64,000 bases of DNA from Pleurocapsa minor GSE-CHR-MK 17-07R (GTDB taxonomy: Bacteria; Chloroflexota; Anaerolineae; Aggregatilineales; Phototrophicaceae): positions 62,001 to 126,000 of the forward strand of contig JAHHHY010000001.1 in assembly GCA_019359125.1 (NCBI GenBank), given 5' to 3'. Positions 1-64,000 of the stretch are shown here, piece after piece. The notes under the pieces were generated by a model that was not told the origin of the DNA, did not search any database, and saw only the letters and a program-made list of their open reading frames with translations. A program made the translations under genes and the position numbers. How positions within the stretch are numbered: position 1 is the stretch's first letter; every line of letters begins with the position of its first letter.

Positions 1-2
1 TG

Positions 3-821
3 TGGGATGTGTGGGCGCAGGCCAATAACCTGTCGCTGGCGGGCGCATTCGCGGCGCATCTGCCTGACGGACATGCCTCGCGCGGGCGCGCCAAAGTGGG
101 CGTGAGCATCGGCATCAAGCCGAGTGTGGACGAGACCATCGCGGTGATTCGCAAGCGCCTTGATGAAGGCTACGCGCGGATCAAGCTCAAGATTCAGCCA
201 GGCTGGGACGTGCAGCTTGCGCGCGGCGTTCGCGCCGCTTTCCCCGAAATCATGCTGATGCTGGACGCCAACAGCGCGTATTCGCTGGCCGACGCCGAGT
301 ATCTGAAGCAGATGGACGAATTCAACCTGCTGATGCTGGAGCAACCGCTGGGCTACACCGATATCTACGAACACAGCAAGCTTCAGCCGCAGCTCAGCAC
401 ACCCATTTGCCTGGATGAAAGCATCCACAGCGCCAATGATGCGCGTATGGCGCTGAGCATCGGCGCGGCAAAAATCATCAATCTGAAGCCGTCGCGCGTG
501 AGTGGTTTCAGCGAGAGCCTCGAAATCTATAAGGTGTGCGTGGAGCATGGTGCGCCGCTGTGGGTGGGCGGCATGATGGAAACCGGCATCGGCCGCGCAG
601 CCAATGTCGCTTTTGCCTCGCTGCCGGGCGTGACGCTGCCGTGCGATATTTCAGCGACCAGCCGTTATTATTTGCAGGACCTGACCGAACCGCCGTTTGA
701 GCTGCAACCAGACAGCACGCTGCTGGTGCCGGATGGTCTGGGGCTGGGCGTGGCCGTGCACGAAGACCGCATCAGCCGTGCCGCCGGGCTGTGGCAGTCG
801 GAGTATCCATACAAGGCATAG
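3..821 (+). CDS. menC: o-succinylbenzoate synthase / N-acylamino acid racemase family (5' end cut by window)
   Basis: Enolase-superfamily enzyme; the reading frame is already open at base 3 (W-D-V-W-A-Q), so the true start lies before the window and the capping domain is missing. Family landmarks follow in order: the K-x-K pair in RIKLKIQPGWDV (catalytic Lys), the metal ligands in MLDANSAY, LEQPL and CLDES, the second catalytic Lys in INLKPSRV, and the GGMMETGIGRAAN loop. These match the MenC/NAAAR subgroup, which makes o-succinylbenzoate for menaquinone or racemises N-acyl amino acids; sequence alone does not separate the two. No other men gene is visible. It is followed by proC after 45 bases on the same strand. 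Confidence 0.85.
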   Translation, partial: WDVWAQANNLSLAGAFAAHLPDGHASRGRAKVGVSIGIKPSVDETIAVIRKRLDEGYARIKLKIQPGWDVQLARGVRAAFPEIMLMLDANSAYSLADAEYLKQMDEFNLLMLEQPLGYTDIYEHSKLQPQLSTPICLDESIHSANDARMALSIGAAKIINLKPSRVSGFSESLEIYKVCVEHGAPLWVGGMMETGIGRAANVAFASLPGVTLPCDISATSRYYLQDLTEPPFELQPDSTLLVPDGLGLGVAVHEDRISRAAGLWQSEYPYKA

Positions 822-866
822 TGCTGCGCAGGTAGTGCTGAATCGACGGGGGCTGAGGGGAAGATC

Positions 867-1700
867 ATGGCGCTGGAAAACACGAAAGTCGCATTTATCG
901 GTAGCGGTGTGATGGCCGAGGCGATGATGAAAGGTCTGGTTCATCAGGGCCTGCTGACGGGCGACCAGATCGTCGCGTCTGACCCGCGTAAAGAGCGCGG
1001 CCACGAGCTGGTGGCCCGCTATGGCGTGAACTTCAGCGCGAATAATGCCGAAGCGGCGCACGGCGCGCAGATCGTCGTCATCTCCACCAAGCCGCAGGTT
1101 GTGGGCGAGGTTGCTAAGAGCATGGCTGGCGCGGCCAAAGACGCTTCGCTGGTGCTGAGTATTCTGGCGGGCGTGCGCATCAGCACCCTGCAAAAGCTGT
1201 TCCAGAACCCAAGTATTGTGCGCGCCATGCCCAATACTCCGGCGCAGATTGGCCAGGGCATCACGGTGTGGACGGCGACGAGTGACGTGGCGCAGGCGCA
1301 GCACGACCAGGCGCGGGCATTGCTGGGCGCGCTGGGCGACGAAATCAATGTCGATGACGAGAAGTATCTGGATATGGCGACGGCGCTCAGCGGCAGCGGC
1401 CCGGCTTATGTGTTCCTGGTCATGGAGGCGCTGATCGACGCGGGCGTGCACATGGGCTTCTCGCGCCGCGACGCCGAAAAGCTGGTGCTGCAAACGATGC
1501 GCGGCTCGGTGGAGTATGCGATGCAGAGCAATATGCACACCGCGCCGCTGCGTAACCAGGTGACCAGCCCCGGCGGCACCAGCGCTGCCGCACTGTATGA
1601 GCTGGAGAAGGGCGGCCTGCGCACGGTCATCGCTGATGGCGTGTGGGCGGCCTTCAGGCGGTCGATTGAACTGGGCGACGCCAGCGAACAAAAACTGTAG
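867..1700 (+). CDS. proC: pyrroline-5-carboxylate reductase
   Basis: Catalyses the last step of proline synthesis, NAD(P)H-dependent reduction of 1-pyrroline-5-carboxylate, in the cytoplasm. At 277 residues it has the usual family length. The N-terminus carries the Rossmann motif FIGSGVMAEAM. RAMPNTPAQIGQG and TALSGSGPAYVFL are typical ProC blocks, and the C-terminal dimerisation domain contains the signature NQVTSPGGTSAAALYELEKG. The ATG lies after GAGGGGAAG, a usable ribosome-binding site. It is the last gene before the Rex-controlled ndh promoter, so its transcript probably ends or is interrupted there, although no strong terminator is seen. Confidence 0.95.
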   Translation: MALENTKVAFIGSGVMAEAMMKGLVHQGLLTGDQIVASDPRKERGHELVARYGVNFSANNAEAAHGAQIVVISTKPQVVGEVAKSMAGAAKDASLVLSILAGVRISTLQKLFQNPSIVRAMPNTPAQIGQGITVWTATSDVAQAQHDQARALLGALGDEINVDDEKYLDMATALSGSGPAYVFLVMEALIDAGVHMGFSRRDAEKLVLQTMRGSVEYAMQSNMHTAPLRNQVTSPGGTSAAALYELEKGGLRTVIADGVWAAFRRSIELGDASEQKL

Positions 1701-1728
1701 CCTGCAAGGTAAAACGTAAGACCCGGCC

Positions 1729-1756
1729 TTGCAGGAGAGTCAATGATTCCTATAAT
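1729..1756 (+). promoter_or_regulatory. ndh promoter (TTGCAG-16-TATAAT)
   Basis: A -35-like TTGCAG at 1729-1734 and a perfect TATAAT at 1751-1756, 16 bp apart, placed 35 bases before the ndh ATG. The -10 runs straight into the Rex-type palindrome at 1755-1774, so a bound repressor would block it. Confidence 0.65.
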
Positions 1757-1774
1757 TGTGACGGTTTTCACAAT
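1755..1774. promoter_or_regulatory. Rex operator over the ndh promoter
   Basis: Perfect inverted repeat of two 7-base arms, ATTGTGA and TCACAAT, around a 6-base centre. This is the known consensus of Rex (TTGTGA-N6-TCACAA), the NADH-sensing repressor. Its gene lies 9.6 kb away in this window. The operator overlaps the last two bases of the -10 and covers the expected transcription start, which fits repression when NAD+ is high and derepression when NADH rises. Rex control of ndh is known in Bacillus and relatives. Confidence 0.85.
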
Positions 1775-1790
1775 AAGGGGTAGGTGACCA

Positions 1791-3071
1791 ATGACTGGTG
1801 AACAGGGGCGGGTGGTCGTCATCGGTGCGGGATTTGCAGGACTGGCCGTGGCCAAAGGCCTGCTGGGCAGCGGGGCGCATGTCACCGTGATCGACAAGCG
1901 TAATTTCCATCTGTTCCAGCCGCTGCTGTACCAGGTGGCGACCGGCGGCCTGTCTCCCGCCAATATTGCGACGCCAGTGCGTTCGCTGTTCAGGGGTGAT
2001 CCGCGCTTTCATGTGCGGATGGGCGAAGTGACTGCCATCGACCTCCAGGCCCGCCATGTGCTGCTGGCGGGTGAAGAAACGCCGATTCCATTTGACACGC
2101 TGATCGTGGCGACTGGCATGCACACGCAGTACTTCGGCAATGACGGGTGGGCCGAGCTGGCGCCGGGACTGAAGACGATTGAAGACGCGCTGGACATTCG
2201 CACCCGCGTGCTGAGCGCGTTCGAGCGCGCCGAGACGGAGACAGACCCCGCAAAGCGCGCCCGTGACCTGACCTTCGCTGTCGTGGGTGGCGGGCCGACG
2301 GGTGTCGAACTGGCCGGGGCGATTGCTGAAATCGCGCATTACACGCTCAAGGGTGAGTATCGCAGCTACGACCCGGAAAACACGCGTGTGTTTCTGCTGG
2401 AAGGGTCAAAGACGATCCTGCCGATGTACGACGAGATGCTGCGTGACCGCGCCCGCACCGACCTGGCGAAACTGGGCGTGACCGTGCGCGAGAACACGCT
2501 GGTCACCAATATCACCGCTGATGGCGTGACGGTGAAGGTGGATGGCCAGGAAGAGGTGATCGAGGCGGGTACGGTGGTGTGGGCGACAGGCGTGGCAGCG
2601 TCGCCACTGGCCAGGATGCTGGGTGAAGCCGCCGGTGTGACCGTCGACCGCAGCGGCCGCGTCGAAGTCACGCCTGTGCTCACACTGCCCGGCTACGACA
2701 ATGTATATGTGCTGGGCGATATGGCGCACACCAAAGATGAGGCCGGCAATCCGCTGCCTGCGCTGGCATCGGTGGCGCTTCAGCAGGGCAAGTACGTGGC
2801 GCGTGTGCTGCGTGCGCAAATGACGGACAAACCAGCGCCGGAGCCATTTCGTTACATTGACCGTGGCACGATGGCGACGATTGGGCGTGCGGCGGCCATC
2901 GCCGACCTGCGTGGTCTGCGCCTGACCGGGTTCATCGGCTGGCTGTCGTGGCTGTTTGTGCACCTGATTCTGCTGATTGAGTTCCGCAATCGCCTGATGG
3001 TGCTGATTACGTGGGCGTGGGGCTTCTTCACGCGCAACCGCTTCGCCCGCCTGATCACGGACGAGGGCTGA
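1791..3071 (+). CDS. ndh: type II NADH dehydrogenase (NDH-2)
   Basis: Single-subunit, non-proton-pumping NADH:quinone oxidoreductase bound to the inner face of the cell membrane. It has 426 residues and two Rossmann folds: the FAD site VVVIGAGFAGLAVAKGL at the start, and the NADH site FAVVGGGPTGVELAGAIAE near residue 165. FHLFQPLLYQVATGGLSP is the classic NDH-2 block near the quinone site, and VYVLGDMAH is the second FAD motif. The C-terminal 60 residues hold the hydrophobic, amphipathic membrane anchor (FIGWLSWLFVHLILLIEFRNR). The ATG follows AGGGGTAGGTG. A Rex palindrome covers its promoter, and the F1 ATP synthase genes follow 258 bases downstream. Confidence 0.95.
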   Translation: MTGEQGRVVVIGAGFAGLAVAKGLLGSGAHVTVIDKRNFHLFQPLLYQVATGGLSPANIATPVRSLFRGDPRFHVRMGEVTAIDLQARHVLLAGEETPIPFDTLIVATGMHTQYFGNDGWAELAPGLKTIEDALDIRTRVLSAFERAETETDPAKRARDLTFAVVGGGPTGVELAGAIAEIAHYTLKGEYRSYDPENTRVFLLEGSKTILPMYDEMLRDRARTDLAKLGVTVRENTLVTNITADGVTVKVDGQEEVIEAGTVVWATGVAASPLARMLGEAAGVTVDRSGRVEVTPVLTLPGYDNVYVLGDMAHTKDEAGNPLPALASVALQQGKYVARVLRAQMTDKPAPEPFRYIDRGTMATIGRAAAIADLRGLRLTGFIGWLSWLFVHLILLIEFRNRLMVLITWAWGFFTRNRFARLITDEG

Positions 3072-3170
3072 TTTGCGAGTGCCGGGGCAGGGGTGGACGG
3101 GTGTTCGCCCCTGCTCAAAATGCCGGTCTGGCCGGTTTCATGGGTGATAGATAAGCTGTTTGTGAAAAAG

Positions 3171-3199
3171 TGGACATATTAGAACCGATAAGCTAGAAT
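3171..3199 (+). promoter_or_regulatory. promoter of the F1 ATP synthase operon
   Basis: TGGACA (3171-3176), 17-bp spacer, TAGAAT (3194-3199), in the 258-base gap before atpA. The stretch TTTGTGAAAA just upstream of the -35 resembles one Rex half-site, but the second arm is absent. The remaining leader of about 120 bases has no feature I recognise. Confidence 0.5.
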
Positions 3200-3329
3200 T
3201 AGTAACCGTAATGAGTGTGCGTGGGGATCACTTTCTGTGCCCTGCGCTATTGTCTTGGTCTTTCTGCGTCATCCGCGGGCGAGATGGCGCATAAGCGTAG
3301 TATCCTTTTAATGTTTTTGGGAGAACCAC

Positions 3330-4835
<1,506 letters not shown>

Positions 4836-4858
4836 CGCGTCCGCGCTGGGAGGTGTAA

Positions 4859-6142
4859 ATGCCAACCGCACGTGAAGTAAAGAATCGCATCCGCAGTATC
4901 AAGAACATCGGCCAGATTACGCGCGCGCTGGAGGCTGTGTCGGCCTCCCGCGTGCGCCGTGCACAGTCACGCGTGCTGGCCAGCCGCGCCTACTCTGAAA
5001 AGGCGTGGGAAATCCTGCTCAACGTGCAGAATGCCGGTTCTGGCGGTGGGGCACTGCATCCCCTGCTGACGGCGCGTGAAGAGCAGAAGTCGGTCATGGT
5101 CATCCTGATTACGTCCGAGCGCGGCCTGGCTGGCGCGTTCAACACCAACGTCATCAGGGCCAGCCTGCGCTTCAGCGAGCGCCTGGGCAAGCCGGTGAAG
5201 TATGTGACGGTGGGGCGCAAGGGCCGTGATTCGCTGTCGCGCCTGCGCAGGAACATCGTCGCTGAGTTCCCCAACCCGGACGAAGCAGGCCTGGCAGTCT
5301 ACCGCCCGATCATCCAGATGGCGATCGATGATTTCCTGTCTGGCGGCGTGGATGAAGTGTTTGTGGCGTATACCGACTTCGTGAATACGCTCACGCAGAA
5401 GCCGCGCGTGCTGCGCCTGCTGCCGCTGTCTCCGTATGAGACCGATGACCAGGTCGCCAACGAGTACATCAAGGATGCGCCGAAAGTCACCGGTGGCTCC
5501 AATCAGTACGAGTTTGAGCCGTCGCCCGAGTCGATCCTCGATGAAATCGTGCCGCGCTTCACGCAGCTGACCTTTTACCAGGCAGTTCTGGAAAGCAAGG
5601 CCAGCGAGCACAGCGCGCGTATGGTGTCGATGCGTAACGCCAGCGAGAATGCGGCTGGCCTGGTGGTCGACCTGACGCTCGTCTATAACAAGGCGCGCCA
5701 GGCGGGCATCACCAGCGAAATTCTGGACATCGTGGGCGGCGCCGAGGCGCTGGCGACGACGCTGGAAAAGAAGGCGGACGAGATTTTCGCCCGTATGCAG
5801 GCGCTGTCGAAGTCGCGCGCTGCCGCCGCTGCTGCATCGCCGGCCCGCCCGGTGATCGAGCGCAAGCCGGTCAAGAGCAAAGGCGATGGCGACGATCTGA
5901 CCAAGCTGGAAGGCATCGGCCCGAAGATTTCATCGATCCTCAAGGCCGCCGGTGTGGATACCTTCGAAAAGCTGGCTGCAAAGACCGAGAGCGATCTGCA
6001 CGACCTGCTGGTGGCTGGTGGCCTCAAGCCGCTGCCGCCGACCTTCAAGTCATTTGCACAGCAGGCTGCCCTGGCCGCGCGTGGCGACTGGGACGGTTTG
6101 AAAGCACTACAGGATACATTGACCGCAGGGCGAGACGCCTAG
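4859..6142 (+). CDS. atpG: F1 ATP synthase subunit gamma with fused C-terminal helix-hairpin-helix domain
   Basis: Residues 1 to about 298 are a normal gamma subunit, the rotating central shaft of F1. The N-terminal helix (REVKNRIRSIKNIGQITRALEAVSAS), the Rossmann-like middle (VILITSERGLAGAFNTNV) and the conserved C-terminal helix (SMRNASENAAG...KARQAGITSEILDIVGGAEAL) are all present. The protein then runs on to 427 residues. An Ala/Pro/Lys-rich linker (about 299-344) is followed by an 83-residue helix-hairpin-helix module (345-427) with DLTKLEGIGPKISSILKAAG and the ending WDGLKALQDTL. There is no frameshift or internal stop; the fusion is one clean frame. The ATG follows GGGAGGTG. Gamma proteins usually end near residue 290-315, so the extension is about 110-130 residues. 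Confidence 0.95.
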   Translation: MPTAREVKNRIRSIKNIGQITRALEAVSASRVRRAQSRVLASRAYSEKAWEILLNVQNAGSGGGALHPLLTAREEQKSVMVILITSERGLAGAFNTNVIRASLRFSERLGKPVKYVTVGRKGRDSLSRLRRNIVAEFPNPDEAGLAVYRPIIQMAIDDFLSGGVDEVFVAYTDFVNTLTQKPRVLRLLPLSPYETDDQVANEYIKDAPKVTGGSNQYEFEPSPESILDEIVPRFTQLTFYQAVLESKASEHSARMVSMRNASENAAGLVVDLTLVYNKARQAGITSEILDIVGGAEALATTLEKKADEIFARMQALSKSRAAAAAASPARPVIERKPVKSKGDGDDLTKLEGIGPKISSILKAAGVDTFEKLAAKTESDLHDLLVAGGLKPLPPTFKSFAQQAALAARGDWDGLKALQDTLTAGRDA

Positions 6143-6165
6143 CGAGTATGCGATCAGGAGAATAG

Positions 6166-7575
<1,410 letters not shown>

Positions 7576-7584
7576 GGGGGCGAG

Positions 7585-8031
7585 ATGCCAATTGCAGTCG
7601 AAGTCGTCACACAGGAAAAGCTGATTTTCAGCGAGCCTGAAGCAGACATGGTGCTGGTGCCCGCGGCCGAAGGCGAAATGGGCGTGCTACCGCATCATGC
7701 CCCGGTGCTGACCACACTCGGCTTTGGTGAGCTCGTCGTGCGCAAGGGCCGTGCTGAAGAGCGCTTCGCTATTTACGGCGGGGTGGTGGATATTCGCCCG
7801 GACAAGGTCGTGGTACTGGCGGATACTGCCGCGTCGACCTTTGAGCTGGACGAGGTCGCTGCTGAAGCTGCGCGTGAGCGTGCACGCAATATCGTGTCGG
7901 TCGCCAGTACTGAAGAAGAACAGTATGCAGCGACGCTGGAACTGCGTCGTGCAGAGCTGACGCTGCGCGTGAGCCGCAAGATGAAGACGCGCGGCCCGCA
8001 GCTGCGCATCACCGAAGGCAGCGAAGAGTAA
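7585..8031 (+). CDS. atpC: F1 ATP synthase subunit epsilon
   Basis: Small regulatory subunit at the foot of the central stalk. It has 148 residues. The N-terminal beta-sandwich contains AAEGEMGVLPHHAPVLTTL, the family hallmark, and the C-terminal part is a charged helical hairpin (residues about 90-135) that can inhibit hydrolysis in many species. The ATG is 9 bases from the atpD stop, with GGGGGCGAG as ribosome-binding site. It is the last gene of the operon, and a strong intrinsic terminator follows 31 bases after the stop. Confidence 0.96.
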   Translation: MPIAVEVVTQEKLIFSEPEADMVLVPAAEGEMGVLPHHAPVLTTLGFGELVVRKGRAEERFAIYGGVVDIRPDKVVVLADTAASTFELDEVAAEAARERARNIVSVASTEEEQYAATLELRRAELTLRVSRKMKTRGPQLRITEGSEE

Positions 8032-8062
8032 GCCCTGCTGCTGGTTCAAATCACAATACCGC

Positions 8063-8093
8063 AAAAACGCCGCTGATTATCAGCGGCGTTTTT
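8063..8093 (+). terminator. intrinsic terminator of the atpAGDC operon
   Basis: Perfect 14-bp stem (AAAAACGCCGCTGA with its complement), 3-base loop, and a run of five T at the end of the stem. The A-run on the left also gives a T-run on the minus strand, but no minus-strand gene faces it. Confidence 0.9.
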
Positions 8094-8264
8094 GTTTGCT
8101 GCGTTCCGAGCGGGGGCAGCTCGAAAGATTGCATGATTACTGTGAGCAAAAGATTTTGAGTAGCAAGCGCGTGGCGTGCGCGTTATTCGAATGCATTCAG
8201 CGTGACGATGATAAACTCCATGGATAGCAGCGCTCTGTTCCACGGCAACAGAAAGGCCAGTCGA

Positions 8265-9284
8265 ATGGATATTGAAGAGATTATTGCGCAGCAGGACCAG
8301 TCATTTTCGGGAGTGGTCATGGTGCGGCGGGGTAGTGAGGTCGTGTATGCACAGGGCTACGGGCTGGCCCATCGCGCCGAGGAAATCCCCAACAGGATCG
8401 ATACCCGCTTTGGTACGGCATCGGGCACAAAGACGTTCACAGCCGCAGCCGTTTGCCAGCTGGCTGACGCGGGCAGGGTCGACATGGACGCGCCAATCAG
8501 CACCTATATCCGCAAAGGATTGCCCAGATATGACCCTGGGGTGACGGTTCATCAGCTGCTGTCACACACATCGGGTATCACCGATTATCTGGATGATGAC
8601 CTGAGCGATGAAGCCTATGCGGCGCTGTTCACGCGCTATCCCGTGCATACACTGCGCGGGCCAGCCGATTATCTGCCGATGTTTCCCGACGGGATGGCCT
8701 TCAAACCAGGCGAAAGATTCTTTTACAACAACGGCGCGTATATTCTGCTGGCGCTGCTGGTGGAGCTGCAAAGCGGGATGCCCTATGCGCAGTATGTGGA
8801 GGAACAGGTGTTTGCCAGAGCAGGCATGATTGACTCTGGCTTCTTTGAGTCTGACCATCTGCCAAAGCGGACGGCGCTGGGTTATCTGGCCGATAAAGGT
8901 GACGGTATCTGGCGTACGAATGTGTTCCTGCTGCCCATCAGGGGCGGCGGTGACGGCGGCGCATATGTCACGGCTCCGGACATGGCCAGATTCTGGGATG
9001 CGCTGCATGGTGACCACCTGATGAGCAAGATGATGCGTGAGCGCATGTTGAGCATCCATGCCACTGACGCGGACGATCCGACAGACTGCTATGGATATGG
9101 CGTGTGGATCGTGAGGGACGATGCAGGGCAAATTACCTGGTATGGCGCGATTGGCGAGGATCAGGGCGTTGCGTTCTCGTCGGTCGTGCTGCCGGCATAC
9201 GACAGCGTGGTCACGGTCATCAGCAATACCAAAGGTCCAACCTGGACCGTTGCTCGTGCCATCAGAACAGCCATCATGGGATAA
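8265..9284 (+). CDS. serine hydrolase, beta-lactamase / penicillin-binding-protein fold
   Basis: Class C beta-lactamase-like family, whose members hydrolyse peptides, esters or beta-lactams through an acylated serine. The S-x-x-K nucleophile motif is SGTK in TASGTKTFTAAAVCQL. The Y-x-N motif is YNN in FFYNNGAYILLALLVE, and HTSGITDYLDDD is the usual block between them. There is no signal peptide, so it is probably cytoplasmic. The frame is open from 8202, but I prefer the ATG at 8265 (MDIEEIIAQQ) because AGAAAGG lies 9 bases before it and the upstream residues look non-conserved. Length from there is 339 residues. It stands alone; the substrate cannot be read from the sequence. Confidence 0.8.
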   Translation: MDIEEIIAQQDQSFSGVVMVRRGSEVVYAQGYGLAHRAEEIPNRIDTRFGTASGTKTFTAAAVCQLADAGRVDMDAPISTYIRKGLPRYDPGVTVHQLLSHTSGITDYLDDDLSDEAYAALFTRYPVHTLRGPADYLPMFPDGMAFKPGERFFYNNGAYILLALLVELQSGMPYAQYVEEQVFARAGMIDSGFFESDHLPKRTALGYLADKGDGIWRTNVFLLPIRGGGDGGAYVTAPDMARFWDALHGDHLMSKMMRERMLSIHATDADDPTDCYGYGVWIVRDDAGQITWYGAIGEDQGVAFSSVVLPAYDSVVTVISNTKGPTWTVARAIRTAIMG

Positions 9285-9375
9285 GCTTCGGTGGCGCTGA
9301 CTCCAATCGTCCTGAGGCGCCCGCTTCCGTAAAGCCCCACGGCGCTTCCCGTCGTGCTGATGGCATCCTGCCTTG

Positions 9376-9384
9376 TGGTATAAT
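9376..9384 (+). promoter_or_regulatory. extended -10 promoter of the mreB-like gene
   Basis: TGGTATAAT: a TG extension plus a perfect TATAAT, 40 bases before the ATG at 9425. No good -35 is visible, which is acceptable for an extended -10 promoter. Confidence 0.6.
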
Positions 9385-9424
9385 GCAGGGATTACGAGAC
9401 GATTCAGACGATGCGGATGGCAGC

Positions 9425-10432
9425 ATGGGACTGTTTGACAAGAGGTTAGGCGTGGATCTGGGGACTGTGAATACCCTGATCTACGAAAATGAGCAGATTG
9501 TGCTGCAGGAGCCGTCTGTCGTCGCGCTGACCGCCGAGGATGAACGAATCGTTGAAATCGGCCAGCCTGCCCGCGAAATGAAGGGCAAGGTCGATGACGA
9601 GGATATCCAGATCGTGCATCCGCTGCAGGATGGCGTGATCGCCGATTATGAAGTGACTGAGGCGATGCTGCGCTTCTTTTTCGACAAAGTGGCCGGTCGC
9701 ATCCGCTTCTTCAAGCCGACCGTGATGCTGAGTGTGCCTTATGGCGTGACCAGCGTGGAAAAGCGCGCTGTGCTGGAGGCCGCGTTGTCGGCCGGGGCGC
9801 GTGAAGCGTTCCTGATCTGGGAGCCGCTGGCTGCGGCGATTGGTGCCGGACTGCCGGTGGGCACGCCTGCCGGTGACATGATCGTGAGCATCGGCGGTGG
9901 CATGACCGAAGCCGCGGTGCTGACGATGAACAATATCGTGCGCGCCAGCAGCGACCGCGTTGGCGGCGTGAAAATGGACAAGGCGATTCAGGACTATGTG
10001 CGCAAGAAGTACAACCTGACGATTGGCCAGCCGACTGCTGAATCAGCCAAGATTCAGGTGGGCGCTGCACTGCCACTCAATGAAAATCTGACCATGGAAA
10101 TCCAGGGCCGCGATAACCTGTCGGGCCTGCCGCGCACAGTGACCATCTCGACAGGCGAAGTGGCTGAGGCGCTGGTAGACGAACTGGCAAAAATTGCGGC
10201 AGTTGTGAAGAACGTGCTGGGCAATACGCCGCCAGAGCTCGCTTCAGACATTATTGACCGTGGCATTGTGCTGACCGGCGGCGGGGCGCTGCTGCGCGGC
10301 ATCGAGACCTATCTCACCCAACAGACGGGCGTGCCCGTCTATCGTGCGGATAATGCGCTGATTGCGGTGGCTGTGGGGGCAGGGCGCGCGCTGAATGACC
10401 CGATGCTGCTCAGGCGCATCCTCCAGCAGTAA
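9425..10432 (+). CDS. mreB: MreB/Mbl-type bacterial actin
   Basis: Actin-fold ATPase that polymerises under the membrane and guides cell-wall synthesis. It has 335 residues, normal for MreB. Phosphate-1 motif LGVDLGTVNTLIY, connect/phosphate-2 region IVSIGGGMTEAAVL, and adenosine motif IVLTGGGALLRGIETYL are all visible; LIWEPLAAAIGAGLPV is the family block after the phosphate-binding strand. The longer frame from 9104 overlaps the preceding gene and is not used; MGLFDKRLGVDL is the natural start. There are no mreC or mreD genes next to it, so it is an orphan paralogue or part of a dispersed set. Confidence 0.85.
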   Translation: MGLFDKRLGVDLGTVNTLIYENEQIVLQEPSVVALTAEDERIVEIGQPAREMKGKVDDEDIQIVHPLQDGVIADYEVTEAMLRFFFDKVAGRIRFFKPTVMLSVPYGVTSVEKRAVLEAALSAGAREAFLIWEPLAAAIGAGLPVGTPAGDMIVSIGGGMTEAAVLTMNNIVRASSDRVGGVKMDKAIQDYVRKKYNLTIGQPTAESAKIQVGAALPLNENLTMEIQGRDNLSGLPRTVTISTGEVAEALVDELAKIAAVVKNVLGNTPPELASDIIDRGIVLTGGGALLRGIETYLTQQTGVPVYRADNALIAVAVGAGRALNDPMLLRRILQQ

Positions 10433-10441
10433 CGCGAGGCC

Positions 10442-10786
10442 CTAGTCGCGGCGCACGTTCACGCGGCGGCGAATCTTGCCGTCTTTGAAAACGTGCGTCT
10501 CGTGCGTCTTGGCGTCGTTCTTGGCAGCGACGGCATACACCTGTTCGACCAGCGCCTCGATGCTGATGCCGCTGGCCATGCACACGCCAATCGCCGTCAC
10601 GAATACGTCGGCGGCCTCCTCGGCAATGTGCTGCTTGTTTTCCCCATCCATCGCGGCCTGAACCAGCTCAAACACTTCTTCATTGAAATTTGTCAGGCAC
10701 GACTGTAGCTCTGGCGTGACGCCGAAACGCTCGTAAAACGCGCGTGTCGACTCGGCCAGATCGCGCAGTGGATCGCCACTGGTCAT
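10442..10786 (-). CDS. MazG-like nucleotide pyrophosphohydrolase
   Basis: A 114-residue all-alpha protein of the MazG/HisE type. The metal-binding signature E-E-x-x-E ... E-E-A-A-D is seen as NEEVFELVQAA and AEEAADVFVTAIG. Such proteins hydrolyse NTPs or modified nucleotides to the monophosphate and PPi, or act on phosphoribosyl-ATP; the substrate is not decidable here. It starts 2 bases after the rex stop on the same strand, so it is almost certainly co-transcribed with rex and may share NADH-dependent control. A short basic tail (KIRRRVNVRRD) ends the protein. Confidence 0.8.
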   Translation of the reverse strand: MTSGDPLRDLAESTRAFYERFGVTPELQSCLTNFNEEVFELVQAAMDGENKQHIAEEAADVFVTAIGVCMASGISIEALVEQVYAVAAKNDAKTHETHVFKDGKIRRRVNVRRD

Positions 10787-10788
10787 GG

Positions 10789-11409
10789 TTACTCCGAGAG
10801 ATAATAGGTCATGCGCTGCAAGTGCAGCACCGGGTCAATGTACTGGACATGCACATTATCCGGCACCTTCAGGTTGATGGGCGCATAATTCAGGATGGCT
10901 TCGACACCTGATGCCACCAGCGTGTCTGTGACCGCCTGCGCGTATTCCGCCGGAACCGCCACCATCGCAATCTTGACATGGTTGGCGCGCACTGTCTCGC
11001 TCAGATTCGAGATCGGCAGAATGGTATATGGGCCCAGCTTGCGACCCACTTTCTCTGGGGCACTGTCAAACACCCAGCGGATGTGAAATCCCCGGTCTGC
11101 AAACCCGCGATAGCGCGCGATGGCGCTGCCCAGGTCGCCAGCGCCGATGAGCGCCACGTGCCATTCGCGCTCCACCTTCAGCACCGAACGCAGCTGGTCT
11201 TTCAGAAATGCGATCTTATAGCCTGTGCCCTGTTTTCCAAAGCCGCCGAAATGCGATAAATCCTTGCGGATCTGCGCCGAGCTGATGCCCAGCCGCCGAC
11301 CCAGCTCGTGGGACGAGGTCACTTCCTGACCTTCCTGCGACAGGCGCTCAAGTGCGCGCAAATAGACAGGAAGGCGACTGATGACGATATCTGGAATCTC
11401 AGAAGGCAT
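10789..11409 (-). CDS. rex: redox-sensing transcriptional repressor Rex
   Basis: Homodimeric repressor that reads the NADH/NAD+ ratio. The N-terminal winged helix (residues about 1-75) includes SSHELGRRLGISSAQIRKDLSHFGG, where QIRKDLSxFGxFG is the recognition block; GKQGTGYK follows. The Rossmann domain starts with ALIGAGDLGSAIARYRGF. The C-terminal swapped helix is HLQRMTYYL. I chose the ATG at 11409 (206 residues) rather than 11427 because AGGAGA lies 9 bases before it, overlapping the earlier ATG. A matching operator lies at the ndh promoter, and a weaker one in its own upstream region. Confidence 0.95.
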   Translation of the reverse strand: MPSEIPDIVISRLPVYLRALERLSQEGQEVTSSHELGRRLGISSAQIRKDLSHFGGFGKQGTGYKIAFLKDQLRSVLKVEREWHVALIGAGDLGSAIARYRGFADRGFHIRWVFDSAPEKVGRKLGPYTILPISNLSETVRANHVKIAMVAVPAEYAQAVTDTLVASGVEAILNYAPINLKVPDNVHVQYIDPVLHLQRMTYYLSE

Positions 11410-11446
11410 ACCTGAGAGTCTCCTCATGGTGCCAAAACTACGCGAG

Positions 11447-11466
11447 ATTGTGAAAGAAATAACAGC
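11447..11466. promoter_or_regulatory. possible Rex site upstream of rex
   Basis: TTGTGA is exact and the second arm, TAACAG, matches four of six bases of TCACAA, with the correct 6-base spacing. It lies 38 bases before the rex start; on the minus strand a GATACT -10-like element (11472-11477) lies just upstream. This fits autoregulation, which is common for Rex, but the right arm is weak. Confidence 0.4.
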
Positions 11467-11647
11467 CCAATAGTATCATGGGCGATAGTTTTAAGCAAAG
11501 CGCAAGCAAAGCTTAAGGGAAAACACGGTTTTTTGGTGAATACTACTAACAACTTCGCTGGCCTGACGTTAACCCAGTGCCATTGTAGTCCGCCACGACG
11601 GGGATTATGATGGAGCCTATTAGAGTCATGAGAGAGTAACCTGCTGT

Positions 11648-13027
11648 ATGTCTGTGCGCAGATCAATTGTTGTGCTTTCCGCCGTGACGCTCGCGTTTCC
11701 CGCGGCATTTTTCGCCGTGCGCGCCAATCAGATCGCCAATCAGCCAGCGCCCACGGCCAACTATCAGCTGCATACTGTCGCGCTGGGGGATGTGGAACTT
11801 ACGGTGTCGGCCGTCGGCCGCATTGAATCCGACCGCGAGACCAACCTCAGTTTCAACGCAGCTGGCCGCGTCACGGCTGTCCACGGGGAAGTGGGCGGGC
11901 TGGTGAATGAAGGGGATATCCTGGCTGAGCTGGACAATACCAACCAGCGGCTGGCGCTCGATCAGGCGATGATTGGCCTGGAGATGGCGCGGCTTCGACG
12001 TGACCAGGCCTTGTCTGGACCGGACGAAGCGCAGATTATCGCCGCTGAGGCGAATATCGCTGCGGCGCAGGGTGCGGCCAACGCGGCCGCATCGGCGGTG
12101 TCAGCGGCCGATATCCAGACCGCCCAATTGTCGTATGATGCTGCCGCCCAGGCGCTGGCCGATGCACAGCTTGCGCGTCAAACAGCATCGGGCGGACAGA
12201 CACAGGCGGCTTATGACCTGCTGGACGCGCAGGTAGGCGAGGCCTCGTTTAATCTGGAAATCGCGCGCTTGCAGCTTGAACAAATTCAGGCGGGGAACCC
12301 GGCTCAGGTCGGTGCGGCCTATTCGCAGGTGGAGCAGGCCCAGGCGGCGCTGGCCCAGCTGCTGGCCGGGCCCACACAGACGCAGATCGCGGCCCTTGAT
12401 GCGGCTATCGCGCAGGCTCAGATTCAGGTAGAAGCGGCCGAACGTGCGCTCACCCGCACGCAGATTGTGGCGCCCTTCAGCGGGGTAATTTCGTCGCTCA
12501 ATGCCGAGGTTGGCGCGCTGGCTGTGCCCGGCGTGCCGCTGATCACGCTGACGGACATCGATCCCCTGCGCCTGACCGTGCAGGTCGATGAAATCGATGT
12601 GCGCGAAATCAGCGAGGGCATGCCGGCGCGCATCAGCCTGGATGCGCTGGAGGATATCGCGCTGGGCGGCACGCTGGAATCTATCGCGGTCACGGCGACC
12701 AATACCGACGGCATCGTCAACTATGATGTGCGCGTGCGGCTGGACGGGCTGGATGAGCGCGTGCGCGTGGGTATGACCGCCGAGTCATCGTTCATCGCCG
12801 AGCTGCTCGAAGATGTCGTCGTCGCGCCCAATGCCTATATTCGTATCGACCGTACCACTGGCCGCGCTTATGTGAATGTAGTCGCCGCCGATGGCCAGCT
12901 GGCCGAGCGCGAAGTCATGCTCGGATTGCAGGGCAGGGACCTCAGCCAGATTCTCGAAGGACTTGCCCCGGGGGATGTCATCGCGGTCAATCTGGCCGGC
13001 GACGCCATCGGCCTGTTTGGAAGTTAG
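11648..13027 (+). CDS. HlyD/MacA-family membrane fusion (adaptor) protein, first of two
   Basis: A 459-residue adaptor of the RND/ABC efflux type, anchored by one N-terminal hydrophobic segment (about residues 6-22). The biotinyl-lipoyl half-domain is at about 60-95 (SFNAAGRVTAVHGEVGGLVNEGDILAELDN). A long Ala/Gln-rich coiled-coil hairpin runs from about 100 to 275, and the second lipoyl half is IVAPFSGVISSLNAEVGALAVPGVPL. A beta-barrel and membrane-proximal domain follow. It begins the export operon and is transcribed away from rex. In a monoderm cell it cannot bridge to an outer-membrane channel in the usual way, so its role may be substrate hand-off. Confidence 0.85.
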   Translation: MSVRRSIVVLSAVTLAFPAAFFAVRANQIANQPAPTANYQLHTVALGDVELTVSAVGRIESDRETNLSFNAAGRVTAVHGEVGGLVNEGDILAELDNTNQRLALDQAMIGLEMARLRRDQALSGPDEAQIIAAEANIAAAQGAANAAASAVSAADIQTAQLSYDAAAQALADAQLARQTASGGQTQAAYDLLDAQVGEASFNLEIARLQLEQIQAGNPAQVGAAYSQVEQAQAALAQLLAGPTQTQIAALDAAIAQAQIQVEAAERALTRTQIVAPFSGVISSLNAEVGALAVPGVPLITLTDIDPLRLTVQVDEIDVREISEGMPARISLDALEDIALGGTLESIAVTATNTDGIVNYDVRVRLDGLDERVRVGMTAESSFIAELLEDVVVAPNAYIRIDRTTGRAYVNVVAADGQLAEREVMLGLQGRDLSQILEGLAPGDVIAVNLAGDAIGLFGS

Positions 13028-13041
13028 CCAGGGAAACCTAA

Positions 13042-14571
13042 ATGAAAGTAATCAGACGCCTGTTGTTTTACGTCATCCTGCTGGCAGGGGCGGGACTCTT
13101 GTTTCTGGGGGCGCGAACATTCGTGTTTCCCCCGCCAGACGTGCAGGAAGATGCTGCTGACAGCCGCATCGTGGATGAGACGATCGTGCAGCGTGAGCCG
13201 CTGCGCGTGACTGTGGGCGCGACTGGCCTAGTGCAGCCTGCACGCCAGCTTCCGCTGGTGTTTGAGCTGCCCGGCACGGTCTCGGACATTATGTTCAGCG
13301 AGGGTGACAGCGTGCGCGCCGGCGATATCATCGCCACGCTGGACACGGCTGAGCTGGAAACCGCGCTGCAAACCGCCCTTCTGGCGCTGCAAAGCCAGCA
13401 GATTACGTATGATGCGCTGACAGCGCCGCCCAGGCCGGAAGATATAGCCGTGGCGCAGGCCGCCGTAGACGGGGCACGGGCCGCATTGAATGCAGCCTAT
13501 TCCACAGGCACCACCACCCAGCAGATTGATATCGCGTCACTTCAGACCGAGCTGGCGCGCAATCGCCTGTGGCAGGCGCAGCTTCAGCGCGATATTTCGG
13601 CTTCCGGCACATTCGGCGTCGATCTGTCGTCGCTGGTGCCCGAAGGCGTGGATATTTCGCAGGACATCATCGACCAGGCCAATGCTGCGCTGGCTGGCGT
13701 GCTTCCGCAGACGGGTTTCGGCGGCACCAGCGCGACAGCCGGGCTGAACCAGGCCGAATTTGGTGTGCAGATCGCTGAGTCTCAGGCGAATGCGACGGCC
13801 AATCGTGCGCCCAACATCGGCAGCGTCGCGCAGGCGCAGGCGGCCTTGCGCACCGCGCAGGCCTCGCTGGATCGCCTGCTCAACGGCCCGAATGACATCG
13901 ATATTCAGATGGCTGTGCTGGGCATCCAGCAGGCCCAGGTCGGGGTGGAGCAGGCGCAGGCCGCGCTCAATCGTGCGCGCATTGTGGCCCCGTTTGACGG
14001 CGTGATCGCGCAGATCAACCTGACCGAAGGGGAGCCGCCGCCGTCTGATTTGCTCAGCAATCCGCCCGTTTTGCTGGTCGACAGCACGCGCCTGCTGATC
14101 GATGTCTCGGTGGATGAGACTGACATTGTCGATTTACAGGTCGGCCAGCCGGTCGAGCTGCGTTTTGACGCGCTGCCCGACCAGACGATTTCCGGCCAGG
14201 TGACGCGGGTGAACCCGGTGCCGCTGGTGGTGGGATCGCTGGTGACATATCCGGTGCGCGTGACGCTCGAAAGCACCGACGCGGGCGTGCGCCTGGGCAT
14301 GACGGCCACGGCTACTGTCGTCGTCGATGAGCTGGAGGACGTGCTCGTGCTGCCCAACCGCTTCATCCGCATCGACCGCGCCACGCAGGACGCCTTCGTC
14401 ACCATTGAAGATGCCAACGGCGCGTTCCAGGAAGTGCCGATTACGCTGGGACTGCGTAACGAAACGACCAGCCAGATCGCAGAAGGGCTTGAAGAAGGCG
14501 ACCGCGTCGTCTTGCTCCCCCGTGGCACGTTTGACCCGATCGCCAATCAGACCGGCCAGCAGCCGCGCTAA
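13042..14571 (+). CDS. HlyD/MacA-family membrane fusion (adaptor) protein, second of two
   Basis: A 509-residue paralogue of the preceding gene, 14 bases downstream. It has one N-terminal membrane helix (LLFYVILLAGAGLLFLGA), a first lipoyl half (LPGTVSDIMFSEGDSVRAGDIIATLDT), a coiled-coil hairpin with an inserted stretch rich in Gly/Ser/Thr (about residues 190-250), and a second lipoyl half (RIVAPFDGVIAQINLTEGEPPPSD). The C-terminal part ends GLEEGDRVVLLPRGTFDPI, a normal family ending. Having two different adaptors with one ATPase is unusual and suggests a heteromeric adaptor ring or two alternative assemblies. Confidence 0.85.
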   Translation: MKVIRRLLFYVILLAGAGLLFLGARTFVFPPPDVQEDAADSRIVDETIVQREPLRVTVGATGLVQPARQLPLVFELPGTVSDIMFSEGDSVRAGDIIATLDTAELETALQTALLALQSQQITYDALTAPPRPEDIAVAQAAVDGARAALNAAYSTGTTTQQIDIASLQTELARNRLWQAQLQRDISASGTFGVDLSSLVPEGVDISQDIIDQANAALAGVLPQTGFGGTSATAGLNQAEFGVQIAESQANATANRAPNIGSVAQAQAALRTAQASLDRLLNGPNDIDIQMAVLGIQQAQVGVEQAQAALNRARIVAPFDGVIAQINLTEGEPPPSDLLSNPPVLLVDSTRLLIDVSVDETDIVDLQVGQPVELRFDALPDQTISGQVTRVNPVPLVVGSLVTYPVRVTLESTDAGVRLGMTATATVVVDELEDVLVLPNRFIRIDRATQDAFVTIEDANGAFQEVPITLGLRNETTSQIAEGLEEGDRVVLLPRGTFDPIANQTGQQPR

Positions 14572-14595
14572 TCGCGCAGAAGGGCAGGCCAGCAG

Positions 14596-15438
<843 letters not shown>

Positions 15439-15444
15439 CCCGCC

Positions 15445-16686
15445 ATGAGCCTGACGGAATCCTTTCGTGTCGCTTTAACCGGCCTGCTGACCAACCGCCT
15501 GCGCGCCATCCTGACGACGCTCGGCATCATCATCGGCGTGGGCGCGGTAATTGGGCTGTCCAGCCTGGGGCGCGGCGTCGAGTCGTTCATCGCGTCTGAA
15601 TTTCAGGCGCTTGGCTCGAATGTGCTGTTCGTGTTCTCGTCTGCGCCCACATCAGGCACGCGAACCACAATTCAGCCTATTTCCACGCTGGAAGGCGAAG
15701 CCCTGGGCGATCCGACCGTCGCGCCTGATATCGCGCAGGTGGCCATGGAGACGGTCGTGCCGGGCAGGGTGGTCAATGGCGGGCGCAGCGTCACAATTGT
15801 GCTGAGCGGCGTCACGCCTAATTTTGCTGTGGTGCGCGATTGGCCGGTGCAGACAGGCGTCTTTTTCTCTGACGAAGACCTGGATGCAGCAGCCCGTGTG
15901 ATCGTGCTAGGCACCACCACCGTCGAGAAGCTGTTTGGCGATAAGGCGTTTGACCCAACTGGCCTGCCTGTGCGCGTGAATGACCGCGTGTTCACCGTGA
16001 TCGGCGTGATGCAGGAGCAGGGCGGAGGCATCGGCGCGCTGGGCGACCAGAACGAAGTCGCGTTTGTCCCGATGACCACGGCGCAGACCCGCCTGGACAA
16101 TGCGCGTACCCGTGACGGCGGCTACCGGGTCGACGTGCTGCATATTCAAACGCGCGGCGAAGAATCGATGGATGCGGCGACGTTGCAGGTGGAGAGTTAT
16201 CTGAGCGACGCGCACGGCGTGACGTTTCAGGGTGAGCAGGACTTCACCATCATCAATCAGCGCGATCTGCTCAATTCACTGGGCGCGGTGACCGGCATCC
16301 TGACGGTGTTCCTCAGCCTGATCGCGGGCATCTCGCTGTTGGTGGGCGGCATCGGCATCATGAATATCATGCTGGTGTCGGTGACCGAACGCACGCGTGA
16401 AATCGGCCTGCGCAAGGCGGTGGGCGCGCGCGGCAGCGACATCCTGACGCAGTTTCTGATCGAGAGCCTGGTCCTGTCGCTGGTGGGCGGGGCGCTGGGC
16501 GTTGCCCTGGGCTGGCTGATTACGCTGATTGGCGGTGCCCTGGTGCCCGACCTGGACCTGGCGATCACCACCGACGCGATTGCGCTTGCCACCGGCGTGA
16601 GCACGTTCATTGGTGTATTCTTTGGCCTGTACCCGGCCAGCCGCGCCGCCCGCATGAAGCCTATCGACGCGCTGAGGTTTGAGTAG
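15445..16686 (+). CDS. MacB/FtsX-type ABC permease, first of two
   Basis: A 413-residue permease with the MacB layout: one N-terminal helix (LTTLGIIIGVGAVIGLSSLGRG), a large extracytoplasmic domain (about 50-280), and three C-terminal helices from about 285. The stretch GISLLVGGIGIMNIMLVSVTERTREIGLRKAVGA is the FtsX hallmark. MacB-type transporters do not move substrates through the bilayer but use ATP-driven mechanical motion to act on outside or membrane-embedded substrates, such as peptides and lipoproteins. It overlaps nothing; its stop is 2 bases from the start of the second permease. Confidence 0.92.
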   Translation: MSLTESFRVALTGLLTNRLRAILTTLGIIIGVGAVIGLSSLGRGVESFIASEFQALGSNVLFVFSSAPTSGTRTTIQPISTLEGEALGDPTVAPDIAQVAMETVVPGRVVNGGRSVTIVLSGVTPNFAVVRDWPVQTGVFFSDEDLDAAARVIVLGTTTVEKLFGDKAFDPTGLPVRVNDRVFTVIGVMQEQGGGIGALGDQNEVAFVPMTTAQTRLDNARTRDGGYRVDVLHIQTRGEESMDAATLQVESYLSDAHGVTFQGEQDFTIINQRDLLNSLGAVTGILTVFLSLIAGISLLVGGIGIMNIMLVSVTERTREIGLRKAVGARGSDILTQFLIESLVLSLVGGALGVALGWLITLIGGALVPDLDLAITTDAIALATGVSTFIGVFFGLYPASRAARMKPIDALRFE

Positions 16687-16688
16687 CC

Positions 16689-17918
16689 ATGTTCACCAGC
16701 GGCTTTGAAAATGTGCGCGTAGCCATGATCGGCCTGACCTCCAACAAGCTGCGCGCTGCGCTGACGATGCTGGGTATCACGATTGGTGTGAGCGCGGTCA
16801 TCGTGCTGGTCTCGCTGGGGCAGGGCGTCGACACCTTTGTGCGCGATCAGTTCCTGGGGCTGGGCACCAACCTGGTCATCGTCTTCCCGGCTGACAACGA
16901 ACGTGGCGAAGTGGTGCCCGTCACGCTGGCTGATGTGCGCACGCTCAGCGACCCGTCACGTGTGCCCGACGCCGCCTATGTCATGCCGCAGTTGAATTTC
17001 ACCCGTCCTGTGTCTGCCAACGGGCGCGAGGCGCGCGGACGCATTCGCGGGGTGACTGAGATTTTTCCGCTGATTCGGGCGCGGGAAGTCGCTGCCGGGC
17101 GCTTCTTCGACCGGCAGGATGTCGAGGGACTCGCCCGCGTGGCGGTCATCGGCCTCACAGTGGTTGATCGCCTGTTTCCAGACACTTATCCGGTCGGGCA
17201 GGATATCCGCATCAACGGCATCACCTTCCGCGTGATTGGCGTGATGGCCGAGGTCGGCGGCACGGCCTTTGGTGGTGACGAGAATGACCTGATTTTTGTG
17301 CCGGTTTCCACCGCGCAGACGCGGCTGAGCGGCCAGCGTGACCTGACCGGCGACCGTCCGCTGACCAATATTCTGGTGCAGGCGCGCACTGGTGAAACGG
17401 TCGACCTGGCAGCGCGCCAGATTCGCGAGGCGCTGCGCGAGGAACGCAATATTGCTTTCCGCGACGAAGATACGTTCCAGATTTTCACACAGACGGATCT
17501 TCTTTCGTCGCTGACGCAGATTACCGGCCTGCTCACCATTTTCCTGGCCATCATCGCCGGGATTTCGCTGCTGGTGGGCGGCATTGGCATCATGAATATC
17601 ATGCTGGTCACGGTGACCGAGCGCACGCGTGAAATCGGCCTGCGCAAGGCGGTCGGCGCGCAGAAACGCGATATCGTCATGCAGTTTCTGACCGAGGCGA
17701 CGGTGCTTTCGCTGGTGGGCGGGGGCATCGGGGTCACGCTATCGGTGCTGGGCGCACTGGGGATTTCCGCGCTGGTGCCCACGCTGGCGATTTCGGTGGA
17801 GCTGAGCACGGTGCTGCTGGCCACGGCGATCAGCTTTGCCGTGGGCGTCTTCTTCGGCATCTACCCGGCCAACCGTGCCGCCGCGCTCGATCCGATCGAT
17901 GCATTGCGTTACGAATAA
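16689..17918 (+). CDS. MacB/FtsX-type ABC permease, second of two
   Basis: A 409-residue paralogue of the preceding permease with the same plan: N-terminal helix (MLGITIGVSAVIVLVSLGQG), extracytoplasmic domain, then three C-terminal helices including GISLLVGGIGIMNIMLVTVTERTREIGLRKAVGAQ. Divergence is greatest in the outer domain. Two permeases with one ATPase suggest a heterodimer. It ends the transport operon, and a GbsR-type regulator gene starts 90 bases later behind a repeat-rich promoter region. Confidence 0.92.
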   Translation: MFTSGFENVRVAMIGLTSNKLRAALTMLGITIGVSAVIVLVSLGQGVDTFVRDQFLGLGTNLVIVFPADNERGEVVPVTLADVRTLSDPSRVPDAAYVMPQLNFTRPVSANGREARGRIRGVTEIFPLIRAREVAAGRFFDRQDVEGLARVAVIGLTVVDRLFPDTYPVGQDIRINGITFRVIGVMAEVGGTAFGGDENDLIFVPVSTAQTRLSGQRDLTGDRPLTNILVQARTGETVDLAARQIREALREERNIAFRDEDTFQIFTQTDLLSSLTQITGLLTIFLAIIAGISLLVGGIGIMNIMLVTVTERTREIGLRKAVGAQKRDIVMQFLTEATVLSLVGGGIGVTLSVLGALGISALVPTLAISVELSTVLLATAISFAVGVFFGIYPANRAAALDPIDALRYE

Positions 17919-17959
17919 CACCACGGTGTTGTGAAATAGCGCACAGGTGACTAAAATTA

Positions 17960-17983
17960 CAGAACGTTCGGAAAGTTCTGAAC
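17960..17983. promoter_or_regulatory. operator-like GTTCnGAA tandem/inverted repeat before the GbsR-type gene
   Basis: Two copies of GTTCnGAA one base apart (17966-17973 and 17975-17982). CAGAAC at 17960-17965 and GTTCTG at 17975-17980 form an inverted repeat. It lies 26 bases before the regulator ATG and is a likely autoregulatory site. A Rex-like TTGTGA-N6-GCACAG stretch (about 17939-17956) lies just upstream and may be chance. Confidence 0.5.
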
Positions 17984-18008
17984 GTATATCAGGACGGAGC
18001 GCCTGCGC

Positions 18009-18581
18009 ATGACAGAACAGCCTGTGATCAATACCCAAAGCGACCCGCGTCTGCTGGCGGTGCATGACAGCATGCTCGATGGCCTGGGGCAATTGGCCGA
18101 TTATTTTGGCTTCAGCAAGGTGACCGGCCAGGTGTTTGGCGCGCTGCTGCTCAGCCCGCGTCCACTGTGCCTGGATGATATGGTGGAGCTGCTGGATATC
18201 TCGAAGGCGAACGCCAGCATGACGATGCGCGCTCTGGGCAACCTGGGCATGGTGCGCGAGGTGTGGGTGCGCGGGGCCAGCGGCCGCCGCAAGTACTACG
18301 AGGCCGAGAGCAACTTCTGGCGCATCATCACTAATGTGCTGAAAAGCCGCGAGATGCGTGATGTCGAGCGTGCGCTTCATGTGATGGATGACAACGCCAA
18401 GAAGCTGAATCACGCGATGGACGAGCTGTCTGAAGAAGAACGCCATCTGGCGACTTTGTATCTCGAACGCATCAGCCACATGCAGGGCTTGTTTCAGTTT
18501 GCCCAGCTGATGATCGAGGCGATTCTCGAACAGGTGCACGACTCCCCCGACGAAATGCCCGCGATCCCCAACTGGGACTGA
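18009..18581 (+). CDS. GbsR/MarR-family transcriptional regulator
   Basis: A 190-residue winged-helix protein. The DNA-binding part (about 25-95) shows FSKVTGQVFGALLLSPRPLCLDDMVELLDISKANASMTMRALGNLGMVREV, which is the GbsR arrangement; a wing (RGASGRRKYYEAE) follows. The C-terminal half is a long helical dimerisation region. Such proteins usually repress choline, osmolyte or transporter genes. Placement after the ABC permeases suggests control of the export operon or of itself. The repeats just upstream of its ATG would be its natural target. Effector unknown. Confidence 0.85.
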   Translation: MTEQPVINTQSDPRLLAVHDSMLDGLGQLADYFGFSKVTGQVFGALLLSPRPLCLDDMVELLDISKANASMTMRALGNLGMVREVWVRGASGRRKYYEAESNFWRIITNVLKSREMRDVERALHVMDDNAKKLNHAMDELSEEERHLATLYLERISHMQGLFQFAQLMIEAILEQVHDSPDEMPAIPNWD

Positions 18582-18598
18582 GGCCTGTCTGCCTCGTC

Positions 18599-19951
18599 TC
18601 AGGCGCGCGGGCGCACGACCGCGCTGATGCCATGTTTCCCCTGGCGCGGCTCAATCGTGGCGCCCATGTGCATGACGACCCCCTGTTTGAGCACATCCAC
18701 CTCAAAGCATTGTAGCACGCGGGCGATCACCATGATGGCCTGCTGCTCGCCGAAGTGATTGCCGATGCACAGGCGTGGCCCGCCGCCAAAGGGCAGATAG
18801 CTGAAGGCTGTCGGGCGGGCGGCATCACGGGCGAAACGCTCCGGACGAAAGGCCAGCGGCTCCGGCCAGTATTCCGCCATGCGCTGGGTGAGATAGATCG
18901 AATAGATCACACGGGTCCCGGCAGGGATGTGATAGCCCTGGTAGTCGAGGGCAGACAGCGCGATGCGTGACCCCAGATGCGCGGGCGGATACAGGCGCAG
19001 CGTCTCTTTGACCACCGATTCGGTATAGGCCAGCTGGCGCACCTGCTCATGCGTCGGTGGAGGCGCATCGAGGTCTGCCGGGCCCAGCACCGTGCGGGCT
19101 TCTTCGCGGGCAGCTGATAAGGCGTCCGGATGCTGACCCAGCATCAACCACGCCCACGCCAGCAGCGCGGTCGTGGTGTCGTGGCCTGCCACCACCATCG
19201 TCATCATTTCGTCACGGATCATGGCATCATCGTAGCCCGCGCCGATCAGCAGGCCAAGCAGGTCGTCCTGCGAGGCGTCGTAGCTGGCGCGCCGCCGCGC
19301 AATAATGCCATGCAGACATGCATCGTAGGCCGCGCGTGCTTTGGCGTAGCCGGGGCTGGGCGCACCCGTCCAGATCATCCACGCCCCGGGCGAAATGAAG
19401 CGCATCAGGCGCATAGTGTGGCCCCACAGCGCATGCACGTCTGGCGCGAAATCATGCCGGAACAGCGCGTCGAACACGATCAGCAGCGACAGATGGCGCA
19501 TTGCCTCGAGCATGTCCACTTGCTGACCGGGCTGCCACGTTCGCAGCACCGTATTGGTGCCGCGCCACATGGCATCGATGTAGGCGGGCATGATGCGGGC
19601 ACGCAGCGCATTCATCATCACCGCGCGCGGCTCATCGTGCATTTTTTCGCCGTCTTCCACCAGCAGGCCGTGGCCCAGCAGTCGGGCGATCGGGTCAGTG
19701 GGGGAGCGCCACGCCAGCTGTGCGGCCTGTTCCACCAGCACGAAGCGGTTGGCGTCCGGCCCGACCAGCACGACCGGGTGAAAGCCGCTGAGCTGCAACT
19801 GGAAGACATTGCCCAGCTTTTCATGAAAGGCTTCGAAGGCGGCGATGACGCTGCGCTCACGGATCATGCGGCGCAGGGCGTGCAGGCCGACGATGCCGTC
19901 TGGCCTGGGGATGGGTGTGGGTGTTGTGGTCATGAGGGTTTCAGATCGCAT
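18599..19951 (-). CDS. cytochrome P450
   Basis: A 450-residue soluble haem monooxygenase. The I-helix oxygen-binding motif is AGHDTT, the K-helix motif is ETLRLYP (E-x-x-R), the PERF block is FRPERFARD, and the haem-ligand loop is FGGGPRLCIGNHFGEQQA with the Cys thiolate. No membrane anchor is present. No ferredoxin, ferredoxin reductase or biosynthetic gene lies near it, so redox partner and substrate are unknown. The ATG at 19951 is used; an ATG seven codons in (19933) is equally possible because neither has a clear ribosome-binding site. A TATAAT on the minus strand (19972-19977) would start the transcript about 10 bases before 19951. It is convergent with the GbsR-type gene. Confidence 0.93.
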   Translation of the reverse strand: MRSETLMTTTPTPIPRPDGIVGLHALRRMIRERSVIAAFEAFHEKLGNVFQLQLSGFHPVVLVGPDANRFVLVEQAAQLAWRSPTDPIARLLGHGLLVEDGEKMHDEPRAVMMNALRARIMPAYIDAMWRGTNTVLRTWQPGQQVDMLEAMRHLSLLIVFDALFRHDFAPDVHALWGHTMRLMRFISPGAWMIWTGAPSPGYAKARAAYDACLHGIIARRRASYDASQDDLLGLLIGAGYDDAMIRDEMMTMVVAGHDTTTALLAWAWLMLGQHPDALSAAREEARTVLGPADLDAPPPTHEQVRQLAYTESVVKETLRLYPPAHLGSRIALSALDYQGYHIPAGTRVIYSIYLTQRMAEYWPEPLAFRPERFARDAARPTAFSYLPFGGGPRLCIGNHFGEQQAIMVIARVLQCFEVDVLKQGVVMHMGATIEPRQGKHGISAVVRPRA

Positions 19952-20009
19952 GCAGATTCGGGAAAGCCCGTATTATACCGGCAAACAGGTGGCCACCCTA
20001 CATGCGGAC

Positions 20010-20039
20010 TTGTGAGGTGCACCCGGCGTCTTTTATAAT
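20010..20039 (+). promoter_or_regulatory. promoter of tRNA-Leu
   Basis: TTGTGA, 18-bp spacer, TATAAT, ending 10 bases before the tRNA. The TTGTGA is not followed by a Rex second arm. Confidence 0.5.
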
Positions 20040-20049
20040 GCAGTCAGCC

Positions 20050-20131
20050 GGGGGAGTGGCGGAATTGGCAGACGCGCATGACTTAGGATCATGTCTCGCA
20101 AGAGGTGAGGGTTCGAGTCCCTCCTTCCCCA
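20050..20131 (+). tRNA. tRNA-Leu, anticodon TAG
   Basis: An 82-base tRNA. Acceptor stem GGGGGAG pairs with CTTCCCC (one G-T pair) and is followed by discriminator A. The anticodon arm is CATGA-CTTAGGA-TCATG, giving anticodon TAG at 20084-20086, which reads CUA and other CUN codons. The long variable arm (GTCTCGCAAGAGGT region) is the class II form expected for leucine, and the T-arm shows GGTTCGAGTCC. CCA is not encoded. Confidence 0.95.
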
Positions 20132-20220
20132 ACTTTTGGGTAGGTTTTCCCCGAATTAGCCAGATATTGACCCTTCTCTAATGCAGTTCATACAGTCTCG
20201 TTTTATAGTCATGCCACCTT

Positions 20221-20226
20221 TATAAT
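20221..20226 (+). promoter_or_regulatory. -10 element before tig
   Basis: Perfect TATAAT 43 bases before the TTG start of tig; no good -35 at the right distance. A second candidate is TTGACC (20167-20172) with TACAGT 18 bases on. Confidence 0.4.
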
Positions 20227-20268
20227 GGTGCGGCGTGACACCAATCCCATCAGGTTAGGAATAAGCTC

Positions 20269-21705
20269 TTGAACATCCAAACTGAACGCCTCGCCAACCA
20301 TACTGCACAGTTTACCGTGGAAATCCCTGCCGAACGCCTGGAAAAAGGCAAGCAGCAGGCTGCCAGGCGCCTATCCGGGCGCGTGAATATTCCGGGCTTT
20401 CGTAAAGGTAAGGCCCCTTATTCCATCATCGTCCGTTATTTTGGCGAGCCAGCGATCATTGAAGATGCTTTTGAACTGATCGGCAATGATGTGTATCGCG
20501 AGGCGCTGACTGAAATCGGCGTCGAGCCGTATGGCCCCGGCAACTACGAAAAGTATGATGCCGAAAAGATGACGATGACGTTCACCGTGCCGCTGGCGCC
20601 CGAAGTCACGCTGGGCGATTACCGCGCGGTGCGCCTGGACTACAGCGTGCCAGTGGTGACCGACGAGGATGTCGAAAAGACCTTCAAGTCGCTGCTGGAG
20701 CAGAATGCGACCAGCGAAGTCATCGAAGGCCCTGCCGAAGCCGGACACCGTGTCACCGTGGATATTCACGGAGTGGTGGCGGAAGATCATAAAGAAGAAG
20801 ACGGCGAAGAAAAGGCCGAAGATGACCACGATCATGTCGTGGATCACAACGACCCGAACCTGTATGCGCACGAACACGGCGTGCAGATTCTGCTCGATGC
20901 CGACCATGAGCCGATTCCTGGCTTTGCCGACGCGCTGATTGGCGTGCAGGCCGGGGAAACCCGCAGCTTCGATATCGTTGGGCCGGAAGGCGACGAGGAT
21001 TTCGAGGACGTGGCCGGCAAGACCGTTCACTTCACCGTGTCGGTGCAGAAGGTCGAAAGCGTTGTGCTGCCGGAGCTGGATGATGCTTTTGCGGCCAAAA
21101 TGACGGCCAATGAAGAGAAGCCACTTACGCTGGAAGAACTGCGTGTGCGCGTGGCGGACAATCTCAAGAGCATCAACGAGAACCGCTTCATGCAGGATTA
21201 TTCCCGCAAGGCGCTGGATGCAATGGTGGAGACAGCCACGGTGGCCTATCCGCAGCAGCTGCTGGCCGACGAAGTGGAAGAAATGAAGGAACAGTTTGAC
21301 CAGAACCTGCGGCAGCAGGGGTTCACCCTCAAAGATTACATGAAGGTGATGAACAAGACTGATGCCGATATGTTCGAAGAATACCGCCCAACTGCCGAAC
21401 TGCGCGTGAAGCGCGGGCTGGTGATGCGTGAAGTGATGAAGGCCGAGCGCATCGGTGCCAGCAACGAAGAACTGATGGGTGAGATTGACAATATGCTGGG
21501 TCCGGTGGCAGATGAAAACCGTGACCAGATGCGCAAGGTGCTCGAAGATCCAAAGATGCGCCTGAATGTACTGGATGATTTACTGCGTCGTAAAACTACC
21601 GAGCGCATCGTAGCGATCGCAAAGGGTGAAGCACCCGAATTGCCGGCCGCCGACGCAGCCGAAGAAGAAGTAGCAGAAACGGTCGAGGACGACCAGGGAG
21701 CCTAA
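20269..21705 (+). CDS. tig: trigger factor (ribosome-associated chaperone, peptidyl-prolyl isomerase)
   Basis: First chaperone met by nascent chains at the ribosome exit. The N-terminal ribosome-binding signature GFRKGKAP is at about residues 43-50. A PPIase (FKBP-like) domain spans about 155-265, and the helical C-terminal substrate cradle follows. It has 478 residues against about 430 in well-known trigger factors; the extra length includes an acidic, histidine-rich insert (residues 171-215) inside the PPIase domain. The start is TTG, since [14 protein letters not shown] is the natural N-terminus and TTAGGA lies 10 bases upstream. clpP follows after 4 bases. Confidence 0.95.
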
Positions 21706-21709
21706 TACA

Positions 21710-22357
21710 ATGTTTTCATCCATGCCGACAAATCTTGTCCCGATGGTGATTGAATCTGGAAGCCGTGGCGAGCGCGCCTATGATATTTACTCGCTGCTGC
21801 TGAAGGAACGTATCGTGATGCTGGGCACGGGGATCAATGACCAGATCGCGAATCTGATCGTTGCCCAGCTACTGTTCCTGCAGCGCGAAGATTCCGAGCG
21901 CCAGATTCAGATGTTTGTCAACTCGCCCGGTGGTGTGATTTACGCAGGCATGGCAATCTATGATACGATGCAGCAGATCAGCGCGCCGGTGAGCACCACC
22001 GCCGTTGGCCTGACCGCCAGCTTTGGCACCGTCATCCTGACTGCCGGCAGCAAGGGCCTGCGTTATGCACTGCCGAATGCCACGGTGCACATGCACCAGC
22101 CGCTGGGCGGCGCGCAGGGCCAGGCCTCCGACATCGTGATTCAGGCGAACGAGATTATGCGCCTGAAGGAACGCCTGAACGAAGTGCTGATGCGCCACAC
22201 CGGCCGCGAACGCGAAGTGATCGAGCGCGACACCGACCGCGATGTGTATCTGAGCGCGCAGCAGGCCGTGGATTACGGCCTGATCGATGCCGTGCTCGAA
22301 TCCACCAAGCTGATCGGTGGCACGAATGGTAATGGCGCCAAACTGAAGGCTGGCTGA
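21710..22357 (+). CDS. clpP: ATP-dependent Clp protease proteolytic subunit
   Basis: A 215-residue serine peptidase that forms the two-ring Clp barrel. The catalytic Ser is in [12 protein letters not shown], the His in [13 protein letters not shown], and the Asp in [29 protein letters not shown] is the oxyanion and substrate block. The start ATG at 21710 has AGGGAG 9 bases upstream; a second ATG four codons later is possible. The serine motif has Thr and Phe at positions where most ClpPs have Ala and Met; the triad itself is intact. It sits between tig and clpX, the common tig-clpP-clpX order. Confidence 0.96.
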
Positions 22358-22446
22358 TCCCAGACCTCGTCTTCTGAATCGTTGTGATGTTTCCGGGGGG
22401 CGCGGCGAATTTCCTGCTGGCGCCCCCTTGTCTATGGAGGTAGTGC

Positions 22447-23739
22447 GTGTCTAATTCTCCCGGCACACAAAAATGTTCGTTCTGCCGTCGTTCGCATGAC
22501 GAAGTGGAACGCCTTATCGCAGGCCCGGATGGCGTGTTCATCTGTGACAACTGCGTTGAGCTGTGCCAGCGTATCATGTTCGACGAATCCGGCCCCAGTG
22601 CAGAAGAAACACAGACTGAGGCATTCGAGCTGTCCACCCTGCCATCCCCGCGTGACATTATGGCCCACCTGGACGAATACGTCGTCGGGCAGGACCATGC
22701 CAAGCGCGTGCTCAGCGTGGCGGTCTATAACCACTACAAGCGCATTCGCAGCGGTGGCGTCGCCAATGGGGTGGAGCTGGACAAAAGCAACATCCTGATG
22801 GTGGGCCCGACCGGCAGCGGCAAGACGCTGCTGGCGCAGACGCTGGCCCGTATGCTGGATGTGCCGTTCTGCATCGCTGATGCGACATCGTTGACCGAAG
22901 CCGGTTATGTGGGCGAAGACGTGGAGAATATCCTGCTGCGCCTGGTGCAGGCCGCGGATGGGGACATCGCACGTGCTGAAAAAGGCATCGTGTACGTCGA
23001 TGAAATTGACAAGATTGCGCGCAAAAGCGCCGATAATCCGTCGATTACGCGTGACGTGTCCGGCGAGGGCGTGCAGCAGGCCCTGCTGAAGATCATCGAA
23101 GGCACGGTGGCCAATGTGCCGCCGCAGGGTGGCCGCAAGCACCCGCATCAGGAATTTTTGCAGGTGAATACGTCCAACATCCTGTTCATCTGTGGCGGCA
23201 CCTTTGCCGGCATCCATGAGCAGATTTCCAAGCGCATTGGCGGCAAGGCGTCGATCGGCTTCCAGACGGAAGTGCGCACCGACCATGACCTCGCCGATCT
23301 GCTGCGCCAGGTCAGCCCGGAAGACCTGATCCAGTTTGGCCTGATTCCAGAGTTTGCCGGCCGCCTGCCGGTGCTGGTGACGGTCGATCCGCTGGACAAG
23401 CCCGCGCTGGTGCGCATCCTGACCGAGCCGCGCAACGCGCTGGTGAAGCAGTATCAGCAGCTGCTGGCGCTGGATAACCTTGAGCTTGAATTTGAGGAAT
23501 CGGCCCTGAACGCTGCTGCTGAAATCGCCATGAAGCGCGGCACGGGCGCCCGTGGCCTGCGTGCGATTATCGAAAGCCGCCTGCTGGACGTGATGTTCGA
23601 GGCGCCCGGTCGCAGCGATCTGGCCAAGGTGGTGGTGGATGCCGATGTCATCCATGGCATACGCCAGCCGAAGCTATATTCGCGCGAAGACACGCTGATT
23701 GAGTGGCCGGAGAAGTCGCCTGTCAAGGGTGCCGCGTAG
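22447..23739 (+). CDS. clpX: ATP-dependent Clp protease ATP-binding subunit ClpX
   Basis: AAA+ unfoldase that feeds substrates to ClpP; 430 residues. The N-terminal zinc-binding domain has the four Cys in KCSFCRRS and CDNCVELC. The ATPase part shows [20 protein letters not shown] (Walker A), [14 protein letters not shown] (Walker B), the pore loop [13 protein letters not shown], and the [22 protein letters not shown] and [10 protein letters not shown] (IGF-type ClpP-binding) regions. It starts with GTG at 22447, directly after TATGGAGGTAGTGC, which is a strong ribosome-binding site. The 89-base gap from clpP has no terminator. Confidence 0.97.
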
Positions 23740-23769
23740 TCGTCAGCTCAAAACGCGTTAGACACAGAC

Positions 23770-23806
23770 AGCACCGTCGGCCCAACCAGCCGACGGTGCT
23801 TTTTTA
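23770..23806 (+). terminator. intrinsic terminator after clpX
   Basis: Perfect 12-bp stem (AGCACCGTCGGC and complement), 7-base loop, then six T. It also covers the convergent gene's stop region. Confidence 0.9.
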
Positions 23807-24412
23807 TGTCTCCGGCTGAAGGATGACCACTTCAGAGGCGTCGGCTACTTCGCGGCGAAAATTGACGGCGTTGGAACGACTGGCAAAATCCCACTTGCAC
23901 GGAATGGTCCAGCGCGGGCGGATGCGCGCCACAAAGTCAGCCGCGCGCGCGGTCGTCATGCCTTCGGTGCTGCTGATGGGCAGGATGAGGATATCCGGCT
24001 GAGAGACGCCGGTTTCGGGCAGGCTGACGGTGTCGCCGGTGTAATAAATATCGAAGAAGTTGATCGAAATCACGAATCCGAGGCTTTGGCCCGCAGCACT
24101 GCGGCGGGTGGATGCGGACACCGTGGGGATGCCCTTGACACTGGCGCGCCCCAGCGAAATGGTTTGCCAGGGGCGCAGAATCTCGCAGTCATGCAGCTCC
24201 TGCGCGGCCGATTCTGACGCAATGACCCGAGTATTGGCATTGCGCAGCTTGGCGATGTCTGCGGGCGAACAGGTTTCGTGTCCGTCATGGCCGACGAGAA
24301 TGACATCGGCAGGGATGTCTGGAGAGGCAATCCGCCATGGATTGATATAGATGGCGGGAGTACAGGCGATCAGAAAACTGTTGTTTCCCAGCCAGTGAAT
24401 GTGCTCGATCAT
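23804..24412 (-). CDS. MBL-fold protein with a degraded metal-binding motif
   Basis: A 202-residue protein of the metallo-beta-lactamase superfamily (the UlaG/YcjY-like 'domain L' branch) by its plan: EHIHWLGNNSFLI at the start, PADVILVGHDGHETCSPADI at the zinc-motif position, FDIYYTGDT, and a C-terminal PDILILPIS strand. Active relatives read H-x-H-x-D-H-C-S; here the stretch reads HDGHETCS, so two of the three His and the Asp are not in place, although YYTGDT keeps the later Asp. It may be non-catalytic or bind a different metal set. The frame opens at 24520, but the ATG at 24412 (MIEHIHWLG) is the natural start. Divergent from the AAA+ gene. Confidence 0.7.
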   Translation of the reverse strand: MIEHIHWLGNNSFLIACTPAIYINPWRIASPDIPADVILVGHDGHETCSPADIAKLRNANTRVIASESAAQELHDCEILRPWQTISLGRASVKGIPTVSASTRRSAAGQSLGFVISINFFDIYYTGDTVSLPETGVSQPDILILPISSTEGMTTARAADFVARIRPRWTIPCKWDFASRSNAVNFRREVADASEVVILQPET

Positions 24413-24513
24413 GGGGGTTGGCGTGCCTGATGACTGCTCACGGAGCGATAGACTTTTGACTGTAGCGCGTCGGGACAGTTTCCTCAAGGGCGTGGGCTGC
24501 AAGTTCGTAAATT

Positions 24514-24540
24514 TTGCCAATTCCTAAACCCCTATATAAT
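24514..24540 (+). promoter_or_regulatory. promoter of the AAA+ ATPase gene
   Basis: TTGCCA, 15-bp spacer, perfect TATAAT, about 100 bases before the ATG at 24643. The AT-rich spacer region between the two divergent genes (24413-24642) holds nothing else that I recognise. Confidence 0.5.
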
Positions 24541-24642
24541 TCTTATTGAATCATTTGGCTGAAATCCAGCTATCGTGCTTTGCTATTACAAGCGATTCAA
24601 TTCTCGAAATATGAAGCGGCAGCCTGTTGGAGTGAGCTTTGC

Positions 24643-26004
24643 ATGAACAATATTCCTGGTTCCAATGTACCGCGCCAGCCGATCAAGACCCTGTCGGGCA
24701 GCCTGCGACCTACGCAAACGGGTGACCTGAGCGGCGCGTGGACACCCCCGCCGCTGTCAAAGCTGGAAGATACCGGCCTGAATCTGCTGAATGTGGCGGA
24801 CCTGGTGCTGAAAGTGCTGTATTTCGGCGGCTATATGGCAGGCCATCAGATTGCCGATATCGTCAAGCTGCCGTTTACCGGCGTGCTTGACACGGTGATG
24901 GAATTCCTCAAGCGCGAGAAACATGTGGAAGTGCGCGGCACGGGGGGCATCGGTGAATCCGGCTACCAGTACCTGATTTCCAGCGCGGGCGCCAATAAGG
25001 CTCGTGAGGCGCTCGACCGCTCGCAGTATGCTGGCCCGGCGCCGGTGACGCTGGCGCAGTATATCCAGGCGATGAACGAGCAGAATACGCGGCGCCTGCT
25101 GGTGCACGAGGAAGAGCTGCGCGGCGTCATGCGCAACCTGGTGATCTCGGATGACATGCTGGGGCGCATCGGCCCTGCTGTGAACAGCGGCAAGTCGATC
25201 TTCCTGTATGGCCCTCCCGGCAACGGCAAGACGACCGTCGCAGAAACCGTTGGGCGCATGGTGCTCAGCGGCACGATCTGGATTCCCCATGCATTTGACG
25301 TGGACGGACAGGTCATCCGCGTATTTGACAACGTGAACCACGAGCTGGCCGAGCCGGAGGAGCGCATCCGCCTGGGTGTGGGCATGTCGCCAGACCCGCG
25401 CTGGATTCGCGTGCGCCGCCCGATGATCATGGTCGGCGGTGAGCTGACGCTGGCCGGCCTGGACCTGGTGTTTGACGACACTAACAAGTATTACGAGGCG
25501 CCGTTCCAGGTGAAAGCCAACGGCGGCATGTTCCTCATCGACGACTTTGGACGCCAGCAGGTGCGCCCGCGTGACCTGCTCAATCGCTGGATTGTGCCGC
25601 TTGAAAAAGGCGCAGACTTCCTGACGCTGGCGACCGGCCGCAAGATCGAAATGCCGTTCTTCGTGCTGATTGTGTTCTCGACCAATATCGACCCGCGCGA
25701 CCTGGTGGACGAGGCGTTCCTGCGCCGTATCCGCCATAAAATCGAAATTACCGACCCCACGCCGGACCAGTTCCGCGAGATTTTCAAGCGTGTGTGCATG
25801 GCCAAAAATGTGAAATACGACGATAACGCGCTGGCCTATCTGTACAAGGAATGGTACCTGAACCAGAATCGCAAGTTGCGTTCGGTGCATCCCCGCGACC
25901 TGATCAATCAGCTGCTGGATATCGCGGTTTACCTGAATAAGCCGCCGGTGCTGAGCAAAGACATGATCGACCGCGCGGCCGCATCTTACTTTGTGAACCT
26001 ATGA
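24643..26004 (+). CDS. AAA+ ATPase with N-terminal winged-helix-like region, role unknown
   Basis: A 453-residue protein. Residues about 45-125 look like a winged helix or small helical domain (VADLVLKVLYFGGYMAGHQIADIV). The AAA+ module shows Walker A LYGPPGNGKTTVAE (about 188-201), Walker B GGMFLIDDFGRQQ (about 294-306), sensor-1 IVFSTNIDP (N348), and a candidate arginine finger RRIRHKIEI (about 361). A C-terminal lid domain contains RSVHPRDLINQLLDIA. The ATG at 24643 follows TTGGAGTGAG and is preferred to the open frame at 24580. Its stop overlaps the next start (ATGA), so the pair is translationally coupled. Confidence 0.75.
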   Translation: MNNIPGSNVPRQPIKTLSGSLRPTQTGDLSGAWTPPPLSKLEDTGLNLLNVADLVLKVLYFGGYMAGHQIADIVKLPFTGVLDTVMEFLKREKHVEVRGTGGIGESGYQYLISSAGANKAREALDRSQYAGPAPVTLAQYIQAMNEQNTRRLLVHEEELRGVMRNLVISDDMLGRIGPAVNSGKSIFLYGPPGNGKTTVAETVGRMVLSGTIWIPHAFDVDGQVIRVFDNVNHELAEPEERIRLGVGMSPDPRWIRVRRPMIMVGGELTLAGLDLVFDDTNKYYEAPFQVKANGGMFLIDDFGRQQVRPRDLLNRWIVPLEKGADFLTLATGRKIEMPFFVLIVFSTNIDPRDLVDEAFLRRIRHKIEITDPTPDQFREIFKRVCMAKNVKYDDNALAYLYKEWYLNQNRKLRSVHPRDLINQLLDIAVYLNKPPVLSKDMIDRAAASYFVNL

Positions 26005-27026
26005 CAAAAGTTCGAAACGGGATGCCTGTCCCGCGCCATCAGGTGCTGCTGCTGGATGATGGCAATCCGGCTGTCTTGTGGGCGGAAGAGCGTGTGCAGG
26101 AATTGCAGTCGGGCCGTTTTCACGAAGGCATTGACCTGGCGCGCGCGCGTTCACTGCTGGATGACGAGCTGCACGAGCTGGCTTCGCTGGGCATCATCGA
26201 GGATTACAGTGACCAGTTTGTCTGGCTGATGGCGATGCATGTGCCGCGGGAGTCGCCTGATGACGTCGAGATGCGCGCGCTGGCGGAGGCCGCGGGCAAG
26301 CGTGTCTTCATCGTGTACACCACGCTGCTGGAAGACCAGGTGGAGCAGGTGCGCACGCGTCTGGACAAGAGCCCGCTGAAGCACGAGGTCGAGGTGCTGC
26401 CGCTGAACGGGCTGACGGCCATTGTCGGGCGCGCTGGCAAGCCGTTCGCTACGGTGGGCGAGGCAGACCACGTGTTGCAGATTGTGCTGCGGCTGGGCGC
26501 ACAGTTTGCCGATTCAGCCGTCGTCTTTCAGGATGGCCGTGATGGACGTAAATCCACCAATGAAATGGTTGCCGCGGTGCTGAATGAGCCTGAAGCAGAG
26601 CTATCGTTTGACGAGCTGGCGGCCAGCCAGATGGCGACTGAGGCTACCGCAGGCAAGCGTGCGCTGCTGGTGGTGCATGAGCCGCATTTTGAGCGCGTCG
26701 CCTTCGAGGCGCTGGGCAGCCTGAATATCGAGCCGCTGGTCATCGGCTCGGATGCGGCGCTGCGTCAGGCGCTGGCCGAAAGCCCTGCACTGCTAATGTG
26801 CGATATGGCCGCCATTGAGCAAATTGGCTCGCAGTGGCTGGTCGATCTGTTGTCTGAATATGGGCGTGCGCTTCCAGTGCTGGTGCTGGCGAATCCGGCC
26901 CAGTTTGACCCTGACGCTGCGCTGATTCTGAAGAATGCCGGCGTCGGCTTCGTGCTGGATTTTCCCCTCAGCGCATCGAAACTGCGCCTGCATATTTATG
27001 AAGTGCTGCATCATCCACAAGCCTAG
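26001..27026 (+). CDS. unknown protein with receiver-like C-terminal domain
   Basis: A 341-residue soluble protein, translationally coupled to the AAA+ gene by a 4-base overlap. The C-terminal 120 residues follow the response-regulator receiver plan: ALLVVHEPHFERVAFEALGS, then a central Asp in LLMCDMA, then PVLVLANP, then FVLDFPLSASKL. The Asp at the phosphorylation position is kept, but the usual acidic pair at strand 1 and the conserved Lys-Pro are absent, so phosphorylation is doubtful. The middle (about 90-170) looks like a second alpha/beta unit; the N-terminus (ELQSGRFHEGIDLARARSLLDDELHELASLG) is helical. I do not recognise a named family. Confidence 0.6.
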   Translation: MTKVRNGMPVPRHQVLLLDDGNPAVLWAEERVQELQSGRFHEGIDLARARSLLDDELHELASLGIIEDYSDQFVWLMAMHVPRESPDDVEMRALAEAAGKRVFIVYTTLLEDQVEQVRTRLDKSPLKHEVEVLPLNGLTAIVGRAGKPFATVGEADHVLQIVLRLGAQFADSAVVFQDGRDGRKSTNEMVAAVLNEPEAELSFDELAASQMATEATAGKRALLVVHEPHFERVAFEALGSLNIEPLVIGSDAALRQALAESPALLMCDMAAIEQIGSQWLVDLLSEYGRALPVLVLANPAQFDPDAALILKNAGVGFVLDFPLSASKLRLHIYEVLHHPQA

Positions 27027-27116
27027 CTGCACGCCAGATAGGATAGAATGCCGATTGTAATCCGGCGCTGTTCTGCTAAAGTGATAGCTATGGTTTTCTA
27101 GTATTTCACGTGGATT

Positions 27117-27743
27117 ATGGCTGCTTCCTCACACGATCCTGTCCCCTGGTCTAAGCATATGCGCCGTCTTTCGGGTGCGTCTTCCAACGCAGACAGTGAC
27201 GGCCTGCCCGATGCATTTGGCGGGTCCCTTGATGAATGGATGGCACCTGCTGAAGTGGTAGAGCAGGTGAAAGCCCACTACCGCGAAACTGTGCAGTGGC
27301 TTGAGGCCGCGCCGGCCTATGTCGGCTTCGCGCGTTGGCGTGATCAGGCCGCACGCTTTCTCAGCGGGGCGAGCCTGGTACACTTCACCGCTTCGCTGCA
27401 AACGGCCCGCGAATCTGTGCCCCGTCTCTTTGACGTGCTGCGTGCAGAGCATCACCTGAGCGTGCGTTATTTCTCGCACCATGGCGTCATGTGCCTGCTG
27501 ACCGATGAACAGCTGGACCGCCGCGTGGCGACCTACGATCTGTCGACTGGCGCGCGCGTGACCACGCAGGATATGGGCAGCAGTCGCGTCGTGTTTGCGA
27601 TGCGCTATGTCGCGCAGGGCGAGCCGCGCTGGAAAGTCGATACCTACCTTCAGGAAATGCCGCTGGCAGCGAATAATCCGCAGGGCAGGGTGCGCATCGT
27701 GGAGCGGGCATCGCTGCCACGTCCCACCGGCCGCGACAGCTAA
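27117..27743 (+). CDS. hypothetical protein
   Basis: A 208-residue protein without signal peptide or membrane helix. Residues 45-180 have an alpha+beta look: long helices (EVVEQVKAHYRETVQWLEAAP and YVGFARWRDQAARFL) followed by strands (HHLSVRYFSHHGVMCLLTD and SRVVFAMRYVAQGEPRWKVDTYLQEM). This plan resembles small NTF2/IMS-like domains, but that is a guess. It lies 90 bases after the receiver-like gene and 5 bases before the epimerase gene, all in one direction. The ATG at 27117 has no clear ribosome-binding site. Confidence 0.6.
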   Translation: MAASSHDPVPWSKHMRRLSGASSNADSDGLPDAFGGSLDEWMAPAEVVEQVKAHYRETVQWLEAAPAYVGFARWRDQAARFLSGASLVHFTASLQTARESVPRLFDVLRAEHHLSVRYFSHHGVMCLLTDEQLDRRVATYDLSTGARVTTQDMGSSRVVFAMRYVAQGEPRWKVDTYLQEMPLAANNPQGRVRIVERASLPRPTGRDS

Positions 27744-27748
27744 CCCGT

Positions 27749-28750
27749 GTGAACGACAGCACTGTTTTTGTCACAGGTGCCACAGGCTTCCTGGGGCGCT
27801 ATCTGCTGCCCGCGCTGTCTGAGCGTTATTCCCACGTGCGTGTGCTGGTGCGCCATCCGGATGCCCCGGCCAATGCGTGGCTGCGCACAATTCCCAATCT
27901 CGATATCATCACAGGTGACCTGCATAATGCGAACGCGCTGGCCGCAGGTATGGCAGGCGCATCGTTCGTGGCCCATGCGGCGGGACTGTTTCGCTTCTGG
28001 GGCGATGCGACCGGCTTTGAGCGCGTAAACGTGCAGGGCACCCAGGCCATGCTGGAGGCCGCGCGCGCCGCCGGGATTCGCCGTTTTGTGCATGTGTCCA
28101 CCTTCGCGGTCGTGGGCACGCCGCTGCCGGGCGCGATCGTGGATGAGGCGCATCCGGTCCAGCCGCAGGACCCGTATCAGCGCAGCAAGCTGGAAGCGGA
28201 GCGTCGTGTGCTGGCCGCGGGCGCGGCAGGTGATATGGACGTTGTGGTGCTTCGCCCAGGTGCATTTTACGGGCCGCATGGCACCTACGCGTTCAATCGG
28301 CTGTTTTTTCACGACCCGATGCGCGGCCTGATCATGCAGATGGATGGCGGCAAATACATCATCCCGCCGGTGTTCGTGCCGGACGTGGCGCAGGCGGTCG
28401 CGCTGGCGCTGGAACACGGCCGCGACGGCGAAATTTATAACATTTGCGGCCAGCCGCTCAGCCATCGCGCGGCCTATGACATTGTCTGCCGTGAAGCAAA
28501 GCTGCGCTTTCCCCGCCTCAATCTGCCCGGCTGGATGGGCATTATGGCCTCGCAAATCATGGAGCGCGTCGCGTCGATTACCCACCGCGAACCGTTCTAC
28601 CCCTTAAATATGCGCACCTACGTGTATAATGACTGGCGGGTTTCTTCAGAAAAAGCGGAGCGTGAGCTGGGTATCCGGTTTACGCCGTTTGAAGACGGGG
28701 CGCGGCAGACGATTGCGTGGTATCGCGCCGGTCGCCCACAGGTCAGCTAA
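27749..28750 (+). CDS. NAD(P)-dependent epimerase/dehydratase (extended SDR)
   Basis: A 333-residue extended short-chain dehydrogenase. The nucleotide site is VFVTGATGFLGRYLLPAL at the N-terminus; FVHVSTFAVVG supplies the Ser region; and the catalytic Tyr-x-x-x-Lys is YQRSK. VVLRPGAFYGPHG is the usual later block. Relatives act on nucleotide sugars, dihydroflavonol-type compounds or sterols; the substrate is not readable. The start is GTG at 27749 (MNDSTVFVTGATGF), 5 bases after the previous stop. It is followed by obgE after 29 bases. Confidence 0.85.
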   Translation: MNDSTVFVTGATGFLGRYLLPALSERYSHVRVLVRHPDAPANAWLRTIPNLDIITGDLHNANALAAGMAGASFVAHAAGLFRFWGDATGFERVNVQGTQAMLEAARAAGIRRFVHVSTFAVVGTPLPGAIVDEAHPVQPQDPYQRSKLEAERRVLAAGAAGDMDVVVLRPGAFYGPHGTYAFNRLFFHDPMRGLIMQMDGGKYIIPPVFVPDVAQAVALALEHGRDGEIYNICGQPLSHRAAYDIVCREAKLRFPRLNLPGWMGIMASQIMERVASITHREPFYPLNMRTYVYNDWRVSSEKAERELGIRFTPFEDGARQTIAWYRAGRPQVS

Positions 28751-28779
28751 GCACAGAACGAGCAGGTCACAGCAGCAGC

Positions 28780-30039
28780 ATGATTGATCAGGCAAAGATT
28801 TTCGTCCGCAGCGGTAACGGCGGCAACGGTATGGTGGCGTTTCGGCGCGAGAAATATGAGCCCCACGGCGGGCCATACGGCGGAGACGGTGGCAAAGGCG
28901 CGGATGTTATTTTCATCGTGAATCCGAAGATGAGCACCCTGGCGATGTTCCAGAAGAAGGTGCATTTCAAGGGGCTGGACGGTAACAAAGGCGGCACAGC
29001 CAACAAGACGGGCCGCAGCGCGGAGGATGTCATCATTCAGGTGCCCCCGGGTACGATGATCCGTGACAGCGAGACAAAAGAGGTGCTGGCGGACCTGCTG
29101 CATCCCGATGACACGTTTATCGTGGCGCACGGCGGGCGCGGCGGGCGCGGCAATTCGCACTTTCCTACGGCCAATAACCAGGCCCCGCGCTATGCCGAAA
29201 AGGGCGTGCCCGGCGAAGAAAAGTGGGTCGAGCTGGAGCTGCGCCTGATTGCCGATGTTGGCATCGTGGGCGTGCCCAACGCAGGCAAATCGACGCTGCT
29301 GTCGGTCATCAGCAACGCGAAACCGAAGATCGCCAACTATCCATTCACCACGCTGGAGCCGAATCTCGGTGTGGTGCTGTATGACACGCGTGACTTGGTG
29401 GCCGCCGATATTCCCGGCCTGGTGGAAGGCGCGCACATGGGTGTGGGGCTGGGGCATTCGTTCCTGCGCCACATCACCCGTACCAAGCTGATCGTGCATC
29501 TGATCGACGGCACAGCCGAAGACCCGATTGCTGACTTCAACCAGATCAATGTCGAGCTGTCGCTGTACGACGAAAAGCTGGGCAAGCGCCCGCAGATTGT
29601 CGTCTTCAACAAGATGGATGACCCGATTGCCGCCGAAAAGTGGCCGGCGGTGCAGCAGTCGCTGAAAGAGCGCGGCGTCGAGGTGATGGCGATTTCCGGC
29701 GTGACCAGGCAGAATGTGACGCCGCTGGTGCAGCGCATGTTTGCTGAGCTGGACGCCATCCGGCCCGAAGTGACCATCATCGACGAGATGCCGCTGTATG
29801 AGCTGCCCGTGGCAGAAGTGCCCTTCAATATCGAGCGCCTTGCCGAGGGTGAGTATCGCGTGTCGGGCAAGCGTATTGAGCGCGCCGCCCAGATGACGTA
29901 CTGGGATTTGGACGAAGCTGTCCTGCGTTTCCAGCGCACACTGGACGTGCTGGGCATCACGGCTGCCCTGCGCGATGCTGGCATTGAGGAAGGCGATACG
30001 GTCTATATCGGTGACCATGAGCTTGAGTGGACAGACTGA
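28780..30039 (+). CDS. obgE: Obg-family ribosome-associated GTPase
   Basis: Essential GTPase linked to 50S ribosome assembly and the stringent response. It has 419 residues. The N-terminal glycine-rich Obg fold (about 1-158) includes IFVRSGNGGNGMVAFRREKYEPHGGP and GGRGGRGNSHF. The G-domain shows G1 GVPNAGKST, G2 in YPFTTLEPNLG, G3 DIPGLVEGAHMG, and G4 FNKMD. A C-terminal OCT domain follows (about residues 335-419, ending DTVYIGDHELEW). The natural start is the ATG at 28780 (MIDQAKIFVRSG); the frame is open further upstream into the epimerase gene but that part is not conserved. nadD overlaps its 3' end by 23 bases. Confidence 0.96.
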   Translation: MIDQAKIFVRSGNGGNGMVAFRREKYEPHGGPYGGDGGKGADVIFIVNPKMSTLAMFQKKVHFKGLDGNKGGTANKTGRSAEDVIIQVPPGTMIRDSETKEVLADLLHPDDTFIVAHGGRGGRGNSHFPTANNQAPRYAEKGVPGEEKWVELELRLIADVGIVGVPNAGKSTLLSVISNAKPKIANYPFTTLEPNLGVVLYDTRDLVAADIPGLVEGAHMGVGLGHSFLRHITRTKLIVHLIDGTAEDPIADFNQINVELSLYDEKLGKRPQIVVFNKMDDPIAAEKWPAVQQSLKERGVEVMAISGVTRQNVTPLVQRMFAELDAIRPEVTIIDEMPLYELPVAEVPFNIERLAEGEYRVSGKRIERAAQMTYWDLDEAVLRFQRTLDVLGITAALRDAGIEEGDTVYIGDHELEWTD

Positions 30040-30637
30040 ATCACCCCGCGTGATCGTGTTTGGCGGCTCGTTTGACCCGCCGCACATGGGGCATCTGCTG
30101 CATGCGGGTTGTGCTGCCGCTGCGCTGGATGCCCCGGTATTGTTTGTGCCCGCTGCGAATCCCCCGCACAAGCCGGGCGCAGCCCGCGTGACTGCCGAAC
30201 AGCGCGCGCGCATGACGGCGCTGGCGATTGCCGATGATGCGCGTTTTTCGCTGCACCGTGCCGACCTGGACCGGCCGGGACCGCATTACACGGTCGATAT
30301 GCTGCGCCTTATCGCGCACGACTTTCCCCATGCAGCGCTGCATCTGCTGATCGGCGCCGACTCGCTGATCCATTTCGGCACATGGCATGACCCGGCGGGC
30401 ATTCTGGCTCAGTGCCGCCTGGCCGTCGTGCCGCGCACGGGCTATGCGACAACACCCGAAAATCTGCCAGCTATCCCCGGACTTGCCGATCACACCGACT
30501 ACATCGACGCGCCGCACGTGGATATTTCATCCACGCTGGTGGCTGCACGCATTCAGGCGGGCAAGAGTATCCGTTACTTTGTGCCGCCTGCTGTTGAAGC
30601 TTATATACGGGAACAAAAGCTCTATGAACGCGACTAA
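30017..30637 (+). CDS. nadD: nicotinate-nucleotide adenylyltransferase
   Basis: Makes deamido-NAD from nicotinate mononucleotide and ATP in NAD synthesis. It has 206 residues. The nucleotidyltransferase motif is VFGGSFDPPHMGHLLHA, with the catalytic H-x-G-H. YTVDMLRLIAHDFP and LLIGADSLIHFGTWHDP are typical, and DISSTLVAARIQAGKSIRYFVPPAVEAYIRE is the ISSTxIR-type end. The ATG at 30017 lies inside the end of obgE in another frame, so the two are coupled. In many bacteria rsfS follows nadD; here a solute-binding protein gene overlaps its end instead. Confidence 0.93.
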   Translation: MSLSGQTESPRVIVFGGSFDPPHMGHLLHAGCAAAALDAPVLFVPAANPPHKPGAARVTAEQRARMTALAIADDARFSLHRADLDRPGPHYTVDMLRLIAHDFPHAALHLLIGADSLIHFGTWHDPAGILAQCRLAVVPRTGYATTPENLPAIPGLADHTDYIDAPHVDISSTLVAARIQAGKSIRYFVPPAVEAYIREQKLYERD

Positions 30638-32381
30638 ACGAATCGCCCTGGGCGCTCTTGTGCTGCTAGGTCTGTTGATCACGGGACTGCCGCTGGTTGG
30701 GCAGGATGCTGTCCCCACGCTGGTGCCGCCCACGCTGGTGCCCACGGTGCCACCGCCTTTTGTCGATGGCCTGCCGTCGGAGAGCGGCGCGGCGCTCATG
30801 TCGAGTGCTGGCGTAGCGCGCTTCGGCGTGCTGTACAACGAGCCGCCCTTTGCCGAGCTGAATGTGCGCGGTGAATTATCCGGCTTTGATGCAGACCTGG
30901 CGCGCGCGCTGGCTGAGGTCTGGGGCGTGACGGCTGAATTTGTGCAGGTCACCCGTCAGACTGGCGTTGAAATGCTGGAGGCGGGTGAGATCGACCTGCT
31001 GCTGGCGGCTCAGCCGCATCTGCGCGCGCTGGACAGCCGGATTGAATTCAGCGAGAGCTATTACCCCAGCGCACAGGTCATGCTGGTGCGTGAAGGCGAT
31101 GCCGCCCAGTCGCTGGCCGAAATGACTGGCAGGCGCATCGGCTATGTGATGGGCAGCCGTGGCGAGACTGCCGTGCAGGAATGGACGCGCCGCACGGGGA
31201 TTCAGGTGAGCGCGCAGCCGTATGTCAATTTCGACCAGGCGCTGTCGGCGCTGAATGGCAGCGAGATTGATGGCCTGGTGGAAAATCGCGTGCGCATCCT
31301 GCGCTTCGTCACGCAGCCGGGCATCGCCCGCATCCTGACCGAGCCGGTGATGAATGAGCCGTTCGCCATTGGCCTGCGCCGCCAGGATGTGAATCTGCGC
31401 GCGCTGGTCAACCGAACGCTGCATTTCTTCCTCATCAGCGGGCGCCTGAATGAGATTCACCGCGCCAACTTCAATAACATCGACTATCCGTCCAACACAA
31501 TGATCCCGTACATCAATGTGGGCGACAGCGCGCCAACGCTGAGTAGCGTGCCCGGGGATGTACCATATCCGCCTAACTATGTGGTGCCGCGCCTGCAATC
31601 TGACCGCGTGCTGCGCGTGGCGGGCATCAACGATGTGCCGCCTGACGCGCCGGAATCTGTGCGCCGTCTGGACACCGTGCATCGCTCGCTGATTAATGAG
31701 TTTGCGCGGCGCTGGAATGTGAGCGTGGTGTATGTGCCCGGCACGACGCCATATTTTGAGCTGCTGCCTGCGGGTGGGGCAGACCTGTACGTGGGCGTGG
31801 TGCCAGACTGGAATGGCGCGGCGCTGGTCGATTTCACCGAGCCGTATCTGGTGCATGGGCGCCAGCTCATGATCGAGACGAATGGCGGCGTAAACAGCTT
31901 CGGCGACCTGCGCGGCAAGGCGGTCGGCTATTTCATCGATGAGCCCGGCGCGGTGGACGCCTTCAACGAACAGGCGCTGTCTGCACGCGCGTTGATTGAC
32001 GACCTGTTCCAGCTCGCCAATGAAAACGACGCCGCATTTGCCATGCTGGCGGCCACCGATATCAACCTGTCTGCGGTGTGGGGCGACAGCCTGCGTCTGT
32101 ATCCGCACTTGCAGGCGAATCCGGATACGCTCACGCTGCTGAAAGACCCGGATGGCAATCCGCTGTACTATTCGCGCGAATACTACGCGATGGCGATGCC
32201 GCGCAACGACCTCGATTTCACGCTGCTGGTGGAGTACACCATGCAGGAAATGATCCTCGACGGCACTATGGCCAGCATCATGAGTGCGGTGATTGACCCA
32301 TCGGGCATTCCCCGGGTGGAGATATGGCCGGGCAGCAGCACGTATCTCGGTTTCAGCCTGTCGGGCACACCATCCGGCTGA
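30624..32381 (+). CDS. secreted protein with two tandem solute-binding (SBP family 3) domains
   Basis: A 585-residue exported protein. The signal peptide is MNATKRIALGALVLLGLLITGLPLVGQ, with no lipobox Cys, so it should be released rather than lipid-anchored. A Pro/Val-rich stretch follows. Domain 1 (about 65-285) carries RFGVLYNEPPFAELNVRG and GFDADLARALAEVWG; domain 2 (about 325-550) carries RVAGINDVPP, SLINEFARRWNVSVVYVPG and GAALVDFTEPYLVHGRQLM. Both are amino-acid-binding (type 3) folds. No permease or sensor domain accompanies it. The ATG at 30624 overlaps nadD by 14 bases. Confidence 0.8.
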   Translation: MNATKRIALGALVLLGLLITGLPLVGQDAVPTLVPPTLVPTVPPPFVDGLPSESGAALMSSAGVARFGVLYNEPPFAELNVRGELSGFDADLARALAEVWGVTAEFVQVTRQTGVEMLEAGEIDLLLAAQPHLRALDSRIEFSESYYPSAQVMLVREGDAAQSLAEMTGRRIGYVMGSRGETAVQEWTRRTGIQVSAQPYVNFDQALSALNGSEIDGLVENRVRILRFVTQPGIARILTEPVMNEPFAIGLRRQDVNLRALVNRTLHFFLISGRLNEIHRANFNNIDYPSNTMIPYINVGDSAPTLSSVPGDVPYPPNYVVPRLQSDRVLRVAGINDVPPDAPESVRRLDTVHRSLINEFARRWNVSVVYVPGTTPYFELLPAGGADLYVGVVPDWNGAALVDFTEPYLVHGRQLMIETNGGVNSFGDLRGKAVGYFIDEPGAVDAFNEQALSARALIDDLFQLANENDAAFAMLAATDINLSAVWGDSLRLYPHLQANPDTLTLLKDPDGNPLYYSREYYAMAMPRNDLDFTLLVEYTMQEMILDGTMASIMSAVIDPSGIPRVEIWPGSSTYLGFSLSGTPSG

Positions 32382-32406
32382 GCCTGGTCGGTTACACCAG
32401 ATTCAG

Positions 32407-32442
32407 AGCGGCGTCTCGTGCTTTTGGGGACGCCGCTTTTTG
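32407..32442 (+). terminator. intrinsic terminator after the solute-binding protein gene
   Basis: A 9-bp stem (AGCGGCGTC and GACGCCGCT), 13-base loop, then five T. It lies between two convergent genes. Confidence 0.8.
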
Positions 32443-32450
32443 TTTGGGAA

Positions 32451-33425
32451 TCAGGGCTTGCCACGTGGATTCGGCCGGTAGGTTGCCAGGGTGACGCCCG
32501 CCAGGATGACGAAGCTGCCGATGATCTGCACGACGGTGGGCACCTGGCGAAAGATAATCAGCGCGGCGATGGCGCTGCCAATTGGCTCGATCTGCGACGA
32601 AAGGCCGACAAAGGTGGCTGACAGGTATTTGAGCACATAATTAAACGACGAGTGGCCGATAAGTTGGGGCACGAGGCCAGTCAGCGCGACCCAGAAAGCG
32701 CCGGAGACCGGATACCCTGTGACCGGCGTGCCTGTGAGGAGGATCGCCAGCACCAGAAAGATGGCTGCAAATCCGTAGACCAGCCAGATATACGGGATGA
32801 GCGAGGTTTTGGCGCGAATCTTGCGGCCGATCAGCAGATAGATCGCCACGCTGACGGCGCCGCCAAGTGCCATCACTGCGCCCAGCAGCGGCTGCGATCC
32901 GGCTGAGTCGTCCCCAGTGCCGCCACCCACACCGATGATGCCGCTGCCGATGGTGGCCAGCAGCAGCCCCAGCGCGACCAGGCGCGTAATCTTTGCTTTG
33001 AGAAACAGGAATTCCAGCAGGGCGACCCACAGCGGCCCGGTCGTGACCAACACCACGCTGACGAGCACGCTGGTGAATTCCAGCGAGCCGATCCACAACG
33101 CGAAGTGCAGCCCCAGCACCGCGCCCGCCAGTGCCGCAAACAGCAGGTCACTGCGGCTGAGGCGCGACAGGTCCGCCCGATAGCGCAGGAGCACGATTGG
33201 CGTGAGCACAATGAGCGAGACGAGCAGCCTGCCCGCCGAAATGACCAGCGATGGCACGCCGTCGTCCTGGGCAAACTTGATGAAGATGGCGGCCGTCGAG
33301 ACGGCAAGGATGCCGACGGCGAGCATGATATACGCCTGGCGCGGCACCGCCGCTGGCTGGCCTGAAATCGCTGAGGTGGTGTAGGTCATAGGGGTCACTG
33401 TGGCTGGTTGGCTGGACGAGGCCAT
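32451..33425 (-). CDS. DMT-superfamily (EamA) transporter
   Basis: A 324-residue integral membrane protein with about ten helices in two EamA repeats. Repeat 1 begins AYIMLAVGILAVSTAAIFIKFAQDDGVPSL and repeat 2 begins near LLGAVMALGGAVSVAIYLLIGR. The helix IEPIGSAIAALIIFRQVP is the typical late EamA block. Such proteins export amino acids or other metabolites. The first ATG (33425) gives a 30-residue soluble tail before helix 1; a second ATG at 33389 is possible. It is divergent from the superoxide dismutase gene. Confidence 0.85.
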   Translation of the reverse strand: MASSSQPATVTPMTYTTSAISGQPAAVPRQAYIMLAVGILAVSTAAIFIKFAQDDGVPSLVISAGRLLVSLIVLTPIVLLRYRADLSRLSRSDLLFAALAGAVLGLHFALWIGSLEFTSVLVSVVLVTTGPLWVALLEFLFLKAKITRLVALGLLLATIGSGIIGVGGGTGDDSAGSQPLLGAVMALGGAVSVAIYLLIGRKIRAKTSLIPYIWLVYGFAAIFLVLAILLTGTPVTGYPVSGAFWVALTGLVPQLIGHSSFNYVLKYLSATFVGLSSQIEPIGSAIAALIIFRQVPTVVQIIGSFVILAGVTLATYRPNPRGKP

Positions 33426-33552
33426 ATGTTAGCATTTGCTAAATGTGGCGGCCAATAGACCATTCATCGGCGCTGGCAGGCTGTAATCGGTAAGACTGCC
33501 GCGTTACAATGAGTCCGAATAACATATTGCGTGACACACAAGGAGTATTCTC

Positions 33553-34155
33553 ATGGCTTTTGAACTTCCCGCACTGCCGTATGCCGCCAATGCGCTGGAA
33601 CCCAGCATCGACCAGCAGACGATGGAAATCCATCACGGGCGTCATCACAACGCTTACGTGACCAACCTGAACAAGGCGCTGGAAGCGTATCCCGACCTGG
33701 CCGCCAAGTCGATCGAAGAACTGCTGAGCGACCTGAGCGCCGTTCCTGAAGCGATTCGTGCGGCCGTGCGCAATAACGGCGGCGGCCACTGGAATCACAC
33801 CCTGTTCTGGAACATCATGGGGCCGAATGGCGGCGCGCCTGAAGGCGAACTGGCCGCGGCGATCGAGGCTTTTGGTGGCCTGGATGCGCTGAAGGCCGCC
33901 GTGAATGACGCCGGCGCCAAGCGTTTCGGCAGCGGCTGGGCCTGGGTTGTCACCGATGCCGCCGGCGTGCTGAGCGTGATGAGCACCCCCAATCAGGATA
34001 ACCCGCTGATGGAAGGCAAGACGGCCATCCTCGGTGTGGACGTGTGGGAACATGCCTACTACCTGAAGTATCAGAACAAGCGCCCGGATTACCTGGCGGC
34101 CTGGTGGAACACCGTGAACTGGGCTGAGGTGGCGCGCCTGTACGCGGCCCGCTAA
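33553..34155 (+). CDS. sodA: superoxide dismutase, Mn/Fe family (Mn-type signature)
   Basis: Converts superoxide to H2O2 and O2. It has 200 residues with all four metal ligands: H27 ([13 protein letters not shown]), H82 ([10 protein letters not shown]), D163 and H167 ([10 protein letters not shown]). The second-shell pattern is that of Mn enzymes: Gly at the NNGGGHWNH position and the active-site Gln in STPNQDNPL (about 148). No signal peptide, so it is cytoplasmic. The ATG follows AAGGAG. A TACAAT at 33505-33510 may be the -10. A terminator follows its 3' end. Its presence fits an oxygen-exposed life style. Confidence 0.95.
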
Positions 34156-34212
34156 AGCCAAACGACGGGGAAACCTGTCAGGTTAAACGAACTATCATTC
34201 TCATGGTTTGTG

Positions 34213-34251
34213 ACAGGCGGTACAATAAGTGCCGCCTGTTTGTTTTCTTTT
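34213..34251 (+). terminator. intrinsic terminator after the superoxide dismutase gene
   Basis: An 8-bp stem (ACAGGCGG and CCGCCTGT), 11-base loop, then a T-rich tract (TTTGTTTTCTTTT). A separate small palindrome, AACCTG-T-CAGGTT, lies at 34172-34184. The tract ends 20 bases before the next start. Confidence 0.7.
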
Positions 34252-34270
34252 GTGGAAAAGGAATGCTGCC

Positions 34271-35686
34271 ATGAATGACTTTCGTATTGAAAAAGATTCG
34301 CTGGGTGATGTGCAGGTGCCCGCGGGCGCATTGTGGGGCGCACAGACCCAGCGCGCTGTCGATAATTTCCCCGTGAGTGGCCTGAAGCCGTGGCCGGCCT
34401 TCGTGTGGTCGCAGACGCTGATCAAGCGCGCCGCCGCCGAAGTCAATCGCGACCTCGGCCTGCTGGCCCCTGAGCTGGCCAACCCGATTATCCAGGCCGC
34501 CGACGAAATTCTGGCCGGCCAGTGGCGCGACATGTTCGTCGTCGACCCGTTCCAGGCGGGCGCCGGCACCAGCCACAACATGAACACCAATGAAGTCATC
34601 TCCAACCGCGCCAATCAGCTCCTTGGTTTCGCGCTCGAAGACAGCAAGAAGCCCGTCAACGCCAATGACCATGTGAATATGGCCCAGAGCACCAACGACA
34701 CGATTCCGACTGCGATTCGCCTCGGCGTGCTGTGGCGTCTGGAAGAAATGTTGTCCGCGCTGCGCGGCCTGGCCGAGACGTTTGAGGCCAAGGCTGTCGA
34801 CTGGGATGGCATCGTCAAGAGCGGCCGCACGCACCTGCAGGATGCTGTGCCGATTCGCCTGGGCCAGGAAGTGGGCGCGTGGGCAGTTGCGCTGCGCCGT
34901 GGCATCGAAAAGATCGAGATGGCGGCAGAACATCTGCGCCGCCTGGGTATCGGCGGCACGGCCAACGGCACCGGCCTGAACGCGCATCCGGAATATCATG
35001 CGCGCATGGTGGCGACGCTGGGCAAGCTGAGCGGCCTGAAGCTGTATACCAGCGACAACCTGTTCGAGTCGATGCAGGCGCACGGCGACTCCGTGTTTTT
35101 CAGCGGCGCGATTCGTACGGTGGCGCAGGATCTGGTGCGCATTGCCAATGACGTGCGCCTGCTGTCCAGCGGCCCCACTACCGGCCTGGCGGAAATCACC
35201 TGCCCGCCGGTGCAGCCCGGTTCGTCGATTATGCCGGGCAAGGTGAATCCCGTGCTGGCGGAAATGCTCGATATGGCGATGTTCCACGTCATCGGCTGCG
35301 ACACGACCGTGACGCTGGCGGCGCAGGCTGGCCAGCTTGAGCTGAACGTGATGATGCCGATCATCGCGCACAACCTGTTCGAGATGATGCAGGTGATGAT
35401 TGGCTCGGTGAATGCGTTCAATGACCGCTGCGCCAAGGGCCTGGTGGCCAACAAGGAACGCGCCGAAGGCTGGCTGTCGCGCAACCCGATTCTGGTAACC
35501 GCGCTCAATCCGATCATCGGCTATCAGAATGGCGCGTCAGTGGCCAAGCAGTCGCTGGCCGAAAACCGCAGCATCAAGGAAATCGTGCTGGAGAAGGGCC
35601 TCATGTCTGAGGAAGACCTGGACAAGGCGCTCGACGCTGGCAAGATGACCGAAGGCGGAATCCAGGGCATCGCCGCGGCTGGCTAA
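34271..35686 (+). CDS. aspartase/fumarase-superfamily lyase (aspartate ammonia-lyase-like; class II fumarase possible)
   Basis: A 471-residue class II lyase. The family signature GSSIMPGKVNPV holds the catalytic Ser. Two blocks separate aspartases from fumarases: here GAGTSHNMNTNEV and NDHVNMAQSTND, with S-T rather than the fumarase S-S, and later LLSSGPTTGLAEITCPPVQPG and TLAAQAGQLELNVMMP. All these look like aspartate ammonia-lyase, which deaminates aspartate to fumarate. Some fumarases share the GTS block, so the fumC reading is kept as the alternative. The ATG at 34271 follows AAAAGGA; the open frame from 34229 is not conserved. Cytoplasmic; no operon partner. Confidence 0.85.
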   Translation: MNDFRIEKDSLGDVQVPAGALWGAQTQRAVDNFPVSGLKPWPAFVWSQTLIKRAAAEVNRDLGLLAPELANPIIQAADEILAGQWRDMFVVDPFQAGAGTSHNMNTNEVISNRANQLLGFALEDSKKPVNANDHVNMAQSTNDTIPTAIRLGVLWRLEEMLSALRGLAETFEAKAVDWDGIVKSGRTHLQDAVPIRLGQEVGAWAVALRRGIEKIEMAAEHLRRLGIGGTANGTGLNAHPEYHARMVATLGKLSGLKLYTSDNLFESMQAHGDSVFFSGAIRTVAQDLVRIANDVRLLSSGPTTGLAEITCPPVQPGSSIMPGKVNPVLAEMLDMAMFHVIGCDTTVTLAAQAGQLELNVMMPIIAHNLFEMMQVMIGSVNAFNDRCAKGLVANKERAEGWLSRNPILVTALNPIIGYQNGASVAKQSLAENRSIKEIVLEKGLMSEEDLDKALDAGKMTEGGIQGIAAAG

Positions 35687-35768
35687 CGGCCACAGAAATC
35701 ACAAACAACACCGCGGGAGCGTCTGCATGGGGATTGATGTGCGGGCGCTCCTGTCGTAATCTTCACGT

Positions 35769-35797
35769 TTGAGAACCTTAACCAGGTTGGCTATACT
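35769..35797 (+). promoter_or_regulatory. promoter of the Ser/Thr kinase gene
   Basis: TTGAGA (35769-35774), 17-bp spacer, TATACT (35792-35797), about 45 bases before the GTG start. Confidence 0.6.
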
Positions 35798-35849
35798 TCA
35801 GGTTCATTGTCATCATTATTCTCATTAACCCGCACATGCAGTAAAAAAC

Positions 35850-37757
35850 GTGGCACTACGACGTCTCGGAAAATATGAGCTGGGGGAACGACTCGGTCGC
35901 GGCGGCATGGCAGAAGTCTATCGCGCGCGCCAGGTGAGCCTGGACCGCGATGTGGCGATCAAGCTGCTGCATCCGTTTCTGGCAGATGACCCTGAATTTA
36001 TGACGCGCTTCGAAAACGAAGCGAAGAATATCGCGCGCCTGAGTCACGAAAACATCGTGCGCGTGATTGATTTCGACCGCGATGTCGAGAACGAAACGTA
36101 CTACATGGTGATGGAGCTCATCAACGGGCCCACGCTGAAAGAATACCTCCTCGAGCTGGAAGCACAGGGCAAACGCCTGAGCGTCCGCGATGCTGTGCGC
36201 ATCGTGCGCGAGGCCGCGTCTGCGCTGGCCTATGCGCATTCGCAGAATATGATTCACCGCGATGTGAAGCCTGCCAACCTGATGATTGACCGCGACAGCG
36301 GTCGCGTGGTGCTGACTGACTTTGGCATCGCCAAGATCGTCAAGGGCGGCCAGTTCACGGCCAGCGGTGGCATGGTGGGCACTCCCGCCTATATGTCGCC
36401 GGAGCAGGGCATTGGCGAGGCAGGGGACGAGCGCAGCGACCTGTATTCGCTGGGCGTCATCCTGTTTCAACTGCTGACCGGCCGACTGCCCTTTGACGGT
36501 GAGCAGCCGATTGCCATCATCCTCAGCCACATGCACGAGCCGATCCCCGCGGTTCGTCAGTTCAACGAGCAGGTGCCGGAGGCGCTGGAGACAGTCGTGC
36601 GCCGCCTGATGGCCAAAAGCCCGCTGGATCGGTATCAGACGGCGCAGGCGCTTATCACAGACCTCGACGCTGTGGTGGCCGGCGCACCGCTGAGCGACCT
36701 GGCTTTTGTGGCCCGCAGCGTGCCGACGCGCGGCAGCACTGATACGCAGATTGTGGATGTCGATGGCGCTGTCGCTGCCGAGCGGCTGTTACAGGAAGAA
36801 GACGAAGTAGATACGCAGCAGCGCAGTAAGCCGGTGACGACCCAGCCCCTGCCTGTCCTGCCAGCCCCTGCGACTTCAGCGCGCGGCGGACGCGGCCTGC
36901 TGCTGGGAATCCTCGCCCTGCTGATCGTCGGTGGTGGCGCACTGGTCGTGGCGGGCAACAGCGGCACTGGCCCGCTGGCATCACTGCTGGCGCCTACGGC
37001 TACCCTCACGCCATCCCCCACGCTGACGCTGACGCCGACGCAGGTGACACCGACCGAGACGTTCACGCCGACACCCTCGGAGACCCCCACAGCCACGCCG
37101 ACCGAGACGCTAACGCCATCGGTCACGCCTACGCCGACGGATACCGATACGCCCACGCCAACGTCTACGGCCACGCCAAGCGATACGCCGACGTTTACAC
37201 CCACGGCGACGGACACTTCCACCTTCACGCCGACCTTCACCGCGTCCTACACGCCGACGGCGACCTCGACCGCGACGCTGACGCCAACCGTCACCGCCAC
37301 GCCTACTGCCACGCAGACGCCATCGATCACGCCCAGCCCGACCATCAATGTGACGCTGACGCTGCTGCAATCGACGTTGTTCTTTGAGATGCAGACGGCG
37401 ACCGTCGCGGCCTGTGACTATGATTACCGCATCATCGAGCAGGTGCCCACGGACAGCGAATTCTTCCCGGCCAATCAGGCCTATGCGCGCTCGATTACGC
37501 TGCTCAATACGGGTAACTGCCCGTGGGACCGCAACGCCTCACTGGTGTTTGTCAGCGGCGACAGCTTCAACGTTACGCCGCCTTATGTCTTTATCCGCCA
37601 GCGGGTGGGTGTGGGCGAGGAAGTCACGATTACGATTTCCGGCCGCGCGCCATCACGCAGCGGCATTCAGTCCGGCGTGTGGGAGCTGCGCACGGCTGGT
37701 CAACTGCCGATTGGCGATCCCATTACGCTGAGCATCAACGTGTATCAGGGCGGCTGA
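35850..37757 (+). CDS. membrane Ser/Thr protein kinase with extracellular NBR1-like Ig domain
   Basis: A 635-residue Hanks-type kinase. The kinase domain (8-275) has the Gly loop GRGGMAEV, the Lys K38 in VAIKLL, the catalytic loop IHRDVKPAN (D138), DFG (157-159), and GTPAYMSPEQ. One membrane helix lies at 349-369 (GLLLGILALLIVGGGALVVAG). Outside the cell come about 115 residues of Thr/Pro repeats (380-495) and then a 115-residue domain (about 520-635) with ITLLNTGNCPWDRNASLVFV and GRAPSRSGIQSGVWELR, which follow the NBR1 central Ig-like plan rather than PASTA. The start is GTG at 35850; no strong ribosome-binding site is seen. Confidence 0.88.
   Translation: MALRRLGKYELGERLGRGGMAEVYRARQVSLDRDVAIKLLHPFLADDPEFMTRFENEAKNIARLSHENIVRVIDFDRDVENETYYMVMELINGPTLKEYLLELEAQGKRLSVRDAVRIVREAASALAYAHSQNMIHRDVKPANLMIDRDSGRVVLTDFGIAKIVKGGQFTASGGMVGTPAYMSPEQGIGEAGDERSDLYSLGVILFQLLTGRLPFDGEQPIAIILSHMHEPIPAVRQFNEQVPEALETVVRRLMAKSPLDRYQTAQALITDLDAVVAGAPLSDLAFVARSVPTRGSTDTQIVDVDGAVAAERLLQEEDEVDTQQRSKPVTTQPLPVLPAPATSARGGRGLLLGILALLIVGGGALVVAGNSGTGPLASLLAPTATLTPSPTLTLTPTQVTPTETFTPTPSETPTATPTETLTPSVTPTPTDTDTPTPTSTATPSDTPTFTPTATDTSTFTPTFTASYTPTATSTATLTPTVTATPTATQTPSITPSPTINVTLTLLQSTLFFEMQTATVAACDYDYRIIEQVPTDSEFFPANQAYARSITLLNTGNCPWDRNASLVFVSGDSFNVTPPYVFIRQRVGVGEEVTITISGRAPSRSGIQSGVWELRTAGQLPIGDPITLSINVYQGG
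36990..37350 (+). repeat. low-complexity Thr/Pro codon repeat inside the kinase gene
   Basis: Tandem ACG/CCG/ACC-type codons encode the T-P-T-x-T linker of the kinase. The pattern keeps false frames open on the other strand (Val/Gly-rich). Such tracts are prone to length change by slippage. Confidence 0.8.
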
Positions 37758-37893
37758 CCGACACGGCAGGCAAAAATCATAACAGTCAGTGAACAGACCA
37801 CGGGACCGCCTGTGGTCTGTTGTTATCCTGCGACCGTATACGGTACCCTTTCGTCGCATCAACCGAACCCTTTGCCATCCTCACAGGACAATT

Positions 37894-38472
37894 ATGGACC
37901 GTAATCAGGCGTGGACCCTGGTCAGTGAATATGTACAGTCAGACAGCCTGCGCAGGCACATGCTGTCGGTGGAAGCGGCCATGCGCGCGTATGCGCCACG
38001 CTTTGGCGGCGACGCGGACGTATGGGGCGTGACCGGCCTGCTGCATGACTTTGACTACGAGCGATTTCCGGATATCAGCACGGGTGGCCATCCAGTGATG
38101 GGCGTAAACCTGCTGCGCGAGCGCGGCGTGGACGAGGCGATCCTGAACGCCATTCTGGCCCATGCGGCTGAAATTACCGGCGTGCAGCCCAGCACACCGA
38201 TGGAAAAGACGCTGGTGGCCGTCGATGAGCTGACCGGCTTCCTGATCGCCGTGGCGCTGGTGCGTCCGTCGCGCAGCATTCTGGATGTCGAGCTGAAAAG
38301 CGTGAAGAAGAAGTGGAAAGACAAGCTGTTTGCCGCGCCGGTGAACCGCGAGGAAATTGAACACGCAGCCGAAGCACTGGGGGTGCCGCTGGACGAGCAC
38401 ATTCAGTTTGTGCTGGATGCCATGAAGGCCGAGGCAGATGCACTCGGCCTGCGCGGGGTTCCTGCCTCGTAA
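37894..38472 (+). CDS. HD-domain metal-dependent phosphohydrolase-like protein
   Basis: A 192-residue protein. The HD motif is GLLHDFDYERF, preceded by a His in LRRHMLSVEAAMRAYA and followed by HPVMGVNLLRERG and AILAHAAEITG, which supply the other metal ligands of the HD fold. Relatives are often annotated as HDIG-domain hydrolases acting on nucleotides or phosphoesters; the substrate is unknown. The ATG at 37894 follows ACAGGACAATT; the frame upstream is open from 37789 but not conserved. It stands between the kinase gene and the convergent transpeptidase gene. Confidence 0.8.
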   Translation: MDRNQAWTLVSEYVQSDSLRRHMLSVEAAMRAYAPRFGGDADVWGVTGLLHDFDYERFPDISTGGHPVMGVNLLRERGVDEAILNAILAHAAEITGVQPSTPMEKTLVAVDELTGFLIAVALVRPSRSILDVELKSVKKKWKDKLFAAPVNREEIEHAAEALGVPLDEHIQFVLDAMKAEADALGLRGVPAS

Positions 38473-38473
38473 G

Positions 38474-39529
38474 CTAGTACTGCACGCGGATAGGGGTGCC
38501 GTAGTCGGCGAAGCTGTAAAACCATTCCGCTTCCCACGTGGGCAGGTTGACGCAGCCGTGGCTCATCGGCTGCCCGAAGTTTGAGTGCCAGTAGGTGCCG
38601 TGCAGCGCATAGCCGCTGTAGAAATACATCACGTAGGGGACGTCGGGCAGATAGTAATCCGGGCCGCTCATCGTCTGCGCGCTGTACTTGCGCTCGATGG
38701 CGAAGTCGCCGATGACGGTGGGCGTGGCTGGCAGCCCGGTTGACGACAGCACGCTGCGCACCAGCACCCCGTTTTCATAGGCATAGGTCATCTGGTCGCT
38801 CAGGTCGACAATGATCGAGCGGCCGATGGTGACGACAGCGGGCGGGGCGGCTGTCTGGGCGCTGCCTGAATAGATGGCCGATGTCGCGCCGGGGATGATC
38901 AGCTCCATGCCAGCAAATACGGTGTTTGGGTCATAAATGCCATTGGCCTGCGCGATATTCAGCCAGCTAACGCCATACTGCGCGGCAATCGATGCCAGGT
39001 ATTCGCCCGGTCGCACGGTGTGGCGTACGTCAGATGGCAGGGCGGGCGCTGACTGCGCCGGAGCGGGTGCGGCAGCCGATGCAACGGCATTGACCACGAG
39101 CTGCTGGCCGGCATAGAGCAGGTTTGGATTGGCCAGACTGTTCAGCGCGGCCACCTGTTCGGCCGTCATGCCATACAGGCCGGCGATGTAGGTCAGGTTT
39201 TCGCCGCGTCCGACCGTGTGCGTGGTCGTCGCTGCCGAGGACTGTGCGATGGTGACTGCCGCGACTTCCGGGGCGGAGGCGATGGCGGCGGCTGTAGCGC
39301 TGGTCGGAATGATGAGCGTCTGGCCGGCAAAAATCTGCCAGGTGTTGGTGATACCGTTGATCTGCGCCAGGGTGTTGACATCCGTGGCATAATACTGGGC
39401 GATGCGGAACAGGTTCTCGCCGCGCTGTACCACATGCACGCCAGCCGTGTTGTCCTGCGCTGAAATGCCAACAGCCCCAAAGACCAGTAGGGCAATCACA
39501 ATAAAGACACGTAAAGCGAACTTCCGCAT
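38474..39529 (-). CDS. LysM-repeat L,D-transpeptidase (YkuD family)
   Basis: A 351-residue secreted cell-wall enzyme. A signal peptide (FALRVFIVIALLVFGAVGISAQ) comes first. Three LysM peptidoglycan-binding repeats follow at about 31-75, 103-147 and 169-213, each starting H-x-V-x-x-G-E. The YkuD catalytic domain (about 236-350) shows HGTYWHSNFGQPMSHGCVNLP, giving the catalytic His and Cys326 (SHGCxN). Such enzymes form 3-3 cross-links or attach proteins to peptidoglycan. That implies a peptidoglycan wall in this organism. Ends 1 base from the HD gene, tail to tail. Confidence 0.93.
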   Translation of the reverse strand: MRKFALRVFIVIALLVFGAVGISAQDNTAGVHVVQRGENLFRIAQYYATDVNTLAQINGITNTWQIFAGQTLIIPTSATAAAIASAPEVAAVTIAQSSAATTTHTVGRGENLTYIAGLYGMTAEQVAALNSLANPNLLYAGQQLVVNAVASAAAPAPAQSAPALPSDVRHTVRPGEYLASIAAQYGVSWLNIAQANGIYDPNTVFAGMELIIPGATSAIYSGSAQTAAPPAVVTIGRSIIVDLSDQMTYAYENGVLVRSVLSSTGLPATPTVIGDFAIERKYSAQTMSGPDYYLPDVPYVMYFYSGYALHGTYWHSNFGQPMSHGCVNLPTWEAEWFYSFADYGTPIRVQY

Positions 39530-39597
39530 AAGGTTGATCCTGAAGATTGTCCGGGGCGCGCAGGTGTTTCAAAAATCAAATAGTTGTTCCTGCTAAT

Positions 39598-39626
39598 AGA
39601 GTAGGGCAAACCGCCTGATGCGTCAA
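39598..39626 (-). promoter_or_regulatory. promoter of the L,D-transpeptidase gene
   Basis: Read on the minus strand: TTGACG (39626-39621), 17-bp spacer, TACTCT (39603-39598), giving a leader of about 60 bases. Confidence 0.45.
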
Positions 39627-39670
39627 CCAGTTGATCAGCCGACGCGTGTGCCGTGCAGCATGCAAAAAGA

Positions 39671-39699
39671 TTGCCGCGCTTCCCGTTCGCGATTACAAT
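39671..39699 (+). promoter_or_regulatory. promoter of the TolB-like gene
   Basis: TTGCCG (39671-39676), 17-bp spacer, TACAAT (39694-39699), 50 bases before the ATG. Divergent from the transpeptidase promoter. Confidence 0.5.
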
Positions 39700-39749
39700 T
39701 CTATTCCACTGACCTGAAGGCCTGTGCCGGATTCTGATGTGAATAAGCC

Positions 39750-41903
39750 ATGCTGATACGTGCATTTCGCTTAACTGACCGCCTTGGCGTGATCGTTGTC
39801 AAGACATTCGCCCTGGCCATTGACGAGACCCTTGCGGGTATCGGCGTCATTACCGATGCCCTGCTCCGGCCCATTGGACGACTGTTGTGGCGTATCCTGC
39901 GCCCCATCCTGGGGCTGTTTGCGCTGCTGGGCCTGGGAATCGTCAACCTGTTTCGCCGGGCAGTGGGTCAAAGCACGACGTCGGCCTCTGCCGCGATGGC
40001 ACGCCGCGCCGCCCGCGCAGAAATGTCCGAAACGCTGGTTGAGGACCCCCTCAAACGCCAGAATCGCGTGCTCAGCCTGCTGACGGTTCTGCTGCTGGTG
40101 GCGCTGATCGCCGTGGTGCTGTGGGCGACCAATCCCGCCCGTGCGCCGCAGCCGCTGGCCGTGGCCTCTGGCGCGGGTTCGTCCCTGTTCGCACCTGTCT
40201 CCACACAGTCTGGCGGCAGCCCGGGCACGCCCGGCGCGGCTGCGCTGGCCACCCCTGTGCCCACTGCCACCTCGCTGCCGGAAGTGCTGGAAGTGCGCGG
40301 CAGCCTGGCCTATGTGCAGCGCGAAAATGCCCAGACTGATATCTGGGTGGTGCCGGTGGGCAGCCGCACGCCGATTCGCCTGACCAATGACCCGTCTGAC
40401 GAGCGCGATCCGTCCTGGTCGCCGGATGGCCGCAGGCTGGCTTATGCTTCGCGCCAGGATGGCAACTGGGAGATTTATATCTACGATGTCGGGACAGAAG
40501 GCCTGTCGCGCATGACCTATGACCTGTCATTCCAGGCCGGGCCGACCTGGTCGCCGGATGGACAATGGCTGGTTTACGAGAGCTATCAGGGCAACAACCT
40601 TGATGTCTATCTGATGCGCGTGGACGGGTCTGAGCCGCCGATCCGCCTGCCGGGTAATTCCGATGCGCCCGACTTCTCACCGGTCTGGTCGCCGGATGGA
40701 CGCCGCATCGCGTTTGTGTCGTGGCGCGACGGCAATCAGGATATTTACGTGTTTAATCTGGACGACCAGAGCGTGTTCAATGTGACGAATACGCCGAATC
40801 GCCAGGAAGATTATCCGGCGTGGTATCCGGATGCGACCGGCAGTCTGCTGGCGTACAGCGCCGTGGACGAGGGCGCTGAAAAGGTGTTTGTCAAAGCCGT
40901 CGATGATACAGGCTCCGCGCCCCAGGTGCTGGCCTTCGGGCGCACGCCGTCGTGGGCGCCGGACGGCTCCAGCCTGGTGTATACCGTCGATTCCGTCGAT
41001 GGTGACCAGATTATCGCCGCGCCGTTCACCGGCTCTGCTGCGTTTACCAGCGTGCTGTCGGTGCCATCGGGCGCGTCTGATCCGGTATGGACGGGGACGC
41101 CCCTGCCAAGCGCGCTGGTCAATGCGGGTAGTCGGCCGCCAGCCATAGCCTCGGCGCTGTTTGTGGAGCAGGTCAGCGAACGTGGCAGTGACCCCCCGTA
41201 TGCGCTCAACAACATCGGTGTGACGACTGAGAATTCGGTGCTGAGCGACCGCGTGAACGACTCGTTCATCGCGCTGCGCGAATTCACCCTGGAAACCCTG
41301 GGCTGGGACTATCTCGGCCGACTGGATGATGCGTTCTGGGCGCTTGATCGGCTGCCAGAGCCGGGCGTGGAGCGCCGCAACTGGCACATGACCGGCCGCG
41401 CGTTCAGCACGACGCGCCAGTACATCGTCGGATTCCCGCCGCCGCTGGAAGTGGTGCGCGCGGATGAAGGCGTGGCGACGCGCTGGCGTCAGTATGTGCG
41501 CGTGGCCGACGATGCGCAGGATGGCGGGCTGGGCGAGCCGCTGCGCCGTATGCCGTGGGACTTCGTCAGCCGCACCCAGGGTGACCTGGAAGCGTACGAT
41601 CAGGGTGGTCGTCTGAAGACGGTCTTCCCGGAAGGCTATTACGTGGACTTCACGCAGCTTGCAGCGGATTTTGGCTGGGCCGCAGTCGCCGCCGGTTCCG
41701 ACTGGCGCGCGAACAGCAATTCAATCAACTACTGGATGTTTGAGAATCGCGGCGGCCTGGACTGGTACACGGCCATGCGCGAAATCTATGCGGCTGGGCC
41801 GCTGGTGAACTTCGCCCCCACGGCGGTTCCCGGCCAGGCTGACTCCTCGTCCGTTTCATCGGCTGAACAGCTGCTGACGCCCGCACCGGGCGAAGGGGGC
41901 TAG
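39750..41903 (+). CDS. membrane-anchored TolB-like beta-propeller protein with unknown C-terminal domain
   Basis: A 717-residue protein. A helical N-terminus (1-75, amphipathic: ALLRPIGRLLWRILRPILGLFALLGLGIVNL) precedes a clear membrane helix at about 107-127 (VLSLLTVLLLVALIAVVLW). Next come a low-complexity linker and a PD40/TolB propeller (about 190-450) with repeats of the type W-S-P-D-G-R-x-x-A/V-Y (PSWSPDGRRLAYASRQDG, PTWSPDGQWLVYES, PVWSPDGRRIAFVSWRDG). The last 240 residues (SDRVNDSFIALREFTLETLGWDYLG, NWHMTGRAFSTTRQYIVG, YYVDFTQLAADFGW) belong to no family I can name. The M23 peptidase gene follows 4 bases later. Confidence 0.85.
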   Translation: MLIRAFRLTDRLGVIVVKTFALAIDETLAGIGVITDALLRPIGRLLWRILRPILGLFALLGLGIVNLFRRAVGQSTTSASAAMARRAARAEMSETLVEDPLKRQNRVLSLLTVLLLVALIAVVLWATNPARAPQPLAVASGAGSSLFAPVSTQSGGSPGTPGAAALATPVPTATSLPEVLEVRGSLAYVQRENAQTDIWVVPVGSRTPIRLTNDPSDERDPSWSPDGRRLAYASRQDGNWEIYIYDVGTEGLSRMTYDLSFQAGPTWSPDGQWLVYESYQGNNLDVYLMRVDGSEPPIRLPGNSDAPDFSPVWSPDGRRIAFVSWRDGNQDIYVFNLDDQSVFNVTNTPNRQEDYPAWYPDATGSLLAYSAVDEGAEKVFVKAVDDTGSAPQVLAFGRTPSWAPDGSSLVYTVDSVDGDQIIAAPFTGSAAFTSVLSVPSGASDPVWTGTPLPSALVNAGSRPPAIASALFVEQVSERGSDPPYALNNIGVTTENSVLSDRVNDSFIALREFTLETLGWDYLGRLDDAFWALDRLPEPGVERRNWHMTGRAFSTTRQYIVGFPPPLEVVRADEGVATRWRQYVRVADDAQDGGLGEPLRRMPWDFVSRTQGDLEAYDQGGRLKTVFPEGYYVDFTQLAADFGWAAVAAGSDWRANSNSINYWMFENRGGLDWYTAMREIYAAGPLVNFAPTAVPGQADSSSVSSAEQLLTPAPGEGG

Positions 41904-41907
41904 GGCG

Positions 41908-43191
41908 ATGCGACAGGGCGGCGGCGGAATCCCCGCGATTACACTGGTGATCGTGGCGCTGGGCATCTTTGGCTTCTTCGTGTTCCAGAATGCGCAGCCA
42001 GCGACAGATGTGCGCGTCATCATCCCTACGCAGGCTGTGCCAACGGTGGAAGCCAATGCCTGGGTCGCCATCCTCGAGCAGGGCTTCGGCAGTGGCAGCA
42101 CGCCGCTGCCCACGGTCGAGATTCCCAGTGCGCCGTTTGTGCCGCCCACACTGGCGCTTCAGATCGATGTCACGCCGGTCTCGGCGGATAGTCTGTCGCA
42201 GGGCGATGCTGTGGCACAGCAGGCGACTGCCTTGCTGGCTGCCACACCCACGCGCCCGCTGCCGACAGCCGCGCCGCTGGAAACGCAGATTCCCGTCACG
42301 CAGATTTATGTCACCCAGCCGCCCCAGCAGTGGCAGCCGCCGCCGCTGATTCCGCCGTTATCGCGCGACCCGCTGGGCCGTGACCACTACTGGTTCATCC
42401 GCCCGGTTGATTCCAATGCGAATAATCGCGGCCTGTTCTACTATCCGTATGGCTCGGACGGGCCTGAAGGCGAAAACTGGCGCATCCATGCCGGGCTGGA
42501 CATGCCTAATCCGATTGGCGAGACGGTGCGCGCCGCGGCCGATGGGCAGGTCATCTGGGCGGCGGATGGCCTGCGCGTCAGCGGCGGCGCGTTCCAGGAC
42601 ACCTACAGCTACGGCAACGTTGTCGTGATTCAGCATGACTTTGGCTTTGAAGGACGCCCGATTTACACCCTGTACGCGCATCTGGCCCTGGTGAATGTGA
42701 TTGCCGGGCAGCGTGTGCTGGCGCGCGATGTGATTGGCCTGGTGGGCAATACCGGCCGCGTGACCGGCCCGCACGTGCATTTTGAGGTGCGCCTGGGCGA
42801 GCCGGGCGGCACGACTGTGCCTACCTACGCCAATACCTACAATCCCGCGCTGTGGATGGTGCCCTATGTGGGCACGGGTGTGATCGCCGGGCGCGTGACC
42901 GATTCTGCTGGGCGCGTGGTGATGGATGCCCCGGTGACCGTGCGCAGTCGTGCCAGCGGGCAGGTCGTCGATACGACCACGACCTATATCTTTGAGAACA
43001 GCGGCGTCGATGTGAACAGCGACCCGGTGTGGAACGAGAACTTCGTGGTGGCCGATATCCCTGTCGGACGGCATGAAGTGGTGGCCGATATTGGCGGTAC
43101 GCGGGTTTCAGCCATCGTCAACGTGGTCGAAGGCACGACAGCGTTTGTCGAGCTGACCACGGCCGCTACCCCTGAGGCCGACGGGTCCTGA
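41908..43191 (+). CDS. M23-family (LytM) metallopeptidase, membrane-anchored
   Basis: A 427-residue peptidoglycan endopeptidase. One N-terminal helix (AITLVIVALGIFGFFVF) anchors it. A Pro/Gln-rich linker follows. The LytM domain (about 190-320) has the zinc ligands in IHAGLDMP (H, D) and GPHVHFEV (H-x-H), plus YTLYAHLALVNVIAGQRV with a further His. The C-terminal ~110 residues (GVIAGRVTDSAGRVVMDAPVTVRSRASG) are a carboxypeptidase-regulatory-like beta domain. It is 4 bases after the TolB-like gene, so the two are one transcription unit and may form one cell-wall machine. Confidence 0.9.
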   Translation: MRQGGGGIPAITLVIVALGIFGFFVFQNAQPATDVRVIIPTQAVPTVEANAWVAILEQGFGSGSTPLPTVEIPSAPFVPPTLALQIDVTPVSADSLSQGDAVAQQATALLAATPTRPLPTAAPLETQIPVTQIYVTQPPQQWQPPPLIPPLSRDPLGRDHYWFIRPVDSNANNRGLFYYPYGSDGPEGENWRIHAGLDMPNPIGETVRAAADGQVIWAADGLRVSGGAFQDTYSYGNVVVIQHDFGFEGRPIYTLYAHLALVNVIAGQRVLARDVIGLVGNTGRVTGPHVHFEVRLGEPGGTTVPTYANTYNPALWMVPYVGTGVIAGRVTDSAGRVVMDAPVTVRSRASGQVVDTTTTYIFENSGVDVNSDPVWNENFVVADIPVGRHEVVADIGGTRVSAIVNVVEGTTAFVELTTAATPEADGS

Positions 43192-43253
43192 GGGTAAAAC
43201 GGGCATGTTCAGCGGCCTGACGTGGGGAAAGCGCACGGTTTGGCGATAGCGTG

Positions 43254-43280
43254 GGGTAAGGCAATCAGTTACACTTACCC
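43254..43280 (+). repeat. inverted repeat in the leader of the PPC-domain gene
   Basis: GGGTAAG and CTTACCC, 7-bp arms with a 13-base loop, ending 56 bases before the ATG at 43337. No T-tract follows, so it is not a normal terminator; operator or leader hairpin is possible. Confidence 0.35.
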
Positions 43281-43336
43281 TACGAAATGCGCTCGTGAAA
43301 TCGGCGTTTCCACTCAATGTCAGGAGGCAATACTCC

Positions 43337-45457
43337 ATGCAACGCCTGAAAACCTTACTGCTGATCATGATCGTGCTGGCAACAGTCAGCGGCATGACAG
43401 CGGCCCAACAAACGCGAAACCTTCTGGATGGCGTGCCGGTTGAAACCGTGCTCGCGTCGGACAGTGTGAGCCAGGTCTTCACCTATGCCGCGGCAGGTGA
43501 GACCGTTTCGATTTCGGCTACCAACACAAGCGGCGTGCCGCTGGTCGTCACGGTGACGGATGATGCCGGTGAGCCGCTGGCCCAGGCCATCGACAACGAT
43601 ATCGACGGCCTGCTCATCCTCGAAAATCTCGTCCTTCCGGCGCAGGGCACGGTGTACATCACTGTGTTCAAGGCGGGCGGCGTGGCTTCGATTGCTGAGG
43701 TGACATTTACCCTCACCCTGGATGTGGTGCCTGCGGTCGTGGCAACCGCTGCACCAACGGAGGCGCCCACGGCGGCCCCAACGGCTATCGTGGAGGCGAC
43801 GCCCGCGCCGGCTGTGGACACGGCAGGCAGTGCGCCTGTCAGCCAGCAGGTGATTACGGCGACCGGGTTGCAGGTGGTGCTCTCATGGGATACTAGCGAT
43901 GACCTGGACCTGGAAGTGCGCGACCCCATTGGCGGGTCGCTCTACTGGCGCACACCGACGGTGAGCAGCGGCGGCACGCTGAGCCCGAATGTGAATCAGG
44001 GCTGCGTGGCCACGGTCGCGCAGGGCAACGAGACGGCCTCGTGGTCGTCTGGCGGCATCCCCACGGGCAGCTATGAAGTGCTGGTGTATTTCCAGCAGTC
44101 GTGCAACAACAACGCGCCCGTTTCCTTCACCATCACGCCGGTCGTGGATGGTGTGACGCTGGGGCCGATCAATGCGCGTCTGGACAATGGCGGCGTGTAT
44201 GCGCTCGGTTTCACGGTGGACAATGCGGGTGGCGCGACGCTCAATAACAACGGCGGCATCGTGCAGACGAACATCCTGCCTGCGCCGATTGGCGAGATTG
44301 TTGCGTCGGCTGGCACGATTAATGCAGGGGACGTGCTGAATGGCACGATCGTCAATGCTGAACCGTATCGCGCCTATGCGTTCCAGGCCGAAGGCGGCCT
44401 GCTGTACAGTGCGGGCGTCGAAGCGATTTCGGGCAGCCTGGATACATATATCTCGATTGTTGACAGCACCGGTGCGATTGTGCGCGACAACGACGATATT
44501 GGCGTGGGCATCACCGATTCGCAGGTGGGCAATGTGCTGATCCAAAACAGCGGCACGTACTACGTCGTGGTTTCGCGCTATGGCAAGTCATTTGGCGCCA
44601 CCGAAGGTGATTTCGTTGTCTCGCTGGCGGCCACGGACATCAACCTGCCGGACGACTTCAGCGCGAATATCACGCCAGGTTCGCTGCAGATTTTGCTCGT
44701 GTGGAATACCAATGCCGACCTGCAACTGCTGGTGCGCGACCCGGCTGGTGACGCCGTGTTTGACGACGTGACCAGCATCCGCAGCGGTGGCAGCATCGTA
44801 GCTTTTGGTAACCGCAACTGCGCGGTATCTGAAGGTGCTGCATACAGCTACATCTACTGGCCGGTGGATATCGCCCCGCGCCCCGGCTCGTATGAGGCTG
44901 AAGTCTGGTTCCAGAATGAATGCGGCGACACCACGCCGGTCAGCTTCACGCTGCTGGTGCTGTTCAACGGCCAGCCAGTGGCGAACTTCGCTTCCACGCC
45001 GTTTGTGAATGACCGCTTCCTGACCAGCTTCGACATCCTCGCCGATAACACGGCTGTGTCTGGCCCGGGTGGCATCATTCGTGGTGCTGATGACCTGCCG
45101 TGGCGCGACGAAGTGGCGCAGGCCGTGCCGATTGCAGCGGGAGCCCCGGCCACCGGCAGCATCACACCCAGCAACAAGTATGATCTGTATGCGTTTGATG
45201 GCAGTGCTGGCGATGTGGTGAATATCGCGCTGAACAACACGTCGGGCACACTGGACCCGACACTGTATCTGATTGGACCGTCTGGTACGGTGGTGGGAAG
45301 CAATGATGATGCCGTGGCAGGTGAGAACACCAATTCACTTCTCGCTAATCTGACCTTGCCAGAGGATGGACGCTATATTATTATTGCAACGCACTATGGG
45401 GGATTGTACGGCGGAACGATTGGCACGTACCAGCTATCCTACTCGCAGTTGAACTAA
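43337..45457 (+). CDS. secreted protein with duplicated YfaP-like and PPC domains
   Basis: A 706-residue exported protein. The signal peptide is MQRLKTLLLIMIVLATVSGMTAAQ; the ATG follows AGGAGG at good spacing. After an N-terminal PPC-like unit (about 30-130) and an Ala/Pro/Thr linker come two copies of a beta domain with a D-L-x-L-x-V-R-D-P core (LSWDTSDDLDLEVRDPIGGS and LLVWNTNADLQLLVRDPAGD; each later has a C-x(n)-W/Y ... N-x-C pair), alternating with two PPC beta-sandwiches (YAFQAEGGLLYSAGVE and YDLYAFDGSAGDVVNIAL). No catalytic motif. Probably an extracellular binding or adhesion protein. Confidence 0.75.
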   Translation: MQRLKTLLLIMIVLATVSGMTAAQQTRNLLDGVPVETVLASDSVSQVFTYAAAGETVSISATNTSGVPLVVTVTDDAGEPLAQAIDNDIDGLLILENLVLPAQGTVYITVFKAGGVASIAEVTFTLTLDVVPAVVATAAPTEAPTAAPTAIVEATPAPAVDTAGSAPVSQQVITATGLQVVLSWDTSDDLDLEVRDPIGGSLYWRTPTVSSGGTLSPNVNQGCVATVAQGNETASWSSGGIPTGSYEVLVYFQQSCNNNAPVSFTITPVVDGVTLGPINARLDNGGVYALGFTVDNAGGATLNNNGGIVQTNILPAPIGEIVASAGTINAGDVLNGTIVNAEPYRAYAFQAEGGLLYSAGVEAISGSLDTYISIVDSTGAIVRDNDDIGVGITDSQVGNVLIQNSGTYYVVVSRYGKSFGATEGDFVVSLAATDINLPDDFSANITPGSLQILLVWNTNADLQLLVRDPAGDAVFDDVTSIRSGGSIVAFGNRNCAVSEGAAYSYIYWPVDIAPRPGSYEAEVWFQNECGDTTPVSFTLLVLFNGQPVANFASTPFVNDRFLTSFDILADNTAVSGPGGIIRGADDLPWRDEVAQAVPIAAGAPATGSITPSNKYDLYAFDGSAGDVVNIALNNTSGTLDPTLYLIGPSGTVVGSNDDAVAGENTNSLLANLTLPEDGRYIIIATHYGGLYGGTIGTYQLSYSQLN

Positions 45458-45461
45458 CTAC

Positions 45462-45501
45462 CGGGTGGGGGTGGTCTGCCAAAGCAAATCGCCCCCACCC
45501 G
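45462..45501 (+). repeat. GC-rich stem-loop between the PPC gene and the lipoprotein gene
   Basis: Perfect 10-bp arms, CGGGTGGGGG and CCCCCACCCG, around a 20-base loop, starting 5 bases after a stop codon. No T-run follows, so it is not a typical intrinsic terminator; it could be a stability hairpin or an attenuation element. Confidence 0.5.
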
Positions 45502-45527
45502 TCCTCATCAATGTTGCCGTGACGAAA

Positions 45528-46217
45528 GTGAACTCCTTGAAGAAAATAAGTCTTCTGGTGCTGGGGATGCTGGCCGTGCTGTTTGTATCGGCCTGTTCGC
45601 CCCCTCCGCCCCTACGGGATGCCAATCTGTTGCAGGATGACAGCCTGATTACGGATCGTCCGTGTTCGGCCCCCTGCTGGAATGGTATAACACCCGGTGA
45701 AACCGAGTGGAATGACGCCCTCACTATCCTCGAAGATTCTACCCAGCTCGAAAATGTGCAGACTGCCGCGGATGAAGAATCCAGCGCAGTCGCTGCCGAA
45801 TTCCAGGGCGTAGGCGGGATTGCCTGCTGCCAGATGGTCTCGTCTGGTGGCGAGATTGTCGATGCGGTGTTTTTACGCCTCTCGCCCGATCTGACTGTGG
45901 AAGAGCTTCTTGACGCGAAGGGAGAACCTGCGTACGCTATTGCTGATATTTTCACCGAAGACCAGGCGATTGTGAATCTGATTTACCCCGAACTGAACAC
46001 GGTAATCTATGCGTTCGTGGCCGGGGCAGAAGCTGAATTGACTGAGACCAGTGAAATCATCGGCGTGCTGTACGTGAACTCGAGCGACATGCAGGCGATC
46101 ATTGATACCAGTAATTTACATGCGTGGGACGGCTATGCCACGTATGCGACTTATTCCCGTGAAAATGAAGAATTCGAAGTTACGCCCAGCGTAACATTAA
46201 CCCCGACCCCGCAATAG
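45528..46217 (+). CDS. putative lipoprotein, function unknown
   Basis: About 229 residues. The N-terminus KKISLLVLGMLAVLFVSACSPPPP is a lipoprotein signal with lipobox VSAC, so it should be membrane-anchored outside the cell. The mature part is acidic and contains four further Cys, including PCSAPCWNGITPGETEW and GGIACCQMV. CSAPCWNGITPG is a short motif I have seen in unnamed Chloroflexota lipoproteins, but I cannot name a family. The start is uncertain: GTG at 45519 or 45528 or TTG at 45537 all precede the signal, and none has a good ribosome-binding site. Confidence 0.65.
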   Translation: MNSLKKISLLVLGMLAVLFVSACSPPPPLRDANLLQDDSLITDRPCSAPCWNGITPGETEWNDALTILEDSTQLENVQTAADEESSAVAAEFQGVGGIACCQMVSSGGEIVDAVFLRLSPDLTVEELLDAKGEPAYAIADIFTEDQAIVNLIYPELNTVIYAFVAGAEAELTETSEIIGVLYVNSSDMQAIIDTSNLHAWDGYATYATYSRENEEFEVTPSVTLTPTPQ

Positions 46218-46259
46218 GGCGGGTAAAGCCAGGACGCGATAGAGGAGCGCGGTAATACG

Positions 46260-47030
46260 ATGAGTGATGCAACACCAGTAAAGCCTACGAAGGTCAGTGA
46301 GTTGGTTCCTGGCATGGAATTGCAGGGCACCGTCAAACGCATCGAGCTGTACGGCGCGTTTGTCGATGTAGGGGTAGGCAGCGATGGCCTGCTGCACATC
46401 TCCCAGCTGGGAAAATCAAAGGTCAATAACGTTGAAGATGTCGTCAAGGCTGGTGACACGGTCACGGTGTATGTGCTGAAGGTGGAAACCGAAGGCCCGA
46501 AGAGCCGTATCGCCCTGTCGATGGTCAAGCCGGCTGCTGTGTCGTGGGACTCGCTGAAGATCGGTGAGCAGATCAAGGGCACCGTCGCCAAGATTGAAAA
46601 CTTTGGCGCGTTCATCGACATCGGCGCCGAGCGCCTGGCGATGATCCACGTGTCCGAGCTGGCCGCTGGCTTCGTCAAGTCGCCCAACGATGTGGTGCAG
46701 GTGGGCCAGGAAGTGACCGCCCAGATCATTCAGGTGGACCGCAAGAAGAAGCGCATCGACCTGAGCATCAAGGCCCTGACTGCCGCGGAAGAAACCCGCA
46801 GCGTCAAGGAAGCCCGCCAGAGCGTGGCTGACGAGCAGGAAAATGATGTCAGCGTGCCCTCGGCAATGGAACTGGCGTATAACCGCGCCATGGCCGAAAG
46901 CGGCGCTACTGGCAAGGAAGTCTCGCGCAAGCAGAAGGGCGGCGAGCGCCGTGACAAGCGTGATCGCCGTGGCGACCGCGACCGTGACCTCGAAGATCTG
47001 TTCGAGCGCACGATCAAGGGCAACCGCTAG
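46260..47030 (+). CDS. S1 RNA-binding domain protein (two S1 repeats)
   Basis: A 256-residue cytoplasmic protein. Two S1 domains are visible: about 15-90 (GMELQGTVKRIELYGAFVDVGVGSDGLLHISQL) and about 100-175 (GEQIKGTVAKIENFGAFIDIGAERLAMIHVSEL). The last 60 residues are very basic and charged (RKQKGGERRDKRDRRGDRDRD), likely an RNA-binding tail. It is shorter than ribosomal protein S1 and resembles the YugI/CvfD or S1-like general RNA-binding proteins. The ATG follows GAGGAGCGCGG. A bidirectional terminator follows. Confidence 0.85.
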   Translation: MSDATPVKPTKVSELVPGMELQGTVKRIELYGAFVDVGVGSDGLLHISQLGKSKVNNVEDVVKAGDTVTVYVLKVETEGPKSRIALSMVKPAAVSWDSLKIGEQIKGTVAKIENFGAFIDIGAERLAMIHVSELAAGFVKSPNDVVQVGQEVTAQIIQVDRKKKRIDLSIKALTAAEETRSVKEARQSVADEQENDVSVPSAMELAYNRAMAESGATGKEVSRKQKGGERRDKRDRRGDRDRDLEDLFERTIKGNR

Positions 47031-47062
47031 CGCCTGCATCGTCAACTGAACAACAAGACATT

Positions 47063-47098
47063 AAAACGCGAGGCCGGCATTCACCGCCTCGCGTTTTT
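47063..47098. terminator. bidirectional intrinsic terminator
   Basis: An 11-bp stem (AAAACGCGAGG with CCTCGCGTTTT), 13-base loop, T-run on the plus strand and TTTTAA on the minus strand. It separates the convergent S1-domain and VKOR genes. Confidence 0.85.
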
Positions 47099-47132
47099 GG
47101 TTTCGTTTGCCGCCGGGATGGCGTGCCTGTTC

Positions 47133-47645
47133 TCAGGCCTGTGTGACGGGCTGGTTGAAGTGGCGCACCAGCCGGATGGTGTTGAAGATCAGGATGAAGG
47201 TCATGAAGCCGTGGGTGGCGACGCACCACGGGCAGATTTTGCCGAGGGTGAAGATCGAGTTGTAGGTGAGATAGCAGTGGAACAGGAAGCCAAACAGCGA
47301 CATCGCAAAAATCAGGATGACGCCGTTGGCCTGGAAGAACGGGATGCCGCGCCGCTCCAGCATCAGCGTGATGAAGATGGCGCTGTAGGTGATAAAGCCC
47401 AGATAGGCCACGGGAATACCGGCCAGCTCTGACCACACGCTGGCACGCACGGCGTCGCAGTTCACGAAGCCGTCGTTAGAACACATGGCGGGGGTGGCGG
47501 TAATTTCGCCGTAGCTCATGTAACCGCTGGTGAATAGTGCGCCGCATGTGAAGATAAGCACCGCCGTCCACAGGAACCATTTGCTGAAGCGCGGCGCTGA
47601 TTCCTGGAGCGCGACATGCTGGGCTGAAATCGTATTGCTGGTCAT
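47133..47645 (-). CDS. vitamin K epoxide reductase (VKOR) family protein
   Basis: A 170-residue membrane protein with four helices. It contains the two VKOR cysteine pairs: C55 and C63 (MCSNDGFVNCDAV), with the conserved Ser/Trp after them (ASVWSELAGIPVAYLG), and the active CPWC pair (C138, C141). In bacteria VKOR re-oxidises a DsbA-like thioredoxin-fold protein using quinone, making disulfide bonds outside the membrane; the secreted Cys-containing proteins of this region would be possible clients. No DsbA-like gene or fused thioredoxin domain is next to it. Confidence 0.92.
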   Translation of the reverse strand: MTSNTISAQHVALQESAPRFSKWFLWTAVLIFTCGALFTSGYMSYGEITATPAMCSNDGFVNCDAVRASVWSELAGIPVAYLGFITYSAIFITLMLERRGIPFFQANGVILIFAMSLFGFLFHCYLTYNSIFTLGKICPWCVATHGFMTFILIFNTIRLVRHFNQPVTQA

Positions 47646-47697
47646 GCTGGATCGCCTTTCAGAACCTTCTGAACTGAAGACAAATTGTTCCCATATT

Positions 47698-48933
47698 CTA
47701 CACCCGAAGTGGCCTTAATAGGCGAATCGTCATGGACTCACCGGCTTCCACATGGGTGACATCTTCGGGAATAATCATCAGGCCGTCGGCCAGCGCCATC
47801 GAAGACAGCGCGCCCGAGCTTTGCGTGCCTGTTTCGCGCGCCACCAGGGCACCGCCCTCGCGCGCAAGCGTGACGCGGGCATAGGTGCGCCTGCCATCAG
47901 ACTGAATGACGTGCCCTGCCTGCGCAATGATCGAATCGGTTTGCAGGCTGCGTCCGCCGAGGGTGAGCACGGCAGGCCGCACGAACACGTCGCAGGTGAC
48001 CATGGCGCTGACCGGATTGCCCGGCAGGCCGAAGAAGGGCACCCCGCGCACCTGCCCGTAGGCCAGCGGCTTGCCGGGCCGCAGATTGACCTTCCAGAAC
48101 TCCAGCGCGCCGTACGACTCAACCGCATGGCGCATGACATCGAAGGCGCCGACGGACACTCCGCCCGAACTGACGATCAGATGGGGGTGCAGGGACAGCG
48201 CCTCGTCGATGCGCGCCAGTGCATCGGGCAGATGATCGCTGATGCGCGGGACGTGCAGGACTCGCGCATAGGCGGCGCGCAGCTGGCCTGTCAGCGTAAA
48301 CGTATTGGCGTCGCGGATTTTGCCCGGGGAAAGTGCGTCAGCGGGATCAAGCAGTTCATCACCGCTGCTGAGCACGACCGCGCGTGGCTGCCCGATAACC
48401 TGAACGCGCGCCTGCCCGATGCTGGCCAGGATGCCGACTTCCGCCGGGCCCAGCACGGTTCCTGTCTTTAGCACCGTCTGCCCGACACGCACATCCTCCC
48501 CGACCGGGCGCACATACGCGCCGGTTGCTACACTGCGCCGGATTTCCACGTGCTCTGGAAGCGGGGCATCACTGGATGGCTTGAACTGGGCGTCTGTGTC
48601 TTCCACCGGAACGATGGCATTTGCACCTTCAGGCAGCGGCGCGCCGGTCATGATGCGCGCAGCCTCGCCGCGACCGAGCGGACGTCCGGGGAAGCTGCCC
48701 GCGGGAATGTCCATCGTCAGCTTCAGGCGGACAGGTGCTGCGGATATATCATCGGCATGCACAGCAAAGCCGTCCATGCTGGAATTGGCGAAGGGCGGCA
48801 GCGACTCGCCCGCGACGATGTCATGCGCCAGCACGCGGTCATAGGCCTCAAGCAGCGGCACGGATTCGGCGGGCAGGGGATGAAAATGCGCCAGGATATC
48901 TGCCAGCGCATCGGCTGTGGAACGCAGGGCCAT
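47698..48933 (-). CDS. moeA: molybdopterin molybdenumtransferase MoeA
   Basis: Inserts molybdate into adenylylated molybdopterin in molybdenum cofactor synthesis. It has 411 residues. Domain 1 is recognised by SLPPFANSSMDGFAVHADD, followed by GEAARIMTGAPLPEGANAIVPVED; the MoCF-binding domain shows VVLSSGDELLDP, IVSSGGVSVGAFDVM and FFGLPGNPVSAMVTCDVFVRP. The C-terminal beta-barrel ends with VEAGESMTIRLLRP. No other moa/moe gene is nearby. It is divergent from the rel gene; a 105-base spacer between them contains AT-rich promoter-like stretches. Confidence 0.95.
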   Translation of the reverse strand: MALRSTADALADILAHFHPLPAESVPLLEAYDRVLAHDIVAGESLPPFANSSMDGFAVHADDISAAPVRLKLTMDIPAGSFPGRPLGRGEAARIMTGAPLPEGANAIVPVEDTDAQFKPSSDAPLPEHVEIRRSVATGAYVRPVGEDVRVGQTVLKTGTVLGPAEVGILASIGQARVQVIGQPRAVVLSSGDELLDPADALSPGKIRDANTFTLTGQLRAAYARVLHVPRISDHLPDALARIDEALSLHPHLIVSSGGVSVGAFDVMRHAVESYGALEFWKVNLRPGKPLAYGQVRGVPFFGLPGNPVSAMVTCDVFVRPAVLTLGGRSLQTDSIIAQAGHVIQSDGRRTYARVTLAREGGALVARETGTQSSGALSSMALADGLMIIPEDVTHVEAGESMTIRLLRPLRV

Positions 48934-49038
48934 GTAAGAGAATCCTCAGAACCAGCGGATAGTGGCAGTATAACACTCGCTTAAACAACGTCGGAAATGT
49001 TGTAGAATATTGAGATATCGTAGATGGGAAAGTGAAGC

Positions 49039-51261
49039 ATGGTCGGAACTACCCTGACGCATTCTACCCCCGTGATGAATCTTCAATCGCTGCTTGATGC
49101 GCTTCCGGACCTCAGCCCAAGCGACCGTGCGCTGGTCACGCGTGCCTATGCCCGCGCTGAAAAAGCCCACGAAAACCAGTTTCGCAAGTCTGGTGAGCCG
49201 TTCTTCACGCACTGCGTGGCGGTGGCCCATATTCTGGCTGAAATGCGCCTGGATGCCGAGGCGATCTGTGCGGCCCTGCTGCACGACATCATCGAAGACA
49301 CGTCCGTGCGCTATGAAGATGTGCTCGCTGAATTTGGCGATACGGTGGCCAATATCGTCGATGCGGTGACCAAGCTGGACAAGCTGCCCAAGCAGGCCAA
49401 GCCGGATACCCCGGACAAGAGCCGCCGCGCCAATGACCGTGAAGTCGAGTACATGGAATACATGCGCAAGATTTTCATGACGATGGGCGACGATGTGCGT
49501 GTCGCGCTGGTGAAGCTGGCCGACCGCCTGCACAACATGCGCACGCTGGGCTACATGACGCCTGAAAAACAGAAGACGGTCGCGCGCGAGACGCTCGATA
49601 TTTTTGCGCCGCTGGCCAATCGCCTTGGCATCTGGCAGCTGAAGTGGCAGCTTGAAGACCTGTCGTTCCGCTATCTGTATCCGGATGATTACAAGGATCT
49701 GGCGCGCCGCATCGACGAAAAGCGGGATGACCGCGAACGCTACATGAACGAAGTCATCACCACACTGCGCGAGGAAATCCTCAAGCACGGGGTGAAGAAC
49801 CCGACCATTTCGGGACGTCCGAAGCACATGTACAGCATCTTCAAGAAGATGGATCGCAAAGACATGCCGTTCGAAAATATCTACGATGTGCGCGCTGTGC
49901 GCGTGATTGTGGATACGGTGCCGGACTGTTATCTGGTGCTGGGTATCGTGCATAACATGTGGAAGCCGGTGCCGGGCGAATTTGACGACTATATCGCCTC
50001 GCCCAAGGACAACTTCTATCGCAGCCTGCATACCGCGGTGCGCGATAATCGCGGCAAGACGGTCGAGGTGCAGATTCGCACGTGGGAAATGCACGAGCAC
50101 GCCGAATATGGCGTGGCTGCCCACTGGCGCTATAAGGAAGGCAACAAGAAGGACCGCGACGACAACTTTGAGCAGCGCATCGCCTATATCCGTCGGCTGA
50201 TGGACCAGGGCGATATGGATGATCCGCGCCAGTTTGTCGATCACATGAAGTCTGAAGTCTTTCAGGACCGCGTGTATGTGTTCACACCCAAGGGCGATGT
50301 GTTTGACCTGGTGGTGGGCGCCACGCCGGTGGACTTTGCCTATCATGTGCATACCGAAATCGGCCATCAGTGCCGCGGTGCCAAGGTGAATGGCAAGCTG
50401 GTCGGCCTCGATTATGTGCTCAAGACGGGCGACCAGATCGAAATCATCACCTCGAAGCGCGGCGGCCCCAGCATGGACTGGCTGAACCCGAACCTGGGTT
50501 ATGTCAAGACGGACCGCGCCCGCGCGAAGATCCGCCACTGGTTCCGTCGCCAGGACCGCGACAAGCATATCGCCATGGGGCGCGAGGTGCTGGAGCGTGA
50601 GCTGAAGCGGCTTGGCCTGCTGGATGTGATGTCTTTTGAGTCCGTGGCCACCCACTTCGGCTTTGACAAGCTGGACGACTTTCTGGCAAACGTGGGCGCT
50701 GGCGATATCAATGGCGGCCAGATTGTCAGCAAGATTCTGGACGTGGAGCGCAAAGAACAGGCCGCACGCGACAAAGAGACGCTGAAGGCGCGTTCGTCGC
50801 CCAGCGGACTGACGGTCGATCCCGGCAATGGCGTCTCGATTTTGGGCACCAGCGGGATGCTGATTACGCTGGCGAAGTGCTGCCGGCCCGTGCCGCCTGA
50901 AGAAATCGTGGGCTATGTGACGCGCGGCCGTGGCGTAACCGTGCATCGCTCTGACTGCCCGAACATCAATGCGGAGCCTGAGCGCATCATCCCGGTGGAG
51001 TGGGGCAGGCCCAGCCAGACCAACCGCTATTCCGTGCCGATTGAGCTGGTGGCCTATGACCGTGAGGCCCTGATGAAAGACATCAGCACGCTGATCGCAG
51101 ACGAGAAAGTGAACATGTCTGCCGTTAACGTGAATGTTAATCAGGGCATCGCGCACATGGATATTACGCTGGAAATCACTGATCTTCAGCATCTCCAGCG
51201 CATCCTGGCCCGGCTGTCAAACATCGGCAGCGTGCGCGAAGTGCGCCGTCGCACCCACTAA
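49039..51261 (+). CDS. rel: RelA/SpoT-type (p)ppGpp synthetase/hydrolase
   Basis: Stringent-response enzyme, 740 residues. The hydrolase HD domain is intact (H58 in THCVAVAHIL; HDIIEDT with H82, D83, E86, D87). The synthetase domain includes SGRPKHMYSIFKKM, NIYDVRAVRVIV and EVQIRTWEMHEHAEYGVAAHW. TGS (about 410-475, VYVFTPKGDVFDLVVGATPVDFAY) and a C-terminal ACT domain (about 665-740) follow. At the loop that usually reads R-x-K-D in bifunctional enzymes this protein has E-F-D-D (314-317), the motif of monofunctional RelA. The ATG at 49039 follows GGGAAAGTG; the ATG at 49075 is an alternative. A terminator follows. Confidence 0.95.
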   Translation: MVGTTLTHSTPVMNLQSLLDALPDLSPSDRALVTRAYARAEKAHENQFRKSGEPFFTHCVAVAHILAEMRLDAEAICAALLHDIIEDTSVRYEDVLAEFGDTVANIVDAVTKLDKLPKQAKPDTPDKSRRANDREVEYMEYMRKIFMTMGDDVRVALVKLADRLHNMRTLGYMTPEKQKTVARETLDIFAPLANRLGIWQLKWQLEDLSFRYLYPDDYKDLARRIDEKRDDRERYMNEVITTLREEILKHGVKNPTISGRPKHMYSIFKKMDRKDMPFENIYDVRAVRVIVDTVPDCYLVLGIVHNMWKPVPGEFDDYIASPKDNFYRSLHTAVRDNRGKTVEVQIRTWEMHEHAEYGVAAHWRYKEGNKKDRDDNFEQRIAYIRRLMDQGDMDDPRQFVDHMKSEVFQDRVYVFTPKGDVFDLVVGATPVDFAYHVHTEIGHQCRGAKVNGKLVGLDYVLKTGDQIEIITSKRGGPSMDWLNPNLGYVKTDRARAKIRHWFRRQDRDKHIAMGREVLERELKRLGLLDVMSFESVATHFGFDKLDDFLANVGAGDINGGQIVSKILDVERKEQAARDKETLKARSSPSGLTVDPGNGVSILGTSGMLITLAKCCRPVPPEEIVGYVTRGRGVTVHRSDCPNINAEPERIIPVEWGRPSQTNRYSVPIELVAYDREALMKDISTLIADEKVNMSAVNVNVNQGIAHMDITLEITDLQHLQRILARLSNIGSVREVRRRTH

Positions 51262-51295
51262 CAATCTCCCCTGAAAGCCCAATGATCTTTGCCTG

Positions 51296-51324
51296 AAAGA
51301 GCCGACTCAAAGCGGCTCTTTTTG
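51296..51324 (+). terminator. intrinsic terminator after rel
   Basis: A 9-bp stem (AAAGAGCCG and CGGCTCTTT), 8-base loop, five T. Confidence 0.85.
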
Positions 51325-51341
51325 TTGAATCACCCTCAAAA

Positions 51342-51371
51342 TTGGCGGAATTTGGCGATGTCACATACAAT
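51342..51371 (+). promoter_or_regulatory. promoter of the BTAD regulator gene
   Basis: TTGGCG (51342-51347), 18-bp spacer, TACAAT (51366-51371). Its start point would fall close to the first possible ATG (51387), which favours the later start at 51435. Confidence 0.45.
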
Positions 51372-51434
51372 TAAAATATTATCGTGATGTATAACGTAAT
51401 CTTGCAGATTGCATCACGAATGTCGAGGCTGCTG

Positions 51435-52589
51435 ATGAGCTTGCATGACTTCTCCATGTTCCAGTCGCAGTTTCGAGGCCTTAGTCCTCACGTACGATTA
51501 GTCCTACTACATCCTAATTTTTTCCCCCAGCTCCCGCTGCTGGCGGAGCTGAATGCCACGTCCCTGTACGTTCCCCTGCGGGGAAAGTCTATGGGACGCG
51601 ATGGTATTCTGATGCAGGTGGCTGCCGCCCTGGGCGATCAGAAGGTCGAGACCATCAGCGATATCTTCCTGGATGAGGCGGACCGTGCGCTGGATGCTGA
51701 TCTGCTGGCCGCCGTGCATGAACTGCTTGCGCTGTACAGCTCGGCACGCGTAATCGTGCTGCTGCGCGTGCTGCCGAAGCTGTTCACACAGGATGCGGGA
51801 CTGATGGCGATCAGTGCCATGCTGCCGCACTCCACCGAGCATATGCTGTGGAATTATGCCGACGCGACCAGTGGCAAGGTGCTGGAAGTGCGCGCTCTGG
51901 GGCCGGGCCGTGTGCAGGTAGAGGGGCGCAATGTCTCGGACTGGGACGGTCATCTGCCGCGCAACCTGTTTTTCTACTTCGTGGATCGCGGAACTGTGAC
52001 GCGTAACGAAATCTTCGAGACCTTCTGGCCCGACATGAAGACAAACGAGGCGACCAACGTCTTTCATGTGACCAAGCGCAAGATCAATGAACTGATGGGC
52101 ACCGATGTGACCATTTATGATTCCGGGTTTTATCGCATTGCCCCGCAGATGAACGTGCAGTACGACGTGATGCTGTTTGAGCAGTTGATGACGAGGGCCG
52201 CTGCCAGTGCTCCTGAGGATGCCTACACCATCTATGAGCAGGCCGTGGGGCTGTATCGCGGGGACTACCTGGGCATGGCGCCGATGCCATGGATTCAGCG
52301 GCGTGCCAGCCACTTGCAGGCGCTGGTGGTCGAGGCGCTGATACAGCTCTCAAAGCTGAATATCCTGCGCAATGAAATCGCGCGCGCGCTGGCCTCTGCA
52401 TTGCGCGCTTTTGGCGTGATGCCACATCGCGAGGATGTCGCCCTGCAGGCGATGCAGATGTCAGCCCAGCAGGGCCATAAAGAGCAGGCGCAGCGCATTT
52501 TCAGTGTGCTTCGACATGCGCTGCACCAGCGCGGTATGTCTCCCAGTGACCAGGTGATGACGACCGCCCGGACACTGGGTCTGGCCTAG
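51435..52589 (+). CDS. BTAD-type (SARP-like) transcriptional regulator
   Basis: A 384-residue protein from the ATG at 51435, which has GAGG 7 bases upstream; the frame is open from 51384. The C-terminal half has a winged helix ([27 protein letters not shown] ... [15 protein letters not shown]) and a BTAD helical region ([48 protein letters not shown]), the arrangement used by SARP/AfsR-type activators. The N-terminal 150 residues ([41 protein letters not shown]) look like a reduced ATPase Walker-B/sensor region without a P-loop. The last base-pairs overlap the gyrA stop on the other strand by 4 bases. Confidence 0.8.
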
Positions 52590-55102
52590 AGCAGTCCCTG
52601 CTGCGTGACCTCGCCCGTCCCGTTTGCGGACGGGGACGGTTCGTCGGCTGCGGTTGCCGGGGTCGGCATCATATCGAACCGGCCCAGTCGCGACACCTGT
52701 TCTTTCAGGCCCAGCGCGATGGCGGGCTCTCCCTTGCCGGCACGCTTTGCCGCTGTAAAGGCAGAAATACGTGCCGTCTTGGCGCGATGTTTGCTGGTCA
52801 GGATGAGCACGCTTTCGTCCAGACGATGGCCAATGATGGCTGCGGACAGGCCCGGACTGTCGGGAATCAGCTTCATGGCAATCACGCCAGCGCCAGCGCG
52901 CCCCTGTGACGGGTATTCGCTGACCGGCGTCTGCTTGGCCAGTCCGTCTTCAGTAATCGTGACCAGATAGCCATCCGGATGCACCACACAGGCCGCGATC
53001 ACGCGGTCTTTTTCGTCGGCCAGCTTGATGCCGCGCATGCCGCCCGCGCCCAGGCCGGTCGGGCGCACATCGGCCTCTTTGAAGCGAATCGCGGCTGCCT
53101 GCGCGGTGACGAGCATGACTTCCTGTTCGCCGTTCGTCAGTGTGACATTGAGCAGCGCATCATCTTTTTCAATATCAATGGCCTTGAACGCGTTGGCCAT
53201 CACACCGGGCAGGTCGTCCATGCGCAGTCGCTTGACTTCACCGCCGCGTGTGGCAAAAAACAGGAAGCCATCGGTGCCGGACGGGCTGAGGCAGAGCATG
53301 GTCGCAATCGGCACCTCCGATTTCAGCGGGGTGACATCACGCACAGGGCTGCCTTCGCCTGCGATATGCACTTGTGGAAGCTGGTGCACGGGCAGACTGG
53401 TGCACAGGCCATCCTGCGCAAACAGATACACGATCTGATCGGTGGTCGCCTGGATGACGAACTGTGGCGCATCTTTGACTTCACTGGTGACCTTCGGCTG
53501 TGTTTCGTCAAAGCTGCGGCCAATTTTGCCGGTCGAGCTGAGCGTGACCCAGCAGTTATCCTGCGGCATCAGCAGGGCGGCTGTTGGGGCTGCCGTGGCC
53601 ATGCTGTCCACAATCACGCTGCGGCGCGGCTCGGCATAGGCCTGCTTTATCATGCCCAGTTCTTCGGCAATCACGCTGCGCATATCCGCCGGGCTGTTGA
53701 GCAGGCTCTCCAGATAGGCGATCAACTCCAGCTTTTCTTTGTATTCGGTTTCGATGGCCTCGCGCTCCAGGGCGGCCAGCCTGCGCAGCTGCATTTCCAG
53801 AATGGCGCGTGCCTGAATCTCGGTGATGTCGAGCAATTTGATCAGGTTGATGCGGGCATCGTCGGCCGTGCGCGATTTACGAATGGTGGCAATTGCTTCA
53901 TCCAGCCGGTCAATGGCTTTGATGATGCCTTCGAGGATATGGGCGCGGTCACGAGCGCGCGCCAGGTCATACTCACTACGACGGCGCACCACATCCAGCC
54001 GATGATCCAGATACACACGCAGTGCCTGCTTCAGGCTGAGCGTGCGCGGCTCCCCGTTGACCAGCGCCAGCATGATAATGCTGAAGGTCTCCTGAAGCTG
54101 GGTGAGCTTGAACAGCAGTGCCAGCACTTCGGTCGCTTCAGCACCGCGTGCCAGCTCGATGGCGAGGCGCAGTCCCTGGCGGTCGGATTCGTCGCGCAGG
54201 TCAGAGATGCCTTCGATACGGCCATCGCGCACAAGCTGGGCGATACGCTCCACCAGCGCGGACTTGTTGGTCTGGTAGGGCAGCTCACTCACGATGATGC
54301 GCGACTTGCCGCGCCCCATGTCCTCGATGTGGCAGCGTGCGCGCATGGTGATCTTGCCGCGCCCGGTGGCATACGCGCTTACCAGTGAGCCATCGTCGTT
54401 TTCGGCGTCGTCGGCATGGTGATAGATCAGGCCACCGGTGGGAAAGTCTGGTCCCTTCACAAACTGCATCAGGTCCTGAATGCTGATGTCGTCCAGGGTT
54501 TCCCAGTGGCCCAGCATATGAATGAGCGCGTCGCATACTTCGCCGAGGTTGTGTGGCGGGATGTTGGTGCTCATGCCCACGGCGATGCCGCTGGATCCGT
54601 TCACCAGCAGGTTGGGGAAGCTGGCGGGCAGCACGGCTGGCTCGGCCAGCGTGCCGTCGAAATTGTCCACGAAGTCGACAGTTTCCTTCTGGATATCGAC
54701 CAGCAGTTCCTCGCCGATCTGGGCCATGCGCGCTTCGGTATAGCGCATGGCTGCGGCACCGTCACCATCCACGCTGCCGAAGTTGCCCTGGCCATCCACC
54801 AGCACGTTGCGCATGGAAAAGTCCTGCGCCATACGCACCAGCGATTCATACACCGCGCCGTCGCCATGCGGGTGATACTTGCCCAGCACTTCGCCGACGA
54901 TACGCGCGCATTTCTTGTAAGGGGTATCCGCCCGGATGCCCATGTCCCACATCGCGTACAGGATGCGGCGATGCACCGGCTTCAGGCCATCGCGGGCGTC
55001 GGGCAGGGCGCGCGCGACGATGACGCTCATGGCGTAGTCGAGATACGCATCGCGCATCTCTTGTCCGATATTGATCTGACGGATAAGTCCGGGGTTTGTC
55101 AT
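52586..55102 (-). CDS. gyrA: DNA gyrase subunit A
   Basis: Topoisomerase II breakage-reunion subunit, 838 residues. The catalytic Tyr is Y121 in [27 protein letters not shown] and [18 protein letters not shown] are the winged-helix blocks. In the quinolone region the residue equivalent to E. coli Ser83 is Gly (G82) and that of Asp87 is Glu. The C-terminal domain has six beta-pinwheel blades; the GyrA box is QGRAGAG in place of QRRGGKG, so it is present but altered, which supports GyrA over ParC. No gyrB is adjacent. The ATG at 55102 gives the natural start. Confidence 0.93.
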
Positions 55103-55267
55103 GTTTCAGTAGTGCTCCCGCAGGGTAACGCCCTCATTCTAAGGCAAACTTTCCATAAAGCAAATGAACGTTTGTTCTATTATAGCATTTCTTTGCCCTG
55201 ATTACGCGGGCAAAGCGTAGGGTTGTTCCCTTGAATGTGGAATTTCGAGTGTGATAGTATGCATGGT

Positions 55268-56851
55268 ATGAACCTACAAGATCTGATTCGACTCCTGACC
55301 ATGCTCCTGATGGGGCTGTCTGCTGGCTGTGCGCCGCAGGCGCCGATACCCGTGTACTGGACGGCAACGCCGGAGGCGACACAGGCTGTCGTCGTGCCTA
55401 CCAACACTGCGACCGCCCAACCGCCGACCAGCACGCCAACTTTCCTGCCGCCGACGGCCACTTCCACGACTGAGCCGCCAACCGCTTCGGCCGTGACGCC
55501 GGCACCAGTCGTGCCAACCGACCTGCCGCTGCTTCAGGGTGGTGCTACCTGGACGGGCCCGATTGTCTCCGGCAATGTGCCGCCCCCGCCGACGTTTGCG
55601 CCGGTGATGCCCACCAATACGCCTGAGACCCCCGTCACCCCTGGCGAGGCGACGCCAGAGCCGACAGTCGCGCCTGTTGTGCCCACGAACACGCCTGAAG
55701 CCGGTGCCGCGCCCATCATGCCGAATTTGGACAGCGGGCGGCTGGGCATCCAGGTCGATATCAATCTGTCTCAGGAAGACTGGCAGTTTGCCATGAGCAA
55801 GATTGAACAGCTGGGTATCTCGTGGGTGAAAGTGCAGCTGCCATGGCGCGATATGCAGCCGGACGGCCCCAATCAGAAGAATGACGAGTTCTTTCGTCGT
55901 GTGGAGCTGTATCTGGAAGATGCCTCAAATCGCGGACTAAGCGTGATGGCCAGCATCGTCAAGGCCCCGCTGTGGGCGCGCTCGAACCAGGCTGAGGACG
56001 GCCCGCCCGACAACCCGCAGTATCTGGCCGATTTTATCACGCTGGTGTACCAGGAAATCAATGCTGACCTGTTCCGTCCCACGGTGGGCGAATACATCGA
56101 CGCGATTGAAATCTGGAATGAACCCAACCTGTTGCGCGAGTGGCAGGGTTCGCTGCCCTTCAGCGGCGCTGGCTATATGCAGTTGTTTGCCGCCGGCTAT
56201 AACGCGGTGCGTGCGTATTCACCAGACGTGGTGGTGATTACGGCTGGGCTGGCGCCCACCAGCACCAGCAGCTTCTCGGTGGATGACACCGAGTATCTGC
56301 GCCAGATGTATGCCGCCGGGCTGGGCCAGTATGCTGACGTGAAAATCGGCGTGCATCCATACCCGTGGGCGAATCTGCCTGATGCGCTGTGCTGCGACAA
56401 CATCGAGGGGCAGGGCTGGGACGATAACCCGCACTTCTTCTTCCGCGAGACGATGGAGGCCTACCGCCGTATCATCGGCGAAAATGGCCACGCCACGCAA
56501 ATGTGGGTGACGGAGTTTGGCTATGCATCATGGGATGGCCTGCCGGGTGCGCCGCCGGAGGGCGATGACTGGATGGGCTATACCGACCGGACAGAGCAGG
56601 GCCTGTATACCATCCGTGCGCTGGAAATTCTGCAGGGCAGCCCGGATGTCGGCACGACCATGCTGTGGAACCTGAACTTTGCCACGCTGGCCGGCCTGAT
56701 TCAGAATCGCGACGAGCGCGCTGCCTACAGCATCATCGTGCCGGGCACGCTGGGCAATATCGACCCGAACAGCACCGACCGCACCGAGCGTCCGCTGTTC
56801 TGGATGCTGTATGACGCGGTGCGCCCGGATGTGCAGCTTCCCAGCTTCTAG
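55268..56851 (+). CDS. lipoprotein with glycoside-hydrolase-like (clan GH-A) domain
   Basis: A 527-residue exported protein. The signal ends with the lipobox LSAGC (Cys21). About 125 residues of Thr/Pro linker follow. The catalytic-looking domain (about 150-520) is a TIM-barrel type: GISWVKVQLPWRDMQP, VMASIVKAPLW, DAIEIWNEPNLLREW (acid/base Glu after Asn), VKIGVHPYPW, and WVTEFGYASWDG (nucleophile Glu). This N-E-P / T-E-F-G pair is the GH5/GH39-like pattern, so hydrolysis of a beta-glycoside outside the cell is likely. The ATG at 55268 (MNLQDLIRLL) is chosen over 55235 because it gives a proper signal peptide. Divergent from gyrA. Confidence 0.8.
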   Translation: MNLQDLIRLLTMLLMGLSAGCAPQAPIPVYWTATPEATQAVVVPTNTATAQPPTSTPTFLPPTATSTTEPPTASAVTPAPVVPTDLPLLQGGATWTGPIVSGNVPPPPTFAPVMPTNTPETPVTPGEATPEPTVAPVVPTNTPEAGAAPIMPNLDSGRLGIQVDINLSQEDWQFAMSKIEQLGISWVKVQLPWRDMQPDGPNQKNDEFFRRVELYLEDASNRGLSVMASIVKAPLWARSNQAEDGPPDNPQYLADFITLVYQEINADLFRPTVGEYIDAIEIWNEPNLLREWQGSLPFSGAGYMQLFAAGYNAVRAYSPDVVVITAGLAPTSTSSFSVDDTEYLRQMYAAGLGQYADVKIGVHPYPWANLPDALCCDNIEGQGWDDNPHFFFRETMEAYRRIIGENGHATQMWVTEFGYASWDGLPGAPPEGDDWMGYTDRTEQGLYTIRALEILQGSPDVGTTMLWNLNFATLAGLIQNRDERAAYSIIVPGTLGNIDPNSTDRTERPLFWMLYDAVRPDVQLPSF

Positions 56852-56877
56852 CTGAAACGAAACCATCAGCCACAAAC

Positions 56878-56913
56878 AAAACGCGGCATCCAGATTCGGA
56901 CGCCGCGTTTTTT
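56878..56913. terminator. bidirectional intrinsic terminator
   Basis: AAAACGCGGC and GCCGCGTTTT arms around a 14-base loop whose inner TCC/GGA can also pair; T-run on both strands. It serves the glycosidase-like gene and the convergent rpoC. Confidence 0.85.
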
Positions 56914-56934
56914 GTTTCACTTGCCGGAAGATGT

Positions 56935-61542
<4,608 letters not shown>

Positions 61543-61711
61543 GGCGGTACCTCCTCTGCGCTGAACGGTAAATATGTGAAACTTGCGTGGATGGTGCGTT
61601 GTGACGCGAAGACCTGCAGGTGCTTCAGCCGTAAACGACAAAACAGCGCATGGAATGTATTATTCCTGCGCCGTGTGTTCACCGGAGGGAGCGCGACTCG
61701 TCTTCATTCGT

Positions 61712-61728
61712 ATCCTACATTATAGGAT
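61712..61728. promoter_or_regulatory. palindrome over the rpoC -10
   Basis: ATCCTA and TAGGAT, 6-bp arms with a 5-base centre, overlapping the -10 and start point. Possible operator; it could also be chance from the A/T-rich -10. Confidence 0.4.
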
Positions 61729-61747
61729 TTGGGGAACACTCTGTCAA
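61719..61747 (-). promoter_or_regulatory. consensus promoter of rpoC
   Basis: On the minus strand TTGACA (61747-61742), exactly 17 bp, TATAAT (61724-61719): a perfect sigma-70-type promoter, giving a leader of about 170 bases to the TTG start. Confidence 0.85.
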
Positions 61748-61770
61748 TAGACACACCTGTCGGACAGGCT

Positions 61771-61878
61771 GTGCTATTGAACAAGCATCAGGGGAAAGAA
61801 CGTTATGACCGTATCTATTACTACATGAATCACTATAACGAAGAACGGATAGCGTGTCAACTTAAGCGCAGATTATGA
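61771..61878 (+). pseudogene. possible transposase C-terminal remnant
   Basis: In the 499-base gap between rpoC and the MBL gene one plus-strand frame reads RYDRIYYYMNHYNEERIACQL and ends at TGA (61876). I-x-Y-Y-x-N-x-Y-N-x-E-R-I followed by L-K-R is the pattern near the C-terminus of IS3-type transposases. No inverted repeats, catalytic D-D-E residues or upstream part are present, so at most it is a decayed fragment. Confidence 0.3.
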
Positions 61879-62041
61879 ACGCTGGGCGGTCACCCATGCT
61901 CAGGCGTAATGCGAAAATGAGCGATTGATGACCTCAACCATCGGCGTGGTGATCTGAATTCACAGGCAGACTGGATGCACCTGTATACGGACTCCCGGTC
62001 TGCCTGCAAAAGAAATGGATCATCTGGCCAATGTGTCACCG
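61879..62041. other. intergenic stretch with one stem-loop
   Basis: The rest of the rpoC upstream gap has no gene that I can support. It holds one inverted repeat, CAGGCAGAC (61963-61971) and GTCTGCCTG (61998-62006), with a 26-base loop and no T-run, about 35 bases beyond the end of the MBL gene; it may be a 3' hairpin of that transcript. Confidence 0.5.
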
Positions 62042-63055
62042 CTAGAGCAAGGTGGCCTCGGCCTGCTGCAGGCGGCGGCGAGAGTCAGGATCGTGCGTGG
62101 GCAGATACACGGTCGGTTGTTCGCGCACGAGCGTTTGCAGGGTCTGAATGCTGGCCCGCGCCATGCCGACATCGGCCACGATGCCACCAATCACGACATT
62201 CCTGAGCTGGACATCGTCAAATGTGGCATCTCCTGCGAAGACATAATTGCGCGTCCCATCGCGCAGCAGCACCGACTGATGTCCCATCGAGTGGCCCGGC
62301 GTCGGGATGATAAACAGGTCACCGTCGGACATCAGGGCATGTGCCTGCGCAAAGCCAGGGATATCGCTGCTCGTGAACTGTGCAAAGCGCGGCGTGAAAC
62401 GTGTCGGGAAGTGGCACGAGAGCACGCCCATGCCTGCCGGATAATCTGCCTCTGGCACGAAAAATTCTGCGCCGGGAAACGCGCTCAACCCGCCCATATG
62501 GTCGGAATGCAGATGCGTCTGCACGACGGTCCCCACCGAGGTCGGGTCAATGTCCAGCGCGCGCAGCTGCGCGTCAATCTGGTCCTGCGGGGTGACCGCA
62601 AAACGCAGGTTGTTCCGGTAAACCAGGCCGGTGACCGGATCACAGTCGACATAGCCGGGCGAATTGATCTGGCTGGTCTCGCCTGTATCGACCACGATGA
62701 TGCCCTGCGGATGCTCGATCACCCAGGTATTGATCGGCATCCAGTCCGTCCAGCGCGTATCCGCTGCGATCGAGAGCAGGCGGGCGGCCTCCAGCCCGAC
62801 AAGCTGACGATGCGCCTGCTTGACCGCGACGAAGCCCGTCTGGATGGCATGGATTTTTACGCCGGATGCCAGGTCAACGGTGACTGGTGGGACCTGCACG
62901 ATATTGGGCACGGGGGCTTTCGGTGCGTTAGACTGGGTTTGCGCAGCCTGGCTGGTGACGAAACCGCCGCCGACCGCGCCCAGGGACGCCCCGGCAATAA
63001 GCGACAAAAAGCTGCGGCGCGATGGCTGGCTGGGTGATTGCGTATCCTGAGACAT
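62042..63055 (-). CDS. Tat-exported MBL-fold hydrolase (lactonase-like)
   Basis: A 337-residue metallo-beta-lactamase-fold enzyme with an intact metal site: H-x-H-x-D-H in QTHLHSDHMGGL, a further His in PTPGHSMGHQSVLL, the bridging Asp in YVFAGDATFDD, and a final His in LPTHDPDSRRR. The plan (NTWVIEHPQGIIVVDTG ... PTPGHSMGHQS) is that of N-acyl-homoserine-lactonase-type proteins. A twin-arginine signal is visible at the N-terminus (SRRSFLSLIAGASLGAVGGG), so it would be exported folded. The ATG at 63055 follows GGAGAT; the frame from 63094 is not used. It is divergent from a TetR gene, its probable regulator. Confidence 0.88.
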   Translation of the reverse strand: MSQDTQSPSQPSRRSFLSLIAGASLGAVGGGFVTSQAAQTQSNAPKAPVPNIVQVPPVTVDLASGVKIHAIQTGFVAVKQAHRQLVGLEAARLLSIAADTRWTDWMPINTWVIEHPQGIIVVDTGETSQINSPGYVDCDPVTGLVYRNNLRFAVTPQDQIDAQLRALDIDPTSVGTVVQTHLHSDHMGGLSAFPGAEFFVPEADYPAGMGVLSCHFPTRFTPRFAQFTSSDIPGFAQAHALMSDGDLFIIPTPGHSMGHQSVLLRDGTRNYVFAGDATFDDVQLRNVVIGGIVADVGMARASIQTLQTLVREQPTVYLPTHDPDSRRRLQQAEATLL

Positions 63056-63097
63056 TATTGGGGATCTCCATTGCAAGAAATAACGTTGATACAAAAT

Positions 63098-63112
63098 AAT
63101 AACAGTGTTATT
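63098..63112. promoter_or_regulatory. TetR-type operator between the MBL and TetR genes
   Basis: Perfect odd palindrome, AATAACA-G-TGTTATT, in the 95-base divergent spacer; about 40 bases from each start codon. Typical position and shape for a TetR-family site that controls both genes. Confidence 0.6.
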
Positions 63113-63150
63113 TTCACGTGTGATGAGAATTGGTTGAGAAGATGAAGCCT

Positions 63151-63759
63151 ATGCATTCCAATGAGGAGAATCCGTATCAGGCAGCCCGGTCACTAGGGCA
63201 GCAGCTTTTGTGGGATGCTGTGCTGAAACTGGCCAGTGACTTGCTGGTGACTGGCGGGGTGGAGGCGCTGTCGATGCGCACGCTGGCGAAGTCGGTCGGG
63301 TGCTCAACAACCGTGCTATACAACCTGTTTGGCTCGAAGGCGGGCATCGTTGATGCTTTAATCGCTGAGGGATTCGCGCGAATTCGTGAAGCACAGCAGG
63401 CCGTGCTGGCGCAGGGCGGGACAGCCACAGAACGATTACTCGCGCTGTGCCTGGCCTATCGCCGGGTGGCACTGGCCAATCAGACCCATTACCAGATCAT
63501 GTTTGGGCGGATATCGAGCGACGAGATGTCCGACCAGAGCAAGCACGTTGCGCTGGATGCCTTATCGCCGCTGGTGGCGATGGTGGAGGAAGCGTGCCGG
63601 GATGACGGGCTGAAGGTCGACGACCCGACCGACTTCGCGATGGCCTTGTGGGCCACCGCGCACGGGTTCGTGACCATAGAAATAGCGGGGATGACGCTGG
63701 ACCCGGAGCGCGCTGAGGCTGTGTTTGTGGCGGCCATTCGGCGCCTGCTGGGGCTGTAG
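63151..63759 (+). CDS. TetR/AcrR-family transcriptional regulator
   Basis: A 202-residue repressor. The N-terminal helix-turn-helix is visible as ALSMRTLAKSVGCSTTVLYNLFGSKAGIVDALIAEGF; the C-terminal two thirds are a helical ligand and dimer domain (ALCLAYRRVALANQTHYQIMFGR, a TetR_C-like WHG-type region). I chose the ATG at 63151 because GAGAAG lies 9 bases upstream; ATG 63142 and TTG 63130 are alternatives. Its ligand is unknown; divergent placement suggests it controls the Tat-exported lactonase-like gene through the palindrome between them. Confidence 0.88.
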   Translation: MHSNEENPYQAARSLGQQLLWDAVLKLASDLLVTGGVEALSMRTLAKSVGCSTTVLYNLFGSKAGIVDALIAEGFARIREAQQAVLAQGGTATERLLALCLAYRRVALANQTHYQIMFGRISSDEMSDQSKHVALDALSPLVAMVEEACRDDGLKVDDPTDFAMALWATAHGFVTIEIAGMTLDPERAEAVFVAAIRRLLGL

Positions 63760-63764
63760 GGCGT

Positions 63765-64000
63765 TTACAGCTCTGGCAGCTCGGCGCTGGGGTCCGCCAG
63801 TGTGTGATCGACCTTGGCGCGCAGATAGGACTCCATAAACGGGTTCAGCCGCCCGTCCAGCACGGCCGACGTGTTGCCATCTTCCGCGCCAGTGCGATGG
63901 TCCTTCACCAGATGATACGGATGCAGCACGTATGAGCGAATCTGATTGCCCCATTCGGCATTCACATTCTCGCCCTTCAGCACGGCCATCTGTGCTTCGC
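63765..64000 (-). CDS. prfB: peptide chain release factor 2, C-terminal part (cut by window end)
   Basis: The last 78 codons of RF2, reading in from the right edge of the window. WGNQIRSYVLHPYHLVKDHRTG and GNTSAVLDGRLNPFMESYL are the highly conserved C-terminal blocks of bacterial RF2 that follow the GGQ domain. The GGQ and SPF motifs and any programmed frameshift near the start lie outside the window. The stop is 5 bases from the TetR gene stop, tail to tail. Confidence 0.93.
   Translation of the reverse strand, partial: EAQMAVLKGENVNAEWGNQIRSYVLHPYHLVKDHRTGAEDGNTSAVLDGRLNPFMESYLRAKVDHTLADPSAELPEL

Follow-up and report, generated by a model that had tools for sequence, protein, structure and literature searches.

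An AAA+ ATPase of an unnamed family and its two neighbouring genes as a probable satellite of the Tad pilus

Do three adjacent genes of an Aggregatilineales genome, encoding an AAA+ ATPase, a receiver-like protein and a small protein, form an undescribed functional module, or do they belong to a machine that is already known? They lie in the window, i.e., the whole stretch of 64,000 nucleotides that was analysed. A sequence-only reading of this stretch had placed three open reading frames here, with an ATGA overlap between the first two and the third gene further downstream; all of this was confirmed (Table 1). The same reading knew no system that they match, and indeed no named family in Pfam, NCBIfam, PHROGs or PADLOC covers the three proteins.

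Table 1. Features of the three-gene locus (positions in the window; residues numbered in each protein).
Feature	Position	Strand	Details
AAA+ ATPase, 453 aa	24643..26004	+	Member of an unnamed, Tad-associated family; motifs, alignment, co-occurrence
Predicted winged-helix region, AAA+ residues 41-126	24763..25020	+	Inferred from AlphaFold2 secondary structure
Walker A, GPPGNGKT, residues 190-197	25210..25233	+	Sequence and alignment
Walker B, LIDD, residues 298-301	25534..25545	+	Asp replaces the usual catalytic Glu; sequence and alignment
Receiver-domain protein (second gene), 341 aa	26001..27026	+	Start inside the AAA+ stop codon (ATGA, 26001-26004)
Degenerate receiver domain, about residues 218-340	26652..27020	+	D268 kept, Lys replaced by Phe321
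Third protein, 208 aa	27117..27743	+	Homologue of a membrane-anchored protein from tad loci of other Chloroflexota

The first protein belongs to the AAA+ superfamily, as Walker A, Walker B, sensor 1, the arginine finger and sensor 2 are kept over 19 aligned rows. Its identity to 18 relatives is 55-87% (alignment A2); this alignment and the tree leave out two partial genes (L047 and L048), and the tree rows are tblastn segments with gaps removed and stops written as X. Among the motifs originally described as clean, Walker A, sensor 1 (STN, 346-348) and the arginine finger (R361/R362) hold, but Walker B carries Asp at the position of the catalytic Glu in all 19 rows. The sensor-2-like HPR at 416-418 reads HPS in one of them. 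The winged-helix-like region noticed at the N-terminus is backed by the AlphaFold2 prediction of helices (48-62, 67-74 and 78-91) and strands (95-100 and 108-112) in a block with a pLDDT of 79-93, within a model that is moderate as a whole (mean pLDDT 70.4; residues 265-312 below 50).

Clear assignment of the ATPase to a known family, for example MoxR or RavA, with a standard partner had been named as the outcome that would refute the proposed module. No MoxR-type model reached its cut-off: bpMoxR, whose cut-off is 27 bits, scored 12.8 and matched 1 of 19 family members at E ≤ 0.01, AAA_3 is absent among the Pfam matches listed, and no gene for a vWA-domain partner was recognised next door, where neither neighbour has any Pfam match. 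The protein resembles the MoxR-type chaperones (RavA, NorQ, bpMoxR) in its AAA+ module and in a predicted β-hairpin (324-338; pLDDT 61-69) ahead of the sensor-1 strand, and a NorQ chain stands at rank 45 of its fold list, whereas its winged-helix N-terminus and its Walker B set it apart. A β-hairpin in this place is a feature of MoxR-like AAA+ proteins. Pfam AAA matched all 19 family members at E ≤ 0.01, with the window protein just above the cut-off (21.4 versus 21.2 bits). The classical AAA proteins (Cdc48/VCP, PAN, Vps4) lead the sequence and structure lists; they were rejected as a family assignment, given that the sequence matches centre on Walker A or on the stretch past sensor 1, that many folds tie, and that all NCBIfam models fall far below their cut-offs. 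No family is singled out by the fold search, in which VIA Z values stood at about 9-10 across some 190-250 residues and the best row was 8p49, a Pyrococcus protein that is uncharacterised.

We also considered whether the protein is an IetAS-type ATPase that acts against phages. IetA does match weakly (E 5e-10 in PADLOC, 1.3e-6 in NCBIfam), yet the NCBIfam score is 27.9 bits where the cut-off is 510, the best stretch reaches barely beyond Walker A, the two neighbours have no PADLOC match that could stand for the partner, and the ATPase is strongly conserved throughout the phylum. We rejected this sub-threshold candidate as the least credible of all the explanations. A phage origin was likewise discarded, with no tblastn match among 50,697 phage records.

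The ATPase family occurs in 127 of 301 Chloroflexota genomes, three weak matches being left out (G014, G106 and G249; E 1.6e-4 to 5.2e-4). CpaF, counted at E ≤ 1e-70, occurs in 185 of the 301: 125 genomes carry both, two the ATPase only, 60 CpaF only and 114 neither, so that CpaF is found in 125 of 127 genomes with the ATPase versus 60 of 174 without it (counts not corrected for phylogeny). In these uncorrected counts, the ATPase is thus confined to genomes with Tad genes, bar two incomplete ones (G035 and G044, 84% and 88% complete). The 60 genomes with CpaF only indicate that the Tad machine can do without the ATPase. MshEN (PilB/GspE type), taken as a control pilus gene, showed no link to it (both 40, ATPase only 87, MshEN only 53, neither 121; OR 1.05, p 0.90).

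Gene location outside the phylum points the same way. Homologues are carried by 75 plasmid records, 13 of which were examined, and in all 13 (Rhizobium, Sinorhizobium/Ensifer, Salipiger, Burkholderia, Paraburkholderia and Photobacterium) the gene is part of a tad operon or adjoins one. Within Chloroflexota, one set of 20 loci has five in which cpaF comes immediately after the ATPase gene; the other 15 gave no tad match, save a weak CpaE-like match about 6 kb off (L070), and in a second set of 20 loci, of 4.5 to 21 kb each, no tad gene was matched beside the ATPase gene. CpaF lies within 5 kb at no fewer than 12 of 109 places compared. In most of the Chloroflexota loci read, the ATPase gene is therefore away from tad genes, and in the window's genome cpaB, cpaE, cpaF, tadB and tadC are found about 830 kb from the trio on the same contig. 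On the strength of the co-occurrence with CpaF and of the location in tad operons of other bacteria, the ATPase can be tied to the Tad pilus. It is neither CpaF nor CpaE, nor is it among the components (CpaB, CpaE/TadZ, CpaF/TadA, TadB, TadC, TadE/G) named in those parts of the literature that were accessible, and a literature search found no paper on such a Tad-associated AAA+ ATPase.

These scattered positions also allow for the ATPase being a MoxR-like assembly chaperone of general use that has more than one client, was recruited to tad operons in some lineages and serves another role in the window's order. Most of the Chloroflexota loci read have lineage-specific neighbourhoods free of tad genes, such as tig-clpP-clpX upstream in Aggregatilineales or, in Anaerolineales and as judged by eye, a glycerophosphodiesterase-like gene together with a long gene that resembles glycosidases, and several lineages hold a second AAA+ paralogue. 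Against a general chaperone speak the near-constant presence of CpaF and the absence of any such link for MshEN, as well as the tad-locus homologues of the adjoining third gene. We regard this explanation as rather unlikely, though it is the likeliest of the rivals.

It is this third gene that provides a separate tie. Homologues of its product sit with tad genes in three Chloroflexota genomes (G421; G011, with three; and G192). An hhalign comparison of the order type with the tad type, 12 sequences versus five, gave 99.3% (E 7e-21), whereas two comparisons of unrelated proteins reached just 0.1% and 1.3%. The A3 profile, which has no tad-locus member, found G421 at E 2.6e-14 and G192 at E 6.3e-5; searches with the A5 profile lean towards the tad types because it holds one of them (L099). 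Since a tad-type protein used as single query found only one of the five genomes with the order-type gene (E 9.9e-4), the homology rests on profiles. The gene names in the five loci L099 and L108-L111 come from tblastn matches and partly from reading the sequences by eye. This homology to a gene of tad loci ties the third protein to the Tad pilus. Other searches say little about it: Pfam gave no match, NCBIfam and PADLOC gave weak matches at most, PHROGs a weak tail-protein match (E 0.0025) and the PDB profile search a single match (E 0.69). Its sequence pattern raises the suspicion of an NTF2-like fold (cone-shaped α+β), for which profile searches gave nothing useful; such a fold, if present, would hint at an assembly factor resembling VirB8. 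By eye, the protein encoded downstream of the rhizobial ATPase shows no likeness to it.

How firmly the three genes hold together had been raised as a point to check. Their order is common to most related loci, but cohesion is uneven: the second gene is absent from L033, where the third is present; L038 and L095 have the second with no third seen; and L037 and L050 lack both. In L051 the second gene is split, with the receiver part still adjoining the ATPase gene. Identity to eight relatives is 34-48% for the third protein (A3, without L047) and 25-31% for the second (A1, without L035, which has an in-frame stop by tblastn, and the split L051). The third gene begins 90 bases past the end of the second and ends 5 bp ahead of an epimerase gene (27749-28750), with which it may for this reason belong. 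The unit would then comprise the ATPase and receiver genes only, and the trio would be a chance grouping. The spacing and the loci with one partner but not the other fit this idea; outside the order, however, the homologues of the third protein lie in tad loci or, in G327, beside a receiver-only gene, and no epimerase gene was recognised there, which makes a chance grouping improbable. In G327 the ATPase gene is on another contig, and no tad gene was recognised in the stretch read around the pair.

The second protein had been described as a receiver fold from which the acidic pair and the Lys have gone. The fold and both losses stand, to which it must be added that the phospho-Asp position is kept; with D268 alone, the window copy does not show the residue pattern of a phosphorylatable receiver. 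Across nine rows of A1, the phospho-Asp is kept in seven and the Lys in five; by eye, none has the acidic pair directly past strand 1, while L036 and L040 show D-D one or two residues later. Apart from the receiver-only gene of G327, the protein was found only in Aggregatilineales. Pfam gave no match, NCBIfam, PHROGs and PADLOC weak ones at most, and the fold search left a large number of receivers tied, those of CpaE and TadZ among them (ranks 27 and 47). Like the receiver of CpaE/TadZ, it is a degenerate receiver beside a Tad-associated ATPase; unlike these proteins, it has no ParA/MinD-type ATPase domain by Pfam and carries a different N-terminal module, for which no link to tad was found. 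The genome's own CpaE (L082, 7775-9076) has both a receiver and an ATPase domain. RssB is the sole NCBIfam match (E 0.0011), and clpX lies nearby in the window's order, from which one might picture an RssB-like adaptor feeding substrates to the ClpXP encoded two genes upstream. With a score of 18.1 bits where the cut-off is 329, an E of 0.071 in the PDB search, a tie with many receivers in the fold search and no proximity of the ATPase family to clpX outside the order in the loci searched, we rejected this adaptor as very improbable.

Taken together, a Tad link of the trio is well supported, and we put a rough probability of 0.6 on the trio being a Tad (type IVc) pilus satellite whose core is the AAA+ ATPase with its unnamed family. 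The proposal of an undescribed functional module survives in part: the genes may form a module and no named family covers them, but it is not a free-standing new system, because the ATPase and the third protein each have a Tad link of their own. The most fitting reading of the locus is that of an accessory, so far unrecognised, to a machine that is known, in which a conserved ATPase is joined by fast-changing, lineage-specific partners. The ATPase would form a ring and, in the manner of a MoxR-type assembly chaperone, could use ATP to remodel or assemble the pilus's inner-membrane motor part (CpaE/TadZ, CpaF, TadB/C). Docking or targeting may be the task of the winged helix and of the receiver protein, and the third protein, some relatives of which have a hydrophobic N-terminus, might be the partner on the membrane side.

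In the accessible part of the literature, accounts of the cytoplasmic energetics of Tad centre on a single motor, CpaF, together with a single ParA/MinD-like protein, CpaE. We tentatively suggest, as a possibility that falls short of even odds, that an AAA+ remodelling ATPase, so far unrecognised, works alongside these two in the Tad machines of Chloroflexota as well as Alpha-, Beta- and Gammaproteobacteria, where it assembles, recycles or switches the motor complex. In the window's order, it would act from outside the main tad locus with an acquired receiver adaptor and a tad-type membrane protein, so that a second locus controls pilus activity. If true, a further ATPase that is conserved in tad operons across distant phyla would be a component so far missing from the picture of the machine, and its role is directly testable in well-studied rhizobia, which carry a homologue, for example RHE_RS25680 in a tad operon of Rhizobium etli CFN 42. 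Such a reading would also give a function to genes that are annotated just as 'AAA family ATPase' or 'hypothetical protein'.

The AAA+ ATPase of the trio is most likely an accessory of the Tad (type IVc) pilus. Among 301 genomes of the phylum, 130 gave AAA+ matches, or 127 after leaving out three weak ones. The Tad motor CpaF (presence threshold E ≤ 1e-70) was found in 125 of these 127 genomes versus 60 of the 174 without the AAA+ gene (Fisher p 6e-35, phylogeny ignored), while the control pilus gene MshEN (PilB/GspE type) occurred in 40/127 and 53/174, respectively (odds ratio 1.05). Since 60 genomes contain CpaF without the ATPase, the latter is regarded as an accessory rather than a core component.

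Gene neighborhoods point in the same direction. By tblastn, 75 plasmid records from eight genera of Proteobacteria matched the AAA+ protein, and all 13 loci opened were tad loci. In Rhizobium and Sinorhizobium/Ensifer, the AAA+ gene follows the order cpaB-rcpA-tadE/G-cpaE-cpaF-tadB-tadC. In Burkholderia, Paraburkholderia, and Photobacterium, cpaB lies downstream of it and, where annotated, Flp pilin and prepilin peptidase genes lie ahead, whereas in Salipiger tadC and the AAA+ gene are convergent. Within Chloroflexota, cpaF is immediately 3' of the AAA+ gene in 5/20 loci of one set and no more than 5 kb away at at least 12 of 109 places compared. The other 15 loci of that set gave no tad match apart from a weak CpaE-like one in L070, and a second set of 20 AAA+ loci gave none. 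In a tree of 46 AAA+ proteins, a branch (94/86) has all seven proteobacterial ones on the same side; the window copy groups with relatives of its order, and the cpaF-adjacent copies form other branches within the Chloroflexota part.

Four loci (L061, L063, L065, L070) carry a second AAA+ paralogue that forms its own clade; in the last three, the protein is extended at its N-terminus by roughly 100 residues. In seven aligned rhizobial tad loci (L072 and relatives), a small-protein gene lies 3' of the AAA+ gene; its product, with a hydrophobic N-terminus followed by a charged region, is possibly another lineage-specific partner.

In its own genome, a 4.85 Mb draft, the window's ATPase was found as one copy, distant from the recognised tad genes (see table). 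Around the second cpaF, reading 20 kb by eye revealed no further tad gene. The trio is preceded by tig-clpP-clpX and a divergent metallo-beta-lactamase-fold gene and followed by an epimerase-family gene, obgE, and nadD, and related loci repeat much of this order. The AAA+ protein is 86% identical to that of OLB15 (Chloroflexota, Anaerolineae type), which is among the nearest named relatives.

Coordinates of the trio and related features (C, contigs of the own genome; L, loci read; unprefixed positions, the window)
Feature	Location	Remark
AAA+ gene	24643-26004	trio, same direction
Second gene	26001-27026	trio, same direction
Third gene	27117-27743	trio, same direction
cpaB-cpaE-cpaF-tadB-tadC	C22:916.5-922.6 kb	some 830 kb from trio
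Second cpaF	L083:9015-10481	contig C13
TadE matches	C22:886 and 890 kb	also C21
Split second gene, receiver	L051:5632-5997	
Split second gene, N-terminal module	L051:13223-13750	
Second gene with in-frame stop	L035:11377-12378	
Receiver-only gene beside third gene	L098:7158-8278	G327
Small-protein gene	L072:11313-11873	3' of AAA+
Cys-rich, secreted-looking	L099:3790-5058	tad locus
Cys-rich, secreted-looking	L108:9697-11184	tad locus
Cys-rich, secreted-looking	L110:7557-8339	tad locus
Cys-rich, secreted-looking	L111:7247-8929	tad locus

The structure model of the ATPase (mean pLDDT 70.4, low at the Walker B region) predicts a winged helix at residues 41-126, as the sequence-only reading had proposed, and an AAA+ module in the remainder. 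Conserved motifs in the alignment are Walker A, sensor 1, an R-R pair, and a sensor-2-like HPR, yet the Walker B motif, read earlier as equally clean, is LIDD instead of DE in 19/19 rows. Generic Pfam AAA excepted, all curated Pfam and NCBIfam models stayed below their own cut-offs. Two Burkholderia homologues (L073, L123) keep Walker A as GPAGSGKT, but a scan for motifs located no Walker B where it would be expected.

The partners are distributed differently. The AAA+ gene is present in 7/7 sampled genomes of the order; the N-terminal module of the second protein (1-177) was found in 6/7 and in none of the other 143 genomes of the class searched. The receiver domain (about 218-340 in the model) is matched by Pfam Response_reg in 8/9 family members, the window copy being the exception; the phospho-Asp position is kept in 7/9 and the Lys in 5/9, and a fold search returned many tied receivers, including CpaE and TadZ. 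In L051, a locus from a genome of the same family, the second gene is split: a 121-aa receiver gene adjoins the AAA+ gene, and the N-terminal module is encoded separately (175 aa) at a distance of about 7 kb. This suggests that the receiver is the portion linked to the ATPase. The in-frame stop in the L035 assembly is an error or a pseudogene.

The third protein, for which Pfam returned nothing useful, was found by profile in 4/7 genomes of the order and, among the other 143 class genomes, in three: G327, G421, and, weakly, G192. The G421 copy is part of a tad locus, flanked by genes for a TadE-like and a secreted-looking protein. A second profile, run against the 301 genomes, retrieved beyond the window's own gene that of G192 and three copies in G011, all four among tad genes. 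Compared as profiles, 12 sequences, order-type and G327 together, matched five tad-type ones with 99.3% probability (E 7e-21, 136 columns), versus 0.1% and 1.3% for two unrelated comparisons. A single tad-type query recovered only the G428 gene (E 9.9e-4), leaving the order-type third gene of the remaining four genomes undetected. Inspection by eye showed a hydrophobic stretch at the N-terminus of the tad-type proteins and of some order-type ones. G327 lies outside the order; there, the AAA+ gene is on a different contig from the third and receiver-only genes, and no tad gene was recognised in the stretch with the third gene. In four tad loci the third-gene homologue is followed by a gene for a Cys-rich, secreted-looking protein.

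PMC13170226 describes the localiser CpaE, with its atypical receiver domain, around CpaF. Word searches found nothing beginning with "AAA" in the main text of that article or of PMC12918737, PMC10934763, PMC12075869, PMC8383342, and PMC3244431; PMC6668835 applies "AAA+" to type IV filament motor ATPases. Searches of open-licence papers brought up no title or abstract on such an AAA+ protein in Tad systems, and a description elsewhere is possible.

By analogy with the established role of MoxR-type chaperones, the ATPase would remodel or assemble the cytoplasmic motor portion of the pilus, with the receiver protein as a putative adaptor and the third protein as a candidate membrane-side partner. 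The earlier observation stands, with Walker B corrected; the proposed undescribed module is best regarded as a detached accessory of the Tad pilus that had gone unrecognised, with a conserved ATPase and fast-changing partners.
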